A stretch of DNA of 64,000 nt from Pseudomonadota bacterium. GTDB taxonomy: Bacteria > Myxococcota_A > UBA796 > GCA-2862545. The stretch covers positions 1 through 64,000 of the forward strand of contig CANJMY010000004.1 of NCBI GenBank assembly GCA_947475315.1. Reading direction: 5' to 3'. Positions 1-64,000 of the stretch are shown here, piece after piece. Made by a program: the position numbers and the translations under genes. The notes beneath the pieces were generated by a model. The model did no database searches and was not told the origin of the DNA. It worked only from the letters and a program-made list of their open reading frames with translations. Position 1 is the first letter of the stretch, and the number at the start of each line of letters is the position of its first letter.

Positions 1-639
1 ACGCGCGCGGTGGCGCAGCACACGGAGGGCACGGCGCAGCGCGCCGAGCCGGTGCGGCAAGAGGCGTCCGCGCCCAAGCCGGAGCCGGCGTCGTCGCGTC
101 CCGCCACCTACACGGTGCGCTCGGGTGACTCGCTCGGCAGCATCGCGGATCGCTTCGACATGTCGCTGGCCGAGATCCAGGCGCTCAATGACATCCGCGA
201 TCCGTCGCGCATCGCCGCGGGCCAGGTGCTCAAGGTGGGCGGGCAGGCGTCGGGTGGCTCGTCTTCGTCTTCGTCCTCGTCGGCCGCCGCGCCCGCCGCG
301 CAGACCTACACGGTGCGCTCCGGCGACTCGCTGTCGGCGATCGCCACACGCTATGGCGTGACGGTCTCGGACCTGCAGTCGTGGAACGGCATCCGCAACC
401 CGTCCGACCTGCGCGCCGGTCAGACGCTCAAGATCCGTGGTGGCTCGTCTCGTGGATCGACGACGTCTTCGTCCTCCTCGGGCGACAGCGTGATCACCTA
501 CACGGTGCGCAGCGGTGACAGCCTGGGCATCATCGCCGAGCGCTACCACGTGTCGGTCGATCAGCTCCGGTCGTGGAACGGCATCCGCGGCAGCTCGATC
601 TTTGCGGGCGACCGGATCAAGATCCACGTGAAGAAGTAG
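1..639 (+). CDS. LysM-repeat protein, 5' end outside window
   Basis: The frame is open from base 1, so the GTG at 10 is probably internal and the N-terminal part is missing. Three LysM modules are visible, each starting TYTVRSGDSL and each about 44 residues long. They are separated by Ser/Gly-rich linkers, and the protein ends right after the third module. LysM binds the N-acetylglucosamine part of peptidoglycan, so this is probably the wall-binding tail of a periplasmic or outer-membrane protein. An amidase or endopeptidase N-terminus is common in such proteins but is not seen here. The stop is 2 bp before the moeA start. Confidence 0.85.
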   Translation, partial: TRAVAQHTEGTAQRAEPVRQEASAPKPEPASSRPATYTVRSGDSLGSIADRFDMSLAEIQALNDIRDPSRIAAGQVLKVGGQASGGSSSSSSSSAAAPAAQTYTVRSGDSLSAIATRYGVTVSDLQSWNGIRNPSDLRAGQTLKIRGGSSRGSTTSSSSSGDSVITYTVRSGDSLGIIAERYHVSVDQLRSWNGIRGSSIFAGDRIKIHVKK

Positions 640-641
640 CC

Positions 642-1877
642 GTGCTCCCCGTCGACGAGGCCGTCAGCCGTGTGCTGACCACGGTCCGCGCGGTGGGGGT
701 GGAGACGGTGGACGTGGCGTCGGCGCTCGGTCGCGTGCTCGCGCGCGACGTGGTGTCGTCGGTGGACGTGCCGCCCTGGGACACGAGCGCGATGGACGGG
801 TACGCGGTGCGCGCGGCGGACGCGGCGCCCGGCGCGAGCCTGACGCTGCAGCCGCCGATCGCCGCGGGGCGGCTGGCGACGGTGGCGGTCGCGGCGGGGT
901 TGGCGGCGCCGATCGCCACGGGCGCGCCGATGCCCGACGGCGCGGACGCGGTGGTGATCGTGGAGGACACGGACGCCGCGCGGACGGGCGAGGTGTCGCT
1001 GCGCGCGGGGGCGGAGCCCGGCGCGTGGGTGCGGCGACGCGGCGCGGATCTGCGCACAGGCCAGACGGTGCTGACGGCGGGCGCGACGCTGAACGCGGCG
1101 CAGCTTGGGCTGCTTGGCAGCATCGGTCTGACGAAGGTCGCGGTCGCGCGGCGCGCGCGGGTGGCGATCCTGATCACGGGTGACGAGGTCGCGAAGCCGG
1201 GCGACGCGCGCACGCCGGGCCAGCTCTGGTCGTCCAACCACCTTGTGCTCGCGGGGCTGGTGGAGGCGGCGGGCGCAGTGGTGGCCGAGGTCGGTTTCGT
1301 CGGCGACGACCTGGAGGCTACGGTGTCCGCGCTGCGCTCGATCGGCGACGTGGACGTGGTGCTGACGACGGGCGGCGTGAGCGTCGGCGCGCGCGATGTC
1401 ACCCGCGATGCGCTTGAGCGGGTCGGCGTGTCGCGCGAGTTCTACAAGGTCCGTATGCAGCCGGGAAAGCCGCTGGCCTTCGGGCTTTGGTCGCGCCCGT
1501 CGGGCGAGGTCGCCGTGTTCGGCCTGCCCGGCAACCCCGTGTCGTGCGCGGTCGTGTTCGTAACGATGGTGCGGCCCTGGCTCCGCGCGGCGATGGGGGC
1601 GGCCCGACCGCACCTGCCGATCGTGTTCGCCACTGCCGGTGAGGCGCTGCGCTCGGGGCCGGGGCGCGCGCGCTTTGAGCGCGTTCGGCTGACCGACGGC
1701 CCGACGGGCCGGGTCGCGTGGGCGACGGGCGACCGGAGCAGCGGCGTGCTGTCGTCGCTCGCGCGGGCGGACGGGCTGATGGTGCTCGGGCCAGACACGC
1801 CGGGGCCGCAGCCCGGTGAACCCGTGCGGGTGCTGCTGCTGGCGGGCGAGGCGGAGCGAGTCGACTACGGCTGGTAG
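642..1877 (+). CDS. moeA: Molybdopterin molybdenumtransferase MoeA
   Basis: MoeA inserts molybdate into adenylylated molybdopterin, the last step of molybdenum-cofactor synthesis, in the cytoplasm. The family motifs are present in order: PPWDTSAMDGYAV near residues 44-56, GAPMPDGADAVV, ITGDEV, TTGGVSVG near 242-249, QPGKPLAFG and GLPGNPVS. The GTG at 642 gives 411 residues, the usual family length. A longer frame from 573 would overlap the LysM gene and adds residues that look like nothing. moaA lies 6 kb downstream, so the pathway is split. Confidence 0.95.
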   Translation: MLPVDEAVSRVLTTVRAVGVETVDVASALGRVLARDVVSSVDVPPWDTSAMDGYAVRAADAAPGASLTLQPPIAAGRLATVAVAAGLAAPIATGAPMPDGADAVVIVEDTDAARTGEVSLRAGAEPGAWVRRRGADLRTGQTVLTAGATLNAAQLGLLGSIGLTKVAVARRARVAILITGDEVAKPGDARTPGQLWSSNHLVLAGLVEAAGAVVAEVGFVGDDLEATVSALRSIGDVDVVLTTGGVSVGARDVTRDALERVGVSREFYKVRMQPGKPLAFGLWSRPSGEVAVFGLPGNPVSCAVVFVTMVRPWLRAAMGAARPHLPIVFATAGEALRSGPGRARFERVRLTDGPTGRVAWATGDRSSGVLSSLARADGLMVLGPDTPGPQPGEPVRVLLLAGEAERVDYGW

Positions 1878-1956
1878 TCCCGGGCGTGCCCCGACCGGGC
1901 GCGCGAAGCGCGACACCGACATGGCGCGGCGCGCCGCGACACCGACGACCCGAAGC

Positions 1957-3336
1957 CTATGACGCGTTCTCCGCGCTGACCTCGGCCTTGAGGCGGGCAA
2001 GATCGTCCTGCGTCACGCGCTGGTAGGCGGCGGGCGCGCGCAGCATGAACCAGCCGCCCGGCAGTGACAGCGGCAGCTTCTCGATCCAGAAGCCCAAGTG
2101 ACCGATCAAGAAGGCCTTGGCGGCGGTGGTCTTGCCGTGCAGCAGCGTGACGAACACCAGCTCGCGGACACCCTCACCGCTGGCGGACGGCGCCAGGAAC
2201 GTGCCGAGCGTCATCACCGCGCTCGCGTAGAGGATCTGCATGGTGCTGGCGCCCTTCACGTCGAGCGCCATCGCGTTGCCGAAGTACATGAACATCGTCG
2301 TCACCTGCCCGAACACGGCGCACGCGAGCGCGATGAGCAGCGCGCGGCGGTTGGAAGAGTAGGCGGTCGCGCTGTCGATGGCGCTGGTGAAGAAGCTCTT
2401 GAACTTCGCGTTGGGGATGAAGCGCACTAGGCCGTGGAACATGGCCGGGCGCATCAGGAGCAGCAGGCCGAACACGATCGCCGCGGCGATCGGCACGGCG
2501 AGCGCCTTCATCACGTCGGCCAGGTCCTTCCCGTCCAGGCCGGCGAACGGCATGAACGCCAGGATGACGGTGAGCAGGCCGACCAGCCCGATCACGCGCT
2601 CCACGGCGATGGCGGTGGTGCACTCGACCGGCTTGCGGGTGGCGCGGATGGTGTCGTACAGGCGCCAGCCGTCCAGGCCCATGGTCGACGGGGTGACGAT
2701 GCCCCAGTACCGGCCGACGAAATAGCTGGCGGTCAGCCAGCCGAACTTGAGCTCGACGCCCTGACCGGCCAGCAGCACCTGCCAGCGCAGGATGTTGGCG
2801 AAGATGCCGGCGAGCTTGATGCCGATCGCGAACAGGAACCACGGCAGGAAGATGGCGAGGTCGATCGAGCGGATCTCGTTCCACAGGTCGCGCATGTCCA
2901 TCGGCACGAGCTGGAAGCCCTGCTTGAGCACGTAGACGGTGTCGTCCGTGGTGGCCGAGAGCGCGACCTGATCGGAGGTAGGCGAGGGAAGGACTTGCTC
3001 GAACACGTCGTTCGTGCAGTGACGGAGTGCCTTGAGCTTCACCACGTCGCCCGCCGTCGTCTTGACGAACACGGTGTTCTCGGCCGCGGTCTTGCACAGG
3101 GCGTCGAACGCGAGCGGCTTGGTCGGATCAGGCAGGGCGGCGCCGGTGACCTTGGCCTTGAGCTTGCCGAGGAAGCCGGGCATGTCCGGGTTGGCCTGGA
3201 ACAGCGCGCTGCCGTCGGTCAGCGCGGCCTTGGAGACGGGCACGGGTCCGCCGCCGAACTCGGCGAAGATCGCCACGAAGATCGCGATGGTGGCGAGCGC
3301 CTTGAGCAGGGACTTGAGGCGCGGGTCGAGCTTCAT
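1957..3336 (-). CDS. Flippase-like integral membrane protein (LPG_synthase_TM/UPF0104)
   Basis: A 459-residue multi-pass inner-membrane protein. A TM segment at about residues 12-30 is followed by a soluble, presumably periplasmic, insert of about 120 residues. A bundle of helices then carries the family landmarks RWQVLLAGQG, YFVGRYWG.V.PS.MG.D.WR and, near the C-terminus, SGEGVRE. Relatives include the membrane half of lysylphosphatidylglycerol synthase and glycan/lipid flippase-like proteins. The substrate cannot be read from the sequence. The long insert after the first helix is unusual for the family. The ATG has an upstream GAGGA ribosome site. Confidence 0.8.
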   Translation of the reverse strand: MKLDPRLKSLLKALATIAIFVAIFAEFGGGPVPVSKAALTDGSALFQANPDMPGFLGKLKAKVTGAALPDPTKPLAFDALCKTAAENTVFVKTTAGDVVKLKALRHCTNDVFEQVLPSPTSDQVALSATTDDTVYVLKQGFQLVPMDMRDLWNEIRSIDLAIFLPWFLFAIGIKLAGIFANILRWQVLLAGQGVELKFGWLTASYFVGRYWGIVTPSTMGLDGWRLYDTIRATRKPVECTTAIAVERVIGLVGLLTVILAFMPFAGLDGKDLADVMKALAVPIAAAIVFGLLLLMRPAMFHGLVRFIPNAKFKSFFTSAIDSATAYSSNRRALLIALACAVFGQVTTMFMYFGNAMALDVKGASTMQILYASAVMTLGTFLAPSASGEGVRELVFVTLLHGKTTAAKAFLIGHLGFWIEKLPLSLPGGWFMLRAPAAYQRVTQDDLARLKAEVSAENAS

Positions 3337-3402
3337 TCGGGTCCTCGGCGTGACGGGCGCGGAGTACCCCGCACGGGGGCGGGCGGCACTTCGCGTGACG
3401 GG

Positions 3403-5685
3403 TCAGAACACGGGGCCCCAGGTCACGGAGACGGTGACCGGTGGGGCGTGGGCAGGCATGTCGAAGCCTTCATGCCACAGCGGCACGCCGATCGTCAGCA
3501 GCGCAGCGCCCGGCGCGATGCCGAGGTTGTCGACGACCACACCCAGCCCGAACGCGGCGCCGACCGCCGCCACCGGGACCGACTGCGCGTCGCCCACGCC
3601 GACGTCGACGCCGCCGATCAGGTGCAGGTCGCGCACGTAGAGTACGCCGAGCGGCCACGACCCCTGACGCATGGGGGCGGTGCGCAGCTCCAGGTTGGTC
3701 ACCACCTGGGTCGTGGTCTGGACGGCGTCGTCGGGGAACGCGCGGACGCCGGTGTCGCCGCCGAACGCGAGCCGCTCGTGGGGCAGGTCGCTGTGGGCCC
3801 AGCCGCCGGCCACGCGCGCGGCCAGGACGAAGCGGGGCGCGAGCGAGATGGCGCCGGCGGCCTCAGCGACGGTCCGCACGTAGCTGGCGTGCGTCTCCGG
3901 CAGGCCGCCCGCGTAGACGGCGGCGGTGGTGCGGATTCCGCGGGTGGGGAACAGGCTGGTGTCGTGGGTGTCGTAGGCCCAGGCGAGCACGCCGCCGACC
4001 GACGCGTGCGCGCCGTTGGCGTCCGCGAAGTTCGCGTTGAGCCAGGCGCCCTCGGCGCCCAAGGTCAGGCTGTGCGCGCGCTCGGTGGGGCGGGTGAGGG
4101 GGCCCAGGTAGTGCGTCCAGCCAAAGCGTCCCTCCAACCAGGATCGGGAGTTGGTGATCGCCCACAGGCGGAAGCGGTTGTGGGTGTCGGCCTGGCCGCG
4201 GGCGGTGAGGACCGCAAACGCCGACGCCGTGCCCTCCGCCGCGTTGATCGCGGAGATCTGGCCGTTGAGGGTCCAGCGAACGGGGATCGGGCGCACGTCG
4301 CCCTCCCGCGAGGTCTGGCCGACGTGCCGCTGCGGATCCAGGCGGAGGCGGTGCAAGCCAGGGTCGAGGGGGAGCTCGAAGCGTGCCTCCCCGCGGGGGG
4401 CGAGCAGCTGTCGCGGCGCCCCGTCGACGGACAGGACGATCGCCTCGGGGGGCGCGTCCGCGGGGGCCGCGCGCGTCACGACGACCGAGTCCGGTCGCCG
4501 GTCCAAGGTCCAGTCCTGCGCGGGGTAGGCCACGCCCCAGGCGTTCACCCGCACCCCGTCAAAGCCGACGTGGTCGAGCGCGCGGCGCAGCGTCCAGCCC
4601 AGCGCGAGCGCGTCGGCCAGCCTAGGCACGGCGTCGGGCCCGGCCTCGTCGCCGACCTGCGCGGTGACCCAGGTGCCGGACACGGCGGGGGCAAAGCGCG
4701 CGGCCAGGTCGTCGCCCAGGCCATCCGTCGGCACGACGCGGTGGAGCAGCTCGTCCTGAAAGGCCATGTCGCGGTTGTACAGGGCGGTGTCGACCGCCGG
4801 GATCCACTTGAGGATCCCCAGCCAGTTCACGGAGAGCCGCCGCCGTTCGCGCGCGCCTGCGACCGAGGCCATCGCGGCGCCCGCCACGTCGCGGGTGAGC
4901 GGGTCGGGGGCGCCCTGCCAGGAGGTCACCACCCCTTGGACCAGCGGGCGGTCGTGCAGGTGAACGAACCACGGGAACACGCGCCCCAGGCGGTCCGACA
5001 CGTAGGCGAGCTGCGCGCCGGGGCGGGCCAGATCACGCCGAAGCGGGGCCTCGACCGCCACGCCCGACCAAGTCCGCCCGTCCACGCGCGCCAGCGGGAG
5101 CGCGCGGTTGAAGGCCCGCACCAGCCCACGCCGCGGCTTGCGGGGCGTCAGCAGGGTCGTCGACCAGTCGCCACCGCCCAACGAGGTGAGCACGCCGTTC
5201 GGGATGGCGGCGAGGCTGACGCGCTCGGCGTCGCCGGTCCAGCGCAGCGTGCCCTCGCCGGTCACGTTGCCCAGCGCGCCGACCACGCCGTCCGGGAGGG
5301 TCAGCTTGACGTCCCAGGTGACCGTCGGCAGGCGCCCGTCGACCAAGGGGATGGGGTACCACGCGCCGTTGGCGAACAGGCCGTGTCGAGACGAGCCCAG
5401 GTCGCTCCACCGGTCGGGCAGCACGGCCTCAAACGCGATCACGTCGCCGGTGCGCTGAAAGCTGACGCCGCCGCGGTTGGGGCGGCCGGGGAAAGTCCGC
5501 GCGACGTCCGTGGGGTCGTCGGGGATCGGCAGGTCGATCAGCGCGTCGACCCAGGTGGCGTCGTCCAGATCGGACACCTTGAGGGTGCCGCGGACCACGC
5601 GCAGGCCCGGGTCGACGACCGCGTCCAGGTCCACGTGCGGCGAGGCAAACGCGGTCGCGCACCACGCGACCCACGCGAACGCCAC
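3403..5685 (-). CDS. Outer-membrane protein: M1-peptidase-like N-terminus fused to an Omp85-type barrel
   Basis: A 760-residue exported protein with a signal peptide cleaved about AFA|SP. The first 250 residues resemble the beta-domain that opens M1 aminopeptidases (GAWYP, then a beta-rich stretch), but no HExxH zinc motif is present, so peptidase activity is unlikely. The last 280 residues read as an Omp85/surface-antigen barrel: SLFPTRGIR, the FGGDTGVRAFPDD loop motif, and a C-terminal beta-strand ending in Phe. The GTG start lies 2 bp after the stop of the upstream barrel gene and has no clear ribosome site, which suggests translational coupling. The M1-like assignment is the weaker half. 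Confidence 0.7.
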   Translation of the reverse strand: MAFAWVAWCATAFASPHVDLDAVVDPGLRVVRGTLKVSDLDDATWVDALIDLPIPDDPTDVARTFPGRPNRGGVSFQRTGDVIAFEAVLPDRWSDLGSSRHGLFANGAWYPIPLVDGRLPTVTWDVKLTLPDGVVGALGNVTGEGTLRWTGDAERVSLAAIPNGVLTSLGGGDWSTTLLTPRKPRRGLVRAFNRALPLARVDGRTWSGVAVEAPLRRDLARPGAQLAYVSDRLGRVFPWFVHLHDRPLVQGVVTSWQGAPDPLTRDVAGAAMASVAGARERRRLSVNWLGILKWIPAVDTALYNRDMAFQDELLHRVVPTDGLGDDLAARFAPAVSGTWVTAQVGDEAGPDAVPRLADALALGWTLRRALDHVGFDGVRVNAWGVAYPAQDWTLDRRPDSVVVTRAAPADAPPEAIVLSVDGAPRQLLAPRGEARFELPLDPGLHRLRLDPQRHVGQTSREGDVRPIPVRWTLNGQISAINAAEGTASAFAVLTARGQADTHNRFRLWAITNSRSWLEGRFGWTHYLGPLTRPTERAHSLTLGAEGAWLNANFADANGAHASVGGVLAWAYDTHDTSLFPTRGIRTTAAVYAGGLPETHASYVRTVAEAAGAISLAPRFVLAARVAGGWAHSDLPHERLAFGGDTGVRAFPDDAVQTTTQVVTNLELRTAPMRQGSWPLGVLYVRDLHLIGGVDVGVGDAQSVPVAAVGAAFGLGVVVDNLGIAPGAALLTIGVPLWHEGFDMPAHAPPVTVSVTWGPVF

Positions 5686-5687
5686 GG

Positions 5688-6554
5688 TCAGTACGTGTAG
5701 CCGATCGCGGCGGCGACGCTGGGCACGGCTTTCAGCGAGTAGGAGCCGCTGAGGCGGATGACGAGGTGCGCCGCGCGGATCTGCAGGCCGCCCGAGAAGC
5801 GAGGCATCAAGATGGACTTGCTGTTGGTGGTGGGGTCACCGCCGCGCTTGCCGTAGGTCACCGCGCCGATGGTGGCGATGGTGTCCGCGTCGAGCGTGGG
5901 CGTGGCCGTCACCAGCTGCAGCGAGGCGTCCGCGAAGGGGGACACCTCGACCGCGCGCAGGCGATCCTTGCCGCCGGGGCGGAACGAGCCGCCCAGCGTC
6001 AGGCCCGCGTCGAACACGCCGAGCTCCAGCTCGTCGTTGCCGATGTAGCCGGTGTACCCGACGTGCAGGCCCAGGTCCGGCCACGGCTCAAAGTTCTCGA
6101 GCAGGCCCGCGTGCACGAAGCCTCCGAAGATGCCCTGGCGCGTGTTGCCGATCCAGCGCGCGGTGGCGCCAACCTCGACCGACAGCGGCAAGCCCTTGCG
6201 CAGGCTGAAGCCCGGCGCGAAGAAGACCTTGGACGGGCTCTCGTCCGGCGTGACGCGCTCCCAGGTGGAGGCCGTGCCGTCGTTGTTCTTGGTGTCGATG
6301 AACGCGATGTTGGACTCGGCCACCATCTCAAAGCCGCTGGCGCCGAGCGTGCGCGCGGGGAGCAGCGTGGAGCTGTCGATGCTGGCGCCGAGCTCGCGGA
6401 TCATGCGGGCGTAGGCCTCACCCAGCAGCGCTGAGTCGACGACGCGGACGCCGCCCTGATCCGTCATGCTGGACGGCGTGACGTCCTCCGGGAAGCCCGC
6501 GTGGGCGACCGCAGGGAGGGCGAGAGCGATGAAGCAAGCAAACCTGGCGCGCAT
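5688..6554 (-). CDS. Outer-membrane beta-barrel protein, family unknown
   Basis: A 288-residue protein with a classic signal peptide (MRARFACFIALALPAVAHA|GF). The mature part alternates short hydrophobic strands with polar turns and ends in an aromatic strand (IGYTY), as outer-membrane barrels do. It is first in a two-gene unit with the Omp85-like gene that starts 2 bp after its stop. I recognise no specific family. The pair probably works in the same outer-membrane process, but that is inference from spacing. Confidence 0.65.
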   Translation of the reverse strand: MRARFACFIALALPAVAHAGFPEDVTPSSMTDQGGVRVVDSALLGEAYARMIRELGASIDSSTLLPARTLGASGFEMVAESNIAFIDTKNNDGTASTWERVTPDESPSKVFFAPGFSLRKGLPLSVEVGATARWIGNTRQGIFGGFVHAGLLENFEPWPDLGLHVGYTGYIGNDELELGVFDAGLTLGGSFRPGGKDRLRAVEVSPFADASLQLVTATPTLDADTIATIGAVTYGKRGGDPTTNSKSILMPRFSGGLQIRAAHLVIRLSGSYSLKAVPSVAAAIGYTY

Positions 6555-6575
6555 GGACCGTCCGACGCTTCCGCT

Positions 6576-6605
6576 AGACTAGCGCGTCCTGACGCCAACC
6601 GACAA
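6576..6605 (-). promoter_or_regulatory. Possible sigma70-type promoter of the barrel operon
   Basis: On the minus strand TTGTCG (6605-6600) and TAGTCT (6581-6576) are 18 bp apart, about 20 bp upstream of the ATG at 6554. The -10 match is weak, so this is a suggestion only. Confidence 0.3.
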
Positions 6606-6679
6606 TGCCCACGCGGCCCTATCGGTGGCAAGCGGTTAGCCGTGCGGCTTGCTCCGGGCCCAGGCCCCGTGGAGACTGC

Positions 6680-7795
6680 ATGTCCGACGTTGATCCGCTG
6701 CACCTGCTTGAGCCCGCTGCCACCAAGGTCCGCGACCCTGTCTCTGGGCGGAGCGTGTGGCTCGCGGGCGTGGTGCGAAACGGGCGAATGGACGGCGACG
6801 TGTTGCACTACGACCTGTTCTTCCGTCCCGAGCACGCGCCCGACGACCGCCGCGCCATCGCCGAGGCGATGACCGCAAACCTGCGCGGGAACGGCTTCAT
6901 GGGCGAGATCCAGACCCGGACGATGGAGCTTGGGCCAGCCACGCTCAAGCAGCAGTCGGGCCCCGGTGATGCGGTCAAGGGAATGTCTGGACCTGGGATG
7001 GCGCCGCACGGTGGCCCGGTCGCGCGCAAGCCCATCCCCGGCGTGACCCACGTGATCGCTGTCGCGTCGGGCAAGGGCGGCGTCGGCAAGTCGACGATCG
7101 CCACCAACCTCGCGGTCGGTCTGCGCCTCGAAGGCCACACGGTCGGCCTGCTCGACGCCGACGTGTACGGGCCTAGCCTGCCCACCATGATGAACGTGTT
7201 CTCGCGCCCGCTGGTGGACGACGAGAAGCTGATCGTCCCGCCGGTGGCCTATGGCGTAAAGTGCCTGTCCACTGGGCTGGTCGTGGACGCGGGTGAGGCG
7301 ATCATCTGGCGCGGCCCGATGGTGATGGACCTGGTCCGCAAGTTCCTCCAGACGGTCGCCTGGGGCCCGCTCGACGTGCTGATCGTCGACCTGCCGCCCG
7401 GCACCGGCGACGCGCAGCTCACGCTCATCCAGGCGATCGATCTTGCGGGCGCGGTGATCGTGACCACGCCGCAGGAGGTCGCGCTGGCCGACGCCCGCCG
7501 CGGCATCGAGATGTTCCGCAAGCTCGGCGTGCCGCTGCTGGGCCTGGTCGAGAACATGGCCTACTATCCGCTGCCCGACGGCACCCGGGACTACGTGTTC
7601 GGCCGCGACGGCGGCAAGCGCACCGCCGAGAAGTACGAGACCGAGCTGCTGGCCGAGCTGCCGCTGCGCACGTCGATCCGCCACGCGAGCGACGCCGGCC
7701 TGCCCGCGGTGCTCGGCGACGACGACGTCGCCGCGAACCTTCGCGCGCTCGCGCGTCGAGTGGCCGCCAAGATCGGTCTGCCGGCCTCCGCGTGA
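6680..7795 (+). CDS. mrp: Mrp/ApbC-family Fe-S carrier ATPase
   Basis: A MinD-like P-loop ATPase of 371 residues. The deviant Walker A GKGGVGKST carries the lysine at residue 137, and LLDADVYGPSLP and DLPPGTGD follow. The first 90 residues form a small domain in the place of the usual MIP18/DUF59 domain. Mrp proteins carry Fe-S clusters on a CxxC near the C-terminus. Here that site reads ENMAYYPLPDG, with no cysteines. The ATG at 6680 follows GGAGA. A start at 6605 is possible but adds non-conserved residues. The stop overlaps the moaA start by 4 bp. Confidence 0.9.
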   Translation: MSDVDPLHLLEPAATKVRDPVSGRSVWLAGVVRNGRMDGDVLHYDLFFRPEHAPDDRRAIAEAMTANLRGNGFMGEIQTRTMELGPATLKQQSGPGDAVKGMSGPGMAPHGGPVARKPIPGVTHVIAVASGKGGVGKSTIATNLAVGLRLEGHTVGLLDADVYGPSLPTMMNVFSRPLVDDEKLIVPPVAYGVKCLSTGLVVDAGEAIIWRGPMVMDLVRKFLQTVAWGPLDVLIVDLPPGTGDAQLTLIQAIDLAGAVIVTTPQEVALADARRGIEMFRKLGVPLLGLVENMAYYPLPDGTRDYVFGRDGGKRTAEKYETELLAELPLRTSIRHASDAGLPAVLGDDDVAANLRALARRVAAKIGLPASA

Positions 7796-8805
7796 CGCTC
7801 CCCGCGCCGTTGCCCGGGGCCCAGCTCCGCGACGACGGACCGCTGCTCGACCGCTTTGGTCGGGCGCACACGTACCTGCGCGTCAGCGTGACCGACCGCT
7901 GCAACTTCCGGTGCACCTACTGCCTGCCGGAGGACGGGCTCACCTGGAAGCCCCGCGACACGCTGCTCACGTTTGAGGAGATCGCGCGGCTGGCGTCGGT
8001 GTTCCACGGGCTGGGCGTGCGTCGCGTGCGCCTGACCGGCGGCGAGCCGCTGCTGCGCTCCGACCTGCACATGCTCGTTCGGTTGCTGGCCGATCTTGGC
8101 TTTGACGATCTGTCGCTGACCACCAACGGGCACCGGCTGGTGGAGGACGCGCCGCGACTTGCGGCGGCGGGCCTGAGGCGCGTGAACGTGTCGTGCGACG
8201 CGATCGATCCCGTCGTGTTCTCGCGCATGACGCGGGGCGGCGACGTGCGGCGCGTGCTCCAGGGCATCGACGCGGCGCGGGCGGCGGGCCTCACGCCGAT
8301 CAAGGTCAATGCGGTCATGGTGGAGGGCGAGAACGACGACGCCCCGCTCGCGCTGCTCGAGCACTTCGCGCCGCACGCCGCGGACACGATCGTGCGGTTC
8401 ATCGAGTCGATGCCCTTTGAGCGCGCCGCTCGCCCGGCGCTCCCGGGAAGCCGGGTGCGCGCGCTCCTGGCGACCCGCTACCACCTGGAGCCGATCGGGG
8501 GCGGTGACGGCGGCCCCGCGGTCGACTGGCGCGTCGCGGAGACCGGTCAGCGGGTGGGGTTTGTCTCGCCGATGACCGAGCACTTCTGCGAGCGCTGCAA
8601 TCGCTTGCGGCTGGAGGCCGACGGCCACCTCCGCACCTGCCTCTCACGCGACGAGACCCCGCCGCTGCGTGAGCTGCTGCGGGCGAACGCGAGCGACGAC
8701 GCGCTGGCGCGCGCGATCCGCGGGATGGTCTGGGGCAAGGTCGCCGGGCACGAGGCGCACCTGGGCACCGCGTTCGAAGGCGTGATGACGAGGATCGGCG
8801 GCTAG
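7792..8805 (+). CDS. moaA: GTP 3',8-cyclase MoaA
   Basis: A radical-SAM enzyme for the first step of molybdopterin synthesis, turning GTP into 3',8-cyclo-7,8-dihydro-GTP. The SAM cluster site CxxxCxxC is at Cys37, Cys41 and Cys44. The second Fe-S site specific to MoaA is at Cys266, Cys269 and Cys283. The C-terminus ends in the conserved GG (RIGG), needed for catalysis in the family. Length is 337 residues, as usual. The GTG start lies in a GTGA overlap with the mrp stop, so the two are translationally coupled. Confidence 0.96.
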   Translation: MTLPAPLPGAQLRDDGPLLDRFGRAHTYLRVSVTDRCNFRCTYCLPEDGLTWKPRDTLLTFEEIARLASVFHGLGVRRVRLTGGEPLLRSDLHMLVRLLADLGFDDLSLTTNGHRLVEDAPRLAAAGLRRVNVSCDAIDPVVFSRMTRGGDVRRVLQGIDAARAAGLTPIKVNAVMVEGENDDAPLALLEHFAPHAADTIVRFIESMPFERAARPALPGSRVRALLATRYHLEPIGGGDGGPAVDWRVAETGQRVGFVSPMTEHFCERCNRLRLEADGHLRTCLSRDETPPLRELLRANASDDALARAIRGMVWGKVAGHEAHLGTAFEGVMTRIGG

Positions 8806-8824
8806 AGCGCCGACCGAACGCCGG

Positions 8825-9394
8825 TCAGGGAGTCCAGCCGCCGCCGCCACCGCCACCGCCACCGCCACCGCCACCGCCCCAACCGCCGCCGCCGCCGCCG
8901 CCGCCGCCGCCCCAACCGCCGCCGCCCCAGGTGCTGGTGTCAGGCGTCCAGCCACCCCAGCCGCCCTGGGTGTCGAGGGCTGCCGTGTCGCCCGTGTGTG
9001 CCGTGTCGCCCGTGTGTGCCGTGTCCCCGGTGTGTGCCGTGTCGGTCGCCGTGTCGGTGACCCCGCCCGGTCCGCCGCCCGGACCGCCGCCACCGGGGCC
9101 GCCCCCCGGGCCGCCACCACCCGAACCGCCGCCGCCCGGACCGCCGCCCGCGCCGCCCACGCCCGTGTCGGTGTCGACGACGTCCGTGTCCGCCACGACG
9201 ACGTCCGTGTCCGCGACGTCCGAGTCAGACGCGATGTCCGTGTCGGCGGCGATGTCCGTGTCGGCGGCGATGTCCGTGTCGGAGGTCGTCGCGCCGTCGT
9301 CGTGGGTCGGCGAGTCCGACTCCTTGATCTTGAGCGACCCGACGTCACATGCGACGAAGGTCAGGGCGATCAGGGCGAGGGGAGCAGCGCGCAT
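8825..9394 (-). CDS. Repeat-rich low-complexity lipoprotein
   Basis: A 189-residue protein with a lipoprotein signal (ALIALTFVAC, lipid Cys at residue 16). The mature part is nearly all repeat: Asp/Thr-rich AADTDI units, a Gly/Pro-rich stretch, three AHTGDT units, then a poly-Gly tail ending in GWTP. No enzymatic domain is visible. Asp/Thr-rich spacers after a lipid Cys are common in myxobacterial surface lipoproteins. The DNA repeats have an 18-bp period, so copy-number change would keep the frame. Confidence 0.65.
   Translation of the reverse strand: MRAAPLALIALTFVACDVGSLKIKESDSPTHDDGATTSDTDIAADTDIAADTDIASDSDVADTDVVVADTDVVDTDTGVGGAGGGPGGGGSGGGGPGGGPGGGGPGGGPGGVTDTATDTAHTGDTAHTGDTAHTGDTAALDTQGGWGGWTPDTSTWGGGGWGGGGGGGGGGWGGGGGGGGGGGGGGWTP
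8837..8930. repeat. GCC/CCACCG microsatellite coding poly-Gly
   Basis: Runs of CCACCG and CCGCCG make up the C-terminal Gly-rich end of the minus-strand lipoprotein. The period is 3 or 6 bp, so slippage changes tail length without a frameshift. Confidence 0.85.
8982..9035. repeat. Three tandem 18-bp repeats (AHTGDT)
   Basis: Copies at 8982-8999, 9000-9017 and 9018-9035. The first two are identical and the third has a few changes. They encode the AHTGDT hexapeptide on the minus strand. Confidence 0.95.
9233..9286. repeat. Three tandem 18-bp repeats (AADTDI)
   Basis: Copies at 9233-9250, 9251-9268 and 9269-9286 (last diverged) encode the Asp/Thr spacer that follows the lipobox of the same lipoprotein. 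Confidence 0.95.
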
Positions 9395-9493
9395 TCAAGG
9401 ACCTCAGAGGTGGCGCAATACACCACACACGGTTGCTGCCGTCTACACGCCTTGCGCATAGGTGGCATTCGCGGGCTGGTTTGGGGCGACGAG

Positions 9494-10318
9494 TCAGCGG
9501 GCGTCGGACGTGCCGTCGGCTTCCCAGATCGCCAGATCACCGTCCTCGATCGTGCCAAACCCGCGGCAGAGCTCGCCAGAGAGCCGCGGCGTGCTCGACG
9601 AGCTGTGCCGGGTGGGCGCGCGCAGGCCGTCGTTCCACGGCTGACCTTCGGGGCCCTTCTCTTCGTCCGGATGGTACAGGTTCATGTGCAGGATCGCCAA
9701 GCCCTGGCTGCTGCTGCGGTGGGCGATCTTGATCGTGCCCTCGGCGTTGACGGAGAGGACGACCCCGATGTGGGTGAGCTCGTCGTCGTTGCGGCCGTTG
9801 TTGTTCTTGTCCCAGGTGCGGTCGAAGAACACCAGGTCGCCGCGGGCGGGGCGCTTGCGGTGGTGGACCGTGCCCGCCTCTTCTGCCAACTTCCAGAGGT
9901 CGTCGGATCCGCCGTCCATGACGAGGCCGGCGCGGTCGGCGGCGGCGCAGACGAAGCCGCTGCAGTCGCGGCGGAAGCCGCTGGGCGTGTCTCGGCCGAG
10001 CAGGTGCTCGGCGGAGTCGGCCATGCGCTCAGCGAACGAGCGACCGTGCCCGCGCTCCGCGTGGGCCACCAGCGTGTCGTCGTCGTGTCGGCCGTCGTCG
10101 GATCCATCGACCACCTCGGGGTGATCCAGACGCTGGCTGTACTCGCGAGGGGCGGGCTTGGGTGCCTCGGCGGCGGCAGCGGCCGGGTCCGGCGGGGCCG
10201 AAGGCAGGCTTACGACCTGCGCGGGAGGCGCCAGCCGCACCATGTAGGTCGGGCCGGGCATCACGGGGATCCGTGTTGCGCAGGCGACGGCCAGCAGTGC
10301 GAAGAGGGCGACTCGCAG
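9494..10318 (-). CDS. NlpC/P60-type endopeptidase lipoprotein, probable CTG start
   Basis: A cell-wall cysteine endopeptidase of the NlpC/P60 type. The nucleophile is in RRDCSGFVC (Cys119 from the start used here), RGDLVFF follows, and the catalytic His is in ELTHIGVV (His183). Between them lies DKNNNGRNDD, which looks like a calcium-loop insertion. The first ATG/GTG codons (10261, 10264) would leave no signal peptide. The same frame reads back through LLAVAC, a good lipobox, to a CTG at 10318 preceded by GGAG at 5-nt spacing. I take that as the start, giving a 274-residue lipoprotein. A missed frameshift is the alternative. Confidence 0.75.
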   Translation of the reverse strand: MRVALFALLAVACATRIPVMPGPTYMVRLAPPAQVVSLPSAPPDPAAAAAEAPKPAPREYSQRLDHPEVVDGSDDGRHDDDTLVAHAERGHGRSFAERMADSAEHLLGRDTPSGFRRDCSGFVCAAADRAGLVMDGGSDDLWKLAEEAGTVHHRKRPARGDLVFFDRTWDKNNNGRNDDELTHIGVVLSVNAEGTIKIAHRSSSQGLAILHMNLYHPDEEKGPEGQPWNDGLRAPTRHSSSSTPRLSGELCRGFGTIEDGDLAIWEADGTSDAR

Positions 10319-10342
10319 AGGTTCTCCAGGAAACGTGTGCGG

Positions 10343-10370
10343 TCTTTACGCACCAACTCGACAGATCCAA
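10343..10370 (-). promoter_or_regulatory. Probable promoter of the NlpC/P60 gene
   Basis: On the minus strand TTGGAT (10370-10365) and TAAAGA (10348-10343) are separated by 16 bp. Transcription would begin near 10336, giving an 18-nt leader to the CTG at 10318. Confidence 0.4.
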
Positions 10371-10444
10371 CCACATTCGGCGCGTCGGGCCTGTCAGAGT
10401 TAATTGACGCGCCCCCCGGTTGACTCCGGGGCACGGAGGTCGAC

Positions 10445-12097
10445 GTGGTGATCCTGGGCGTGGCGGATGGGCCCTCAGCGGCAGCCGCCGTCGTGGTGGA
10501 CGACGCCTTGGTGGCACTGGCGACCGAGAGCCTGCGGGTGGATCCCACGAGCGTGGACGCGCTCCCTTGGCGGGCCATTGACGATGCCTTGACAATTGCG
10601 GGCGTCTCGTTGGATCAGGTTGACGTGGTGGCGGTGGCCGGACGATTCAGTCCCCTGCTGGCTGTACGGCGGCGCCCCTGGCTCTCGGCCCTGGTGGCAG
10701 CGCCTTTCTCGCTCGCGATGGACGCGCAGGTGGCCTGGCAGGCCTTCCTTCGGGTCAGTGGATTTGGCGCGGTCGAGGCCGATCGGGCCGCCGAGTGGGT
10801 CGAAGGTCGCCTGAACGTGCACGGCATCACGCCCGAGCGCGTGCTGATGGTCGACGCGCACCGCGCGCTGGCTGAGGCCGTCTACCGCTGCGCGAGCGAG
10901 GACGACGTGCTGATCGTGGGCCTTCAGCCCATGGGCGACGGGACCGCCACCGCGGTGCACCGCGGCCAGGGCGGCCAGCTCGATCGCCTCTCGACGGATC
11001 CAGCGGTGTCGAGCCTGCACACACACCTCGCGAGGGTGACCAGCGCGCTGGGCCTGGGCGGGCCCATCTCACCGCGTCGGCTCGGGGCTCTGGCAGCGCG
11101 CGGGACGCCTGATCCCGTGCTCCTGGGGCTGCTCGCCTCGCAGATGTCGTCGGAGGGGACGGCGCTGGCGCGCTGGGCTGGCATGTCGTCGGTGCGGGCG
11201 GACGATCCGCTCTACGCGCGCATCCGCAGCCTGTCGCCCGAAGACGCGGCGGCCAGCATCCACCAGAACCTGACGGAGGCGGTGACCTCGCTGGTCCGTC
11301 GCCTGATCCGCCTGCACGGCGTGCCCAGGGTGGCGCTCGTCGGCGAGGTGTTCGAGGATCCGCGCATCGTCGCGCGCATCGCAGAGCTGGAAGGCATCAC
11401 CAAGGTGTTCGCGCTCCCGGCGTCCACGGCGGAGACGCTCGCGATGGGTGCTGCGACCTCGCAGGCGGGCCTGGGCCCGGCCCTGCGCGACCTGCACCTG
11501 GGCGCGGACGTGGACGGCGAGTCGGTGGAGCGCGTCTTGGCGGCGTCGGGCCTTTCGGCGGTGCGCACGGCGACGCTCCCGACCCGGTTGGCGGCGGGCG
11601 TGGCGGTCGCGCGGGTGCGCGGTCGCGGCGGTCCGGGGCCGCGGGCGCTGGGCGCGCGCTGCGTGCTCGTGCGGGCCGACGACGCGGTGGCGATCGCCCG
11701 GGCGCGCAAGGCCCTGCGGATCCCTGAGGACGAAGAGGCGCTGATCATCACCATCCCCACGCCGAACGAGGGCGCGATCGAAGGCTTCGAGGCGCTGCGT
11801 CCCACGCTGGCGTCGGGCGCGGTCGCGCCCAAGGTCGACGACGTGTTCAAGCGTCGGTACGCGGCGGTCATCCCGAAGGATGGCCGGGTTTGGATGATGC
11901 GGGTCGAGAAGGAGCAGGAGCCGGGCCTGCACTCGGTCGTGCAGGCGCTGGTGCGCGCGAGCGGGTGCGGCGCGGTCGCGGCGCTGCCGCTGCCGGACAA
12001 CGGCTCGGTGTCGGACGTGGCGGCTCGCCTCGTGGCGGGTGACCTGACGGCAGCGCAGCTCGGGCCGTTCTGGGTGGACGCGGGAGGCCGTCGATGA
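10445..12097 (+). CDS. Degenerate NodU/CmcH-type carbamoyltransferase
   Basis: A 550-residue protein with the layout of O-carbamoyltransferases: an ASKHA-fold first half and a C-terminal half with GPRALGARCVLV, matching the family GPRALGxRSIL motif. Other expected sites are lost. The N-terminal HDSA reads GPSA, and the HHxxHA metal/catalytic motif reads DAHRALAEAV with one His. It probably keeps the fold and perhaps nucleotide binding, but ordinary carbamoyl transfer is doubtful. The GTG start follows GGAGG at 10435-10439. The stop overlaps the start of a 19-codon ORF that leads into a CPBP protease gene. Confidence 0.7.
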   Translation: MVILGVADGPSAAAAVVVDDALVALATESLRVDPTSVDALPWRAIDDALTIAGVSLDQVDVVAVAGRFSPLLAVRRRPWLSALVAAPFSLAMDAQVAWQAFLRVSGFGAVEADRAAEWVEGRLNVHGITPERVLMVDAHRALAEAVYRCASEDDVLIVGLQPMGDGTATAVHRGQGGQLDRLSTDPAVSSLHTHLARVTSALGLGGPISPRRLGALAARGTPDPVLLGLLASQMSSEGTALARWAGMSSVRADDPLYARIRSLSPEDAAASIHQNLTEAVTSLVRRLIRLHGVPRVALVGEVFEDPRIVARIAELEGITKVFALPASTAETLAMGAATSQAGLGPALRDLHLGADVDGESVERVLAASGLSAVRTATLPTRLAAGVAVARVRGRGGPGPRALGARCVLVRADDAVAIARARKALRIPEDEEALIITIPTPNEGAIEGFEALRPTLASGAVAPKVDDVFKRRYAAVIPKDGRVWMMRVEKEQEPGLHSVVQALVRASGCGAVAALPLPDNGSVSDVAARLVAGDLTAAQLGPFWVDAGGRR

Positions 12098-12153
12098 CGC
12101 TCGGAGCTCCGGTCGAACGCGCGTCGGCGCCGGTGGACCCGTTCGTACGATGA
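12094..12153 (+). CDS. 19-codon coupling ORF
   Basis: ATG at 12094 overlaps the carbamoyltransferase stop (ATGA), and its own TGA at 12151 overlaps the CPBP start (ATGA at 12150). It has a good ribosome site (GGGAGG, about 6 nt ahead), whereas the CPBP gene has none. The 19-residue product (MTLGAPVERASAPVDPFVR) is not recognisable. It may serve only to deliver ribosomes to the CPBP start, or it could be the true CPBP N-terminus in another frame. Confidence 0.5.
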   Translation: MTLGAPVERASAPVDPFVR

Positions 12154-12923
12154 AGCGCCGACTCCTCACCGAGGTGGCGGTGACCACCGCGGTCGTGCTG
12201 GTGGCGATCCGCCTGTGGCTGTCGCTGCTGGGGTCGGGGATCGACGCGCTCGGCGGCCTGCCGGCGATCGTCATCCCGGTGCTGTTCATGTGGGTGCCGG
12301 TGTGGGTGATGCGCGCGCAGGGCGATGACCCGGACGCTTTCCCGCTCGCCGTGCCGAGCACCGACGAGCGCGAGGTCTGGGCGCGGTCGCTCGAGGCGTT
12401 CGCGCTCACCACCGCCGTGATCACGCCGCCCTTCGTGGCGATCTACGCGTGGTGGTACGGCGACCTGTTCCCGTGGATCTCCAACGAGCTCTGCCATGTG
12501 TGGCGCGCGGTCTGCCCGATTTCGCGCCAGGTCCGGCACCTGTCGCCGGACTGGGTCTTTCCGACCGATCCCCTGCGGCTGATCGCCTACCACCTGCTGT
12601 TCGTCGCGCCGGGCGAGGAGCTGTTCTACCGAGGCTACGTCCAGAGCCGCTTGGATCAGGTCTGGGCGCCCCGCTGGAAGATCGCCGGCGCCACGCTGGG
12701 GCCAGGCTGGCTGGTGACCTGCGGCGTGTTCGCCCTCGGGCACAGCGTCGTCGCGTTCCAGTGGTGGCACTTCGCCATCTTCTTCCCCGCCTTGATCTTC
12801 GGGTGGCTTCGCGCGCGGACCGGACACGTCGTCGCGGGCGCGCTCTTCCACGCATGGTGCAACATCCTCGTCGCGTTCCTGGACGTGGCGTGGGGGCTGC
12901 AGACTCCGGGTCTGCACGGATAG
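12150..12923 (+). CDS. CPBP-family intramembrane metalloprotease
   Basis: A 257-residue polytopic membrane protein of the CPBP/Abi (type II CAAX-like) family. The catalytic Glu pair and Arg are in EELFYRG (Glu156, Glu157, Arg161). The two conserved His segments follow, in GHSVVAFQWW and in the last helix (ALFHAWCN). Members cut peptides inside the membrane, process prenylated proteins, or serve as sorting proteases for C-terminal anchors (myxosortases). Which applies here is not shown. Translation is probably coupled to the preceding mini-ORF. Confidence 0.88.
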   Translation: MKRRLLTEVAVTTAVVLVAIRLWLSLLGSGIDALGGLPAIVIPVLFMWVPVWVMRAQGDDPDAFPLAVPSTDEREVWARSLEAFALTTAVITPPFVAIYAWWYGDLFPWISNELCHVWRAVCPISRQVRHLSPDWVFPTDPLRLIAYHLLFVAPGEELFYRGYVQSRLDQVWAPRWKIAGATLGPGWLVTCGVFALGHSVVAFQWWHFAIFFPALIFGWLRARTGHVVAGALFHAWCNILVAFLDVAWGLQTPGLHG

Positions 12924-12973
12924 GGTTTCGCTGGCCAGCGACCTGCCCAACCGGGTAGGGAGGTGGCGCTGGC

Positions 12974-13981
12974 GTGCTGTTTCTGTTCGGTACGGCGGTC
13001 TCTGAGTGGCGCTCCACGGAGAATATCTTGGCGCAGTGCCCGTTTTGTCATGCCCCAGTATCCGAGAGCATCGTCCGCCACGGCGGCACCTGTCCGGCCT
13101 GCCTGCATGTCATCCCCGGTGAAGAGGCCCCCACCCACCCGGGTGATGAGGTCATGGCCGAGATCCGCAAGGCGGACGAGGCCCACCAACGGAAGCGCGC
13201 GGACAAGCCGCTGAAATTCGGCTTGCCGCTGTTCGTCGTGGCGTTGTTGGGCGTGGGCTACGCGCTCAAGCCCGAGCCGCCGCTCGAGAAGCTTGAGTTC
13301 GGCGCCGACGAATTCGGATTCAAGTTCGACGCCGCGGAGTTCAAGGAGGCGGACCCCAACGCCGTCGCGCCGGCGGAGGCACCCGTCGCCAACGCGGGCA
13401 AGCCCGGCGGTCAGGCTTCCAAGCCCCGCCCAGGTGGTGGTCTGGCCGGCGCGGGCAACGTGGGCGAAGGCCTTGGCAGCGGCCCGGCCGTCCCGTCTGG
13501 CGATCTGTCGCAGGGTGGCTCCGCGGATCCCAGCGCGCCCGTCTCGCACCGGGTCGAGACCGAGCAGGGCAGCGCCGTGCGTGAGGCCGGCGGCCTCGCC
13601 GGCGCGGGCTCCGCGTCCGGTTCGTCCGCGCCCAGCAGCCTGGACGTCGCGTTCAACGCGCGCCGCACCGCCGCGGTCCTTGAGTCCCGCGACGACATCC
13701 AGGCCGCCATCAAGGACATGCTCCGCGCCCGCGTCCCCCGCCTGAAGCAGTGCTACGAGCGCAGCCTCAAGTCCAACGAGGACCTGCACGGCTCCTGGCG
13801 CATGTCGTTCATGCTCGGCAAGGAAGGCGCGGTGCAGGGCGCCACCGCCGAGGGCCAGACGATGCACGACGCCACGTTCGAGTCGTGCCTGGTCAACGAG
13901 CTCTCCGCGTGGACCATCCTGGGCCAGCTCAAGCGCGAGTTCGGCCCGGTCGGCTTCCCGGTCCAGTTCGGCGCTGAATAG
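12974..13981 (+). CDS. AgmX/PglI C-terminal-domain protein with N-terminal zinc ribbon
   Basis: The 335-residue chain starts with a zinc ribbon (CPFC, then CPAC 20 residues on), followed by a charged stretch, one TM helix (FGLPLFVVALLGVGYAL), a long Pro/Ala/Gly-rich linker with GLAGAG repeats, and a final 100-residue domain with LKQCYERSLK and SWRMSFML. That last domain is typical of AgmX/PglI proteins of Myxococcota, related to TonB/GltG-type motility and energy-coupling factors. The predicted topology puts the zinc ribbon in the cytoplasm and the C-terminal domain in the periplasm. The GTG start follows GGAGGT. Confidence 0.8.
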   Translation: MLFLFGTAVSEWRSTENILAQCPFCHAPVSESIVRHGGTCPACLHVIPGEEAPTHPGDEVMAEIRKADEAHQRKRADKPLKFGLPLFVVALLGVGYALKPEPPLEKLEFGADEFGFKFDAAEFKEADPNAVAPAEAPVANAGKPGGQASKPRPGGGLAGAGNVGEGLGSGPAVPSGDLSQGGSADPSAPVSHRVETEQGSAVREAGGLAGAGSASGSSAPSSLDVAFNARRTAAVLESRDDIQAAIKDMLRARVPRLKQCYERSLKSNEDLHGSWRMSFMLGKEGAVQGATAEGQTMHDATFESCLVNELSAWTILGQLKREFGPVGFPVQFGAE

Positions 13982-13984
13982 TCG

Positions 13985-14413
13985 CTAGAGCGACCGCTGC
14001 ATGACGACGGCGTCGGTGCCGTCGTCGTAGTAGCCTCGGCGTATGCCCGTCCGCGTCCAGCCCGTCGCCTCGTAGAGCGCGATGGCGCCTGCGTTGTCGA
14101 CGCGCACCTCCAGCCAGCCGGTGACCACGCCGTGCGCGCGCCACGACGCCTCGACCGCGTCGAGCAGCGCCCGCGCCAGCCCCTGCCGCCGCGCGTCTGG
14201 GTGGACGACGATCGTGAAGATCTCGCCCTCGTCGGCCACCTGCGACGCCACGACGTGGCCGACCACGCCGGGCTGATCGGCGACGAAGGCGACGGTGGTG
14301 GGCGCGTCGAGCGTGCTGGCCAGCGCGTCGGCGTCCCACGGGTGTGCCGCGGCCGCAGCCTCGACCGAGGCCATCGCGGGGAGATCGTGGGGGGTGGCGC
14401 GACGGACTGGCAC
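13985..14413 (-). CDS. rimI: Ribosomal-protein-alanine N-acetyltransferase-like (RimI, GNAT)
   Basis: A 142-residue GNAT acetyltransferase. The acetyl-CoA loop reads VVHPDARRQGLARALL, and the C-terminal LEVRVDNAGAIALYEATGW is the RimI-type LEVR..N..A..LY..xGF motif. RimI acetylates the N-terminal Ala of ribosomal protein S18. tsaD lies close by and tsaB elsewhere in the window; rimI commonly travels with these. The GTG start at 14413 is divergent from the cytochrome gene, 45 bp apart. The stop faces the AgmX gene with a 3-bp gap and no terminator. Confidence 0.85.
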   Translation of the reverse strand: MPVRRATPHDLPAMASVEAAAAAHPWDADALASTLDAPTTVAFVADQPGVVGHVVASQVADEGEIFTIVVHPDARRQGLARALLDAVEASWRAHGVVTGWLEVRVDNAGAIALYEATGWTRTGIRRGYYDDGTDAVVMQRSL

Positions 14414-14458
14414 GGGTCACCTGACGGTCCTGAAGTCCTTGGTGGACGAGGAGACCGC

Positions 14459-15960
14459 ATGTGGAGCCTGCTGCTGGCGCTCGCCGGGTGCAACCCGTTC
14501 GCGCACAATGCGGACACGTCCATCACGCTGCTGCACACCGCGGGGATGGAAGGAGAGATCGCCCCCTGTGGTTGACCCAAGCACCCCACGGGCGGTCTGC
14601 CCAGGCGTGCAACGGTGATCTCCCAGGCTCGTGACGCGGGCCCTGTCGTCGTGCTCGACGCGGGGCAGTCGCTCGCGCCGGCCACCCCCATCCCTGAAGC
14701 GGAGCTGGCGCAGCGTCGCGCGAAGGCCGACCTGATCGCGTCGGCGTTTGAGACGTCGGGCATCGACGTGATGACGCTGGGCTCCCACGACTGGGCGCTC
14801 GGAGTGCCCGAGGTTCGCGCGCTGGTCACCGCGCACCACCTGCCGGTGATCGCCGCCAACCTGACCTGCGACGGCGCCGCGCCCTACCCGGCCTTCAAGG
14901 TGGTGGAGCGCGCGGGCAAGCGGATCGGGTTCATCGGCGTGACGACCGGGTCGGTCGACGGCTGCGTCGTCGGTCCGCTGCGCGACGGCGTCGTGTCGGC
15001 GATCGAGGCGATGGGCCCGGTGGACGCGGTGGTCGCGCTGCTGCCGACCGAGACGCCGGACACGCTCAAGACCCTGGTCGGCCTGGACGGGATCGACCTG
15101 GTGCTGGACGCGGACCCGGCGCGCCGACCGGACGCCGCGGAGGCGCTGGGGTCGGCGTGGACGGTGGGGTCGGGCAAGCGTGGGCAGCTGGTCGGCGGCA
15201 CCATCCTCGGCTGGGTGCAGGGCGGCAAGGGCTGGGCGCCGGACGATGACGTGAAGCGCGCCCAGGACGAGGTCGCGCGCCTTCAACGGCGGGTGGACTC
15301 GCTGAACAAGCGCCTCATGCTGCCCAACGGCCAGCCCGATCCCAAGGTGGCCAAGCTGCTCGACGCGGCCAAGCGCGCCGTCGACCAGGCCGCCGCGAAC
15401 ATCCCCACCGACGACTCGACGCCGCACAACCGCATCGGCAAGGCCAACCATGTGCTCGACACCAGCGTGGCGGACGAGCCGACGCTGGCCAAGTCGGTGG
15501 AGGCCTTCAAGGCCCAGAACACGACGGAGGCTGCGCCCGAGCCGGTGACGGGCCACCTCGCCCCCGAGGCGTCCGCCTACGCGGGCTCAGACGCCTGCCG
15601 CGCCTGCCACCCCGACGAGTTCGCGCAGTGGATCGGCACGCCGCACGCCACCGCGTGGGCGTCGTTGCTCAAGGACCACCGCGAGCGCGACCAGGAGTGC
15701 GTGAGCTGCCACGCCACCGGCGTCGGCCTGCCCGGCGGCCTCATCGCCACCAGCGAGATCGCCGGCCTGCGCGACGTGCAGTGCGAGGGGTGCCACGGCC
15801 CGTCCAAGGAGCACGCCGCCGTGCCGCCGTCCCAGCGTCCGCCCAGCCCGAAAGATGCGACGACCTGCGTGACGTGTCACGATGGGAAGCGCGACGAGGG
15901 TCGCTTCGACTTCAAGGCCTACTTGCCTAAGGTCGTGCACCGCCCGCGCCAGGACTCCAA

Positions 15961-15964
<4 letters not shown>
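14459..15964 (+). CDS. Tetraheme c-type cytochrome lipoprotein with UshA-like N-domain; in-frame TGA, candidate selenoprotein
   Basis: The ATG at 14459 begins a lipoprotein signal (LLLALAGC, Cys11). The frame runs through a TGA (14573-14575, codon 39) to the stop at 15964, giving 501 residues if the TGA is read. Around it stands PCG-TGA-PKHPTGGLPRR; relatives, as I recall them, have PCGCxxxxxGGLPRR, so the TGA takes the place of a Cys. An UshA/5'-nucleotidase-like domain follows, but the usual opening metal ligands (HTND.H) read HTAGME. A coiled stretch comes next, then four CxxCH heme sites (CRACH, CVSCH, CEGCH, CVTCH). Restarting at the GTG at 14615 would lose the signal needed for heme attachment. 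TGA may be selenocysteine or a recent nonsense mutation. The end overlaps tsaD. Confidence 0.75.
14581..14610 (+). promoter_or_regulatory. Candidate bacterial SECIS hairpin
   Basis: It starts 5 nt after the in-frame TGA. The outer stem pairs GCAC (14581-14584) with GTGC (14607-14610) and extends with CC/GG. After a small internal loop, GGGC (14590-14593) pairs with GCCC (14599-14602), closing the loop GGTCT (14594-14598). In E. coli fdhF the SelB-binding loop also carries GGUCU and also begins 18 nt after the UGA. I did not fold it by computation. Confidence 0.65.
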
Positions 15965-16937
<973 letters not shown>

Positions 16938-16941
<4 letters not shown>

Positions 16942-17765
16942 TCGACGCCAGTGATCCCGCAGCCATCCTCCGCGACCTGGAGCAGCGCGCCCGCAAGCGC
17001 TTCGGCCAGCACTTCCTCACGCGCACGGACATCGTCGCGCGCATGGTCCGCGTGGCCAAGGTCAGCCCCGGCGACCGCGTCGTGGAGATCGGCCCTGGCC
17101 TGGGCATCCTCACGCACGCGCTGCTGCAGGCGGGCGCGGACCTCACCGCGATCGAGATCGACGACATCCTCGCCGCGCGCTTCGCCGAGGTCTACCCGCA
17201 GGCGCGGCTGATCCACCAGGACGCGCTGCGCGTGAACTGGGCGGAGATCTGCCCTGGCAGCGGCTGGAAGGTGGTCGCCAACCTGCCCTACAACGTGGGC
17301 ACCGGCCTGGTGATGGACCTGGTTCGCCAGCCCGAGCGCTTCTCCACGCTCACCGTGATGCTGCAGGCCGAGGTGGTCGACCGCTTCGTCGCCGACCCGG
17401 ACGGGCGCGCGTATGGCGCCCTGACCGTGCAGCTTGGCGCGCGCGCGGTCGCCCGTGCGGTGTTCTCCGTGCCGCCGGACTCGTTCGTGCCGCCGCCCAA
17501 GGTGAACAGCCTGGTCGCCCACATCGAGCTTCGCCCCGCGCCGGATGTCGGCGGAGTGGACCCGGACAAGTTCGATCGGGTGGTCGCGGCCGCGTTCAGC
17601 CAGCGGCGTAAGACCATCCGCAACAGCCTCGGATCGCTGTACGGCCGTGAGCGCGCGGAGGCGGCGCTGGCGTCGGCGGGCGTGGACCCGGGCGTGCGCG
17701 CGGAGGTGCTGGGCCGGCCGGAGTTCATCGGGTTGGCGCTGGCGCTGGAAGGCACAGCGGGCTGA
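16938..17765 (+). CDS. rsmA: 16S rRNA dimethyladenosine transferase RsmA
   Basis: RsmA (KsgA) dimethylates A1518 and A1519 of 16S rRNA late in small-subunit assembly. The SAM-binding motif EIGPGLGILT, the acidic AIEIDD and the catalytic NLPYN are present, with GQHFL near the N-terminus. Length is 275 residues, as expected. The ATG at 16938 overlaps the tsaD stop (ATGA). The same frame is open for 700 bp upstream inside tsaD, but those residues are antisense-type composition artefact and not part of the protein. Confidence 0.95.
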
Positions 17766-17837
17766 TTCGGTCGTGGCGGCGTGACTCGGTTGGCCGAGCG
17801 CGCTCGCGCGTGGCATCGACTCCTACCCGGAGCGCCC

Positions 17838-18539
17838 ATGTTCACCACCGACGTCGAGTACACCTTCGAAGGCCAGCGCTTGGTCGGCTTCCTGGCCGCG
17901 CCCGACACCAAGGACGCCCAGCCCGGCGTGCTCGTCATCCCGGATGCCGGCGGCCTGGGCGAGCATCTCAAGGAGAAGGCGCGCCGACTCGCGGGCCTGG
18001 GCTACGTCGCCTTCGTGTTGGACATGTTCGGCGACGGCGGGGTGGTGAGCGACGGTCTGCGACGCATCCAGGAGCTGGCGAGCGACAACCGACGCTGGCG
18101 CGCGGTGGCGAAGGCGGGCCTCGACGTGCTCGCCGCGCGGCCGGAGGCGGACGCGTCGCGGCTGGGCGCCATCGGGTACTGCTTCGGCGGGACGACCGTC
18201 TACGAGCTCGCGCGCAGCGGGGCCGATCTGAAGGGTGTGGTCGGGTTCCACAGCGGCCTCGCGCCCAGCTCAGGTGAGGCGCGCCACATCCGGGGCAAGG
18301 TGCTGACGCTGATCGGCGCGGACGATCCGCTGATCACGCCCGAGGCGCGGCTGGTGTTCGAGCGGGAGCTGCGCGAGGCCGGGGTGAGCTGGCAGATGAC
18401 GCTCTACGGAGGGGTGGGACACAGCTTCACGAACCCGTTCATGACGCCGGGGCTGCGGCCTGGGTTCGCGTACGACGCGCTGGCGGATGCGCGGTCGTGG
18501 GCGGAGATGACGCGGTTCTTCGAGGAGGTCCTTGGCTGA
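17838..18539 (+). CDS. Dienelactone hydrolase family protein
   Basis: A 233-residue alpha/beta hydrolase of the dienelactone-hydrolase family, which uses a Cys nucleophile. The nucleophile elbow is GYCFGG, the acid follows in GADDPLI and the His is in GVGHSF. These cytoplasmic enzymes open lactone rings in aromatic breakdown, but many members are of unknown substrate, and no pathway genes are nearby. The ATG at 17838 has GGAG 5 nt ahead. A start at 17781 lacks a ribosome site and adds residues unlike the family. Confidence 0.88.
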   Translation: MFTTDVEYTFEGQRLVGFLAAPDTKDAQPGVLVIPDAGGLGEHLKEKARRLAGLGYVAFVLDMFGDGGVVSDGLRRIQELASDNRRWRAVAKAGLDVLAARPEADASRLGAIGYCFGGTTVYELARSGADLKGVVGFHSGLAPSSGEARHIRGKVLTLIGADDPLITPEARLVFERELREAGVSWQMTLYGGVGHSFTNPFMTPGLRPGFAYDALADARSWAEMTRFFEEVLG

Positions 18540-18546
18540 TCGACTG

Positions 18547-18575
18547 TTGCACCATCTGAAACCCGCACTTACAAT
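18547..18575 (+). promoter_or_regulatory. Strong sigma70-type promoter giving a leaderless mRNA
   Basis: TTGCAC (18547-18552) and TACAAT (18570-18575) with an ideal 17-bp spacer. The predicted transcription start, about 7 nt after the -10, falls on or next to the ATG at 18582, and no ribosome site lies between. Confidence 0.75.
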
Positions 18576-18581
18576 CCGTGC

Positions 18582-19748
18582 ATGACCATCCCGCGCCGTC
18601 TCGCCCCCGTCCTCCTCGACGCCGCCGCCCTGTACCCAGTGGTGACGGTCACCGGCCCGCGCCAGTCCGGCAAGACGACGCTCTGCCGGTCCCTCTTCCC
18701 CGACAAGCCTTACGTCTCGCTGGAGGCGCCCGACACGGCCGCGTGGGCGCAGGAGGATCCGCGGGGCTTCCTCGCCAGCAACCCGACCGGCGCCATCCTC
18801 GACGAGGTCCAGGCTGTGCCGCACCTGCTCCGCTACCTCCAGGGCGAGGTCGACGAGCGCCCCGAGTCTGGCCGATGGGTCCTGACGGGGTCACAGCACT
18901 TCGCGCTCTCGGCGGCGGTCGCCCAGTCGCTGGCGGGCCGAACGGCGATGCTCCACCTGCTGCCGCCCAGCCTGGAGGAGCTACGCCAGTTCCCGCAGCA
19001 CCCGACCGACCTGCTGACCACGCTGTGGACAGGCGCCTACCCGCGCATACACGACCGCGGCATCCCCGCCGGGCGCTGGCTCTCTGACTACGTCGCCACC
19101 TACATCCAGCGCGACGTGCGCCAGGTGTTGGCCGTGGGCGATCTGACGGCGTTCACCAATTTCGTGCGCCTGTGCGCCGGCCGCACCGGACAGGAGCTGA
19201 ACTTGAGCGCGCTCGGCGCCGACGCGGGTGTGTCGCACGTCACGGCAAAGTCGTGGCTCTCCGTCCTGGAGACGAGCTTCCTCGTCCACCGCGTGGCGCC
19301 GTGGCACAACAACGCGCGGAAGCGTCTTGTGAAGACGCCCAAGCTGCACTTTCTGGACACAGGGCTGGCCTGCTTCCTGCTCGGCATCCGAACGCCGGAG
19401 GAGCTGAACCTCCACCCGGCGCGCGGCGCGCTCTTTGAGAGCTGGGTGGTCGCGGAGGCGTACAAGGCCCACGTCCACGCAGGGCTGGTGCCGCAGCTCT
19501 ACCACCTGCGCGAGACGCGCGGCTCTGAGGTGGACCTGGTGGTGGAGCGCGGCGCGGAGCGCATCCTGGTGGAGGTGAAGTCTGGAGCCACGATCGGTTC
19601 CGACGCGCTCGACGGCGTCCGCACGGCGCTCTCGGAGGGAGTCGGGAGCAAGGCCCGGCTGGTGTACGGAGGCAGCGACAAGGGCGTGCGTTCGGGCGTC
19701 GAGCTGTGGCCTTGGGCAGCGTTGGATGACGAGGCTTGGGTGGGCTGA
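18582..19748 (+). CDS. AAA_14/DUF4143 ATPase
   Basis: A 388-residue P-loop ATPase with an AAA_14 N-terminus and a DUF4143 C-terminus. Walker A is GPRQSGKTT (Lys31), Walker B is GAILDEVQ, and a conserved LTGSQHF sensor follows. The C-terminal part has the helix-turn-helix-like VSHVTAKSWLSVLE and the nuclease-like EVDLVVE...ILVEVKS that is typical of DUF4143. Such genes are scattered, often horizontally moved, and of unknown function; links to toxin-antitoxin or defence roles have been suggested. Its own near-consensus promoter and leaderless start set it apart from its neighbours. Confidence 0.9.
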   Translation: MTIPRRLAPVLLDAAALYPVVTVTGPRQSGKTTLCRSLFPDKPYVSLEAPDTAAWAQEDPRGFLASNPTGAILDEVQAVPHLLRYLQGEVDERPESGRWVLTGSQHFALSAAVAQSLAGRTAMLHLLPPSLEELRQFPQHPTDLLTTLWTGAYPRIHDRGIPAGRWLSDYVATYIQRDVRQVLAVGDLTAFTNFVRLCAGRTGQELNLSALGADAGVSHVTAKSWLSVLETSFLVHRVAPWHNNARKRLVKTPKLHFLDTGLACFLLGIRTPEELNLHPARGALFESWVVAEAYKAHVHAGLVPQLYHLRETRGSEVDLVVERGAERILVEVKSGATIGSDALDGVRTALSEGVGSKARLVYGGSDKGVRSGVELWPWAALDDEAWVG

Positions 19749-19788
19749 CCGCTGCGCCGACGCGCGCGTCTCGCCGCCCGCCCCCGCG

Positions 19789-21390
<1,602 letters not shown>

Positions 21391-21556
21391 CGGGGCTCCA
21401 TGCCTGCGATCTTTACCGAGACGTGGGCTCGGGAGCCCGCGTGGCCTGCCGTTTCGAGCACGTGGGCCGCACCACGGCCTCCAGCGGGGGCGCGCGCCGG
21501 GAGGGGGGCTCTCTGCGGATCGCTCCGAGCACCCCTCAACCGGCGGCGGCCTGCTC

Positions 21557-22705
21557 CTAGCGAGCGCGCTCGAACAGCTCCTTGGCGATGATCAGGCGCT
21601 GGATCTGGCTCGTGCCCTCGTAGATCTGGAAGATCTTGGAGTCACGGAGCAGCTTCTCGACCGGGTACTCCGAGCTGTAGCCGTAGCCGCCGAACACCTG
21701 GACGGCGTCGCTGGCGATGCGGTGCGCGGCGTCCGCGGCGAAGCACTTGGCCATCGACGCGTACATCGTGTTCTTCTCGCCGTTGTCCTTCATCCACGCG
21801 GCCTGGCGGACCAGGAGGCGGGCGGCCTCGATGTCCTTGGCCATGTCGGCGATCATGAAGCTGACGGCCTGGTGCGACGCGAGGGGCACGCCCATGGTCT
21901 TGCGCTCGGTGGCGTAACGGCGCGCGTGCTCGAAGGCGGCGCGGGCGACGCCGACGGCCGCAGAGGCGACCAGCGGGCGGGTGTGGTCGAAGGCGCCCAT
22001 GGCGAGCAGCCAGCCGCCGCCGACCTGACCGATGACGTTCTCCTCGGGGACCTCGACGTCGGTGAAGGTGATGCCGCGGGTGTCGCTGCAGCGCTGGCCG
22101 AGGTTGTACTCCTTCTTGCCGGGCTCGACGCCCTTCCAGCTCTTCTCGACCAGGAACGCGGTCATGCCGCGGTACTTGGCGGCGCGGTCCGTGTAGGCCA
22201 CGACGAAGTACCAGTCGGCGACGCCGGCGTTGGTGATCCACATCTTGGAGCCGTTGAGGATGTAGCGGTCACCCTTCTTGTCGGCGGTGGTGAGCATGGC
22301 GGCCACGTCCGAGCCGGCGCCCGGCTCAGTGACCGCGTACGCGGCCATCTTCGGGGAGACGGTCATGGGCTGAACGTACTTCTCTAGGAGGTAGTCGGAC
22401 GCGCCGGTGAGCACAGGCTCAAGCGCGAGGCCGTTGGCCTCCAGGGCGGTCCCGATGCCGCTGCAGCCCCAGGCGAGCTCTTCGGCGATGATCGACGCGT
22501 CGACGCAGCCCATGCCCAGGCCGCCCCACTTCTCGGGGATGTGGCTGTTCATCAGGCCCATCTCGTGCGCCTTGCCGATGACTTCCCACGGGTACTCGCC
22601 GGTCTTGTCATGGTGCTCGGCCACGGGGCGGACCTCGCGCTCGGCGAAGTCGTGGGCGAGCGAGCGGAGGGCCTCCTGGTCCTCAGAGAGCTTGAAGCCG
22701 ATCAT
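21557..22705 (-). CDS. Acyl-CoA dehydrogenase, medium-chain type
   Basis: A 382-residue FAD enzyme for the first step of fatty-acid beta-oxidation. The two family signatures are present: AYAVTEPGAGSDVA and, near the C-terminus, QVFGGYGYSSEYPVEKLLRD. The catalytic base is the Glu of IYEGTSQIQR, in the place used by medium- and short-chain enzymes. FAD and electron-transfer residues look complete. The ATG follows GGAG. It stands alone, with 166 bp to the next minus-strand gene downstream and no other beta-oxidation gene close by. The exact chain-length preference cannot be read. Confidence 0.94.
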   Translation of the reverse strand: MIGFKLSEDQEALRSLAHDFAEREVRPVAEHHDKTGEYPWEVIGKAHEMGLMNSHIPEKWGGLGMGCVDASIIAEELAWGCSGIGTALEANGLALEPVLTGASDYLLEKYVQPMTVSPKMAAYAVTEPGAGSDVAAMLTTADKKGDRYILNGSKMWITNAGVADWYFVVAYTDRAAKYRGMTAFLVEKSWKGVEPGKKEYNLGQRCSDTRGITFTDVEVPEENVIGQVGGGWLLAMGAFDHTRPLVASAAVGVARAAFEHARRYATERKTMGVPLASHQAVSFMIADMAKDIEAARLLVRQAAWMKDNGEKNTMYASMAKCFAADAAHRIASDAVQVFGGYGYSSEYPVEKLLRDSKIFQIYEGTSQIQRLIIAKELFERAR

Positions 22706-22858
22706 GGTCGAATCTCCTGCGGGTAGGGTCGTGCAAGGGAGGCGCGACTATCGCGTCCACGGCGGCGCCGGGCGCGGTTTTGCGGGTTCGCCACGGATGG
22801 ACCGTCGCTTGGGCGCGCACGCAACAAGCGGAGGCGCGCGCTCGCCCACAATCGGCGA

Positions 22859-23368
22859 TCAACGGACCGGGGGGGCGCTCATGTCGGTGACGGTGGCGCT
22901 CGGATCCAGGGACAGGATGGCGGACACGTAGCAACTGGCCCACGCCGGCCTGATCTTATTGAAGAAAATGCCCTGCAAAGGCCGCTTCGGCGCGTCGAGC
23001 GGCGTGCGGAGCGTGACGCTCGAACCGTCGCCCTCAGGCGCGACCTCTACGACCAGGTAGAAGCCCAGGTTGTCCTTGTGGCCGGCAAGGTCCCAGTCGA
23101 CGCGACGGCCTGGCTTCACGTCGTCCACCGTGACGTGCACCTTGCGATGCATCCACGACGGGATCCAGGTGAGGTTGACGAAGTCGTGGGTGGCGCCGGT
23201 CACCTTGGCGCAGGACTGCGGGAAGCGCGCCGTGGCGTCGGGCAGGTCCTGGAACGCGGCGAGCACCGCGTCGGGGCTCATCGATGTCGTGGCGGACGCG
23301 CGCACGTCCCCGCTCAAGCCCGCGTAGGGGTTGCCCGCAAGTGCCGCGGCCATCCACACCGTCCACAT
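22859..23368 (-). CDS. SRPBCC/START-like exported protein
   Basis: A 169-residue protein whose fold looks like the SRPBCC (Bet v1/START) lipid-binding family: SPDAVLAAFQDL near the start, a beta-rich middle (HRKVHVTVDDVKPGRRVDWDL) and a long final helix. A short hydrophobic N-terminus (MWTVWMAAALAG) suggests export. The ATG at 23368 has GGAGG 6 nt ahead; an upstream start in the same frame would run into the serpin regulatory region. Ligand unknown. The serpin gene is divergent, 167 bp away. A similar exported SRPBCC protein occurs at 41077. Confidence 0.6.
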   Translation of the reverse strand: MWTVWMAAALAGNPYAGLSGDVRASATTSMSPDAVLAAFQDLPDATARFPQSCAKVTGATHDFVNLTWIPSWMHRKVHVTVDDVKPGRRVDWDLAGHKDNLGFYLVVEVAPEGDGSSVTLRTPLDAPKRPLQGIFFNKIRPAWASCYVSAILSLDPSATVTDMSAPPVR

Positions 23369-23478
23369 TGTCGACCTCCGTGGCTCCCGTCTAGCCCGCG
23401 CGCGGGCGTTCATCCTTGACGGCGTGGGGGGCACCGGATCGGGTGTGCCGCGTTCCGATGCGCCCGCTCGGGATCCAC

Positions 23479-23508
23479 TTGTTGGTTCTGGGTGGCGGTG
23501 CACATACT
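23479..23508 (+). promoter_or_regulatory. Possible serpin promoter
   Basis: TTGTTG (23479-23484) and CATACT (23503-23508) with an 18-bp spacer, 27 bp ahead of the serpin ATG. The -10 matches four of six consensus bases. Confidence 0.35.
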
Positions 23509-23535
23509 TCAGAACGTCACCCTCTCGGAGGCCCC

Positions 23536-24828
23536 ATGCGTCACGCGAGCTTGCTGTTGATTCTATCGTTCGCGGCATGTGATCCGGCCGGTCCAGGCAA
23601 GGACCTTCACGCGTGGGATCCCAACCGCGTCGCGCGCTCGATCACCTCCGCCGACGGCGACGTCGGTGCGGTGGTGGACGGCAACGACGCCTTCACCTGG
23701 GACCTCTACGGGCAGCTCGCGACCGGGGAGGAGAACCTCTTCTTCTCGCCGATCTCCATCTCCGCGGCGCTCGGGATGACCACGGCGGGCGCGGGCGGCG
23801 ACACGCTCACGCAGATGCAGGATGTGCTGCACCTCAGCATCCCCGCCGAGCAGTGGCATCCGGCGTTTGGCGCGCTGATCGACGACCTGAACGGCGACAA
23901 GCTCCGTGGCTACCGCCTGGAGGTCGCCAACCGCCTGTTCGGGCAGGACGGCACAGCCTGGGCCGCGGACTTCCTCGCCACCTGCAACGACGACTGGCAT
24001 GCCCCGATGCAGTCTGTGGACTTCGCGGGAGATCCCGAGGGTTCGCGCGGCGTCGTGAATGGGTGGGTGTCAGACCAGACGCAGCAGCACATCCCGGAGC
24101 TGATCCCGCAGGGCGTCATCACGCCGGACACCCGCTTGGTGCTCGCCAACGCGATCTACTTCCTGGCGGACTGGTGGACGCAGTTCGACACCACCGAGAC
24201 CAAGGCCGGCAGCTTCACGCGGCTCGATGGCTCCACGGTGACCACCGACATGATGTGGCTCGACCTGTCGAAGGTGGAGGACTCGCGCGTGCGCAGCACC
24301 GAGATCAACGGCGCCGCGATCGTCCGCATGCCCTACGAGGACGACGAGGTCGCCGCCTATCTGGTGATCCCCTCGGCGGCGGACGGGCTCCTGGGGCTGG
24401 AGGCCCAGCTCAACCAGGACACCTTCCGCGAGTGGGTCGCCCCGATCGAGGGCGCCTACAGCGAAGACCGCGACGAGGAGGGCATGGTCGCGATCCCCAA
24501 GCTGGAGCTCAGGTGGAAGGGTTCGCTCGTGCCCGCGCTCCAGGCGCTCGGCATGACGGACGCGTTCGACCCGCTGCTCGCGGACTTCTCGCCGATGGCC
24601 GACGGTGATGCGGCGTCCGACTACATGATCAGCGACGTGATCCACGAGGCCTGGGTGCGCGTGGACGAGGCGGGCACCGAGGCCGCCGCGGCGACCGCCG
24701 TGGTGATCACCGACACCGCGGCGCCGATCCCGCGAATCGCCGATCACCCGTTCTTGATCGTCGTGCGGGACGACCTCACCGGCAGCTTGCTCTTCGTCGC
24801 CCGGGTCATGGACCCGGCCGCGGGATGA
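23536..24828 (+). CDS. Serpin-family lipoprotein, inhibitory type
   Basis: A serine-protease inhibitor of 430 residues with a lipoprotein signal (LLILSFAAC). Typical serpin segments are present: NLFFSPISISAALGM, VLANAIYFLADW and DHPFLIVVRD. The reactive-loop hinge reads EAGTEAAAATAV, the small-residue pattern of inhibitory serpins, so it can probably insert its loop. Counting from the hinge Gly as P15 and checking the distance to the conserved PF puts P1-P1' at Thr-Ala. It is lipid-anchored, so it may guard the envelope or block host/prey proteases. The ATG follows GGAG. Confidence 0.92.
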   Translation: MRHASLLLILSFAACDPAGPGKDLHAWDPNRVARSITSADGDVGAVVDGNDAFTWDLYGQLATGEENLFFSPISISAALGMTTAGAGGDTLTQMQDVLHLSIPAEQWHPAFGALIDDLNGDKLRGYRLEVANRLFGQDGTAWAADFLATCNDDWHAPMQSVDFAGDPEGSRGVVNGWVSDQTQQHIPELIPQGVITPDTRLVLANAIYFLADWWTQFDTTETKAGSFTRLDGSTVTTDMMWLDLSKVEDSRVRSTEINGAAIVRMPYEDDEVAAYLVIPSAADGLLGLEAQLNQDTFREWVAPIEGAYSEDRDEEGMVAIPKLELRWKGSLVPALQALGMTDAFDPLLADFSPMADGDAASDYMISDVIHEAWVRVDEAGTEAAAATAVVITDTAAPIPRIADHPFLIVVRDDLTGSLLFVARVMDPAAG

Positions 24829-24832
24829 GCCA

Positions 24833-24873
24833 CACCCCGCCGGCCACGACGCGTCGCCTAGCCGGGGCGGTTT
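24833..24873. terminator. Possible bidirectional terminator between convergent genes
   Basis: CCGCCGGC (24837-24844) and GCCGGGGCGG (24861-24870) can form an imperfect GC-rich stem followed by TTT, between the serpin and the hemoglobin gene. It overlaps the last codons of the latter. Confidence 0.3.
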
Positions 24874-25256
24874 CGCATGTGGTCCGCGACCTCGGCGAAC
24901 GCCTTCACGAGCGTCGCGCGGAGCGCGGGGTCCGGGGTCACGTCCTGGAGCGCGCGCGCCATGCACAGCATCCACGCGCGCGCGGCGGACAGGTCGATCG
25001 GCAAGTGGCCGTGCCGGCGCCGCAGCATCGGGTGGCCGTACTGCTCCCAGTAGAGCGGCGGCCCGCCGAGCCAGCCGGACAGGAAGGCCGCGAGCTTGTG
25101 GCGGTCGTCCGTGAGGTCGTCGTCGTGCAGGCCGCGGATGGAAGCGGCCTCGGGCAGCGTGTCCATGTGCGTGTAGAACCGGTCGACGAGGCGCACGACT
25201 TGATCGTGGCCACCGAGCTGGTCGTACAGGGAGGGTTCTTCAGACATCGCCGGCAC
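24858..25256 (-). CDS. Truncated hemoglobin, group II-like
   Basis: A 132-residue (129 from the second Met) 2/2 globin. LYDQLGG opens the fold, the CD/E part has FLSGWLGGPPLYWEQYGHPMLRRRH, and the proximal His lies in RRRHGHLPI. The Trp in ARAWMLCM is the conserved group II Trp of the G helix. Such globins bind O2 or NO and help in oxygen handling or NO detoxification in the cytoplasm. The gene is divergent from a sugar nucleotidyltransferase gene, 60 bp apart, and convergent with the serpin. Confidence 0.9.
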   Translation of the reverse strand: MPAMSEEPSLYDQLGGHDQVVRLVDRFYTHMDTLPEAASIRGLHDDDLTDDRHKLAAFLSGWLGGPPLYWEQYGHPMLRRRHGHLPIDLSAARAWMLCMARALQDVTPDPALRATLVKAFAEVADHMRNRPG

Positions 25257-25315
25257 CTAACCCTGGGCGTCGGCGAACGCAGATCCACGACGTGCGGAGT
25301 GACGGGGGGGATTCC

Positions 25316-26236
25316 ATGCAACGCCTAGAAGTGGTCCGCTGCAGCCCGGATGAAACGGACGACGCGTGGGTCGTGGTGTTGGCCGGCGGCGATGGCCGCA
25401 GGTTGGAGGCGGTCGCACGCTCCCGGTACGGACACCCGCGCCCCAAGCAATACTGCGACTTTGGCTGCGGGCACACGCTGCTTGGGAGGACGATCGAGCG
25501 CGCTAGGATGTTGGTGCCCGATGACCGCATCGTCGTCGTCACCACGCGAACGCACCGCGCGTTCGCCGACGAGTGCCTGGCCGCGTACCCGCACGTCCGA
25601 CGGGTGGAGCAGCCGAGCAACCTCGACACGACGCCCGGCATCCTGCTGCCGCTGCTCCACGTGATCGGCCACAACCCCGAGGCGCGCGTGGTGTTGATGC
25701 CCTCGGACCACAGCGTCGAGTGCGATCACGACTTCGTCGCGGTGGTGGCGGACGCGCTCGATTCGCTGCGCCGTCACTGGTACGACGTGCTGCTGCTCGG
25801 TGCGCCCGCGCGCGACGCCGAGGACGGCTACGGCTGGATCTTATCGTTCGAGAGCCAGCGCGAGCACTGGCGCCGCGTCGCCGACTTCCGGGAGAAGCCG
25901 CCCTGCGAGGAGCTGCCCGACCTCATCGCGGAGGGCGCGGTCCGCAACACGTTCGTGATCATCGCCAGCGCGTCGGAGCTGGTGGCGTTGATCGCCCGGC
26001 ACGCACCCGAGTGGTACGACGCCCTCGGTGCCGCGCCGACCCCGGAGATCATCGAGCGCGCGTACGCGACGCTGCCGCGCAGCAACTTCAGCAGCGACGT
26101 GTTGGAGCCCGCCCGATACCGGCTCCGCGTGGTGCCGCTCGGCGACGTGGGCTGGGACGACATCGGCACGCCGGAGCGGCTGGCGAGGGCGAGCGTTTCG
26201 CACCCTGCCGCGGAGAGGTCGATGTCGATGGCCTAG
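25316..26236 (+). CDS. Mannose-1-phosphate guanylyltransferase-like nucleotidyltransferase
   Basis: A 306-residue sugar-nucleotide pyrophosphorylase. The signature is split slightly, with VLAGGDGRRL followed by RPKQYC, then LMPSDHSV for metal and sugar binding and DFREKP later. The usual substrate is mannose-1-phosphate with GTP, making GDP-mannose, but the C-terminal isomerase domain of longer enzymes is absent, and the sugar cannot be proven. It acts in the cytoplasm, supplying exopolysaccharide or LPS synthesis. The ATG at 25316 follows a run of G. The next gene is convergent. Confidence 0.75.
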   Translation: MQRLEVVRCSPDETDDAWVVVLAGGDGRRLEAVARSRYGHPRPKQYCDFGCGHTLLGRTIERARMLVPDDRIVVVTTRTHRAFADECLAAYPHVRRVEQPSNLDTTPGILLPLLHVIGHNPEARVVLMPSDHSVECDHDFVAVVADALDSLRRHWYDVLLLGAPARDAEDGYGWILSFESQREHWRRVADFREKPPCEELPDLIAEGAVRNTFVIIASASELVALIARHAPEWYDALGAAPTPEIIERAYATLPRSNFSSDVLEPARYRLRVVPLGDVGWDDIGTPERLARASVSHPAAERSMSMA

Positions 26237-26282
26237 GCCCCCTCGGGCACCACGCATCATGCCGGACGGGAAGGCTCTGCCA

Positions 26283-27293
26283 TCAGGCCCCGCCCATGAC
26301 ACCCACGTTGCGCGCCGCCGCGGCGACGATCTCGATCGACCGGGCGCGCGCGTCCGGGTCGTAGATCGCACCAGACAGGATCACCTCATCGGCGCGCGTG
26401 CGCTCGACAAACGCGGCGAGCCCGGCCTCCACGTCAGACTGGGTGCCGATGGCCGAGTAGTGCTGGAAGCTCTGGAGCATCGCGCGCGCGCCCGCGTCCA
26501 GCGTGTCGCCGAAGCCGCGCATCGGCGGCTGCAGCTTGCCGGGGTTCCCGGTGCGGAGCGCCACGATGCTCTGCTGCATCGACGTCGCCAGGAAGCGCGC
26601 GTCGTCCGCGGTGTCGGCGGCGCAAACACCAAAGCCCACCATCACGTGAGGGCGGTCGAGGACGCGCGAGGGGCGGAAGTCGCGGTGGTAGGTCGCGAGC
26701 GCCTGATCCATCATGGCGGGCGCAAAGTGCGACGCGAACGCGTACGGCAGGCCCAGCATCGCCGCGAGGCGCGCCCCAAAGGTGCTTGAACCCAGGATCC
26801 AGATCGGGACCTTGGCGCCCGCGCCGGGCGTGGCCTGGAAGCCGTGCTTGGGGTCGCCGTCGAAGAAGGACTGCAGCTCCAGCACGTCGCGCGGGAACTG
26901 CTCCGAGTCGCTGTCCAGGTGACGTCGCATCGCCTGCGCGACGCGGCCATCCGAGCCCGGCGCGCGGCCAAGGCCCAGGTCGACGCGGCCCGGGAACAGC
27001 GCCTCGAGCGTGCCAAACTGCTCGGCGATCTGCAGCGGGCTGTGGTTGGGGAGCATGATGCCGCCCGCGCCGATGCGGATCGTCGACGTGGCTTGGCCGA
27101 CGTGCGCCAGCACCACCGACGTGGCCGCGCCGCCGATGCCCGGCATGCCATGGTGCTCCGCCACCCAGTAGCGCTTGAAGCCGAGTCGCTCGACGGTCGC
27201 GGCGTAGCGCCCGGCGTTGCGGAGCGCGTCGCTGAGGTCGTGCCCCTCACGGACGGGGACGAGATCGAGGACGGAGAAGGTCGTGTTCGTCAT
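26283..27293 (-). CDS. LLM-class flavin-dependent oxidoreductase
   Basis: A 336-residue luciferase-like monooxygenase-family protein. Family marks are RYWVAEHHGMPGI, SVVLAHVGQATSTIRIGAGG, NHSPLQIAEQFGTLEALFPGRVDLGLGR and a C-terminal TIM-barrel end. It resembles the YhbW/alkane-monooxygenase-like branch, which uses FMN or F420-type flavins. The substrate is unknown. It stands as a single gene on the minus strand, downstream of a fatty-acid hydroxylase that is transcribed the same way 35 bp upstream, so the two may be co-transcribed. Confidence 0.88.
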   Translation of the reverse strand: MTNTTFSVLDLVPVREGHDLSDALRNAGRYAATVERLGFKRYWVAEHHGMPGIGGAATSVVLAHVGQATSTIRIGAGGIMLPNHSPLQIAEQFGTLEALFPGRVDLGLGRAPGSDGRVAQAMRRHLDSDSEQFPRDVLELQSFFDGDPKHGFQATPGAGAKVPIWILGSSTFGARLAAMLGLPYAFASHFAPAMMDQALATYHRDFRPSRVLDRPHVMVGFGVCAADTADDARFLATSMQQSIVALRTGNPGKLQPPMRGFGDTLDAGARAMLQSFQHYSAIGTQSDVEAGLAAFVERTRADEVILSGAIYDPDARARSIEIVAAAARNVGVMGGA

Positions 27294-27327
27294 CCGCGCG
27301 ATCTAGCGCTTGGAGCGGCCCGCGTCG

Positions 27328-28170
27328 CTACGCCTGGGTGCCGGATGGGCTGCCCCGAAGGCGCTCGAACGCGGCGCGCCACGAACGGCGGAAGGGCCAG
27401 ACCAGCGCGTCGAAGAAGCCAGCCTGCTCTTGTGAGGCGAGCCCGGTCGCCGGGTACTCGTCGGGCTGCGGCGCGTAGGCCGTGCCGAACAGCACATCCA
27501 TGAAGGGGAGGACCACCGCGAAATTCTTCCCCTGATGTTCGGGCCGCGTGGAGTGGTGGATCCGGTGCCACTGCGGGGTCACGACGAACGGGTTCGCGCC
27601 CCAAGGGTGCCGCACATTCATGTGCGAGAGCCGAGGGGGGATGGACCAGATCCACGTCGCGAACAAGACCGTAGTGGGGTCGATCCCGATCAGCAGGCCG
27701 ATCGTGGTGCGCAACGGCAGGCTGAGCGCCGCGGCCGTCCAGTGCTCTCGCGCGGTGGTCACGACGGTGAGGTGTGTGCTGCTGTGATGGAACGAGTGGA
27801 TCGCCCACAGCCACGGGACCGAGTGGCAGGCACGGTGCCACGCGTAGTCGATCATGTCCATCAGCACGAAGTACCCGAGGGTCAGCGCCAAGCGGCCAAC
27901 CCACCCTTGGGCGCGGAAGTACAGGAACGGGTGCCCTCCGACCGCGGCCATCCCGCGGCTGCATACCCACACGGACAGCGGTGCGAGCAGGGCTGCGCTC
28001 GCCAGATAGATAAGCGCAAACGCCCACTCGCGCTGCATCTCGGCGCGTGCGTCGGCGGTGGACGAGTCCTCGGCGGAGTGCCGCGCCTCGACGCCTCGGA
28101 CCAGCGCAAACGCTAGCCCCAGCGTGCCAAATGTGGCCGCCCACCCGCCAATCGCGAGCACCCAAGACAC
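27328..28170 (-). CDS. Sterol desaturase/fatty-acid hydroxylase family membrane protein
   Basis: A 280-residue di-iron membrane oxygenase. The three His boxes are HRACH, HSFHHSS and HRIHHS, set between TM segments. Members hydroxylate or desaturate sterols, fatty acids and carotenoids; the substrate here cannot be read. I choose the GTG at 28170 because GGGGAG stands 4 nt ahead. The longer frame to the GTG at 28212 has no ribosome site. The 186 bp up to the divergent helicase gene hold the promoters of both. Confidence 0.88.
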   Translation of the reverse strand: MSWVLAIGGWAATFGTLGLAFALVRGVEARHSAEDSSTADARAEMQREWAFALIYLASAALLAPLSVWVCSRGMAAVGGHPFLYFRAQGWVGRLALTLGYFVLMDMIDYAWHRACHSVPWLWAIHSFHHSSTHLTVVTTAREHWTAAALSLPLRTTIGLLIGIDPTTVLFATWIWSIPPRLSHMNVRHPWGANPFVVTPQWHRIHHSTRPEHQGKNFAVVLPFMDVLFGTAYAPQPDEYPATGLASQEQAGFFDALVWPFRRSWRAAFERLRGSPSGTQA

Positions 28171-28356
28171 TCGGCTCCCCCCAGAGAGTGGAGTGTGGTC
28201 ACACGCTACCACCTCATCTCACGAGGGTGGGACACTTTACGCAGGTCGACTCCGAGACGTCGGCCCCCATTGCGCCCCCGTATGAATTAGCTGCTCCCAG
28301 AACGGTGCTTGGTCCACAATCCTGTGTCGCAGGACCGCACCGCCGCCGGAGCCTCG

Positions 28357-31300
28357 ATGCCCGTCCCGACCCCCCGGTTCCACCTTGAGGTGGTGTCCAC
28401 CCCTCGGACCAACCTCGCGATGCAGCAGAACGGCGTGCCGCTCGTGCGAAGCCTGGCCGTCCGCAACGTGGAGGAGGTCGCCTGGCGCAAGCTGGTGCTG
28501 CGCGTGGTGGCGGATCCGGCCTGTGTGGCGCCGTGGACGGTGACGGTCGACGGGCTGCGCCCCGGGGCCACGCACGCGATCGAGCCGGTGCCGCTGCTGC
28601 TCTCGCCCAGCTTCCTCGCGCGTCAGGCCGAGTCCGAGGTGGGCACGCTCACGGTCGGGGTGACCGTCGACGACGACGAGGAGGTGCTGACGACCTTCCC
28701 GCTGGAGGTGATGGCGCCGACTGCCTGGATGGGCACGACCGTGCTGCCCGAGCTCCTGGCCGCGTTCGTCCGCCCCAACGCGCCCGTGCTGGCGCCCCTG
28801 CTGAAGGACGCGGCGGAGCGCCTGCGCGCGGCCACGGGGGACGCTTCCCTGTCGGGCTACCAGTCGCGCGATCCCAGGCGCGTGTGGCGCACCGCGGCCG
28901 CCCTCTATGAGGCCGTGCAGGCCCGCGGCACCAGCTACATCAGCCCCCCCGCCAGCTTTGAGGTGACCGGCCAGAAGGTCCGCACCCACGAGCAGGTGAT
29001 CGAGGGTGGGCAGGGCACCTGCCTGGATCTGACGGTGCTGCTGGCCGCGCTGCTGGAGCAGACGGGCCTCCACCCGCTGCTGGTCGTGGTGCAGGGGCAC
29101 GCGTTCCCTGGCGTGTGGCTGACCGACTTTGCGCTGCAGGAGCCCGCGCTCGATGATCCGCTGCCGCTCCGCAAGCGCGTGGAGCTCGGCGAGGCGCTCG
29201 TCTTCGACAGCTCGGCGGTGGCCCAGGGCGTGCCTTTTGAGCGCGCGGTGGCGATGGCGGAGCGCGCGCTGCACGACGTGGAGCGCTTCCGCATGGTGCT
29301 CGACGTCACCTGCGCGCGCAGCAACCGCGTGCGGCCGCTGCCCCTGGAGAGCGCGGGCGACGCGCTGGCCGACGCCGTGTTGGCCGCCCCCGACCTGCGC
29401 CTTGGTGTGGTGCCGTCGGCGGTGCCCGAGGACCGGTTCCGCTTCACCGGGGCTCCGTCCAAGGCCGCGGCGCCCGTCACGCGCACGCGGGTGGACGCCT
29501 GGAAGCAGCGACTCCTCGACCTGTCGCTCAACAACCGCCTGCTCAACTTCCGTTCGGGCAAGGCGACGCTGGAGCTGCCCGGGATCGACGTGCACGCGCT
29601 GGAGGATGCGCTCTGTGAGGGCAAGTCGCTGGAGCTGGTTCCCAAGCTGACGCCGCGCGCGGCCGACCCGCGCGACCCGGCCGCGGACGGCGTGCCGGCG
29701 GACGTGCTCGCCGAGGCCCGCGCGAAGGAGGAGCAGGCCGCCGGTCGTCTGCACTCGGCGCAGCCGCCCGCGGAGCATGAGCGCGCGCTGCTCGAGCTGT
29801 TCCGCACCAGCCGGTCCGCGTTCGAGGAGTCCGGCGCCGTGCTGCTCTACGTGGCGATCGGCATGCTCGTGTGGTTCGAGTCGGCGTCGAGCACGCAGCC
29901 CCGCAAGGCGCCGCTGGTGCTGGTGCCGGTTCAGCTCAAGCGCGGCCGCGCCCCGGGAACCTGGACGCTGTCGCGCGCCGATGAGGACACCCGCGTCAAC
30001 GTCACGCTGCTGCAGAAGCTCCAGAAGGACTTCGGCGTGGACGTCGCGGGGCTCGACGTGCTCGAAGAGGACAGCTCGGGCTTCGACATCGGGCGCGTGC
30101 TTCACGACTTCCGCGCCCGCATCCGCGATCGCGATCGGTGGCTGGTGGTGGAGGAGGCGCACCTCGGTCTGTTCTCCTTCCACAAGTTCCTGATGTGGCT
30201 GGACCTGGAGGCCAAGACCGACGCGCTCCTCCAGAACCCGGTGGTGAAGCACATCTTCGAAGGCGGCGGCAGCGCGTTCCCGCTGGCAGCACCCCTCGTG
30301 GCACCCGGCGATGTGGACCTGGCGCGCGCGCCGCGGGACGTCCTGACGGTGGTCGACGCCGATCCGAGCCAGCTGTCTGCGATCCTCGCGGCGGAGGACG
30401 GCTCCTCGTTCGTGCTCCAGGGGCCGCCCGGCACGGGCAAGTCGCAGACGATCACCAACCTGATCGCGCAGCTGCTGGCCGCGAACAAGACGGTGCTGTT
30501 CGTGTCGGAGAAGCTGGCCGCGCTGGAGGTGGTGCAGCGTCGCCTGGCCAAGGTGGGGCTGGCGCCGTTCTGCCTGGAGCTGCACTCGAACCAAGCGAGC
30601 AAGGCCGCGGTCATGGCGCAGCTCAAGTCCTCGTTCGAGGTGGGCGCGACCCGCTCCGGCGAGGCGTGGACGGACCACTGCGCCAAGCTGGAGGCCGCGC
30701 GGGTGCAGCTCAACGCGCACGCCGCGCGGCTCGCGGCGCCGTCGCCGTTTGGTCTGCCCACCCGTGAGGTGCTGGCGTCGCTCTTTGGCATGATGGACGT
30801 GCCACGCCTCGCGCTGCCCGCGGTGGACATGCGCGTCCTGGCGCCCTCGGAGGTGGCGAGCCGTCTGGCGGCAGCGCGCGCGCTGTCTGTCGCCGTGGGG
30901 CAGGTGGGGGACCTGGCGACGCATCCGTTCCGTGGCGTGGGGCGCTCCGACTGGGATCCGACCTGGGCCCGTCAGGTGGACGACGCCGCGCGCGCGCTGG
31001 CGGACGCGGCGCGGGTGGTGGACGCCAAGGTGTCCGCGGCCCTGTCGGCGACCGGGATGCCCGTCGACACCGATCTGGACACGCTCGTCGAGGCCGCGAC
31101 GCTGCTGCTTGAGTCGCCCGCGCCGCCGGCCGCGCTCGTCGCGCTCGGGGGCTTCCCGGATCGCGCGGCTCGTGTGCGCGGCTGGATCACGCGTGGGCGC
31201 GTGCTCGGGCAGCGTCGCGCGGCGTTGCTCGACACCTGGCAGGAGTCGATCCTCACCGCCGATCTCGCGTCGCTGCGGGAGCGCTTCGGCGTGTGGGCGC

Positions 31301-34206
31301 ACGCCTTCGTGCTGTTCGCGTTTGTGATGCTGTGGGGCGCGCGCCGTCGCCTGCGCGCGTTCGCACGCGCCACGGTGCCTGGAAACGCCGCCGTGATTGA
31401 GGGGCTGGACGAGGCGACCTTCGTGCGCGACGAGACCGCGGCGCTCGCCAAGGTGGGTCCGGTGGCGCGAGGCTGGTTGGGCGAGCGCTGGCAGGACGCG
31501 GGCACGCCGTGGGACGCGGCTGAGCAGGTGCTCACCTGGGCCGAGCGCTTCCAGGGCTTCCTGCTTCGCCTAGTCGACCGCCGCGGGACCACCGCGGAGG
31601 CCGCGCGGCTCACCACGCTGGCCACCGACCAGGCCGCGCTGCTGCGCCCAGGCTCGCGCACGCACGCCGCGTTGTCCGAGCTGGTGGGCGCGGCGAGCAC
31701 GCTCGGCGACGCGCGCCGCGCGGCGGTGTCGCTGCTGGGACTGGACGAGGGCGTCGCCTGGGGCGTGGACCCAACACCCGCCCGCTTGGCCGCGGTGTCG
31801 GACGCCTGGCTGGCGTCGGGCCCGCTGCTGCGGGCGTGGTGTGACGTGGTCGACGCCGTGGCGGACGCCGCCAAGCTGGGCCTACGACCGCTGGTCGATG
31901 CGATCACCGTAGGCACTGTCCGACACGCGCACCTTGAGCGCGCGGTCGATCGCAGCCTGCGCGAAGGCTGGTGGGAGGCGCTGCTTCAGAAGGAGCCGGC
32001 GCTCGCGCGCTTCCGCGGGGCGACGCACGCAGACCTGATCACGCGCTTCCGCGAGCTGGACCGCAAGGCGATCGAGCTGGCCCGCGCCGAGGTGCGCGCC
32101 AGGCTCGCGGCGCGGGTCCCGGACGCGAACGCCCCTGGCGACGAGATGGCGCTGCTGCGTCGGCAGCTGATGATGCAGCGTCGGCACATGCCGATCCGGC
32201 AGCTCTTCACCAAGATCCCCACCACGCTCAAGCGCGCCAAGCCTTGCGTGCTGATGAGCCCGCTGTCGGTCGCGCAGTACCTGGACCCCAGCCTCGAAGG
32301 GTTCGATGTGGTCGTGTTCGACGAGGCCTCGCAGATCCCGCCGTGGGACGCGGTGGGCGCGATCGCGCGCGGCCGCCAGGTGGTCGTCGTGGGCGACAGC
32401 AAGCAGCTTCCGCCCACCAGCTTCTTTGGCCGCAGCGCCGACGAGGACGGTGACGATCCCGACGACGAGTCGCTGGTCGAGATGGAGAGCATCCTCGACG
32501 AGGCGGTGGGCGCGGGCCTGACCCAGCTGCTCTTGCAGTGGCACTACCGAAGCCAGCACGAGTCGCTCATCTCGTTCAGCAACGTGCACTACTACGAGAG
32601 CCGCCTGCACACGTTCCCCTCCGCGGCGGCCGACGTGCCCGAACTGGGCGTGAAGCTGGTCAAGGTCAACGGCTTCTACGACCGCGGCGGCAGCCGCACG
32701 AACGAGGCCGAGGCGATCGCGGTGGTCGACGAGGTCATCCGCCTTCTTCAGCTCCCGGATGATCAGCGCCCCTCGGTGGGCGTGGTCACCTTCAGCATGC
32801 CGCAGCAGCGCTGCGTGCAGGACCTGCTCGACGCGCGCCTGCGCACGCTCCCGGACCTGCAGAAGCACTTCACGGACGCGGTGTCCGAGAAGGTGTTCGT
32901 GAAGAACCTGGAGAACGTCCAGGGCGACGAGCGCGACGTCATGCTGTTCAGCGTCTGCTACGGGCCCGACAAGGCGGGCAAGCTGACCATGAACTTTGGT
33001 CCGCTCAACCGCAAGGGCGGCGAGCGTCGGCTCAACGTCGCCGTCACCCGCGCGCGCAAGCGCCTGATGCTCTTCTCCACGCTGTCGTGGGATCGCATCC
33101 CCGATCACGGCACGGCGGCGGTCGGAGTGGCGCACCTCAAGGCCTATCTGCGGTTCGCGGAGCACGGCGAGGCGGCGCTGCTCGCGACCACCTCCACGCC
33201 CGATCGCGACACCTTCATGAGCCCGTTCGAGGAGCAGGTGTTCCGCGAGCTCACGGACGCGGGCTTTCAGGTCCACACCCAGGTGGGCTGCAGCGGCTAC
33301 AAGATCGACCTGGCGATCGTGGATCCGGAGCGGCCCGGCACCTACCTGATCGGCATCGAGTGCGACGGTGCGACCTACCATGGCTCACGCGCGGCGCGAG
33401 AGCGCGACCGCCTGCGCGAGGACGTGCTCGTCACGCTCGGCTGGCGCATCCACCGCATCTGGTCGACCGACTGGTGGTACGAGCGCGCGGCCGCGGTCAA
33501 GCGGGTGATCGAGGCCGTCGAGGAGGCGAAGGTGGCGCCTCGTCTGGCGCCTCGTGTGGCGCTGCCCCCACCGGAGCCGGTGATCGCCGAGGCGGCGGCG
33601 CCGTCGCTGGAAGAGCGTCTTGCCTCACCCGTGGCCGTGGCTTGGCCCGCCAACGCGAAGCCGTGGCGTGTGATGCAGCTCGCGGACGTGCCCGGCGGTC
33701 GCGAGGCGTTCTACGAAGTGCACGCGCGCCCCAGGCTTGCGACGGCGCTCCTGCAACTGGTGAACACCCACGGACCGGTGCACCGCGACAGCGCCTACCG
33801 CACGGTGGCGGGCGCGTGGGGGCTGGCCTCGCTCGGCAAGCGCATCGTCGCGCAGCTCGACGCGTCCCTGCTCGTGCTGACCCCTGACCAGCGGCCGCTG
33901 CTTCGCGGCGAATTCCTCTGCTCGCCAGCCGTCGACCCGACGACGTGGCGCGAATTCCGCTACCCGGTGGGCGGCTCGCGCGACCTCGACACGGTCAGCG
34001 CCGAAGAGGCCGCGAACGCCGCGGCGTGGGTCCTCTCCCGCGGTCTGTCGATGGGGCAGGAGGACCTCGCGCGCGAGACGGCCAAGGTGTTCGGCCTCGC
34101 CGGCGTGAGCGCGAAGGCGCGCGCGCGTTTGGATGAGGCGGTGCCGCTGCTCGTCGCGTCGGGTCGCGCCTCGCGCGACGGCGATCGGCTGCGCTGGAGC
34201 GGCTGA
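28357..34206 (+). CDS. Giant DUF4011 helicase with Vsr-like nuclease and DUF3320
   Basis: A 1949-residue protein. Region 1 (to about 330) includes a transglutaminase/papain-like part with GTCLDL (Cys222) and GHAF (His248). Next is the DUF4011 mark WKQRLLDLSLNNRLLNFR, then an SF1 (Upf1-like) helicase: GPPGTGKSQ (Lys695), VVFDEASQIP (Asp1322), QWHYRSQHESL and NVAVTRARK. A Vsr-like endonuclease follows (IECDGATYHGS near 1665, then RDRLREDVL), and DUF3320 closes the protein. This architecture is known from predicted anti-phage genes, but the function here is inferred. A TTG at 28309 has no ribosome site, while the ATG at 28357 has GGAG. Confidence 0.9.
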   Translation: MPVPTPRFHLEVVSTPRTNLAMQQNGVPLVRSLAVRNVEEVAWRKLVLRVVADPACVAPWTVTVDGLRPGATHAIEPVPLLLSPSFLARQAESEVGTLTVGVTVDDDEEVLTTFPLEVMAPTAWMGTTVLPELLAAFVRPNAPVLAPLLKDAAERLRAATGDASLSGYQSRDPRRVWRTAAALYEAVQARGTSYISPPASFEVTGQKVRTHEQVIEGGQGTCLDLTVLLAALLEQTGLHPLLVVVQGHAFPGVWLTDFALQEPALDDPLPLRKRVELGEALVFDSSAVAQGVPFERAVAMAERALHDVERFRMVLDVTCARSNRVRPLPLESAGDALADAVLAAPDLRLGVVPSAVPEDRFRFTGAPSKAAAPVTRTRVDAWKQRLLDLSLNNRLLNFRSGKATLELPGIDVHALEDALCEGKSLELVPKLTPRAADPRDPAADGVPADVLAEARAKEEQAAGRLHSAQPPAEHERALLELFRTSRSAFEESGAVLLYVAIGMLVWFESASSTQPRKAPLVLVPVQLKRGRAPGTWTLSRADEDTRVNVTLLQKLQKDFGVDVAGLDVLEEDSSGFDIGRVLHDFRARIRDRDRWLVVEEAHLGLFSFHKFLMWLDLEAKTDALLQNPVVKHIFEGGGSAFPLAAPLVAPGDVDLARAPRDVLTVVDADPSQLSAILAAEDGSSFVLQGPPGTGKSQTITNLIAQLLAANKTVLFVSEKLAALEVVQRRLAKVGLAPFCLELHSNQASKAAVMAQLKSSFEVGATRSGEAWTDHCAKLEAARVQLNAHAARLAAPSPFGLPTREVLASLFGMMDVPRLALPAVDMRVLAPSEVASRLAAARALSVAVGQVGDLATHPFRGVGRSDWDPTWARQVDDAARALADAARVVDAKVSAALSATGMPVDTDLDTLVEAATLLLESPAPPAALVALGGFPDRAARVRGWITRGRVLGQRRAALLDTWQESILTADLASLRERFGVWAHAFVLFAFVMLWGARRRLRAFARATVPGNAAVIEGLDEATFVRDETAALAKVGPVARGWLGERWQDAGTPWDAAEQVLTWAERFQGFLLRLVDRRGTTAEAARLTTLATDQAALLRPGSRTHAALSELVGAASTLGDARRAAVSLLGLDEGVAWGVDPTPARLAAVSDAWLASGPLLRAWCDVVDAVADAAKLGLRPLVDAITVGTVRHAHLERAVDRSLREGWWEALLQKEPALARFRGATHADLITRFRELDRKAIELARAEVRARLAARVPDANAPGDEMALLRRQLMMQRRHMPIRQLFTKIPTTLKRAKPCVLMSPLSVAQYLDPSLEGFDVVVFDEASQIPPWDAVGAIARGRQVVVVGDSKQLPPTSFFGRSADEDGDDPDDESLVEMESILDEAVGAGLTQLLLQWHYRSQHESLISFSNVHYYESRLHTFPSAAADVPELGVKLVKVNGFYDRGGSRTNEAEAIAVVDEVIRLLQLPDDQRPSVGVVTFSMPQQRCVQDLLDARLRTLPDLQKHFTDAVSEKVFVKNLENVQGDERDVMLFSVCYGPDKAGKLTMNFGPLNRKGGERRLNVAVTRARKRLMLFSTLSWDRIPDHGTAAVGVAHLKAYLRFAEHGEAALLATTSTPDRDTFMSPFEEQVFRELTDAGFQVHTQVGCSGYKIDLAIVDPERPGTYLIGIECDGATYHGSRAARERDRLREDVLVTLGWRIHRIWSTDWWYERAAAVKRVIEAVEEAKVAPRLAPRVALPPPEPVIAEAAAPSLEERLASPVAVAWPANAKPWRVMQLADVPGGREAFYEVHARPRLATALLQLVNTHGPVHRDSAYRTVAGAWGLASLGKRIVAQLDASLLVLTPDQRPLLRGEFLCSPAVDPTTWREFRYPVGGSRDLDTVSAEEAANAAAWVLSRGLSMGQEDLARETAKVFGLAGVSAKARARLDEAVPLLVASGRASRDGDRLRWSG

Positions 34207-34212
34207 TCGGCG

Positions 34213-34446
34213 CTACTGCTGCAGCCACGCCCAGCGGAGCGCGAACGCGAGGAGCGCGCCCATGCCCCCCAGCGCGAAGGTCCCTGCAAAGGCGAGGATC
34301 TGCTTGTCCGTCTCGTCCAGATAGGGGCGCCACCACACGGGCTTTACGTAGGTAGGCGGACGCGGAGACCTCCGGGGGGAGGGTCGGTCGTCGCGGGATG
34401 CATGACGCAGCGAGCGTGTGGTCAGCGTGTCCTCGCCGGAGGCCAT
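34213..34446 (-). CDS. Small single-TM protein, unknown
   Basis: A 77-residue product: a basic, Arg/Ser/Pro-rich first half, the aromatic patch VKPVWWRPYLDE, then one TM helix of about 20 residues (ILAFAGTFALGGMGALLAF) ending in WAWLQQ. It converges with the giant helicase gene, 6 bp apart. The ribosome site is weak (GAGAG). The predicted helix and the codon pattern support a real gene, but no family is recognised. Confidence 0.5.
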   Translation of the reverse strand: MASGEDTLTTRSLRHASRDDRPSPRRSPRPPTYVKPVWWRPYLDETDKQILAFAGTFALGGMGALLAFALRWAWLQQ

Positions 34447-34652
34447 GGGCGACTCTCGCCGGTGAGGGGTGGTGGTGGGTGCGGGAGGATGGTGCACGGG
34501 TCGGGGGCCTCTCTGCACCGGATCGATCTGCGCGGGCGGAACTTTGAGTGCGATTTCGAAGGCCGTGGTTCGGATCGGCCGACGCAGCACGCGGTGTGCG
34601 GCGCCCGGAAAGAACGATCTCCAAAATCAGGTCCGACGCGACGACGAGTGGG

Positions 34653-34720
34653 TTGGGAGTGCTCCTCCCAAGCCCGGCCTCTCCACCTCAATTCCACCTT
34701 CCTGGTTGATGTGGAGAGGC
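34653..34720. repeat. Two adjacent perfect hairpins
   Basis: Hairpin 1: TTGGGAG (34653-34659) and CTCCCAA (34665-34671), 5-nt loop. Hairpin 2: GCCTCTCCAC (34677-34686) and GTGGAGAGGC (34711-34720), a perfect 10-bp stem with a 24-nt loop. Neither is followed by a T run. Confidence 0.85.
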
Positions 34721-34771
34721 TAGGCCACTTCCCTCGCTGGGGTGGCCGACTGCGGCTCGCTGGCCCGCTGC

Positions 34772-34984
34772 CTACTTGGGGTCGGCGGACGACGCTTGGT
34801 TCGCCCGCTCGACCCGGGCGATCGCGTGGGTCAGCTCGCGCAGATGGCGGATAAAGTCTCGCGGTGCCTCGGTGCGCTGCGGACCTGCGGCCTTCTCGGG
34901 ATCTGCGTCGTGCTGGGTCGGGGGCGCGGTGGGCGTCACGCTTGGGCTCCGGGGCGGAGGGGGAGACGTTGTCGCATTGTTCAC
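34772..34984 (-). CDS. Doubtful 70-residue ORF
   Basis: GTG start with no visible ribosome site. The N-terminal half is Pro/Thr-rich and the C-terminal half has one amphipathic helix (DFIRHLRELTHAIARVERA). Nothing is recognised. It may be a chance frame in the structured intergenic region. Confidence 0.25.
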   Translation of the reverse strand: MNNATTSPPPPRSPSVTPTAPPTQHDADPEKAAGPQRTEAPRDFIRHLRELTHAIARVERANQASSADPK

Positions 34985-34995
34985 AGGCAGGGAGT

Positions 34996-35049
34996 CCGTA
35001 TACGTGTCGGAACGTACGTTAAGGCCCTGCCTTGTTGGCGCGTATACGG
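34996..35049. repeat. 8-bp inverted repeat upstream of the DUF1592 gene
   Basis: CCGTATAC (34996-35003) and GTATACGG (35042-35049) with a 38-bp spacing, 87 bp ahead of the DUF1592 start. It could be an operator pair; each arm contains the palindrome GTATAC. Confidence 0.6.
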
Positions 35050-35135
35050 TGAAGCCCGTACCTCCGGTGGAGGAGGGCTGTATTGGACCTTTGGTGCGGT
35101 GCGTGTGCTAGGCTTCGGCTGGGAGCGGGATCGTT

Positions 35136-37205
35136 TTGAGACCCTTCAACCTACGTCGTGTCTGCGGCCTCGCGGTCTGCGCCTGGGGCTTGGCCTGCTC
35201 GGACCAGGGCGCCAAGCCGTCCGACACGGACCAAGGCGCGACCGAGGACACCGATCAGGTGGACGCCGCGAGCGTGGCCCCGACGCGTCGGGCGCTTCGT
35301 CACCTGTCGCGCGCTGAGTACAACCGCACCGTCGCAGACCTCACCGGGACCCGGCTTCAGCCCGCCAACGACTTCCCTGCGGACGACGTGACCGACGGGT
35401 TTGACGTGGTGGCCGAGGGGCTGTCTCTGTCGCCCCTGCTGATCGAGGCGTACGATCAGGCCGCCGCAGCGCTGGCGGGCGAGATCGTCGACCGTCCGCT
35501 GGACGCGGCGTTGGACGTGACGCTGAGCCCCGTGGGTCGGGATGTGACGGTGGAGAGTGCGGACCACGCGGCCGTCGGCGGCACCATGGCGTTGTTCACG
35601 GCGGGCGCGCTGCGGGTCCCGTACGACGTGCTGGAGAACGGCAGCTACGTCGTCTCGGCGCGTGTCTGGACGGACCTGGCAGGTGGGGTGTCCACGCCCG
35701 CGCTGTTTGGGACCACGGAGTCTGGGCCGCGGCGCTTCGCAGTCACCGCCACCAGCGCCGCCACCGCCGAGTGGATCCAGGTGGGGCTCCGGCTGACGCG
35801 CGGGCGCGCGCAGCTTGAGCTGGCGCTGGAGTCCGACGCCGTCGACGCGAGCGCGGATCGCACGCTGTACGTGGACGCGCTGCGGGTGCAGGGCCCGAGC
35901 GATCTCGCGGTGCGCACCAACACGCCGCACGACCGGGTGATGTCCTGCGACCCCGAGCTGGATCCGGACCCGCGCGCCTGCGCCCAGGAGGTGCTGACGG
36001 CGTTTGTGCCGCGCGCCTGGCGTCGCCCGGTCGAGCCGTCGGAGATCGATCGCCTCCTGGAGGTGTTCGACACGGTGATCGCCGACGGCGATCCGCCGCG
36101 CCTCGCGATGGACTACGCGCTGCGGGCGGTGCTCTCGAGCCCGTACTTCGTGATGTTGGTCGCGCCGGCGCCCGTTGGGGATGGCAGCTCCCCGGTCGTC
36201 GATGACTTCACGTTGGCGTCACGTCTGTCCTACCTGCTGTGGTCGTCGATGCCGGACGACGAGCTGTTCGGGCTAGCCGAGCGCGGGGAGCTGCATCAGC
36301 CGGACGTGTTGGGCGCGCAGGTCGAGCGCATGATGCGCAGCGAGAAGGCGTCGGCGATGGCGGAGGACTTCGCCGGTCAGTGGCTGCTCGGGCGCGCGGT
36401 CGATCGCGCGGGTCCAGACTCGATCATCTACCCGCGGTTCGATGAGAGCGTGCGCGCGTCCATGAAGGAGTCGATGCGTCTGTCCTTCATGGACCGGCTG
36501 CGCGCGGCCGCCCCGGTGACCGACCTGTTGTTGTCCACCCGCATGCAGGTGGATGGAGCGCTCGCGCCGCTGATCGGGATCGACCTCCCTCCGTTCGAGC
36601 CGTTCGCCGATCGGGATGTGTCCGCAGAGGGGCGGTACGGGTGGCTGTCGATGCCTGGTCTGCTCACGGTCACCTCGGTTCCCACGCGCACCTCACCGGT
36701 TCGGCGCGGCGCCTGGGTGCTGTCCAACCTGATGTGTACGTCTCCGGGCACGCCACCGCCGGGTGTGCCGGGCTTTCCGGACGCCAGCCCAGATGCGGCG
36801 ACGGTGCGCGAGCGGCTGGAGCAGCACCGCCAGGATCCGGCGTGCGCCTCGTGCCATGACGCCATCGATCCGCTGGGCCTCGCGCTGGAGAACTTCGACG
36901 GCATCGGCGCGTGGCGTGACCAGGACAATGGCGAGCCGATCGATGCGTCCGGGCAGCTGCCCAATGGCACCGCCGTGAACGGCGCGGCCGATCTCGCGCA
37001 CGTGCTGGGCTCTGACCCGACCTTTGGACGCTGCGTCGTGAAGAAGCTGTTCACCTACACACACGGCCGCGCACCGGACGACGCGGACCGGGCCCGCCTG
37101 AACCTGCTGACCGACGGCGCCCTGGCCGGGCAGGCGTCGTTCTCGGACATCCTGGTGCGCTTGGTCACCGATGACGCGTTCATGCAGGTTGGGGTGGAGC
37201 GATGA
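35136..37205 (+). CDS. DUF1592-family lipoprotein with CxxCH site
   Basis: A 689-residue lipoprotein (signal ending GLACS) of the DUF1587/1592/1588/1585 family found in Planctomycetes and Myxococcota, where it is partnered by a DUF1552 protein. Visible parts are ALRHLSRAEYNRTVADL near the N-terminus, a carbohydrate-binding-like beta region at about 150-260, LASRLSYLLWSSMPDDEL, RRGAWVLSNLMCTSPGTPP, one heme-type CASCH and LFTYTHGRAP. The function is unknown; redox or extracellular polymer roles have been suggested. The start is TTG with GGGAG about 10 nt ahead. The stop overlaps the next gene by 4 bp. Confidence 0.88.
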   Translation: MRPFNLRRVCGLAVCAWGLACSDQGAKPSDTDQGATEDTDQVDAASVAPTRRALRHLSRAEYNRTVADLTGTRLQPANDFPADDVTDGFDVVAEGLSLSPLLIEAYDQAAAALAGEIVDRPLDAALDVTLSPVGRDVTVESADHAAVGGTMALFTAGALRVPYDVLENGSYVVSARVWTDLAGGVSTPALFGTTESGPRRFAVTATSAATAEWIQVGLRLTRGRAQLELALESDAVDASADRTLYVDALRVQGPSDLAVRTNTPHDRVMSCDPELDPDPRACAQEVLTAFVPRAWRRPVEPSEIDRLLEVFDTVIADGDPPRLAMDYALRAVLSSPYFVMLVAPAPVGDGSSPVVDDFTLASRLSYLLWSSMPDDELFGLAERGELHQPDVLGAQVERMMRSEKASAMAEDFAGQWLLGRAVDRAGPDSIIYPRFDESVRASMKESMRLSFMDRLRAAAPVTDLLLSTRMQVDGALAPLIGIDLPPFEPFADRDVSAEGRYGWLSMPGLLTVTSVPTRTSPVRRGAWVLSNLMCTSPGTPPPGVPGFPDASPDAATVRERLEQHRQDPACASCHDAIDPLGLALENFDGIGAWRDQDNGEPIDASGQLPNGTAVNGAADLAHVLGSDPTFGRCVVKKLFTYTHGRAPDDADRARLNLLTDGALAGQASFSDILVRLVTDDAFMQVGVER

Positions 37206-38500
37206 CCGTCTCCCGCAGGATGTTCCTGGGCGGGGCGGCGGGCTTGATCGCGCTGCCGCTGCTCCCGTCGCTCCTCCCGCGTGCGGCGCGCGCGGCCGAC
37301 GACGCGCCCGCGCGCTTGATGTTCTTGTTCGCCCCCAACGGCGCGAACATGGCGCAGTGGCGGCCGACCGGGTTCGGGCGGGACTTCGTGTTCGGGCCGA
37401 CGCTGTCGCAGCTGGAGGACATCCGCGACGACGTGCTGGTGATCAGCGGGCTCTCCAACCCGGTCGCCGACGCGCCGGTCACGGGCCACCACCTGCGCGG
37501 CACCTCGACGATGCTCACGTCGACGCACCTCGGCACGTCGGTCGTCTCCAACGGCGAGAGCGCCGATCAGGTCGCCGCGCGCACGCTCGGCGCGACGACG
37601 CCATTCCGGTCGCTTGAGCTTGCCGTGGAGCCCTCCGGTCCGGCGATCGGCACCTGCGAGGGCGGCCTGCCCTGCGTGTACAGCCAGCACGTCGCGTGGA
37701 CCGCGGACGGCGTGCCGCTGCCGGGCCTGTCTAGCCCACGCACCACGTTCAACCTGCTGTTCGGGGGATCGGACGCGCTGCTCACCGCCACCGAGATCGA
37801 GCGGCGCAAGCGCTACCGACTGTCCGTCCTCGACATGGTCGCCGATCAGGCGAGCGCCCTGTCGCAGCGCGCTGCGGTGGAAGATCGGGCCCGCCTGGAT
37901 CAGTACCTGACCGCCGTGCGCACGGTGGAGACGCGCATCGACGCGCTGGAGGCGTGCGGGGGCCTGGGGGCCGCGCCCGGCGAAGCGCCTTTGCAGGAGC
38001 TCGCCGACGTGCTGCTGGACCTGGCGGTGCTGGCGTTCCAATGCGACCGTACGCGCGTGGTGACGATGATGCTCGGCGCGGCGACGAGCGAGCTCGTGTA
38101 CACGTTCCTGGGCGTACGCACGCCGCACCACTCGCTGTCGCACCACCAGCGCCTGCCCGACAACCTGGCCAAGCTGGCGCTGATCGACACCTTCCAGGTG
38201 GGGCGCTTCGCTCGACTCGTCCGCAAGCTCAAGGACGTGCCTGAGGGCGGCGGGACGATGTTGGATCACACGCTGCTGATGATGTCGTCGGACGTCTCCG
38301 ACGGCGACCTGCACAACCACGACGACATGCCCGTGCTCGTCGCCGGCCACCTGGCCAACGCCATGGGCGGCGGGCGACACCTCGACGGGACCGGTGAGAC
38401 GCTCGCCCACCTCTGCACGTCCATGCTTCAGGCGGGCGGCGTGCCCATCACCAGCTTTGGCGAGGCCGCGGCAGGGCCGCTCACCGGCTTCGCGGGCTGA
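37202..38500 (+). CDS. DUF1552-family Tat-exported protein
   Basis: A 432-residue partner of the DUF1592 protein. A Tat-like signal (SRRMFLGGAAGL, cleavage near ARA|AD) is followed by the DUF1552 body: LFAPNGANMAQW, the Asp/His-rich TGHHLRGTSTMLT and SDGDLHNHDDMPVLVAG. The fold is related to the sulfatase/alkaline-phosphatase-like family (DUF1501 kin). Tat export implies a cofactor or metal bound before export. The ATG overlaps the previous stop (ATGA), so the pair is made together, as in other genomes. Confidence 0.88.
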   Translation: MTVSRRMFLGGAAGLIALPLLPSLLPRAARAADDAPARLMFLFAPNGANMAQWRPTGFGRDFVFGPTLSQLEDIRDDVLVISGLSNPVADAPVTGHHLRGTSTMLTSTHLGTSVVSNGESADQVAARTLGATTPFRSLELAVEPSGPAIGTCEGGLPCVYSQHVAWTADGVPLPGLSSPRTTFNLLFGGSDALLTATEIERRKRYRLSVLDMVADQASALSQRAAVEDRARLDQYLTAVRTVETRIDALEACGGLGAAPGEAPLQELADVLLDLAVLAFQCDRTRVVTMMLGAATSELVYTFLGVRTPHHSLSHHQRLPDNLAKLALIDTFQVGRFARLVRKLKDVPEGGGTMLDHTLLMMSSDVSDGDLHNHDDMPVLVAGHLANAMGGGRHLDGTGETLAHLCTSMLQAGGVPITSFGEAAAGPLTGFAG

Positions 38501-38509
38501 GCGCGTCGG

Positions 38510-38902
38510 TCAGCCTTCGCGCTCCAGACGCTCGGCGACCTGATGGTAGCCGGCCATCCGCGCGAAGTCGGCCGGGAGCGAGCCGTCCTTGGTCCGGCGC
38601 GTGGCGTCGGCGCCCGCGGCCAGCAGCGCCTCGACGGACGCGAGGTCACCCTTGAAGGCGGCCGCGACCAGCGGCGTCATGCCGCGTGGTCCCGCCTCGT
38701 CGAACTTGGCGCCCAGGGCCGCCAGGCGCGTCACCAGCGCCGCGCCGCCGTTGTACGCCGCCAGCATCAGCAAGGTGTCCCCGGCGGGGGAGGTGGTCTC
38801 GACGGGGACTCCGGCCGCCAGCGCGGCGTCCAGCGCGACGGCGTCGTGGGTTCGAACGGCGAGCAGGGCGCGCTCCTTCCAGGCGTCGAGATCGTCGGGC
38901 AT
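38510..38902 (-). CDS. Ankyrin-repeat protein
   Basis: A 130-residue protein made of about three ankyrin repeats: SPAGDTLLMLAAYNGGAALV, GPRGMTPLVAAAFKGDLASV and KDGSLPADFARMAGYHQVAE, after an N-terminal helix. No signal peptide, so it is probably a cytoplasmic binding protein of unknown partner. The ATG at 38902 has GGAG 5 nt ahead. The same frame stays open much farther upstream, but that part is antisense to the next gene and not real. Confidence 0.82.
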   Translation of the reverse strand: MPDDLDAWKERALLAVRTHDAVALDAALAAGVPVETTSPAGDTLLMLAAYNGGAALVTRLAALGAKFDEAGPRGMTPLVAAAFKGDLASVEALLAAGADATRRTKDGSLPADFARMAGYHQVAERLEREG

Positions 38903-39038
38903 GCGGGCTCCGGGGTGGGGGCGAGCTCGCCGCCTAACGCTGCGTGCAGCGTTTCGGGCAGATCCGATCGACGTGCACGGATCGGCTGGACGGGTCGGGT
39001 CGCGGGCCGCTACGGTGCGCGGCCTCTCGGAGGGGTTC

Positions 39039-40997
39039 ATGCGCGCGTCTCTGCTCTTGGTGTTGTGGTTCGGGGCTTGTGTGCAGGAGCCCGGGCCCCC
39101 GGCGGACGACGCGTCCAACAACTTCGGCGTGACCGAGAGCCAGGGCAGCCCCGCGTGCGACAACCTCGACGGCGAGGGGCACTGCCTGCTGCCGTTCCCG
39201 TCCGACCATTGGCGTGACGCCGACAGCGGCAAGCTCGCGCTGGTCGAGGACGCGATGCCCATGACCACCGCCGGCGTGCACGTGTCGGTCGAGGCCTTCG
39301 ACGAGGACGGGTTTGGCGTGGGCACGCCGATCCTGTTCCAGCTCCAGGGCGCGACCCTTGACGGGCTGCCAGACACGTTCGACGCGGCCGCGTCGCTTGA
39401 GGACGGCGCGCACACGGTGCTGCTCAACGCCGCCACCGGCGAGCGCATCCCGCACTGGGTCGAGAACGACTGGCTCGACAATTCGCCGGGCGAAAAGATC
39501 CTCGTGATCCGCGCGGCCGTGCCGTTGCCCGCCGCGACCCGGATCATCGTCGGCGTGCGCGGGCTGGTCGACGCGACCGGCGTCGCGGTGGACGCCCCCG
39601 TCGGTTTCGCCGCGCTGCGCGATGAGCAGGCCAGCCGCCGCCTGGGCGTGCACGCGCGTCGCCAGCACTATGAGGACGTCGTCTTCCCCGCGCTGGAGAC
39701 CGCCGGCTTCGCCCGCGCCGACCTGCAGCTGGCCTGGGACTTCACCACCCGCGGCGACGCCGGCGCGGTCAAGGACCTCGGCGACGTGTCGGCCGCGATG
39801 TACGACGCGCTCGGATCGGGAGCGCCGGAGTTCGTCGTCGACCACGTCGAGGTGGTGAACGGCGACCCCAACCTGGCCGTCATCGTCGACGCGACCGCGC
39901 AGATCCCCAGCTTCCTCGGTGCGCCGGACGCGGACGGCGTGCGTCGCCTGCGACGTGACGCGTCTGGCGCCCTGGTCGCGGAGGGCTTCGAGGCCGTCCC
40001 GTTCCGCGTCCAGGTGCCGCCATCGGCGCTCGACGGAGGCGCCCCCGCGCCGGTGATGCAGTACGGGCATGGCTTCTTGGGCAGCCGCGCTGAGGCCGAC
40101 AACGGCTGGCTGCGCGAGATGGCGCAGCGCCACCGCTTCTTGATCCTCGCGTGCGACATGCAGGGCATGTCCGACGCCTCGACCCTGATCTGGTCGCGCG
40201 TGCTGCTCAACGACGCGGGCCACATGGGCTGGTTGACCGACGAGGCGATGCAGGGCGTCGTCAACCACCTGGCGCTGCAGCGCCTGATGAAGCTCGGGAT
40301 GAACGGTCAGGCGCCTACGGAGCTGCTCACCGAAGGCGGGGATCCGATGTGGGACCCGGCCCAGCTCTGGTACCACGGCAATTCTCAGGGCGGGACGATG
40401 GGCACGCTGGTGCTCGCGACCTCGCGAGACGTCACCCGTGGCGTGCTCGGCGTGCCGGGCGCGGCGTTTCCGTTCCTGCTCGACCGCAGCTCGGACTTCG
40501 TGGACTGGGCGGGCCTGCTCCAGGTCGCGTACCCGGACCCGGGTGACCTCACGATCGTGCTCGGCCTGCTCGGCACCGCGTGGGACCGCATGGACGGGCT
40601 CACCTGGGCGCCAAAGGTCGGCGCCGATCCGTTGCCCGGCACGCCCGCCCATCAGGCGCTGCTGCATGCAGGCCTGGAGGACGCGCAGGTCATGAACGAG
40701 ATCAGCTGGGAGCTGGCGCGCGCGATGGGCGCGGTCCAGCCCGAAGGGAACGCGCGCCCGATCTGGGGGATCTCGCCGGTGTCGCTGCCCACCACAGCCG
40801 CGCCCGCGGTGATGGTGAACTGGGATTTCGGTGTCGCGCCGGATGCGACGCCGATGGATCCGCCTGCGTCGGAGACCGACACCCACGGCGATCCCCGCAA
40901 GCTCCACGAGGCGCAGGACCAGTCGGTGCACTTCCTGTCGACCGGGGAGGTCATCGACACCTGCGCGGGTGGGCCCTGCCTGTTCGCGAGGCCTTGA
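39039..40997 (+). CDS. Large lipoprotein with alpha/beta-hydrolase fold
   Basis: A 652-residue lipoprotein (signal LLVLWFGAC). A beta-rich first third (PFPSDHWRD near 60) is followed by an alpha/beta-hydrolase-like domain: VMQYGHGFLGS for the oxyanion region and the nucleophile elbow YHGNSQGGTMG (Ser). The catalytic acid and His cannot be fixed; LHEAQDQSVHF near the C-terminus is a candidate His. Similar large lipoproteins of unknown substrate occur in myxobacteria. The ATG has GGAGG 5 nt ahead. It is divergent from the ankyrin gene. Confidence 0.72.
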   Translation: MRASLLLVLWFGACVQEPGPPADDASNNFGVTESQGSPACDNLDGEGHCLLPFPSDHWRDADSGKLALVEDAMPMTTAGVHVSVEAFDEDGFGVGTPILFQLQGATLDGLPDTFDAAASLEDGAHTVLLNAATGERIPHWVENDWLDNSPGEKILVIRAAVPLPAATRIIVGVRGLVDATGVAVDAPVGFAALRDEQASRRLGVHARRQHYEDVVFPALETAGFARADLQLAWDFTTRGDAGAVKDLGDVSAAMYDALGSGAPEFVVDHVEVVNGDPNLAVIVDATAQIPSFLGAPDADGVRRLRRDASGALVAEGFEAVPFRVQVPPSALDGGAPAPVMQYGHGFLGSRAEADNGWLREMAQRHRFLILACDMQGMSDASTLIWSRVLLNDAGHMGWLTDEAMQGVVNHLALQRLMKLGMNGQAPTELLTEGGDPMWDPAQLWYHGNSQGGTMGTLVLATSRDVTRGVLGVPGAAFPFLLDRSSDFVDWAGLLQVAYPDPGDLTIVLGLLGTAWDRMDGLTWAPKVGADPLPGTPAHQALLHAGLEDAQVMNEISWELARAMGAVQPEGNARPIWGISPVSLPTTAAPAVMVNWDFGVAPDATPMDPPASETDTHGDPRKLHEAQDQSVHFLSTGEVIDTCAGGPCLFARP

Positions 40998-41076
40998 GCG
41001 GGACATCCTCGGACGCGTCAGCGGGTTCGGACGCGGTTATGGGCGCAACCTGTTCTAGTCGTGCCTGGAGGCCGCG

Positions 41077-41565
41077 GTGATCGGTGCGTTTCTGCTCTCA
41101 GCGGCGCTCGCAGGGGAGCCCACCTCGTACGTCGCGTCGACGGGCGCCGTGGTCGGCACGGTCAGCCTGCCTGTCTCGCCGGACAAGGTGCTGACGTTCG
41201 TGTCAGACCCCATCGCGACCAACCGGGTCGCCGGCGGCTCGACGCGCGTCACGCTCGTGGAGCAGCAGGGCGCCTGTATGGTGCTCGACTACCTGTCTCC
41301 GTCGGTGATCGCGGACGTGCACTACCGGGTGCGCCAGTGTCCGATCGCAGGTGGGTTCGAGTCCAACCTGATCGAGTCGGACTCGTTCTCCCAGTACCAT
41401 GCCCATTACACGCTGACGCCGGAAGGGGCCGGCACGCTGCTGCGCTACGAGGTCGCCATGACCGTCACGCTCTGGGTGCCCAAGTCGCTGGTGGAGCAGA
41501 CCACCAAGCGTGAGGTGCGCAAGATGATGGGCAGCTTCCTCGAGCACTTCACCGGCGGGTCCTGA
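41077..41565 (+). CDS. Exported SRPBCC-like protein
   Basis: A 162-residue protein with a short signal (MIGAFLLSAALAG|EP) and a START/SRPBCC-like pattern: VSLPVSPDKVLTFVSD opening, a beta-sheet stretch, and a final helix (SLVEQTTKREVRKMMGSFLEHF). It probably binds a lipid or hydrophobic ligand in the periplasm. The GTG start follows GGAGG. Two small genes in the same direction follow closely, and the TPR gene begins 7 bp after its stop. No specific family recognised. Confidence 0.6.
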   Translation: MIGAFLLSAALAGEPTSYVASTGAVVGTVSLPVSPDKVLTFVSDPIATNRVAGGSTRVTLVEQQGACMVLDYLSPSVIADVHYRVRQCPIAGGFESNLIESDSFSQYHAHYTLTPEGAGTLLRYEVAMTVTLWVPKSLVEQTTKREVRKMMGSFLEHFTGGS

Positions 41566-41572
41566 GCCTCGG

Positions 41573-42253
41573 ATGTCCAGCTCCTGGCTCCTGTACATGC
41601 TGGTCGTCCTGTTGGGCGGCAACCCGCTCCTGGCGTTGGCGCTGGTCGCGGCGTCGGCGTGGGGTGGCAACGCCTGGTGGCGGGGGCGCGCGTGGCGGCC
41701 ATGGGGCCCACTGGAGCGCTGGCAGAAGCGGCGTGAGCTGCGCGCCAAGCTGGCGGTCAACCCGCACGACCTGACCACGCGTGGCGAGCTCGGACGGATG
41801 CTGGTGGAGCGTGGGCAGTACGCCGAGGCTCGCGATGAGCTGGAGCAGGTGTGCGGGCGGGGCAAGACGTTGGCCTTGCCGGCGTGGCATCTCGGTCAGG
41901 CCTACCTCAAACTGGGCGACCTGGACCAAGGCGAGCGTTGGATCGAGCACGCGCTCTCACTGCGCAAGGACCTCGGCTACGGGCAGCCGGTCATGGACCT
42001 GGGCGACTACTTCTTCGACCGTCAGCGCTACGCGGACGCGCTGCCCTGCTACGAGCGCGGTCTCGCGGTGCACGGCGGATCGATCGAAGGGCGCTACAAG
42101 CTGGGGCGCTGTCGGCTGGCCACCGGCGATGCGTCGGGCGCGTGCGCCATGTTCGACGAGGCGATTGGGGCGTACGATGCCTCTCCGGCGTTCAAGCGCG
42201 CGCAGGACCGCGCCTGGCGGTGGCGGGCGTGGTGGTGGCGACCCAAGTCCTGA
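41573..42253 (+). CDS. Membrane-anchored TPR protein
   Basis: A 226-residue protein: one or two N-terminal TM helices (WLLYMLVVLLGGNPLLALALV) and then about four tetratricopeptide-like repeats (RGELGRMLVERGQYAEARDE, AWHLGQAYLKLGDLDQGERW, ADALPCYERGLAV and YKLGRCRLATGDASGACAM). TPR units mediate protein contacts. The predicted location is the inner membrane, with repeats on one face. Its start is 7 bp after the SRPBCC gene, so the two are probably one transcript. Partner unknown. Confidence 0.72.
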   Translation: MSSSWLLYMLVVLLGGNPLLALALVAASAWGGNAWWRGRAWRPWGPLERWQKRRELRAKLAVNPHDLTTRGELGRMLVERGQYAEARDELEQVCGRGKTLALPAWHLGQAYLKLGDLDQGERWIEHALSLRKDLGYGQPVMDLGDYFFDRQRYADALPCYERGLAVHGGSIEGRYKLGRCRLATGDASGACAMFDEAIGAYDASPAFKRAQDRAWRWRAWWWRPKS

Positions 42254-42340
42254 GGTTGGCCGCGAACTGTCGCGGTGTGGTGACTTGGCCCTGGGAAATC
42301 CGTTAAAGGTCGTGGAATCGTCACGGGACTCCACGCCACC

Positions 42341-44146
42341 ATGTCGGCAGACGCCCAACCCACCCCACCGACGTCCGCCCTGCTCCGAATGGTGCCTGCG
42401 CTGGATTCGCTCCGGACCTACGGCGTCGCGGATTTTCGGGCCGACCTGCTCGCGGGCATGACCGTCGCGGCCATCGCGGTTCCCCAGGCGATGGCCTACG
42501 CGATGGTGGCTGGGCTCCCGCCCCAGTACGGCCTGTACACCGCGATCGTGATGACCGCGGTGGGCGCGCTCTTCGACTCGTCGAAGCAGCTGATCAACGG
42601 GCCGACGAACGCGATCTCCATCGCCGTGCTGAGCGCGCTCGCGGTGGCGACCACGCCCGAAGAGCGGATCAGCGGCGCCATCCTGCTCGCGTTCATGGTG
42701 GGGTCGATCCAGGTCGGCATCACGCTGCTGCGCCTGGGTGACCTGACCCGCTTCATCTCCCACTCGGTGATCGTCGGCTTCACGCTGGGCGCGAGCGGCC
42801 TGTTGGTGCTCGACCAGCTCAAGAACCTGCTGGGGATGAAGGCGGTCGGCGACGTGCACGACCACTTCCTCGTGCGCTTCTGGCTGACCATGACCCAGGG
42901 CGGGGGCGTCCACATGCCCACGCTGATGGTGGGCCTTGGGACCATGGCGCTGGTGATCGGGCTGCGGATGATCAAGCAGCGCCTCGGCTGGACGATCCTG
43001 CCTGAGCTTCTGCTGGTGGTGATGGCCGTGTCGGGGCTGTCGGCGTGGTGGGGCCTGGACGCGCAGGGCGTGAAGCTGGTCGGCGAGATCCCGGCGTCGC
43101 TGCCCAGCTTTGCGCTGCCCGAGTTTGACGCGGTGATCATGCGCCGCTTGTCCGCGAGCGCGCTCGCCATCGCCGTGCTCGGCCTGCTGGAGGCCATCTC
43201 CATGGCCAAGGCGATCGCCGCGCAGACCGGCCAGCGGCTGGACATGAACCAGCAGTGCATGAGCGAAGGCCTGGCGAACCTCAGCGGCAGCTTCTTCCAC
43301 TGCATCCCGGGGTCGGGGTCGTTGACGCGGTCCGCGATCAACCAGCAGGCCGGCGCCCGGACCCAGTGGTCGGGCGTGATCTCCGCGGTGTCGGTCGCCG
43401 CGATCATGTTGATGTTCGCCCCGTACGCGCGCTTCATCCCGAAGGCTGCGCTCGCGGGCATCCTGGTGGTCTCAGCGTGGCGCATGGTCGACCGACACGC
43501 GCTCGCCTACCACTGGCGCGCGTCGCGCTTCGATGCGGTGATCGTGGGCGTGACGGCGTTCGCGGCGATCGCGGTCTCGGTCGAGTTCTGCGTCCTGATC
43601 GGCGTGTTCATGTCGTTCATGCTGACCGTGCCGCGCGCGGGTCGCATGCTGCTGACCGAGTTCGTGGTCACCCCCCAGGGCGTGATCCACGAGCGGGTCT
43701 CGGACGACGCGCGCTGCGATCGGATCTTGATCTTTGGTTTGGAAGGGGAGCTGTTCTTCGGCGCCGCCAGCGCGCTGGAGTCGCACTTCGACGAGATCGA
43801 GGCGCGGGTGCTGCCCGCCACCAAGGTGATCGTGCTGCGCATGAAGCGCGTCCGCAGCCCGGACGCCGTGTGCATGACCCTCATCGACGGCTTCTTGAGC
43901 CGCATGCGCGCCCGCGGCGTGCACGTCATCATGTGCGGCGTTCGCGCCGACCTCAACGAGGCGCTGGAGCGAACGGGCATCACCCGCACGCTGGGGCCCA
44001 ACCAGGTGTTCCACGAGGCGGCCGTCCGGCACTCCAGCACGCTCCAGGCCGTTCGGCACGCCTACAGCATGCTGGACACGTTCTGCGACCACTGCCCTCG
44101 GCGTGATCCGGCGAATCGGGACCAGGCGCTTTACTACTTGGTGTGA
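42341..44146 (+). CDS. SulP-family anion transporter with STAS domain
   Basis: A 601-residue inner-membrane transporter of the SulP/SLC26 type. It has the family opening (DLLAGMTVAAIAVPQAMAYA and GLPPQYGLYTA), about 12 TM helices, then a cytoplasmic STAS domain from about 460, with ILIFGLEGELFFGAASALE and VIVLRMKRVRSPD. The substrate may be sulfate, bicarbonate or another anion and cannot be decided by sequence. A Cys/His-containing tail (CDHCPRRD) follows the STAS domain and may bind a metal or serve regulation. The PP2C gene begins 89 bp later. Confidence 0.93.
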   Translation: MSADAQPTPPTSALLRMVPALDSLRTYGVADFRADLLAGMTVAAIAVPQAMAYAMVAGLPPQYGLYTAIVMTAVGALFDSSKQLINGPTNAISIAVLSALAVATTPEERISGAILLAFMVGSIQVGITLLRLGDLTRFISHSVIVGFTLGASGLLVLDQLKNLLGMKAVGDVHDHFLVRFWLTMTQGGGVHMPTLMVGLGTMALVIGLRMIKQRLGWTILPELLLVVMAVSGLSAWWGLDAQGVKLVGEIPASLPSFALPEFDAVIMRRLSASALAIAVLGLLEAISMAKAIAAQTGQRLDMNQQCMSEGLANLSGSFFHCIPGSGSLTRSAINQQAGARTQWSGVISAVSVAAIMLMFAPYARFIPKAALAGILVVSAWRMVDRHALAYHWRASRFDAVIVGVTAFAAIAVSVEFCVLIGVFMSFMLTVPRAGRMLLTEFVVTPQGVIHERVSDDARCDRILIFGLEGELFFGAASALESHFDEIEARVLPATKVIVLRMKRVRSPDAVCMTLIDGFLSRMRARGVHVIMCGVRADLNEALERTGITRTLGPNQVFHEAAVRHSSTLQAVRHAYSMLDTFCDHCPRRDPANRDQALYYLV

Positions 44147-44235
44147 AGGTGGGTTATGCCCCGTGGCGGCTTGCCCGCGCGTCCGCGCTCGGCGCGTCCA
44201 ACGGTCGCGTCGTGCGCACCGGGCAGGGAGACCGC

Positions 44236-44994
44236 ATGGGAATCGAAGCCGTCGGCATCACCGACATCGGGTTGAAGCGCGACCGCAATGAGGACGCGTT
44301 CCTGATGAACGAGGAGCTTGCCCTGTACGTCGTCGCCGACGGCATGGGCGGCCACGTCGGAGGCCAGCACGCGTCCACGCTCGCCGTGAACACGGTCGAG
44401 GAGATGGTGGGCGAGCTGATCTTGCCGTCGGGCACCGAGTCCGGCTCGGTGGATCCGGTCGACGCCGTCCGTCGCGGTCTGGACGAGGCGGTCCGGCTCG
44501 CTGGCAAGCGGATCTACGCGTGGGCGACCGACCACCCCGAGTTCAAGGGCATGGGCACCACCATCGTGGTCGTCCTGACCCACGGCAGCAACGCCTACGT
44601 CGCCCACGTCGGCGACAGCCGCGTCTACCTCATCCGCGACGGCGCCATCGAGCAGATCACGGACGACCACAGCCTGGTCGCCCAGTCCATCCGCGACGGC
44701 CTGATCACCGAAGAGCAGGCGAAGAGCCACCGCATGCGCAACGTCATCACCCGCGCGCTCGGGTTCAACCCCGACGTCGAGGTGGACGTGCAGGTCCGGG
44801 CGCTCCGCCGCGGCGATCGCTTCCTGCTTTGCACCGACGGCCTGTCGGGCAAGATGGACGCGCACGAGATGAAGGACCTGGTCGAGCGCTACGAGGGCGC
44901 CGAGGCCCTGCGTCAGCTCGTGGGCCTCGCGTGCGCCCGCGGCGGCGACGACAACGTCACCGTCGTGATGCTCAAGGTCGAGGACGCCGCGTGA
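44236..44994 (+). CDS. PP2C-type Ser/Thr protein phosphatase
   Basis: A 252-residue PPM-family phosphatase. The metal-binding and structural motifs are all present: KRDRNEDAF, VADGMGGHVGG, GMGTTIVVV, HVGDSRVYLI, DDHSLV, LCTDGLSG and GGDDNVTVV. Such enzymes oppose Ser/Thr kinases of the Hanks type, but no kinase gene is close by. The ATG at 44236 follows GGGAG. A longer frame to 44143 has no support. The stop overlaps the next gene by 4 bp. Confidence 0.94.
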   Translation: MGIEAVGITDIGLKRDRNEDAFLMNEELALYVVADGMGGHVGGQHASTLAVNTVEEMVGELILPSGTESGSVDPVDAVRRGLDEAVRLAGKRIYAWATDHPEFKGMGTTIVVVLTHGSNAYVAHVGDSRVYLIRDGAIEQITDDHSLVAQSIRDGLITEEQAKSHRMRNVITRALGFNPDVEVDVQVRALRRGDRFLLCTDGLSGKMDAHEMKDLVERYEGAEALRQLVGLACARGGDDNVTVVMLKVEDAA

Positions 44995-45962
44995 TCCCTC
45001 CCGCCCGCGACCCCCGGATGGATCGCGGCGTCGGTCGGGCTGTCGTCAGCGTGTCCGCCTCGCCGATCGACGGTCGCGTCGGGCGCGTGCTGACGCCGCT
45101 CGCCTTTGTGCTGGCGGTCGGGCTGGCGTTCACGCTGCCCCGCGCGGTGGCCTACGCGGGCCTTGTCGACGAGAACCTGGCGTTGAAGGGCAAGCTCGAG
45201 CAGGTCGACCACACCATGGGCGAGGTCGACCGCATCCTGAGCCGCTTGCGGCTGTACGACGCCCAGCTGCGCTCGCTCAGCGAGGCGCGCGGCGCGCACG
45301 GCCCCATCCCAGACGTCGGGCCCATGTCGGGCGACGTCTTGGAGTACGCGGACGACCTGGAAGACGATGCGCTGACGCTCGATGCGCCGATGCTTACGTC
45401 CGACGACGTGCTCGACGGCACCACCATCACCTCCGACGATCTGCGCCCCGCCGACGCCTGGGCGGCCGACATCGCCGACCGGGTGACCGGGTTCGTCGAC
45501 CAGTTCGACAGCTCCGAGGCGGAGCTGGCCGCGCTGATGGCGGATCTGGAGGCCCTGCGGTCGATCCACCAGGCGCTCCCCGCGGTCTGGCCGTCCGAGG
45601 GCGAGATCAGCTCGGGCTTTGGTTGGCGGCGCGATCCCATCCGCCGCTACACCAAGTTCCACGCTGGCTTGGACATCGCGAACGACCCGGGCACGCCGAT
45701 CGAGTCCGTGGCGGACGGCACCGTGGTGCGCGCCGAGTACACGTCCGGCTACGGCAACATGGTCGACATTGACCATGGGTTCGGGATCGTGACCCGCTAT
45801 GGCCACTGCTCGGCGCTGCTCGTCACCGCCGGGGATCACGTCCAGCGGGGCGACCCGATCGCCCTCATGGGCAGCACGGGCCGGAGCACCGGCCCCCACG
45901 TGCACTTCGAGATCCGGATCGACGGCAGCGCCCAGGATCCGCTTAAATACCTGCCTCGATAG
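44991..45962 (+). CDS. M23-family peptidase (LytM/NlpD-like), membrane anchored
   Basis: GTG at 44991 overlaps the PP2C stop (GTGA); an ATG at 45018 is the alternative. One TM helix (VLTPLAFVLAVGLAFTLPRAV) is followed by a coiled-coil (ENLALKGKLEQVDHTMGEVDRIL) and an acidic linker with Asp-rich TSDD repeats. The M23 metallopeptidase domain has GFGWRRDPI, FHAGLDIA, YGHCSALLV and HVHFEIR, so the zinc ligands look complete. It either cuts peptidoglycan cross-links or, as in EnvC-like proteins, activates amidases. The sites look active. SecA follows after a hairpin. Confidence 0.9.
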   Translation: MIPPARDPRMDRGVGRAVVSVSASPIDGRVGRVLTPLAFVLAVGLAFTLPRAVAYAGLVDENLALKGKLEQVDHTMGEVDRILSRLRLYDAQLRSLSEARGAHGPIPDVGPMSGDVLEYADDLEDDALTLDAPMLTSDDVLDGTTITSDDLRPADAWAADIADRVTGFVDQFDSSEAELAALMADLEALRSIHQALPAVWPSEGEISSGFGWRRDPIRRYTKFHAGLDIANDPGTPIESVADGTVVRAEYTSGYGNMVDIDHGFGIVTRYGHCSALLVTAGDHVQRGDPIALMGSTGRSTGPHVHFEIRIDGSAQDPLKYLPR

Positions 45963-45983
45963 GCTGCCCGGGTTGCCGGTCGG

Positions 45984-46015
45984 CGGAATGGTGAGCAAGA
46001 GAGCCCACCGTTCCG
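45984..46015 (+). promoter_or_regulatory. Hairpin in the secA leader
   Basis: CGGAATGGTG (45984-45993) pairs with CACCGTTCCG (46006-46015) over 10 bp with one U-G pair and a 12-nt loop. It ends 37 nt before the secA start and is not followed by a T run. It could be an attenuator or the 3' end of the M23 message. Confidence 0.6.
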
Positions 46016-46052
46016 GTCCCCCCCGGAAGTTGGGTCTGGAGACGCGCCGGTC

Positions 46053-48851
<2,799 letters not shown>

Positions 48852-48881
48852 GGCGCGGCTCGCGGTCGACAGGGTCGGTGA

Positions 48882-48903
48882 CCCCGGGCGCTGTGGCCCG
48901 GGG
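48882..48903 (+). terminator. GC hairpin after secA
   Basis: CCCCGGGC (48882-48889) and GCCCGGGG (48896-48903) form a perfect 8-bp stem with a 6-nt loop, 30 bp after the secA stop. There is no T run, so termination would need Rho or be weak. Confidence 0.4.
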
Positions 48904-48906
48904 AGC

Positions 48907-48933
48907 TTGATCAGGCTCGCGGCGCCGGATAAT
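48907..48933 (+). promoter_or_regulatory. Possible rpsB promoter
   Basis: TTGATC (48907-48912) and GATAAT (48928-48933), 15-bp spacer, shorter than ideal. About 140 bp of leader would precede rpsB, enough for the S2 control seen in other bacteria, though no known leader fold was recognised. Confidence 0.3.
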
Positions 48934-49070
48934 GGGCGCTGCCCGCTCGGAGATGGTCTCCGGGAAGGGTGAATTCGCACGCTGGATCCACGGAATCCCC
49001 CTCGGTGCCTCGCCTGATGCGAGGTCGGGACGGTTCCCCGGCGGTCGTACAACCAAACAGGATGTCGCTC

Positions 49071-49877
49071 ATGATGAACATCTCCCTGCGTGACCTGCTC
49101 GAGGCAGGCGTCCACTTCGGCCACCAGACCGGTCGCTGGAACCCCAAGATGAAGCCGTACATCTACGGCGCCAAGGACGGGATCCACGTCATCGACCTGC
49201 AGAAGACGGCCAAGGGCCTGATCGACGCCAGCCGCTTCGCGACCGCCACGGTCCAGTCGGGTCGCCCGGTCCTGTTCGTCGGCACCAAGCGCGCGGCCCG
49301 CGACATCGTCGTGGAAGAGGCCAAGCGCGCTGGCATGCCCTACGTCTCGCACCGCTGGCTCGGCGGCACCCTGACCAACTGGGTCACCGTGAAGAAGTCC
49401 ATCGAGAAGCTCCTCAAGCTGGAGCACGCTCGTGACGAAGGCCGCTTCGAGCTCCTCACCAAGAAGGAAGCCCTCGAGCTGACCCGTGAGATCGCCAAGA
49501 TGGACCGCGACCTCGGCGGCATCAAGCACCTCAAGGGCCTGCCCTCGGCCATCTTCATCATCGACCCCAAGAAGGAGCACATCGCCATCCAGGAGGCCGC
49601 TTCGCTCGGCATCCCCGTGATCGGCCTCTGCGACACGAACTGCGATCCGAGCGGCATCTCCTACGTGATCCCCGGCAACGATGACGCCATCAAGTCCGTC
49701 CGCCTGTTCACGGGCGCCGTGGCTGACGCCTGCATCGAGGGCCGCAACGCCTCCACCAACCGCTCTTCGGGCGCTTGGGTTGGCGAGCAGTCCATCGCCG
49801 CGGAAGGCGAAGTCGAGATCGTGAAGCGTGGCGGCCCCGCGGTCGAGCCCGCCGCCGAGACCGACGCCGAGGCCTGA
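49071..49877 (+). CDS. rpsB: Ribosomal protein S2
   Basis: A 268-residue small-subunit protein: [22 protein letters not shown] at the start, then [39 protein letters not shown] and the usual [23 protein letters not shown]. An acidic tail closes it. Two ATG codons in tandem (49071 and 49074) follow AGGA at about 8 nt. The upstream ATG at 49062 overlaps that ribosome site and is unlikely. This is the first gene of a run that includes tsf. Confidence 0.97.
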
Positions 49878-49949
49878 TCGGCCCCCCGCGCCCGGGGCGT
49901 GTCCTGACGGACCGCCCTGGCCCCGTCCCTACCCAACTTTGGAGATTCC

Positions 49950-51424
<1,475 letters not shown>

Positions 51425-51523
51425 CCGTCCTGACCGCGCCCGTAGACGCGTTCCCCGTCAGCCGCCTCCCGGCGCGCGTGGCGCGGTGCAACGCGTTACC
51501 CCGTACCCGTTTCGGAGGACGTG

Positions 51524-52084
51524 ATGGAAGAGTACCTGCAAGCGGCCGAAGACGACATGAAGTCCGCGGTCGAGGCGCTGGGCAAGGATCTTCAGAAGAT
51601 CCGCACCGGTCGAGCCACGCCCAAGCTCCTGGAGAACGTCCAGGTCGAGGTCCAGTCGTACGGCGCCACCATGCCGCTCAATCAGCTGGCCACGGTGCAG
51701 GCGGCAGACGCGCGCCTCCTCGTCGTCACCCCCTGGGACAAGACCACGCTCCAGGACGTCGAGCGCGGCATCGTCGCGGCCGGCCTGGGCCTGAACCCGT
51801 CGAACGACGGCCAGATCCTGCGCGTGCCGATCCCGCCGCTGACGGCCGACCGTCGCCGCGACCTGGTCAAGCAGCTGCACACCATGGGCGAAGACGCCAA
51901 GGTGCGGGTGCGCCACGTTCGCCGCGAGTACAACGAGACCTTCAAGGAAGGCGAAGAGAGCGGAGACATCACCGAGGACCAGCTCACGCGGTACCTCGAC
52001 AAGGTGCAGAAGCTCACGGATGACTACGTCGAGAAGATCGACGCGGTCTGTGGCGCCAAGGAGAAGGAAGTCGTCGAGGTGTAG
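51524..52084 (+). CDS. frr: Ribosome recycling factor
   Basis: A 186-residue factor that splits post-termination ribosomes together with EF-G. The family landmarks LRKIRTGRA-like KIRTGRATPKLL, PLNQLATV, PWDKTTLQDVERGI and GLNPSNDGQILRVPIPPLT are present. The ATG at 51524 has GGAGG ahead; a GTG one codon earlier is a less likely start. Stop and uppS start are 1 bp apart. Confidence 0.97.
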   Translation: MEEYLQAAEDDMKSAVEALGKDLQKIRTGRATPKLLENVQVEVQSYGATMPLNQLATVQAADARLLVVTPWDKTTLQDVERGIVAAGLGLNPSNDGQILRVPIPPLTADRRRDLVKQLHTMGEDAKVRVRHVRREYNETFKEGEESGDITEDQLTRYLDKVQKLTDDYVEKIDAVCGAKEKEVVEV

Positions 52085-52085
52085 G

Positions 52086-52859
52086 TTGGCAGAACCGAAC
52101 GACGCTCGCGGCAGCGCGCGTCACGATGGCCCCATCCCGCGCCACATCGCCATCATCATGGATGGCAATGGCCGGTGGGCCCAGCAACATGGCCTCCCTC
52201 GCACCGCCGGTCACACGGCGGGGGCGGAGGCGGTCCGTGAGATCGTGCGTGCCTGCGGCGAGCTCGGCGTCGAGGTCCTGACGCTCTACTCCTTCTCGAC
52301 CGAGAACTGGGCCCGTCCTGAGGACGAGGTGGCCGCGCTGATGGGGCTGCTCGAGACCTACCTGCGCGACGAGACGCCGGAGCTGCTCCACAACAACGTG
52401 CGTCTGCGCGGCATCGGCGAGCTGGATCAGCTCCCCGACAACGTGCGCTGGCTCCTGCACGCCGCTGAGGCGGCCACCGCTGACAACACGGGCATGGAGC
52501 TGCTGCTGGCGCTGTCGTACGGCAGCCGCGCGGAGCTGGTGTCCGCCATCCGCGACCTCGCGCGTGAGGTGGCGGCCGGTCGGCTGAAGGCCGACGACAT
52601 CGACGAGGCGCTGGTCGGCTCGCGCCTCTACACCGCCGGTCTGCCGGATCCGGACCTGCTGATCCGCACCAGCGGTGACCTCCGTGTCTCCAACTTCTTG
52701 CTCTGGCAGATCGCCTACAGCGAGCTGTACGTCACGTCGGTGGCCTGGCCCGACTTCCGTCGGCCCCAGCTGCTGGAGGCGCTGCATGCGTATCAGGCGC
52801 GTGAGCGTCGTTTTGGCAAGACAGGTGCGCAGGTCACGCCCCCCGAGGAAGGCTCTTGA
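52086..52859 (+). CDS. uppS: Isoprenyl transferase (undecaprenyl-diphosphate synthase)
   Basis: A cis-prenyltransferase of 257 residues. The catalytic MDGNGRWA, SFSTENWARP and RTSGDLRVSNFLLWQ motifs are complete. It builds the C55 lipid carrier for wall and LPS synthesis from farnesyl and isopentenyl diphosphates. The TTG at 52086 gives the first 16 residues before PRHIAIIMDG; it starts 1 bp after the frr stop and depends on GAGGTG within frr. The stop overlaps cdsA. Confidence 0.95.
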   Translation: MAEPNDARGSARHDGPIPRHIAIIMDGNGRWAQQHGLPRTAGHTAGAEAVREIVRACGELGVEVLTLYSFSTENWARPEDEVAALMGLLETYLRDETPELLHNNVRLRGIGELDQLPDNVRWLLHAAEAATADNTGMELLLALSYGSRAELVSAIRDLAREVAAGRLKADDIDEALVGSRLYTAGLPDPDLLIRTSGDLRVSNFLLWQIAYSELYVTSVAWPDFRRPQLLEALHAYQARERRFGKTGAQVTPPEEGS

Positions 52860-53659
52860 CGTCCACCCGAATCCTGGCCGCGGTGGTAGGCCTCGCGCTC
52901 GTTCTGCCGTTGCTGATCTGGGGCGGAATGGCGGGCATGGTCCTCCTCGTGTGCATCGGCGGCGTGATCGCTCTCGACGAGTACGCGCGCATGGCCTTCC
53001 CCGAGGACAACCTGTTTGCGCTGGCGTGGATGACGCTGTGCTCGGGCGTGGTCGTCGCCTCCTGGCTGGCCTTCCCCGAGCACCTGGCGATCGTCGCGGG
53101 CGGCGTGGTGGTGCTGTCCATGGCCCAGGTCACGTTGCGGCCGGGTGACACACTCGACGGCGCGGCCGACAAGGCGGGGCGCTACGTGCTCGGCGTGGGC
53201 TGGATCGCGGGCCTGATGCCGTTCTTGCTGTCGCTGCGCGCGCTGGAGCACGGCATCACCTGGGTGTTCCTGGTGATGGTCATCGCCTGGATGGGTGACA
53301 CCGGCGCCTACTTCGCGGGCCGCGCGTTCGGGAAGCACCCGCTGTACCCCAAGGTCAGCCCCAAGAAGACCGTCGAGGGCCTGGCGGGCGGCTTTGCGGG
53401 CTCCACGGTGGGCGTGGCGGTCGTGAAGATGCTCTTCCTGCCGCAGCTGACGCCACTGGATGTCATCTTCTATGGAGTCGTGGCGAGCGGCTTGGGCGTG
53501 ATGGGCGACCTGTGCGAGTCCATGCTGAAGCGGGCCTTCAAGGTGAAGGACTCTGGTTGGATCATGCCCGGCCACGGAGGGATCCTGGATCGCATCGACT
53601 CCATGCTGTTTGTCGCGCCGACGGTCTACGCGTACGCTGTCCTGGTCCACGGGGCCTAG
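52856..53659 (+). CDS. cdsA: Phosphatidate cytidylyltransferase CdsA
   Basis: A 267-residue inner-membrane enzyme making CDP-diacylglycerol. It has about eight TM helices and the C-terminal signature KRAFKVKDSGWIMPGHGGILDRIDS with its metal-binding Asp residues. The start is a TTG in a TTGA overlap with the uppS stop, so it relies on coupled translation. The dxr gene that often sits between cdsA and rseP is absent. Confidence 0.95.
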   Translation: MTSTRILAAVVGLALVLPLLIWGGMAGMVLLVCIGGVIALDEYARMAFPEDNLFALAWMTLCSGVVVASWLAFPEHLAIVAGGVVVLSMAQVTLRPGDTLDGAADKAGRYVLGVGWIAGLMPFLLSLRALEHGITWVFLVMVIAWMGDTGAYFAGRAFGKHPLYPKVSPKKTVEGLAGGFAGSTVGVAVVKMLFLPQLTPLDVIFYGVVASGLGVMGDLCESMLKRAFKVKDSGWIMPGHGGILDRIDSMLFVAPTVYAYAVLVHGA

Positions 53660-53662
53660 CGG

Positions 53663-55363
53663 ATGCACATTCTCCAGTACTTGGCGGCCGGCGGCTTCGC
53701 GATCGGGTTCCTGATCCTGATCCACGAGGCGGGGCACTGGGCCGCCGCCAGGATGCTGGGCATCGGCGTGCCGATCTTCTCGATCGGCTTCGGGCCGCGC
53801 CTGTTCGGGTTCCGCGCGGGCGGGACCGACTTCCGCGTGAGCGCGCTCCCGTTTGGTGGCTACGCGTGGATCGCCGGCGGCGACCAGTTCGGCGAGGACG
53901 ACGCGGACGCGCCCCCGCGCGAGGTCGACGGGTCGCAGAGCATCGCCAACCGCCCGGTGTGGCAGCGCCTGTTCGTCAACGGCGCCGGGCCCGCGGTCAA
54001 CCTGATCGTGCCGTACTTCATGCTGATCGGCGTGCTGCTCCACGGCCTGCCTGAGGCGGGCAACCAGCTCGGCGAGGTCCTACCCAGCTCCACTGCCGAA
54101 GCGGCGGGCCTGCTGCCGGGCGACACCGTCGTCGGCGTGAATGGCCACGAGGTCGGCTACTGGAACGACATCCAGGACGAGCTGGACGAGGTGATCGACC
54201 ACGGCGCGCCGATCCCGATGACGGTGGAGCGCGACGGCAAGCGCGTGGACCTCTCGCTGCCCGCGCACGCGATCACCGCGGATCCGGACGGCGAGGCCAA
54301 CCTGGAGCGGCTGGGCATCGAGGCCGCCACGCTCACCGCGCGGGTCGGCGTCGAGTCCAGCACGTCGCCCGCGGGCCGCGCGGGCCTCAAGACCGGTGAC
54401 GTGATCGCCGCGGTGGACGGCAAGGCGGTCGACAGCTGGCGCGGCATGCTCCAGGCGATGTCGGGCGCCACCCACACGCTGTCGGTGAAGCGGCCGTTCG
54501 ACGTCGACCTGGATCAGGCCACGCCGTCTCGCAAGGCGCCCGAGAACCTCACCTTCACGATCGATCGCGCGGCGGGTGACTACGTGTCGCCGGTGCCCGC
54601 GTACGCCAACCCCTGGGGCTTCGCCCCGGCGATCGTCATGATGTTCGCGGTGAGCCAGGACAGCGTCGCCGAGAAGGCGGGCCTGAAGGGCGGCGACCGC
54701 ATCGCCGTGGCCGACGGCCAGCCGATGCTCACGTTCGCGCAGCTGATCAACGCCACGCGCTCCACCTCGGTGAACGGCGCGCCGCCCCGCCAGATGGTGA
54801 TCGGCGTGGTGCGTGAGGGCCAGCTGCTCTCCATCCCGCTGACGCCGCGCCTGCAGGTGGTGGACGGTCGTGAGACGCGCGCGCGTCCGCTGATCGGCGT
54901 GCAGAGCTACGGCGAGGTCGGCCGCTACATGCCGACGAAGGTGCGCCCGTTCACCGTGGCCGCCGCCGCCGCGCGCTCTGCCGAGACCATGGCCACGCAG
55001 ATCGGCAACCAGTTCGCCATCCTGGGCAACCTGCTGACCGGCGCGTCCAGCGTGGAGAAGAACCTGGGCGGCCCTGTCGCCATGTTCGTCGCCGCCGGCG
55101 AGACCGCCTCGATGGGCGTCGTGTACTACGTGACCTTGCTCGCCGCGATGTCGATCGGCCTGGGCGTGATCAACCTGCTGCCGGTGCCCGTGTTCGACGG
55201 CGGCCGCATCACGTTTGACCTGATCGAGGCGGTGCGCGGTCGTCCCGTGTCGATCGAGGTGCGCGAGAAGACCATGATCGCGAGCATCGTCGGCGTCGTC
55301 CTGCTGATGGTCTACGTGACGCGCAACGACCTCCTCCGGTTCATCGCCCAGTACTTCGCGTGA
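53663..55363 (+). CDS. rseP: Site-2 protease RseP
   Basis: A 566-residue zinc intramembrane protease. HEAGH is near the N-terminus (His21, Glu22, His25) in a TM helix. The second metal site NLLPVPVFDGG stands in a C-terminal helix, with V where the family usually has L. Two PDZ domains lie between, near 130-215 and 290-370. It cleaves anti-sigma factors and leftover signal peptides. It is longer than the E. coli form, with the extra length mostly between the PDZ domains. The start is 3 bp after cdsA and the stop overlaps tsaB. Confidence 0.94.
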   Translation: MHILQYLAAGGFAIGFLILIHEAGHWAAARMLGIGVPIFSIGFGPRLFGFRAGGTDFRVSALPFGGYAWIAGGDQFGEDDADAPPREVDGSQSIANRPVWQRLFVNGAGPAVNLIVPYFMLIGVLLHGLPEAGNQLGEVLPSSTAEAAGLLPGDTVVGVNGHEVGYWNDIQDELDEVIDHGAPIPMTVERDGKRVDLSLPAHAITADPDGEANLERLGIEAATLTARVGVESSTSPAGRAGLKTGDVIAAVDGKAVDSWRGMLQAMSGATHTLSVKRPFDVDLDQATPSRKAPENLTFTIDRAAGDYVSPVPAYANPWGFAPAIVMMFAVSQDSVAEKAGLKGGDRIAVADGQPMLTFAQLINATRSTSVNGAPPRQMVIGVVREGQLLSIPLTPRLQVVDGRETRARPLIGVQSYGEVGRYMPTKVRPFTVAAAAARSAETMATQIGNQFAILGNLLTGASSVEKNLGGPVAMFVAAGETASMGVVYYVTLLAAMSIGLGVINLLPVPVFDGGRITFDLIEAVRGRPVSIEVREKTMIASIVGVVLLMVYVTRNDLLRFIAQYFA

Positions 55364-56019
55364 AGACCCTCGCGATCGACACGACCGGCCCGGTGGTGGG
55401 CGTGGCGGCCTTTGACGGCGCGCGCGTGTCGGTGCGCTACGCGCGCGTCGGGCGCAATGTGGAGGCCGTGCTGCTCGACTGGGTGGTCGAGTGCTGCGCG
55501 GAGCTTGGCTTCACGGTCGGCGACGTCGACGGCGTGGCGGTCGCGGTGGGCCCGGGCGCGTTCACCGGCCTGCGCGTCGGTCTGTCCACGGCGATCGGCC
55601 TCGCGCTCGCGCGCGGCGTGCCGATGTGGGCCGGGTCTTCGCTGGTGTCGCGGGCGCGTCGTGCGGCGGGGCAGGGGAGCGTGATCGCCATGCTCGACGC
55701 CCGCAAACAGCGCGTCTATGCGTCGGCGGTCGTGGACGGCGTCGAGCGCACCGGCCCCGAGGACGTGGCGCCGCAGGTCGCGGTGTCCTGGATGACGGCG
55801 CCGTTCGTGGCGACCGGCGAAGGCGCGCTCGTGTACCGTGACGTGGTCGAGGCGGCCGGCGGCGTGGTGTTCGCGGACGCCGAGCACCCCGCGGTCGACG
55901 TGCTGGTGCGAATGGGCGCCGACGCGATCGCCCGCGGTGAGGGTGTGGCAGCGGTGGACATCACGCCGGTGTACGTGCGGGAGCCGGACGCGCGTCCGCG
56001 CGCGGGAGGGTCGACGTGA
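55360..56019 (+). CDS. tsaB: t6A partner protein TsaB
   Basis: A 219-residue ASKHA-fold protein that joins TsaD (15961 here) and TsaE to make t6A37 in tRNA. It has LAIDTTGPVVGVA, the AVAVGPGAFTGLRVGLSTA signature and AMLDARKQRVYA. The TsaD partner lies 40 kb away in this window, so the pair is split. The start overlaps the rseP stop and the stop overlaps the next gene by 4 bp, so it is translated with both. Confidence 0.93.
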   Translation: MKTLAIDTTGPVVGVAAFDGARVSVRYARVGRNVEAVLLDWVVECCAELGFTVGDVDGVAVAVGPGAFTGLRVGLSTAIGLALARGVPMWAGSSLVSRARRAAGQGSVIAMLDARKQRVYASAVVDGVERTGPEDVAPQVAVSWMTAPFVATGEGALVYRDVVEAAGGVVFADAEHPAVDVLVRMGADAIARGEGVAAVDITPVYVREPDARPRAGGST

Positions 56020-57023
56020 GCAAGGACGGTCTGCGGGTCGGTGTGGCGGGTGCGACGGGCGCCTTGGGCAAGGAGATCATCTCGGTGCTGGAGGCGTCGC
56101 CGTGGCGGCCTGGCACGATCGTGCCGCTGGCGAGCGCCAAGTCGACCGTGCCATTCGTCGAGTGGCAGGGCAGCCAGGTGGCCGTGGATGAGCTCGGTCA
56201 CGAAGACCTCGGCTCGCTCGACGCCGTGTTCGTGGCGCTGCCGCGCGCGGTCGCGCGTGAGTTCGTGGAGCGTGCCGCGGTCGCGGGCGTGCGCGTGGTG
56301 GACGCCTCCGGCAGCCACCTGGACGACCTGAACTTCCCGCTGGTCCTGCCGTGGATGGGCCTGGACAAGCTGGCGGCGCCCCGCGCGCGCGACGTGGCGG
56401 CGATCCCGTCCGCCGCGGCCACGCTGGTGGGCACCGTCGTCGGCGCCATCGCCCGTGGGTTTGACGTCGGTTCGGTCACCGCGACCGTCATGACGCCCGC
56501 GTCCGCCGCCGGTCGCGACGCCATCGAGGAGCTGTCGCGCCAGGTGGTGTCGCTGTTCAACGGCTCGCCGCCGCCGCGCAAGGTCTACCCGCAGGGGCTG
56601 GCGTTCGACCTGCTGCCGCTGGTGGGCGAGGCCGGTGTGACCGGCTGGTCCACCGAGGAGATCCGCATCGCCGCGGAGATCGGTCGGCTCACCTCGGTGC
56701 GCGCGGACGTCACGCTCGTCGCGGCGCCGCTGTTCTCCGGCATGGCGGCCACCATCCGCGTCGAGATCGACGAGGACGTGCTGGTCGAGGACGTGATCGA
56801 CAAGCTCGAGGAGGGCCTGGTGAAGGTCACGGTGGGCAGCGATCCGCGCAAGCTGCCGCGCCCGCGCAAGCTCGAAGGCGAGCGTCAGGTGCACGTCGCG
56901 CGTGTCCGTCGCACGCTGGACGGCAAGGCGATCGAGCTGTGGGCGAGCATGGACAACCTGCGGGTCGCGGCAGTGGCGGCCGTCGGCACCATGGCGGCGC
57001 TGCTCGATCGGGAAGAGGGCTGA
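56016..57023 (+). CDS. Aspartate-semialdehyde-dehydrogenase-like protein without active-site Cys
   Basis: A 335-residue protein with the ASADH fold: GVAGATGALGKEI for NADP binding, VFVALPRAVAREF and a C-terminal end like the family. The active-site NPNCST reads IPSAAA here, with Ala133 in the place of the Cys, and the catalytic His region reads PLFSGMAATIRV with Met. It can hardly be a working dehydrogenase. Usg-1 proteins, ASADH paralogues found next to truA in some bacteria, are a likely match, and truA lies 2.8 kb on. The start overlaps tsaB. Confidence 0.8.
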   Translation: MSKDGLRVGVAGATGALGKEIISVLEASPWRPGTIVPLASAKSTVPFVEWQGSQVAVDELGHEDLGSLDAVFVALPRAVAREFVERAAVAGVRVVDASGSHLDDLNFPLVLPWMGLDKLAAPRARDVAAIPSAAATLVGTVVGAIARGFDVGSVTATVMTPASAAGRDAIEELSRQVVSLFNGSPPPRKVYPQGLAFDLLPLVGEAGVTGWSTEEIRIAAEIGRLTSVRADVTLVAAPLFSGMAATIRVEIDEDVLVEDVIDKLEEGLVKVTVGSDPRKLPRPRKLEGERQVHVARVRRTLDGKAIELWASMDNLRVAAVAAVGTMAALLDREEG

Positions 57024-57068
57024 GCGCGACCGCGCGTCGCGACCGGGTGCGCGAGCGCGGTCGTGGAT

Positions 57069-57119
57069 GACAGTTTGTCCACGGTCGGGGGCGCTTCGGG
57101 ACCCCAGGGACAGCTTGTC
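57069..57119. promoter_or_regulatory. Two GACAGYTTGTC palindromes, 40 bp apart
   Basis: GACAGTTTGTC (57069-57079) and GACAGCTTGTC (57109-57119) have arms GACA/TGTC around a 3-bp centre. The 40-bp period is close to four helix turns. They lie 100-150 bp ahead of the fused secreted/barrel gene, so an operator pair is plausible. No factor can be named. Confidence 0.5.
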
Positions 57120-57218
57120 TCAGCGGGGGCCCGGAAGGCCTCGAAAACCCGGCCAGATGCGCGTCGGCACGGAGCTTGCTAACGGGTTGGCGGCGCATGG
57201 TGCGCGGTGGGGCGTCGC

Positions 57219-59789
57219 ATGCTCGGTTGGTTGAGCCTGGTCGGTTTTGCGCTCGCTGCGCCCCCGGATCACGCCCCGACGGGCGCCTCGTTCGGCACCG
57301 CCAGCGCGGGCAGCGCCATCACCCGTATGGTCATGTCCAAGGACAAGCTGCGGGTCGCGGGCGTGTCGGATGCGGGCGGCCTGCTGTCCGCGCGCAAGGG
57401 TCAGGTGATCCTGGTGGATGCCAGCACCTGGACCGTCGGCGAGACCTCGTTCGCGACCGACGAGTGCTACGCGCTTTCGGTGGCGGTCGCGCCGCGCGCC
57501 GCCGGCGGCGACTGGGTCTGGATCGGCTGCCAGGACGGCACCATCGAGACCTGGCTTTGGAAGAGCGGCACACTCTCCGCCTACAAGGGCACGGGCACCA
57601 AGGCCCAGGTGTTCGACCTGGCCTCGCTGACCGACGGCACCGCCGCTCGCAGCGTGATCGGCCTGTGGCCGGGGGCGACGGGCGACGTGCTCTACGCGCT
57701 CGATGACGGAGACGCGTCGCAGGACACGTACGCGCACAAGCTGTTCGTCACGGACGGCGAGCTGACCGAGGACACGACCTACGCGCCGTCGGGCATCTTC
57801 GGCGACGCCGATCCGATCGACGCGGTGCTGCGCCCCGGCCTGCTCAGCGACGACCCAGGCCAGGTCATCGTGGCGCACGGCGGGTCCAACTTCGCGATCT
57901 GGACGCTCTCGTCGGGCTTCGTCCAGCGCTCGCAGCTTGCCCTGCTGGCGCTCGACCCCACCGATCTCTCGCCACACGAGCTATCAGGCGCCTACGTCGC
58001 CGAGCGCGCGAACGACCGCATCTCGCGCTGGGACGGCACCACCTCGCCGAACTCCGTCGTCGTGCTGCGCGCCACCGGCCTGAACGCGCCGCGCTCGATC
58101 GTCTCGGTGACCGACTCCACGACGTCCGTCGTGTCGCACCTGGTGGCGGACGGCGACGGCAGCGGCAACCACCGCATCCAGGTGTTCGCCGACGTCACGG
58201 CCGAGCCGACCAGCGAGTTCAGCCTGGACTTCGTCACCGCCGACATGGTGTCAGGCCTCGACGGCTACGTGTTCGCCGGGACCGAAGGCGGCACCATCCG
58301 CGTGCTTACGCGGGGGCCGTGGGTCGACAAGGTCAAGCTGTCCAAGAGCTCGGCCGTGTCCGGCGACTCGGTCGACTTGACCTTCAAGTCCGACACCGAC
58401 GGCAGCTACAACGTCGTACAAGACGGCACCTACAGCGGCGGCGGCACCACGCTGTCGTCGGGCGACGTCACGGCGAGCGCCAGCGGCACGGCCAGCTTCA
58501 CGGTGGACTCCACCTGGACCGAAGGCGATCACTCGGTCTGGGTGCGCGTGACGGACGGCGGCGGTGACGTGGGCTACGCCCGCGCCGTGCTGACCATCGA
58601 CAACCCGCCGACCGGCGTGCAGCTGCGCGACGCGAACGTCGGGTTCATCAACCGCGGCATCGTCCTGAACTTCGACGCGCTCACCGCGTCGGACACAACA
58701 GGCTACGATGTGTACATCTCGCGCGACCCGTTCACCGACGCGGACTATCCGGACGGCAGTGGGCCCACGGGCGTCGTCGACGGCGTCACGTCTCCCATCT
58801 CGGTCGACCAGCCCACGGACTCCAGCACCGTGACGGTCACGATCCCCAAGCTGGTCAACGATACGACCTACTATGTCGCGGTACGCGGCAAGGATTCCAA
58901 GAGGTCCGGCCCCATGAGCAATGTGGTTTCCGAGACGCCCCGCGCCACCCTCTCCGCGTCCGACGTGACCGGCGAGGTTGGCGGTCCCCCCGCGTGGTGC
59001 GCCACCGGCCCCACGGGCCTGCTTGGCGGCATTGGCGTGCTGGGCGCGGCCGCCCTGATCCGCCGTCGTCGTGGCGCGCTCGCGGCGCTCGCGGTCGCGG
59101 CCCTGACCACCTCGTCCGTCGCGCGCGCGCAGGACGCGGAGGACGACGGCGGTCCGCCATCCACGCGCTCTCGTGGCCTGAGCCGCTTTGATCGCGACGT
59201 GACGCCCGCGTGGGGCAACTTCACGTTCGACGGCGGCAGCTACGCCTACAAGGACGCGACGATCCAGAGCATCTATGGCCAGCGCGGCGTGGACTTCCGG
59301 GTGTCGGCCGGCGTCCAGCTGTTCCGCTACGCCGAGGTCAACGTCGGCGTCGGCCTGATCACCAAGAAGGGCTTCACGGTGGACTCCACCGGCCAGACGT
59401 CGGCCGAGTACACCCGCCTGCAGATGGCGCCGTTCTCGCTGGACGCCCGCCTGCGGCTGCACGTGATCGACGAGCAGCCGGTCGTGCCGTTTGGCGGCGT
59501 GGGCGTGGACTGGATCTTCTGGCGTGAGACCCCGCTCGACGCCGACAAGGTGCCGGTGGCCGCGGGTCGCATCGTCGGCTCCAAGCTCGGCTGGCACTGG
59601 GACGCGGGCGTGAACATCCTGCTCGACACCTTCGCGCCCAACCGCGCGAGTGAGCTCGAGGCCCGCTCCGGCATCAACGACACCTGGCTGACCATCCAGT
59701 ACCGCAAGCAGATCGTCGGCAAGACCGGGGACGCCGGGCTGGATCTGGACGGCTGGACGCTGTCCGGCGGCCTGAAGATCGACTTCTAG
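57219..59789 (+). CDS. Fused protein: secreted propeller/FN3 region, Cys-TM-Arg4 sorting-like signal, then signal peptide and outer-membrane barrel
   Basis: One frame of 856 residues. Start to about 370: beta-rich, propeller-like, after a short signal peptide (MLGWLSLVGFALA). About 370-580: Ig/FN3-type domains ending YYVAVRGKDS...SNVVSETP. At 594: a Cys (AWCATG), a TM helix and RRRR (615-618), the pattern of a MYXO-CTERM-type sorting signal, normally the very end of a protein. Here it runs straight into a second hydrophobic stretch ending SVARA|QD (cleavage before 638), then an outer-membrane barrel of about 219 residues ending LKIDF. It may be a polyprotein, or an internal GTG (59037) may start the barrel. 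GTG 57207 is an alternative start. Confidence 0.75.
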   Translation: MLGWLSLVGFALAAPPDHAPTGASFGTASAGSAITRMVMSKDKLRVAGVSDAGGLLSARKGQVILVDASTWTVGETSFATDECYALSVAVAPRAAGGDWVWIGCQDGTIETWLWKSGTLSAYKGTGTKAQVFDLASLTDGTAARSVIGLWPGATGDVLYALDDGDASQDTYAHKLFVTDGELTEDTTYAPSGIFGDADPIDAVLRPGLLSDDPGQVIVAHGGSNFAIWTLSSGFVQRSQLALLALDPTDLSPHELSGAYVAERANDRISRWDGTTSPNSVVVLRATGLNAPRSIVSVTDSTTSVVSHLVADGDGSGNHRIQVFADVTAEPTSEFSLDFVTADMVSGLDGYVFAGTEGGTIRVLTRGPWVDKVKLSKSSAVSGDSVDLTFKSDTDGSYNVVQDGTYSGGGTTLSSGDVTASASGTASFTVDSTWTEGDHSVWVRVTDGGGDVGYARAVLTIDNPPTGVQLRDANVGFINRGIVLNFDALTASDTTGYDVYISRDPFTDADYPDGSGPTGVVDGVTSPISVDQPTDSSTVTVTIPKLVNDTTYYVAVRGKDSKRSGPMSNVVSETPRATLSASDVTGEVGGPPAWCATGPTGLLGGIGVLGAAALIRRRRGALAALAVAALTTSSVARAQDAEDDGGPPSTRSRGLSRFDRDVTPAWGNFTFDGGSYAYKDATIQSIYGQRGVDFRVSAGVQLFRYAEVNVGVGLITKKGFTVDSTGQTSAEYTRLQMAPFSLDARLRLHVIDEQPVVPFGGVGVDWIFWRETPLDADKVPVAAGRIVGSKLGWHWDAGVNILLDTFAPNRASELEARSGINDTWLTIQYRKQIVGKTGDAGLDLDGWTLSGGLKIDF

Positions 59790-60559
59790 TCGTCCTGCTC
59801 GTCGTCAGACGGGGCTTCGCCGCCGACGTACTCGACGTAGACCAGCGTCAGCCCTTGGGGCGGCGCGGTCTTGCCCAGGTGCTTGCGGTCCGCAGCGTTC
59901 AGGATGGCTTCAAACCCGGCGACGTCGATCTTGCGCGTGCCCACGCTGTACAGCGTGCCCGCGAGGATCCGCACCATGTGGCGCAGGAACCCGTTGCCGA
60001 CGATCTCGAAGTGCACGAGGTCGCCTTCGCGGCGGACGCGCGCGTCCTCGACTGTGCGGACGGCGTGCGTGCTCGCGCAGCCCGCCGCGCGGAACGACGC
60101 GAAGTCGTGTCGACCGATCACGAGCCTGGCGGCCTCGTGCATGCGCTCCACGTCGACCGTGTGGCCGAGGTGCCACACCCGGTCGGCGAGCATCGGGCTT
60201 CGCGCAGGGCGCTCCAGGAACGTGTAGCGGTAGAGCTTGCGACGGGCCTGACGGCGCGGGTCGAAGTCTGGATCCACCACGTCCGCAGACAGGCACGCGA
60301 CGTCCGGCGGGAGGAGGGAGTTGAGGCCCTTCATCACGCCGCGCTCGGTGCGCTCCGCGGTGGTGTCGAAGACCGCCACCTGCGCGAGGGCGTGCACGCC
60401 GGCGTCCGTGCGACCGGATCCAGCGACGTGTGTCTCGTGGCCGAGCAGCTCAGCGAGCGCGGCCTGGATCACGCCCTGCACAGAGCGACCGTTCGGCTGG
60501 ACCTGCCAGCCGACGAACTCTGTCCCACGGTACTCGAGCACGAGACGAAAGCGCGTCAT
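59786..60559 (-). CDS. truA: tRNA pseudouridine synthase A
   Basis: A 257-residue enzyme making pseudouridine at positions 38-40 of tRNA. It has FRLVLEYRGTEFVGWQ, the catalytic GSGRTDAGVHA with Asp52-type residue, and a C-terminal NGFLRHMVRILAG. The C-terminal tail carries an extra acidic stretch (SDDEQDD). Its end overlaps the end of the fused secreted gene by 4 bp, so the two converge. Confidence 0.96.
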   Translation of the reverse strand: MTRFRLVLEYRGTEFVGWQVQPNGRSVQGVIQAALAELLGHETHVAGSGRTDAGVHALAQVAVFDTTAERTERGVMKGLNSLLPPDVACLSADVVDPDFDPRRQARRKLYRYTFLERPARSPMLADRVWHLGHTVDVERMHEAARLVIGRHDFASFRAAGCASTHAVRTVEDARVRREGDLVHFEIVGNGFLRHMVRILAGTLYSVGTRKIDVAGFEAILNAADRKHLGKTAPPQGLTLVYVEYVGGEAPSDDEQDD

Positions 60560-60634
60560 GCTCGGATCCTATGAGGCGGGGGCGCGCCACGCTGGGAGAC
60601 CAGCCGGCGCGCGCGCTTGACCGCGACGACGAGA

Positions 60635-60946
60635 TCAGTCTTCTTCGACGATCTCTTCTTCGCCGCCATCTTCCTCGGGCTCTTCCTCGTCGACCATGTC
60701 GTCGTCGAGCTCGTCGTCCTCGCCCAGCTCGTCGGGATCGAAGGAGGAGTCGGACAGGTTCTCGTCGTCCTCGTCGTCCACGCGGCTCTTGCCGGACAGC
60801 AGCGACTTGATGTCACGGACGGGCGCCAGGCTCTGGTCCGCGCCGCACTCAGGGCAGTTGGGCTGCGGGCGGTTCAAGTCGTAGAACTTGGTCCCGCACT
60901 GGAAACACGCGTAGCGGTTACCGAGCTTCGCCTTGTCGTAATTCAC
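60635..60946 (-). CDS. FYDLN-acid zinc-ribbon protein
   Basis: A 103-residue protein of the FYDLN-acid family: CFQCGTKFYDLNRP then CPECG, a zinc ribbon with the family name motif, followed by a strongly acidic tail of about 50 residues (Asp/Glu-rich). Found across proteobacteria; function unknown. It is upstream of truA on the same strand, 75 bp apart. The plus-strand lipoprotein is divergent. Confidence 0.88.
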   Translation of the reverse strand: MNYDKAKLGNRYACFQCGTKFYDLNRPQPNCPECGADQSLAPVRDIKSLLSGKSRVDDEDDENLSDSSFDPDELGEDDELDDDMVDEEEPEEDGGEEEIVEED

Positions 60947-61067
60947 GCGGACCTCAAGTGGTGTAGAAGGGCGGGGCCACCTAGCCCATGCGCCAACGGT
61001 GCGTCAAGCCTGCGGGCGGACGCGGAGTCGGATATTATGGGCGGACAGCTGGCTTGGAGTCGCTAAG

Positions 61068-62534
61068 ATGCGTCGTCATCTCCTTCCGTTCGTCACCGTC
61101 CTCGCGTACGCCTGCACCAACGGGGGCGCGGTCCCGAGCGACTTCAACTTCGACCAGCAGGTCGACGACGAGGCCGAGAACAACCAGGTCAGCAGCTCCA
61201 ACGTCAAGATGTGCGTCGGCGGCGCCAACGTCTACCTGATGTGGATCGACAACCGGAACAACTTCAAGGACGTGTGGTTCAACTCGTCCTCCGACGGCGG
61301 CGCCACCTGGTCGGGCGCCACCCGCGTGAAGCAGGGCTCGGGCGACGCCAGCGGCCTGTCGCTGGCCTGCACCGGCGACCACGTGTTCGCCGCCTGGGAA
61401 GACACCCGCGACTCCGACTCGGCCTACCCGAACATCTACGTCAACTTCTCCAACGACGCCGGCCGCACCTGGCAGGAACAGGACCAGCGGATCGATAACG
61501 ACCCCGAGGGTCGCTACATCTCCCTGGCGCCGCAGATCGCCATCTTCCAGGGCTCGGTGCACGTCGTGTGGTTCGACCAGATCAACGGCGCGCCCGAGAT
61601 CTTCATCGCCACCTCGTCCAACGCGGGCCGCAATTTCGGCGACCCCATGCAGGTCAGCGGCGATCCGGAGAACCCGGGCGAGTACTGGTCCGGCAACCCG
61701 CGCGTCGCCATGGACGACAAGGGCCGCACGCACATCGCGTGGGAGACCACCAAGAGCGGCACGCAGGAGATCTTCTATTCCCGCGTGAACGAGACCGGCG
61801 ACAACTTCACGCCGGCGCAGCGCGTGAACCTGGGCGAGAAGCCCGGCACGTTCTTCGCGTTCGCCCCGTCCATGGGCGTCAGCGGCGACAACGTCTACCT
61901 CGCGTGGCACGACACCCGCGGCGGCGACGGCCTCGACATGTTCTACAACTACTCGGCGAACGGCGGCGGGGACTGGCTCCAGGCGGCGGTCCGTCTTGAG
62001 TCCGACGCCCCCGGCTCCCACGAGAGCCGCGACGCCTCCATCGAGGTGGTGGACGACGTGGCCCACATGGTGTGGGAGGACAACGTCAACGGCGGCTACG
62101 ACATCCTGTACCGCACCGCCAAGGCCGGCGTGCTGGGTGACGCCGAGATCCGCCTGGACGGCGGCGACTCGCCCGGCACCGGCAACTCGGTCCACCCCAA
62201 GATCACCTCCAAGGGTGACCTGATGATCACGGCCTGGGAAGACCTCCGCTCCGGCGGGGACAGCGGCCGTAACGACCTGTTCTACAACTTCAACTCCTCG
62301 GCGGATCCGGCTCGTCCCTGGGACAAGAACCGCGACTACCGCCTGAGCAGCGTGCAAGCGGGCTCGTCGTTCACCAAGGACCTCAACGTCGGCACCGACG
62401 GCGAGCTGGTCTACACGGCGTGGCTGGACTTCCGCGGCGGTGAGGAAGACGGAGACGTCTACTTTGCCGCTGTGGTCCCCGGCGAGGCCATCAGCACCGC
62501 CGAAGACGCGGTCGCCGCCGGCCTCACCAAGTAG
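61068..62534 (+). CDS. Lipoprotein with BNR/Asp-box beta-propeller
   Basis: A 488-residue lipoprotein (VTVLAYAC lipobox). The body has at least four sialidase-type Asp-boxes (SSDGGATW, SNDAGRTW, SSNAGRNF and SANGGGDW) in a repeated pattern with W-x-D-N/T segments (MWIDNRN, AWEDTRD and AWHDTRG), so a six-bladed propeller is likely. Catalytic sialidase Arg and Tyr residues cannot be assigned, and a binding or scaffold role is as likely as an enzyme. The ATG at 61068 has GGAG 8 nt ahead; a start at 60999 would lose the signal peptide. Confidence 0.85.
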   Translation: MRRHLLPFVTVLAYACTNGGAVPSDFNFDQQVDDEAENNQVSSSNVKMCVGGANVYLMWIDNRNNFKDVWFNSSSDGGATWSGATRVKQGSGDASGLSLACTGDHVFAAWEDTRDSDSAYPNIYVNFSNDAGRTWQEQDQRIDNDPEGRYISLAPQIAIFQGSVHVVWFDQINGAPEIFIATSSNAGRNFGDPMQVSGDPENPGEYWSGNPRVAMDDKGRTHIAWETTKSGTQEIFYSRVNETGDNFTPAQRVNLGEKPGTFFAFAPSMGVSGDNVYLAWHDTRGGDGLDMFYNYSANGGGDWLQAAVRLESDAPGSHESRDASIEVVDDVAHMVWEDNVNGGYDILYRTAKAGVLGDAEIRLDGGDSPGTGNSVHPKITSKGDLMITAWEDLRSGGDSGRNDLFYNFNSSADPARPWDKNRDYRLSSVQAGSSFTKDLNVGTDGELVYTAWLDFRGGEEDGDVYFAAVVPGEAISTAEDAVAAGLTK

Positions 62535-62550
62535 CCCTGGTCGGATCGGC

Positions 62551-62577
62551 TTGACAGCCGACGCACGACCGCATAAA
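62551..62577 (+). promoter_or_regulatory. Promoter of rplM-rpsI
   Basis: A perfect TTGACA (62551-62556) and CATAAA (62572-62577), 15-bp spacer, or TAAACC at 17 bp. It lies in the gap after the propeller gene and would give a leader of about 55 nt. Confidence 0.5.
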
Positions 62578-62592
62578 CCGGCGGGGCTTTCT

Positions 62593-62608
62593 GGGAGCTC
62601 GCGCTCCC
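62593..62608 (+). promoter_or_regulatory. Hairpin in the rplM leader
   Basis: GGGAGC (62593-62598) and GCTCCC (62603-62608) with a TCGC loop. It lies between the promoter and the rplM start (28 nt away), so it may be an L13 binding site for autoregulation, but no known motif is matched. Confidence 0.5.
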
Positions 62609-62636
62609 AACCCGCATCGTTTCACGAGTGGAATGC

Positions 62637-63074
62637 ATGAACACCACCTTCTCCCCTAAGGCCGCTGACGTCGACGAAAAGTGGTTCGTCGTTGACGCTT
62701 CGGACTACAATCTCGGCCGTCTGGCCACCCGCGTCGCCACGGTGCTCCGCGGCAAGCACAAGGTCACCTTCGCGCCCCACGTGGACGGCGGTGACTTCGT
62801 GATCGTGGTCAATGCCAGCCAGGTCAACCTGACGGGCAACAAGCTCGATCGCAAGCACTACTACAACTACTCGGGCTACCCGGGCGGTCTGAAGTCGGTG
62901 GATGCGCGCACGCTTCGTGCGGAGAACCCCGAGCGCGTCATCATGGACGCGGTCAAGGGCATGCTCCCCAAGAACCGTCTCGCTCGCCAGATCATCAAGA
63001 AGCTGAAGGTGTACGGCGGGGCGGATCATCCCCACGCCGCGCAGAACCCTCAGCCCATCCCCGCGCACGTCTGA
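62637..63074 (+). CDS. rplM: Ribosomal protein L13
   Basis: A 145-residue large-subunit protein. Marks are [43 protein letters not shown], the [15 protein letters not shown] loop and [13 protein letters not shown] with [15 protein letters not shown]. The ATG at 62637 is used; an in-frame GTG at 62628 is the alternative. rpsI follows 11 bp after its stop, as in most bacteria. L13 represses this operon in E. coli. Confidence 0.97.
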
Positions 63075-63085
63075 GGCCCACACAC

Positions 63086-63484
63086 ATGGCTCGCACCCCG
63101 ACTCAGTACCAGGGCACCGGTCGCCGCAAGACCTCCACGGCCCGCGTCATCCTTCGCCCGGGCAATGGCACCATCATCGCCAACGGCCGCGCCCTTGAGG
63201 AGTACCTCCCCCGGGAAGTCCTCCGCATGGACCTCCGTCGCCCGCTCGAGATCTGCGAAGTGCAGGAGCAGTTCGACGTCCATGTGAACGTCAACGGCGG
63301 CGGCATGTCCGGTCAGGCCGGCGCGATGCGCCTCGGCATCGCCCGCGCGCTGCTGCTCGTGAACCCCGAGTTCCGCGCCCGCATGAAGCCCATGGGCCTT
63401 CTGACCCGTGACGCCCGCGAAGTTGAGCGCAAGAAGTACGGCAAGGCCGGCGCCCGCCGCAGCTTCCAGTTCAGCAAGCGCTAG
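63086..63484 (+). CDS. rpsI: Ribosomal protein S9
   Basis: A 132-residue small-subunit protein: [19 protein letters not shown] at the start, [49 protein letters not shown]. The last three residues SKR are the universal S9 tail that reaches the P-site tRNA. The stop codon lies inside the first copy of a tandem DNA repeat that follows. Confidence 0.97.
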
Positions 63485-63553
63485 TCGCTCGCCCTCCAGG
63501 CTCGCGAGCGCTAGTCGCTCGCCCTCCAGGCTCGCGAGCGCTAGTCGCTCGCC
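63481..63553. repeat. 30-bp tandem repeat at the 3' end of rpsI
   Basis: Two identical copies (63481-63510 and 63511-63540) and a 13-bp third copy. Each copy holds CGCTCGC ... GCGAGCG, a 7-bp stem. The rpsI stop codon is in the first copy, so the unit repeats the end of the gene. Confidence 0.97.
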
Positions 63554-63595
63554 GTCTGGTCGAGCCGACGCGAGTCGCTCGTCCGCTGGGCAGAC

Positions 63596-63627
63596 AAGCC
63601 GCTCCCCCGAATGGGTGGGCGGCTTTT
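63596..63627 (+). terminator. Terminator 1 after rpsI
   Basis: AGCCGC (63597-63602) and GCGGCT (63619-63624) with an inner stem (TCCCCC/GGGTGG, one mismatch, GAAT loop), then TTTT (63624-63627). Confidence 0.8.
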
Positions 63628-63643
63628 CCGCTTTCTGGGTCCG

Positions 63644-63675
63644 AAGCCGCTCCCCCGAGAGGGTGGGCGGCTCTT
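63644..63675 (+). terminator. Terminator 2, diverged copy
   Basis: The same stem AGCCGC (63645-63650) and GCGGCT (63667-63672), loop GAGA, then CTTCC in place of a clean T run. It starts 48 bp after terminator 1 and the flanks match too, so it arose by a 48-bp duplication. Confidence 0.6.
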
Positions 63676-63691
63676 CCTCCTTCTGGCCCTA

Positions 63692-63862
63692 CGCGTCCGT
63701 GTTGGAGGTGCTCCGCGTACAAGTTCGCCGTTGGATCCGCTGCGGATCGGTGCGGGCTGCAGAGAAGTGAAATACCCCCGCGACAGGGCAGGCGAGGCCA
63801 AGTTAGACCCGCCCGGGCCGGTGCACGCATCGTCCCCCACGCTCTGAAACGGGGTTGACGCC
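63692..63862. other. pyrG upstream region
   Basis: About 170 bp without a gene. A perfect palindrome GATCCGC-T-GCGGATC lies at 63734-63748. No confident -35/-10 pair was found; TTGACG at 63855 is too close to the start. Otherwise nothing recognised. Confidence 0.5.
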
Positions 63863-64000
63863 GTGAAGCAGAAGTTCATTTTTGTGACTGGCGGCGTGTT
63901 GTCCGCGCTCGGCAAGGGCCTGTCCTCGGCGGCGCTCGGCGCGGCCCTGGGCGCTCGCGGCCTGCGCGTCACGCACCTGAAGATGGATCCGTACCTCAAC
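63863..64000 (+). CDS. pyrG: CTP synthase, N-terminal fragment
   Basis: The first 46 codons of a CTP synthase; the gene continues past the window. [19 protein letters not shown] is the P-loop of the synthetase domain, with S/A changes typical among family members, and LKMDPYLN follows. The enzyme makes CTP from UTP, ATP and Gln in the cytoplasm. The GTG start has a GGGG ribosome site. Confidence 0.93.

Follow-up and report, generated by a model that had tools for sequence, protein, structure and literature searches.

Does a gene that carries a sorting signal in its middle, with a second signal peptide and then a predicted outer-membrane barrel directly behind it, encode one protein or the precursor of two? 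The question is raised by a gene on the + strand at positions 57219 to 59789 of a 64,000-nucleotide stretch of DNA (the window, by which we mean the whole stretch analysed). It forms a single open frame of 856 aa, from ATG 57219 to the stop codon at 59787-59789; a further in-frame GTG at 57207 lies upstream of this ATG and would, as a start, add MGRR. The initial annotation had described Cys594, a transmembrane (TM) helix, RRRR at residues 615-618, a cleavage site ARA|QD and a barrel ending in an aromatic residue, and these coordinates and residues, like the uninterrupted frame, proved correct; the last residue is Phe.

The successive parts of the gene, all read on the + strand, were delimited by sequence, profiles and structure models. 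The first signal peptide comprises residues 1-13 (MLGWLSLVGFALA|APPD, 57219-57257); it was recognised by eye, and A13 and P16 are conserved in at least 90% of cases. In an AlphaFold2 model of the full-length protein (mean pLDDT 78), residues 33-364 (57315-58310) form a predicted beta-propeller-like domain, for which Foldseek retrieved propellers such as virginiamycin B lyase with a TMt of about 0.7; for the model as a whole, the best Foldseek hits were multidomain proteins that are informative for the propeller and the fn3 domain only. An Ig-like (Big_13-like) domain is predicted at residues 384-460 (58368-58598) from the model and from a Pfam PF19077 match of 21.8 bits, below the cut-off of 27. 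It is followed by an fn3-like domain at residues 474-572 (58638-58934), assigned by the model and hhalign, with a Pfam fn3 score of only 15.8 bits, and this domain adjoins the sorting signal. The internal MYXO-CTERM (58998-59072) comprises Cys594 (codon TGC, 58998-59000), the TM helix and RRRR at 615-618 (59061-59072), where the sorting signal ends, and is matched in place by TIGR03382 at 18.5 bits (cut-off 15.85). The second hydrophobic segment, residues 619-637 (59073-59129), was delimited by sequence and conservation and ends in a signal-peptidase-I-like site, ARA637|QD. A low-confidence linker of residues 638-665 (59130-59213; pLDDT is below 50 over residues 592-661) leads to a predicted eight-stranded outer-membrane barrel at residues 666-855 (59214-59783), identified by a profile match, models and Foldseek. 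An ORF of 511 aa adjoins the gene at 60999-62534 on the + strand; it has a lipoprotein-like N-terminus and, by eye, sialidase/BNR-like repeats.

The draft genome that contains the window is fragmented (151 contigs) and 85% complete, and the fusion might on that ground be taken for a sequencing or assembly error, or for a recent and degenerate loss of a stop codon. Relatives were compared. Matches to the fused protein were found in 55 of 58 of them, most in a single open frame. The same fusion is present at 97% identity in an independent assembly from the same genus and extends across the order at 27-40% identity; a fusion of this type also occurs in three genomes of another family that consist of one contig each (G065, G130, G182), so that draft assembly is not its cause. 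The fused orthologues thus refute a sequencing or assembly error, and we give this explanation, recent degeneration included, practically no weight. The lost stop codon proposed in the initial annotation consequently fails as an error, since the fusion is conserved across the order, recurs in other classes and is found in the single-contig genomes; as an event in evolution, loss of a stop is the likely origin of the fusion. Two of the orthologues (L181 and L173) come from records titled Klebsiella pneumoniae and Rhodobacterales, which look like mislabelled metagenome bins. Another fused orthologue (L078:1340-4024) contains a long repetitive insert rich in Ala, Gly, Asp and Ser (SAGDD repeats) directly after the predicted second cleavage site and before the barrel.

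Conservation was then analysed at the junction itself. In an alignment of 37 fused orthologues, mean column identity is 32% and only 23 columns are invariant. Two of these columns are Cys594 and Ala637 (position -1 of the predicted signal-peptidase site), which every one of the 37 sequences has; Ala635 and Arg616 are kept in at least 90% of them. Comparison with the relative from the same genus gives a dN/dS of about 0.09 for the protein as a whole and of about 0.12 for the junction (residues 575-640). These sequence comparisons indicate that the junction is under purifying selection and is held like the rest of the protein. Across a wider sample of 82 fused junctions, at least two Lys or Arg residues precede the second hydrophobic core in every case, and A-x-A ends the second signal in 78; the latter count has to be read with the bias of the site picker, which favours A-x-A, and the columns of the 37-orthologue alignment provide a fairer test, free of that bias.

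An open frame maintained by selection across the junction would also be expected if the chain stayed uncut and linked the inner membrane to the outer as a single protein. Such a bridge is highly improbable: Ala637 is invariant and Ala635 nearly so, the second helix is separated from the barrel by only about 28 residues, and in many relatives the two halves function from separate genes. The initial annotation had offered as an alternative a second translation start at the internal GTG 59037, which would give two products beside the read-through chain. This GTG is in frame, and 55 of the 82 fused genes have some ATG, GTG or TTG in the helix ahead of the charged signal. GTG and TTG codons are, however, expected by chance in helices rich in Val and Leu; 27 of the 82 genes lack any ATG, GTG or TTG from which a second signal peptide with a charge could be made, ATG occurs in only 14 and the positions vary. 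Moreover, the upstream frame has no stop, so that the long chain would still be made. Starts at this place are thus not conserved, and there is very little chance that internal initiation accounts for the arrangement.

The barrel half was matched by the profile NF040596 (MXAN_2562 family) at 84.7-88.4 bits; because the cut-off of 100 is not reached, we call it a homologue of the MXAN_2562 family and not a member. Among 71 genomes of the class, 13 contain proteins that pass this cut-off. A separate model of residues 638-856 has eight predicted strands, and its best Foldseek matches are OmpA, NspA and OmpW (E 2e-8 to 4e-6); a sequence search of solved structures with the barrel returned no relative. 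An N-terminal ectodomain followed by a C-terminal barrel recalls an autotransporter, in which the barrel would carry the N-terminal part across the outer membrane. We consider this extremely improbable, as two hydrophobic membrane segments and a signal-peptidase-like site lie between ectodomain and barrel, the predicted barrel is of the eight-stranded OmpA-like type and too narrow for a passenger, and the two halves are separate genes in many relatives. The type Va class, defined by a 12-stranded barrel joined directly to its passenger, was likewise rejected, given the eight predicted strands and the intervening segments.

For the first half, the profile NF045522 (MXAN_2561 family) gave no match to the fused protein, and the half as a whole is not assigned to that family. 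The fn3 domain beside the tag nevertheless has homologues in other classes, in the fn3 of MXAN_2561-type proteins (hhalign probability 98.9, E 2.5e-17), whereas no homology was found by hhalign (0.4%) between the regions preceding fn3 in the order of the fused gene and in other classes. The conserved unit is therefore fn3, tag, signal peptide and barrel. MXAN_2561 (NF045522) and MXAN_2562 (NF040596) are thus the same pair in the same order, with a homologous fn3 beside the tag; they differ in being separate genes in many lineages and in having N-terminal domains unlike those found in the order of the fused gene.

To compare the fused and separate forms, 137 sampled barrels were labelled by hand. 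Eighty-two are fused, 75 to a MYXO-CTERM and 7 to a CFI-box-CTERM, and 55 are separate; as the genomes from outside the order were enriched for long open frames, 82/137 is not the frequency of fusion in the phylum. In the separate form, a gene ending in a MYXO- or CFI-CTERM lies directly upstream in 48 of 55 cases and terminates immediately behind its Arg run. The comparison with homologues called for by the initial annotation thus had a clear outcome: many relatives encode the halves in two neighbouring genes, the first of which stops at that very place, and where they are fused both signals are intact. In 36 of the separate pairs the upstream stop overlaps the start codon of the barrel gene, mostly by 4 nt (ATGA or GTGA) or by 1 nt. 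Such start/stop overlaps are the classic arrangement for translational coupling. As the pair occurs in relatives as a single fused gene or as two genes that touch, synthesis of the two parts seems to be kept in step in the bacterium.

On a tree of the barrels the fused or separate state changes at least 12 times, of which at least 7 changes are forced by well-supported branches; the tree, built with FastTree only and rooted at its midpoint, is approximate and counts changes of state irrespective of their direction. In one genus of the same order (g20; L064 and L072) an in-frame TAA breaks the frame 9 nt ahead of a new ATG. This looks like a fused gene split again, an apparent reversal to the separate form. 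The tag itself also varies. In seven of the sampled fused genes (L125, L131, L138, L142, L148, L153 and L158), a CFI-box-CTERM occupies the slot of the MYXO-CTERM and is still followed by the second signal peptide and the barrel; two of the seven were scored with NF041770 and the other five were recognised by motif. The CFI-box-CTERM proteins (NF041770) thus place their tag as MYXO-CTERM proteins do here and differ in the C-terminal domain itself. A literature search of limited coverage found no paper on CFI-box-CTERM and none on MXAN_2561/2562.

The tags and the processing machinery were then surveyed in the genome that contains the window. It encodes 25 MYXO-CTERM matches over the TIGR03382 cut-off, 23 of which end at most 7 aa from the Arg run. 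The two non-terminal matches are the fused gene and a TraB-like protein, and in both the tag is followed by another signal peptide and then an envelope barrel. The TraB-like protein (L123:3636-5936; G000:C49:22635-24935) is a second internal MYXO-CTERM fusion, unrelated to the first, in which a signal peptide, a passenger of ~25 aa, a MYXO-CTERM and a second signal peptide precede a TraB-like barrel that has calcium-type repeats and an OmpA domain; it scores 213 bits against NF033763, under the cut-off of 700. L204, L207 and L208 share this architecture, which in two other genomes comes with longer passengers (L207 and L208). The protein encoded by the fused gene shares with MYXO-CTERM proteins an N-terminal signal peptide (MLGWLSLVGFALA|AP, by eye) and a Cys, TM helix and Arg cluster scoring over the cut-off. 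Its tag is not at the extreme C-terminus; because 238 aa follow the Arg run, we adopted the name "internal MYXO-CTERM" as used for MXAN_5598.

A myxosortase is also present in the genome at the level of the general family: a myxosortase-like CPBP intramembrane protease with EELFYR and HAWCN motifs, encoded at 12150-12923 (+ strand) of the window, scores 121.6 bits against NF040914 (Mrt_core; cut-off 100). Its scores against MrtP (161.5 bits) and MrtX (130.3 bits) are both below the respective cut-offs; being closer by score to MrtP than to MrtX, it may represent a distinct subfamily of the order of the fused gene. MrtX-type matches were found in 27 of 29 relatives, and the genome also encodes the type II secretin GspD (507.8 bits). 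On sequence grounds the protease is a candidate for the cut on the Cys side. If it did not act there, signal peptidase I alone would free the barrel and the first part would be kept in the inner membrane by an uncut helix hairpin. The unreached MrtX family cut-offs are consistent with this, as is the signal-peptidase-type site, the most constrained feature next to the Cys. We regard it as fairly unlikely, because Cys594 is itself invariant, the genome combines an Mrt_core protease with many terminal MYXO-CTERM proteins, and MrtX cleaves such tags elsewhere (PMC11980579).

Combined, these results favour, with a probability of roughly three in four (about 0.77), a gene that encodes the precursor of two proteins, held as a hairpin in the inner membrane and cut on the Cys594 side and after Ala637. 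The first signal peptide would export the propeller/Ig/fn3 part and the MYXO-CTERM helix would act as a stop-transfer segment, leaving the Arg cluster on the cytoplasmic side. The hydrophobic segment behind it would re-enter the membrane as a second signal peptide; since nothing charged lies between RRRR and its core, it must borrow the Arg cluster of the tag, and the cytoplasmic tail of the tag would thus be the charged n-region of a signal peptide that has no charge of its own. From the resulting hairpin, signal peptidase I would cut after ARA637 and free the barrel for the BAM pathway, and the myxosortase-like protease would cut on the Cys594 side, once the tag had undergone the lipid modification that has been suggested for MYXO-CTERM. 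The N-terminal protein would then reach the surface via the type II system. Both parts would be produced one to one, the fusion being the single-chain form of a pair that is coupled elsewhere by start/stop overlap. We infer the topology, both cuts, the lipidation, the one-to-one output, the surface location and the joint working of the parts; the processing steps are drawn from the sequence and from Guo et al. 2025 (PMC11980579). Against this reading stand the protease, which passes only the general Mrt_core cut-off and falls under those of MrtX and MrtP, the barrel score below the NF040596 cut-off, and the lipid step, which in the literature, too, has the standing of a proposal. A hairpin with two cuts, as suggested in the initial annotation, is retained as the best-supported reading, with cleavage argued from the separate neighbouring genes and the conserved signals; its inner-membrane destination for the N-terminal product gives way to the surface predicted by the myxosortase model.

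If this reading holds, C-terminal sorting signals serve in nature as internal processing sites, recurrently and under selection, and one Arg cluster serves two export signals. The fused gene would provide a natural substrate for studying myxosortase on internal sites, and the swap to CFI-box-CTERM a route to the role of that little-described domain. Another implication is that such proteins will escape gene callers and tag searches designed around a terminal tag. Whether processed polyproteins are in Myxococcota, the phylum to which the protein families point, a general route to matched pairs of surface protein and barrel, in which the Arg tail also serves as the beginning of the following export signal, tags (MYXO-CTERM, CFI-box) are swapped and the pair shuttles between overlapping genes and one gene, is a wider proposition to which we give even odds.

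Several known systems resemble parts of this arrangement. Guo, Haft and Wall (2025) reported that MrtX cleaves MYXO-CTERM in M. xanthus and in E. coli, and proposed lipidation (PMC11980579). They described in MXAN_5598 of Myxococcus xanthus an internal MYXO-CTERM between an adhesin region and an outer-membrane barrel with OmpA domains, called internal motifs rare, suggested gene fusion and proposed processing of the first part (PMC11980579); the protein is also listed among vesicle proteins (PMC4158809). MXAN_5598 resembles the fused gene in combining, within one ORF, an adhesin-like N-terminal region, an internal MYXO-CTERM and an outer-membrane barrel at the C-terminus; it differs in its N-terminal and barrel families and its OmpA domain and is described as a single, atypical and rare case, whereas the fused gene has an MXAN_2562-like barrel and recurs through the phylum. 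TraA and TraB, of outer membrane exchange, similarly pair a MYXO-CTERM surface protein with a barrel protein and have overlapping ORFs (PMC11980579). They differ in being two genes and in the OmpA domain of TraB; by analogy, the parallel suggests that the present pair is a surface protein with its own outer-membrane partner, and MXAN_2561/2562, a family of unknown function, would become part of a conserved pair comparable to TraA/TraB. Signal peptidase also splits a bacterial polyprotein internally, at a second signal, in the case of the cytochrome b/c1 precursor (fbcH) of Bradyrhizobium, which comprises unrelated proteins and is not known to involve a sorting tag or a myxosortase. An internal MYXO-CTERM before a barrel being already published for MXAN_5598, the architecture is not new in kind; what is new, as far as the literature was searched, is its phylum-wide recurrence in another pair, the conservation of both signals, the tag swap, the start/stop overlap of the separate form and the presence of two unrelated examples in one genome.
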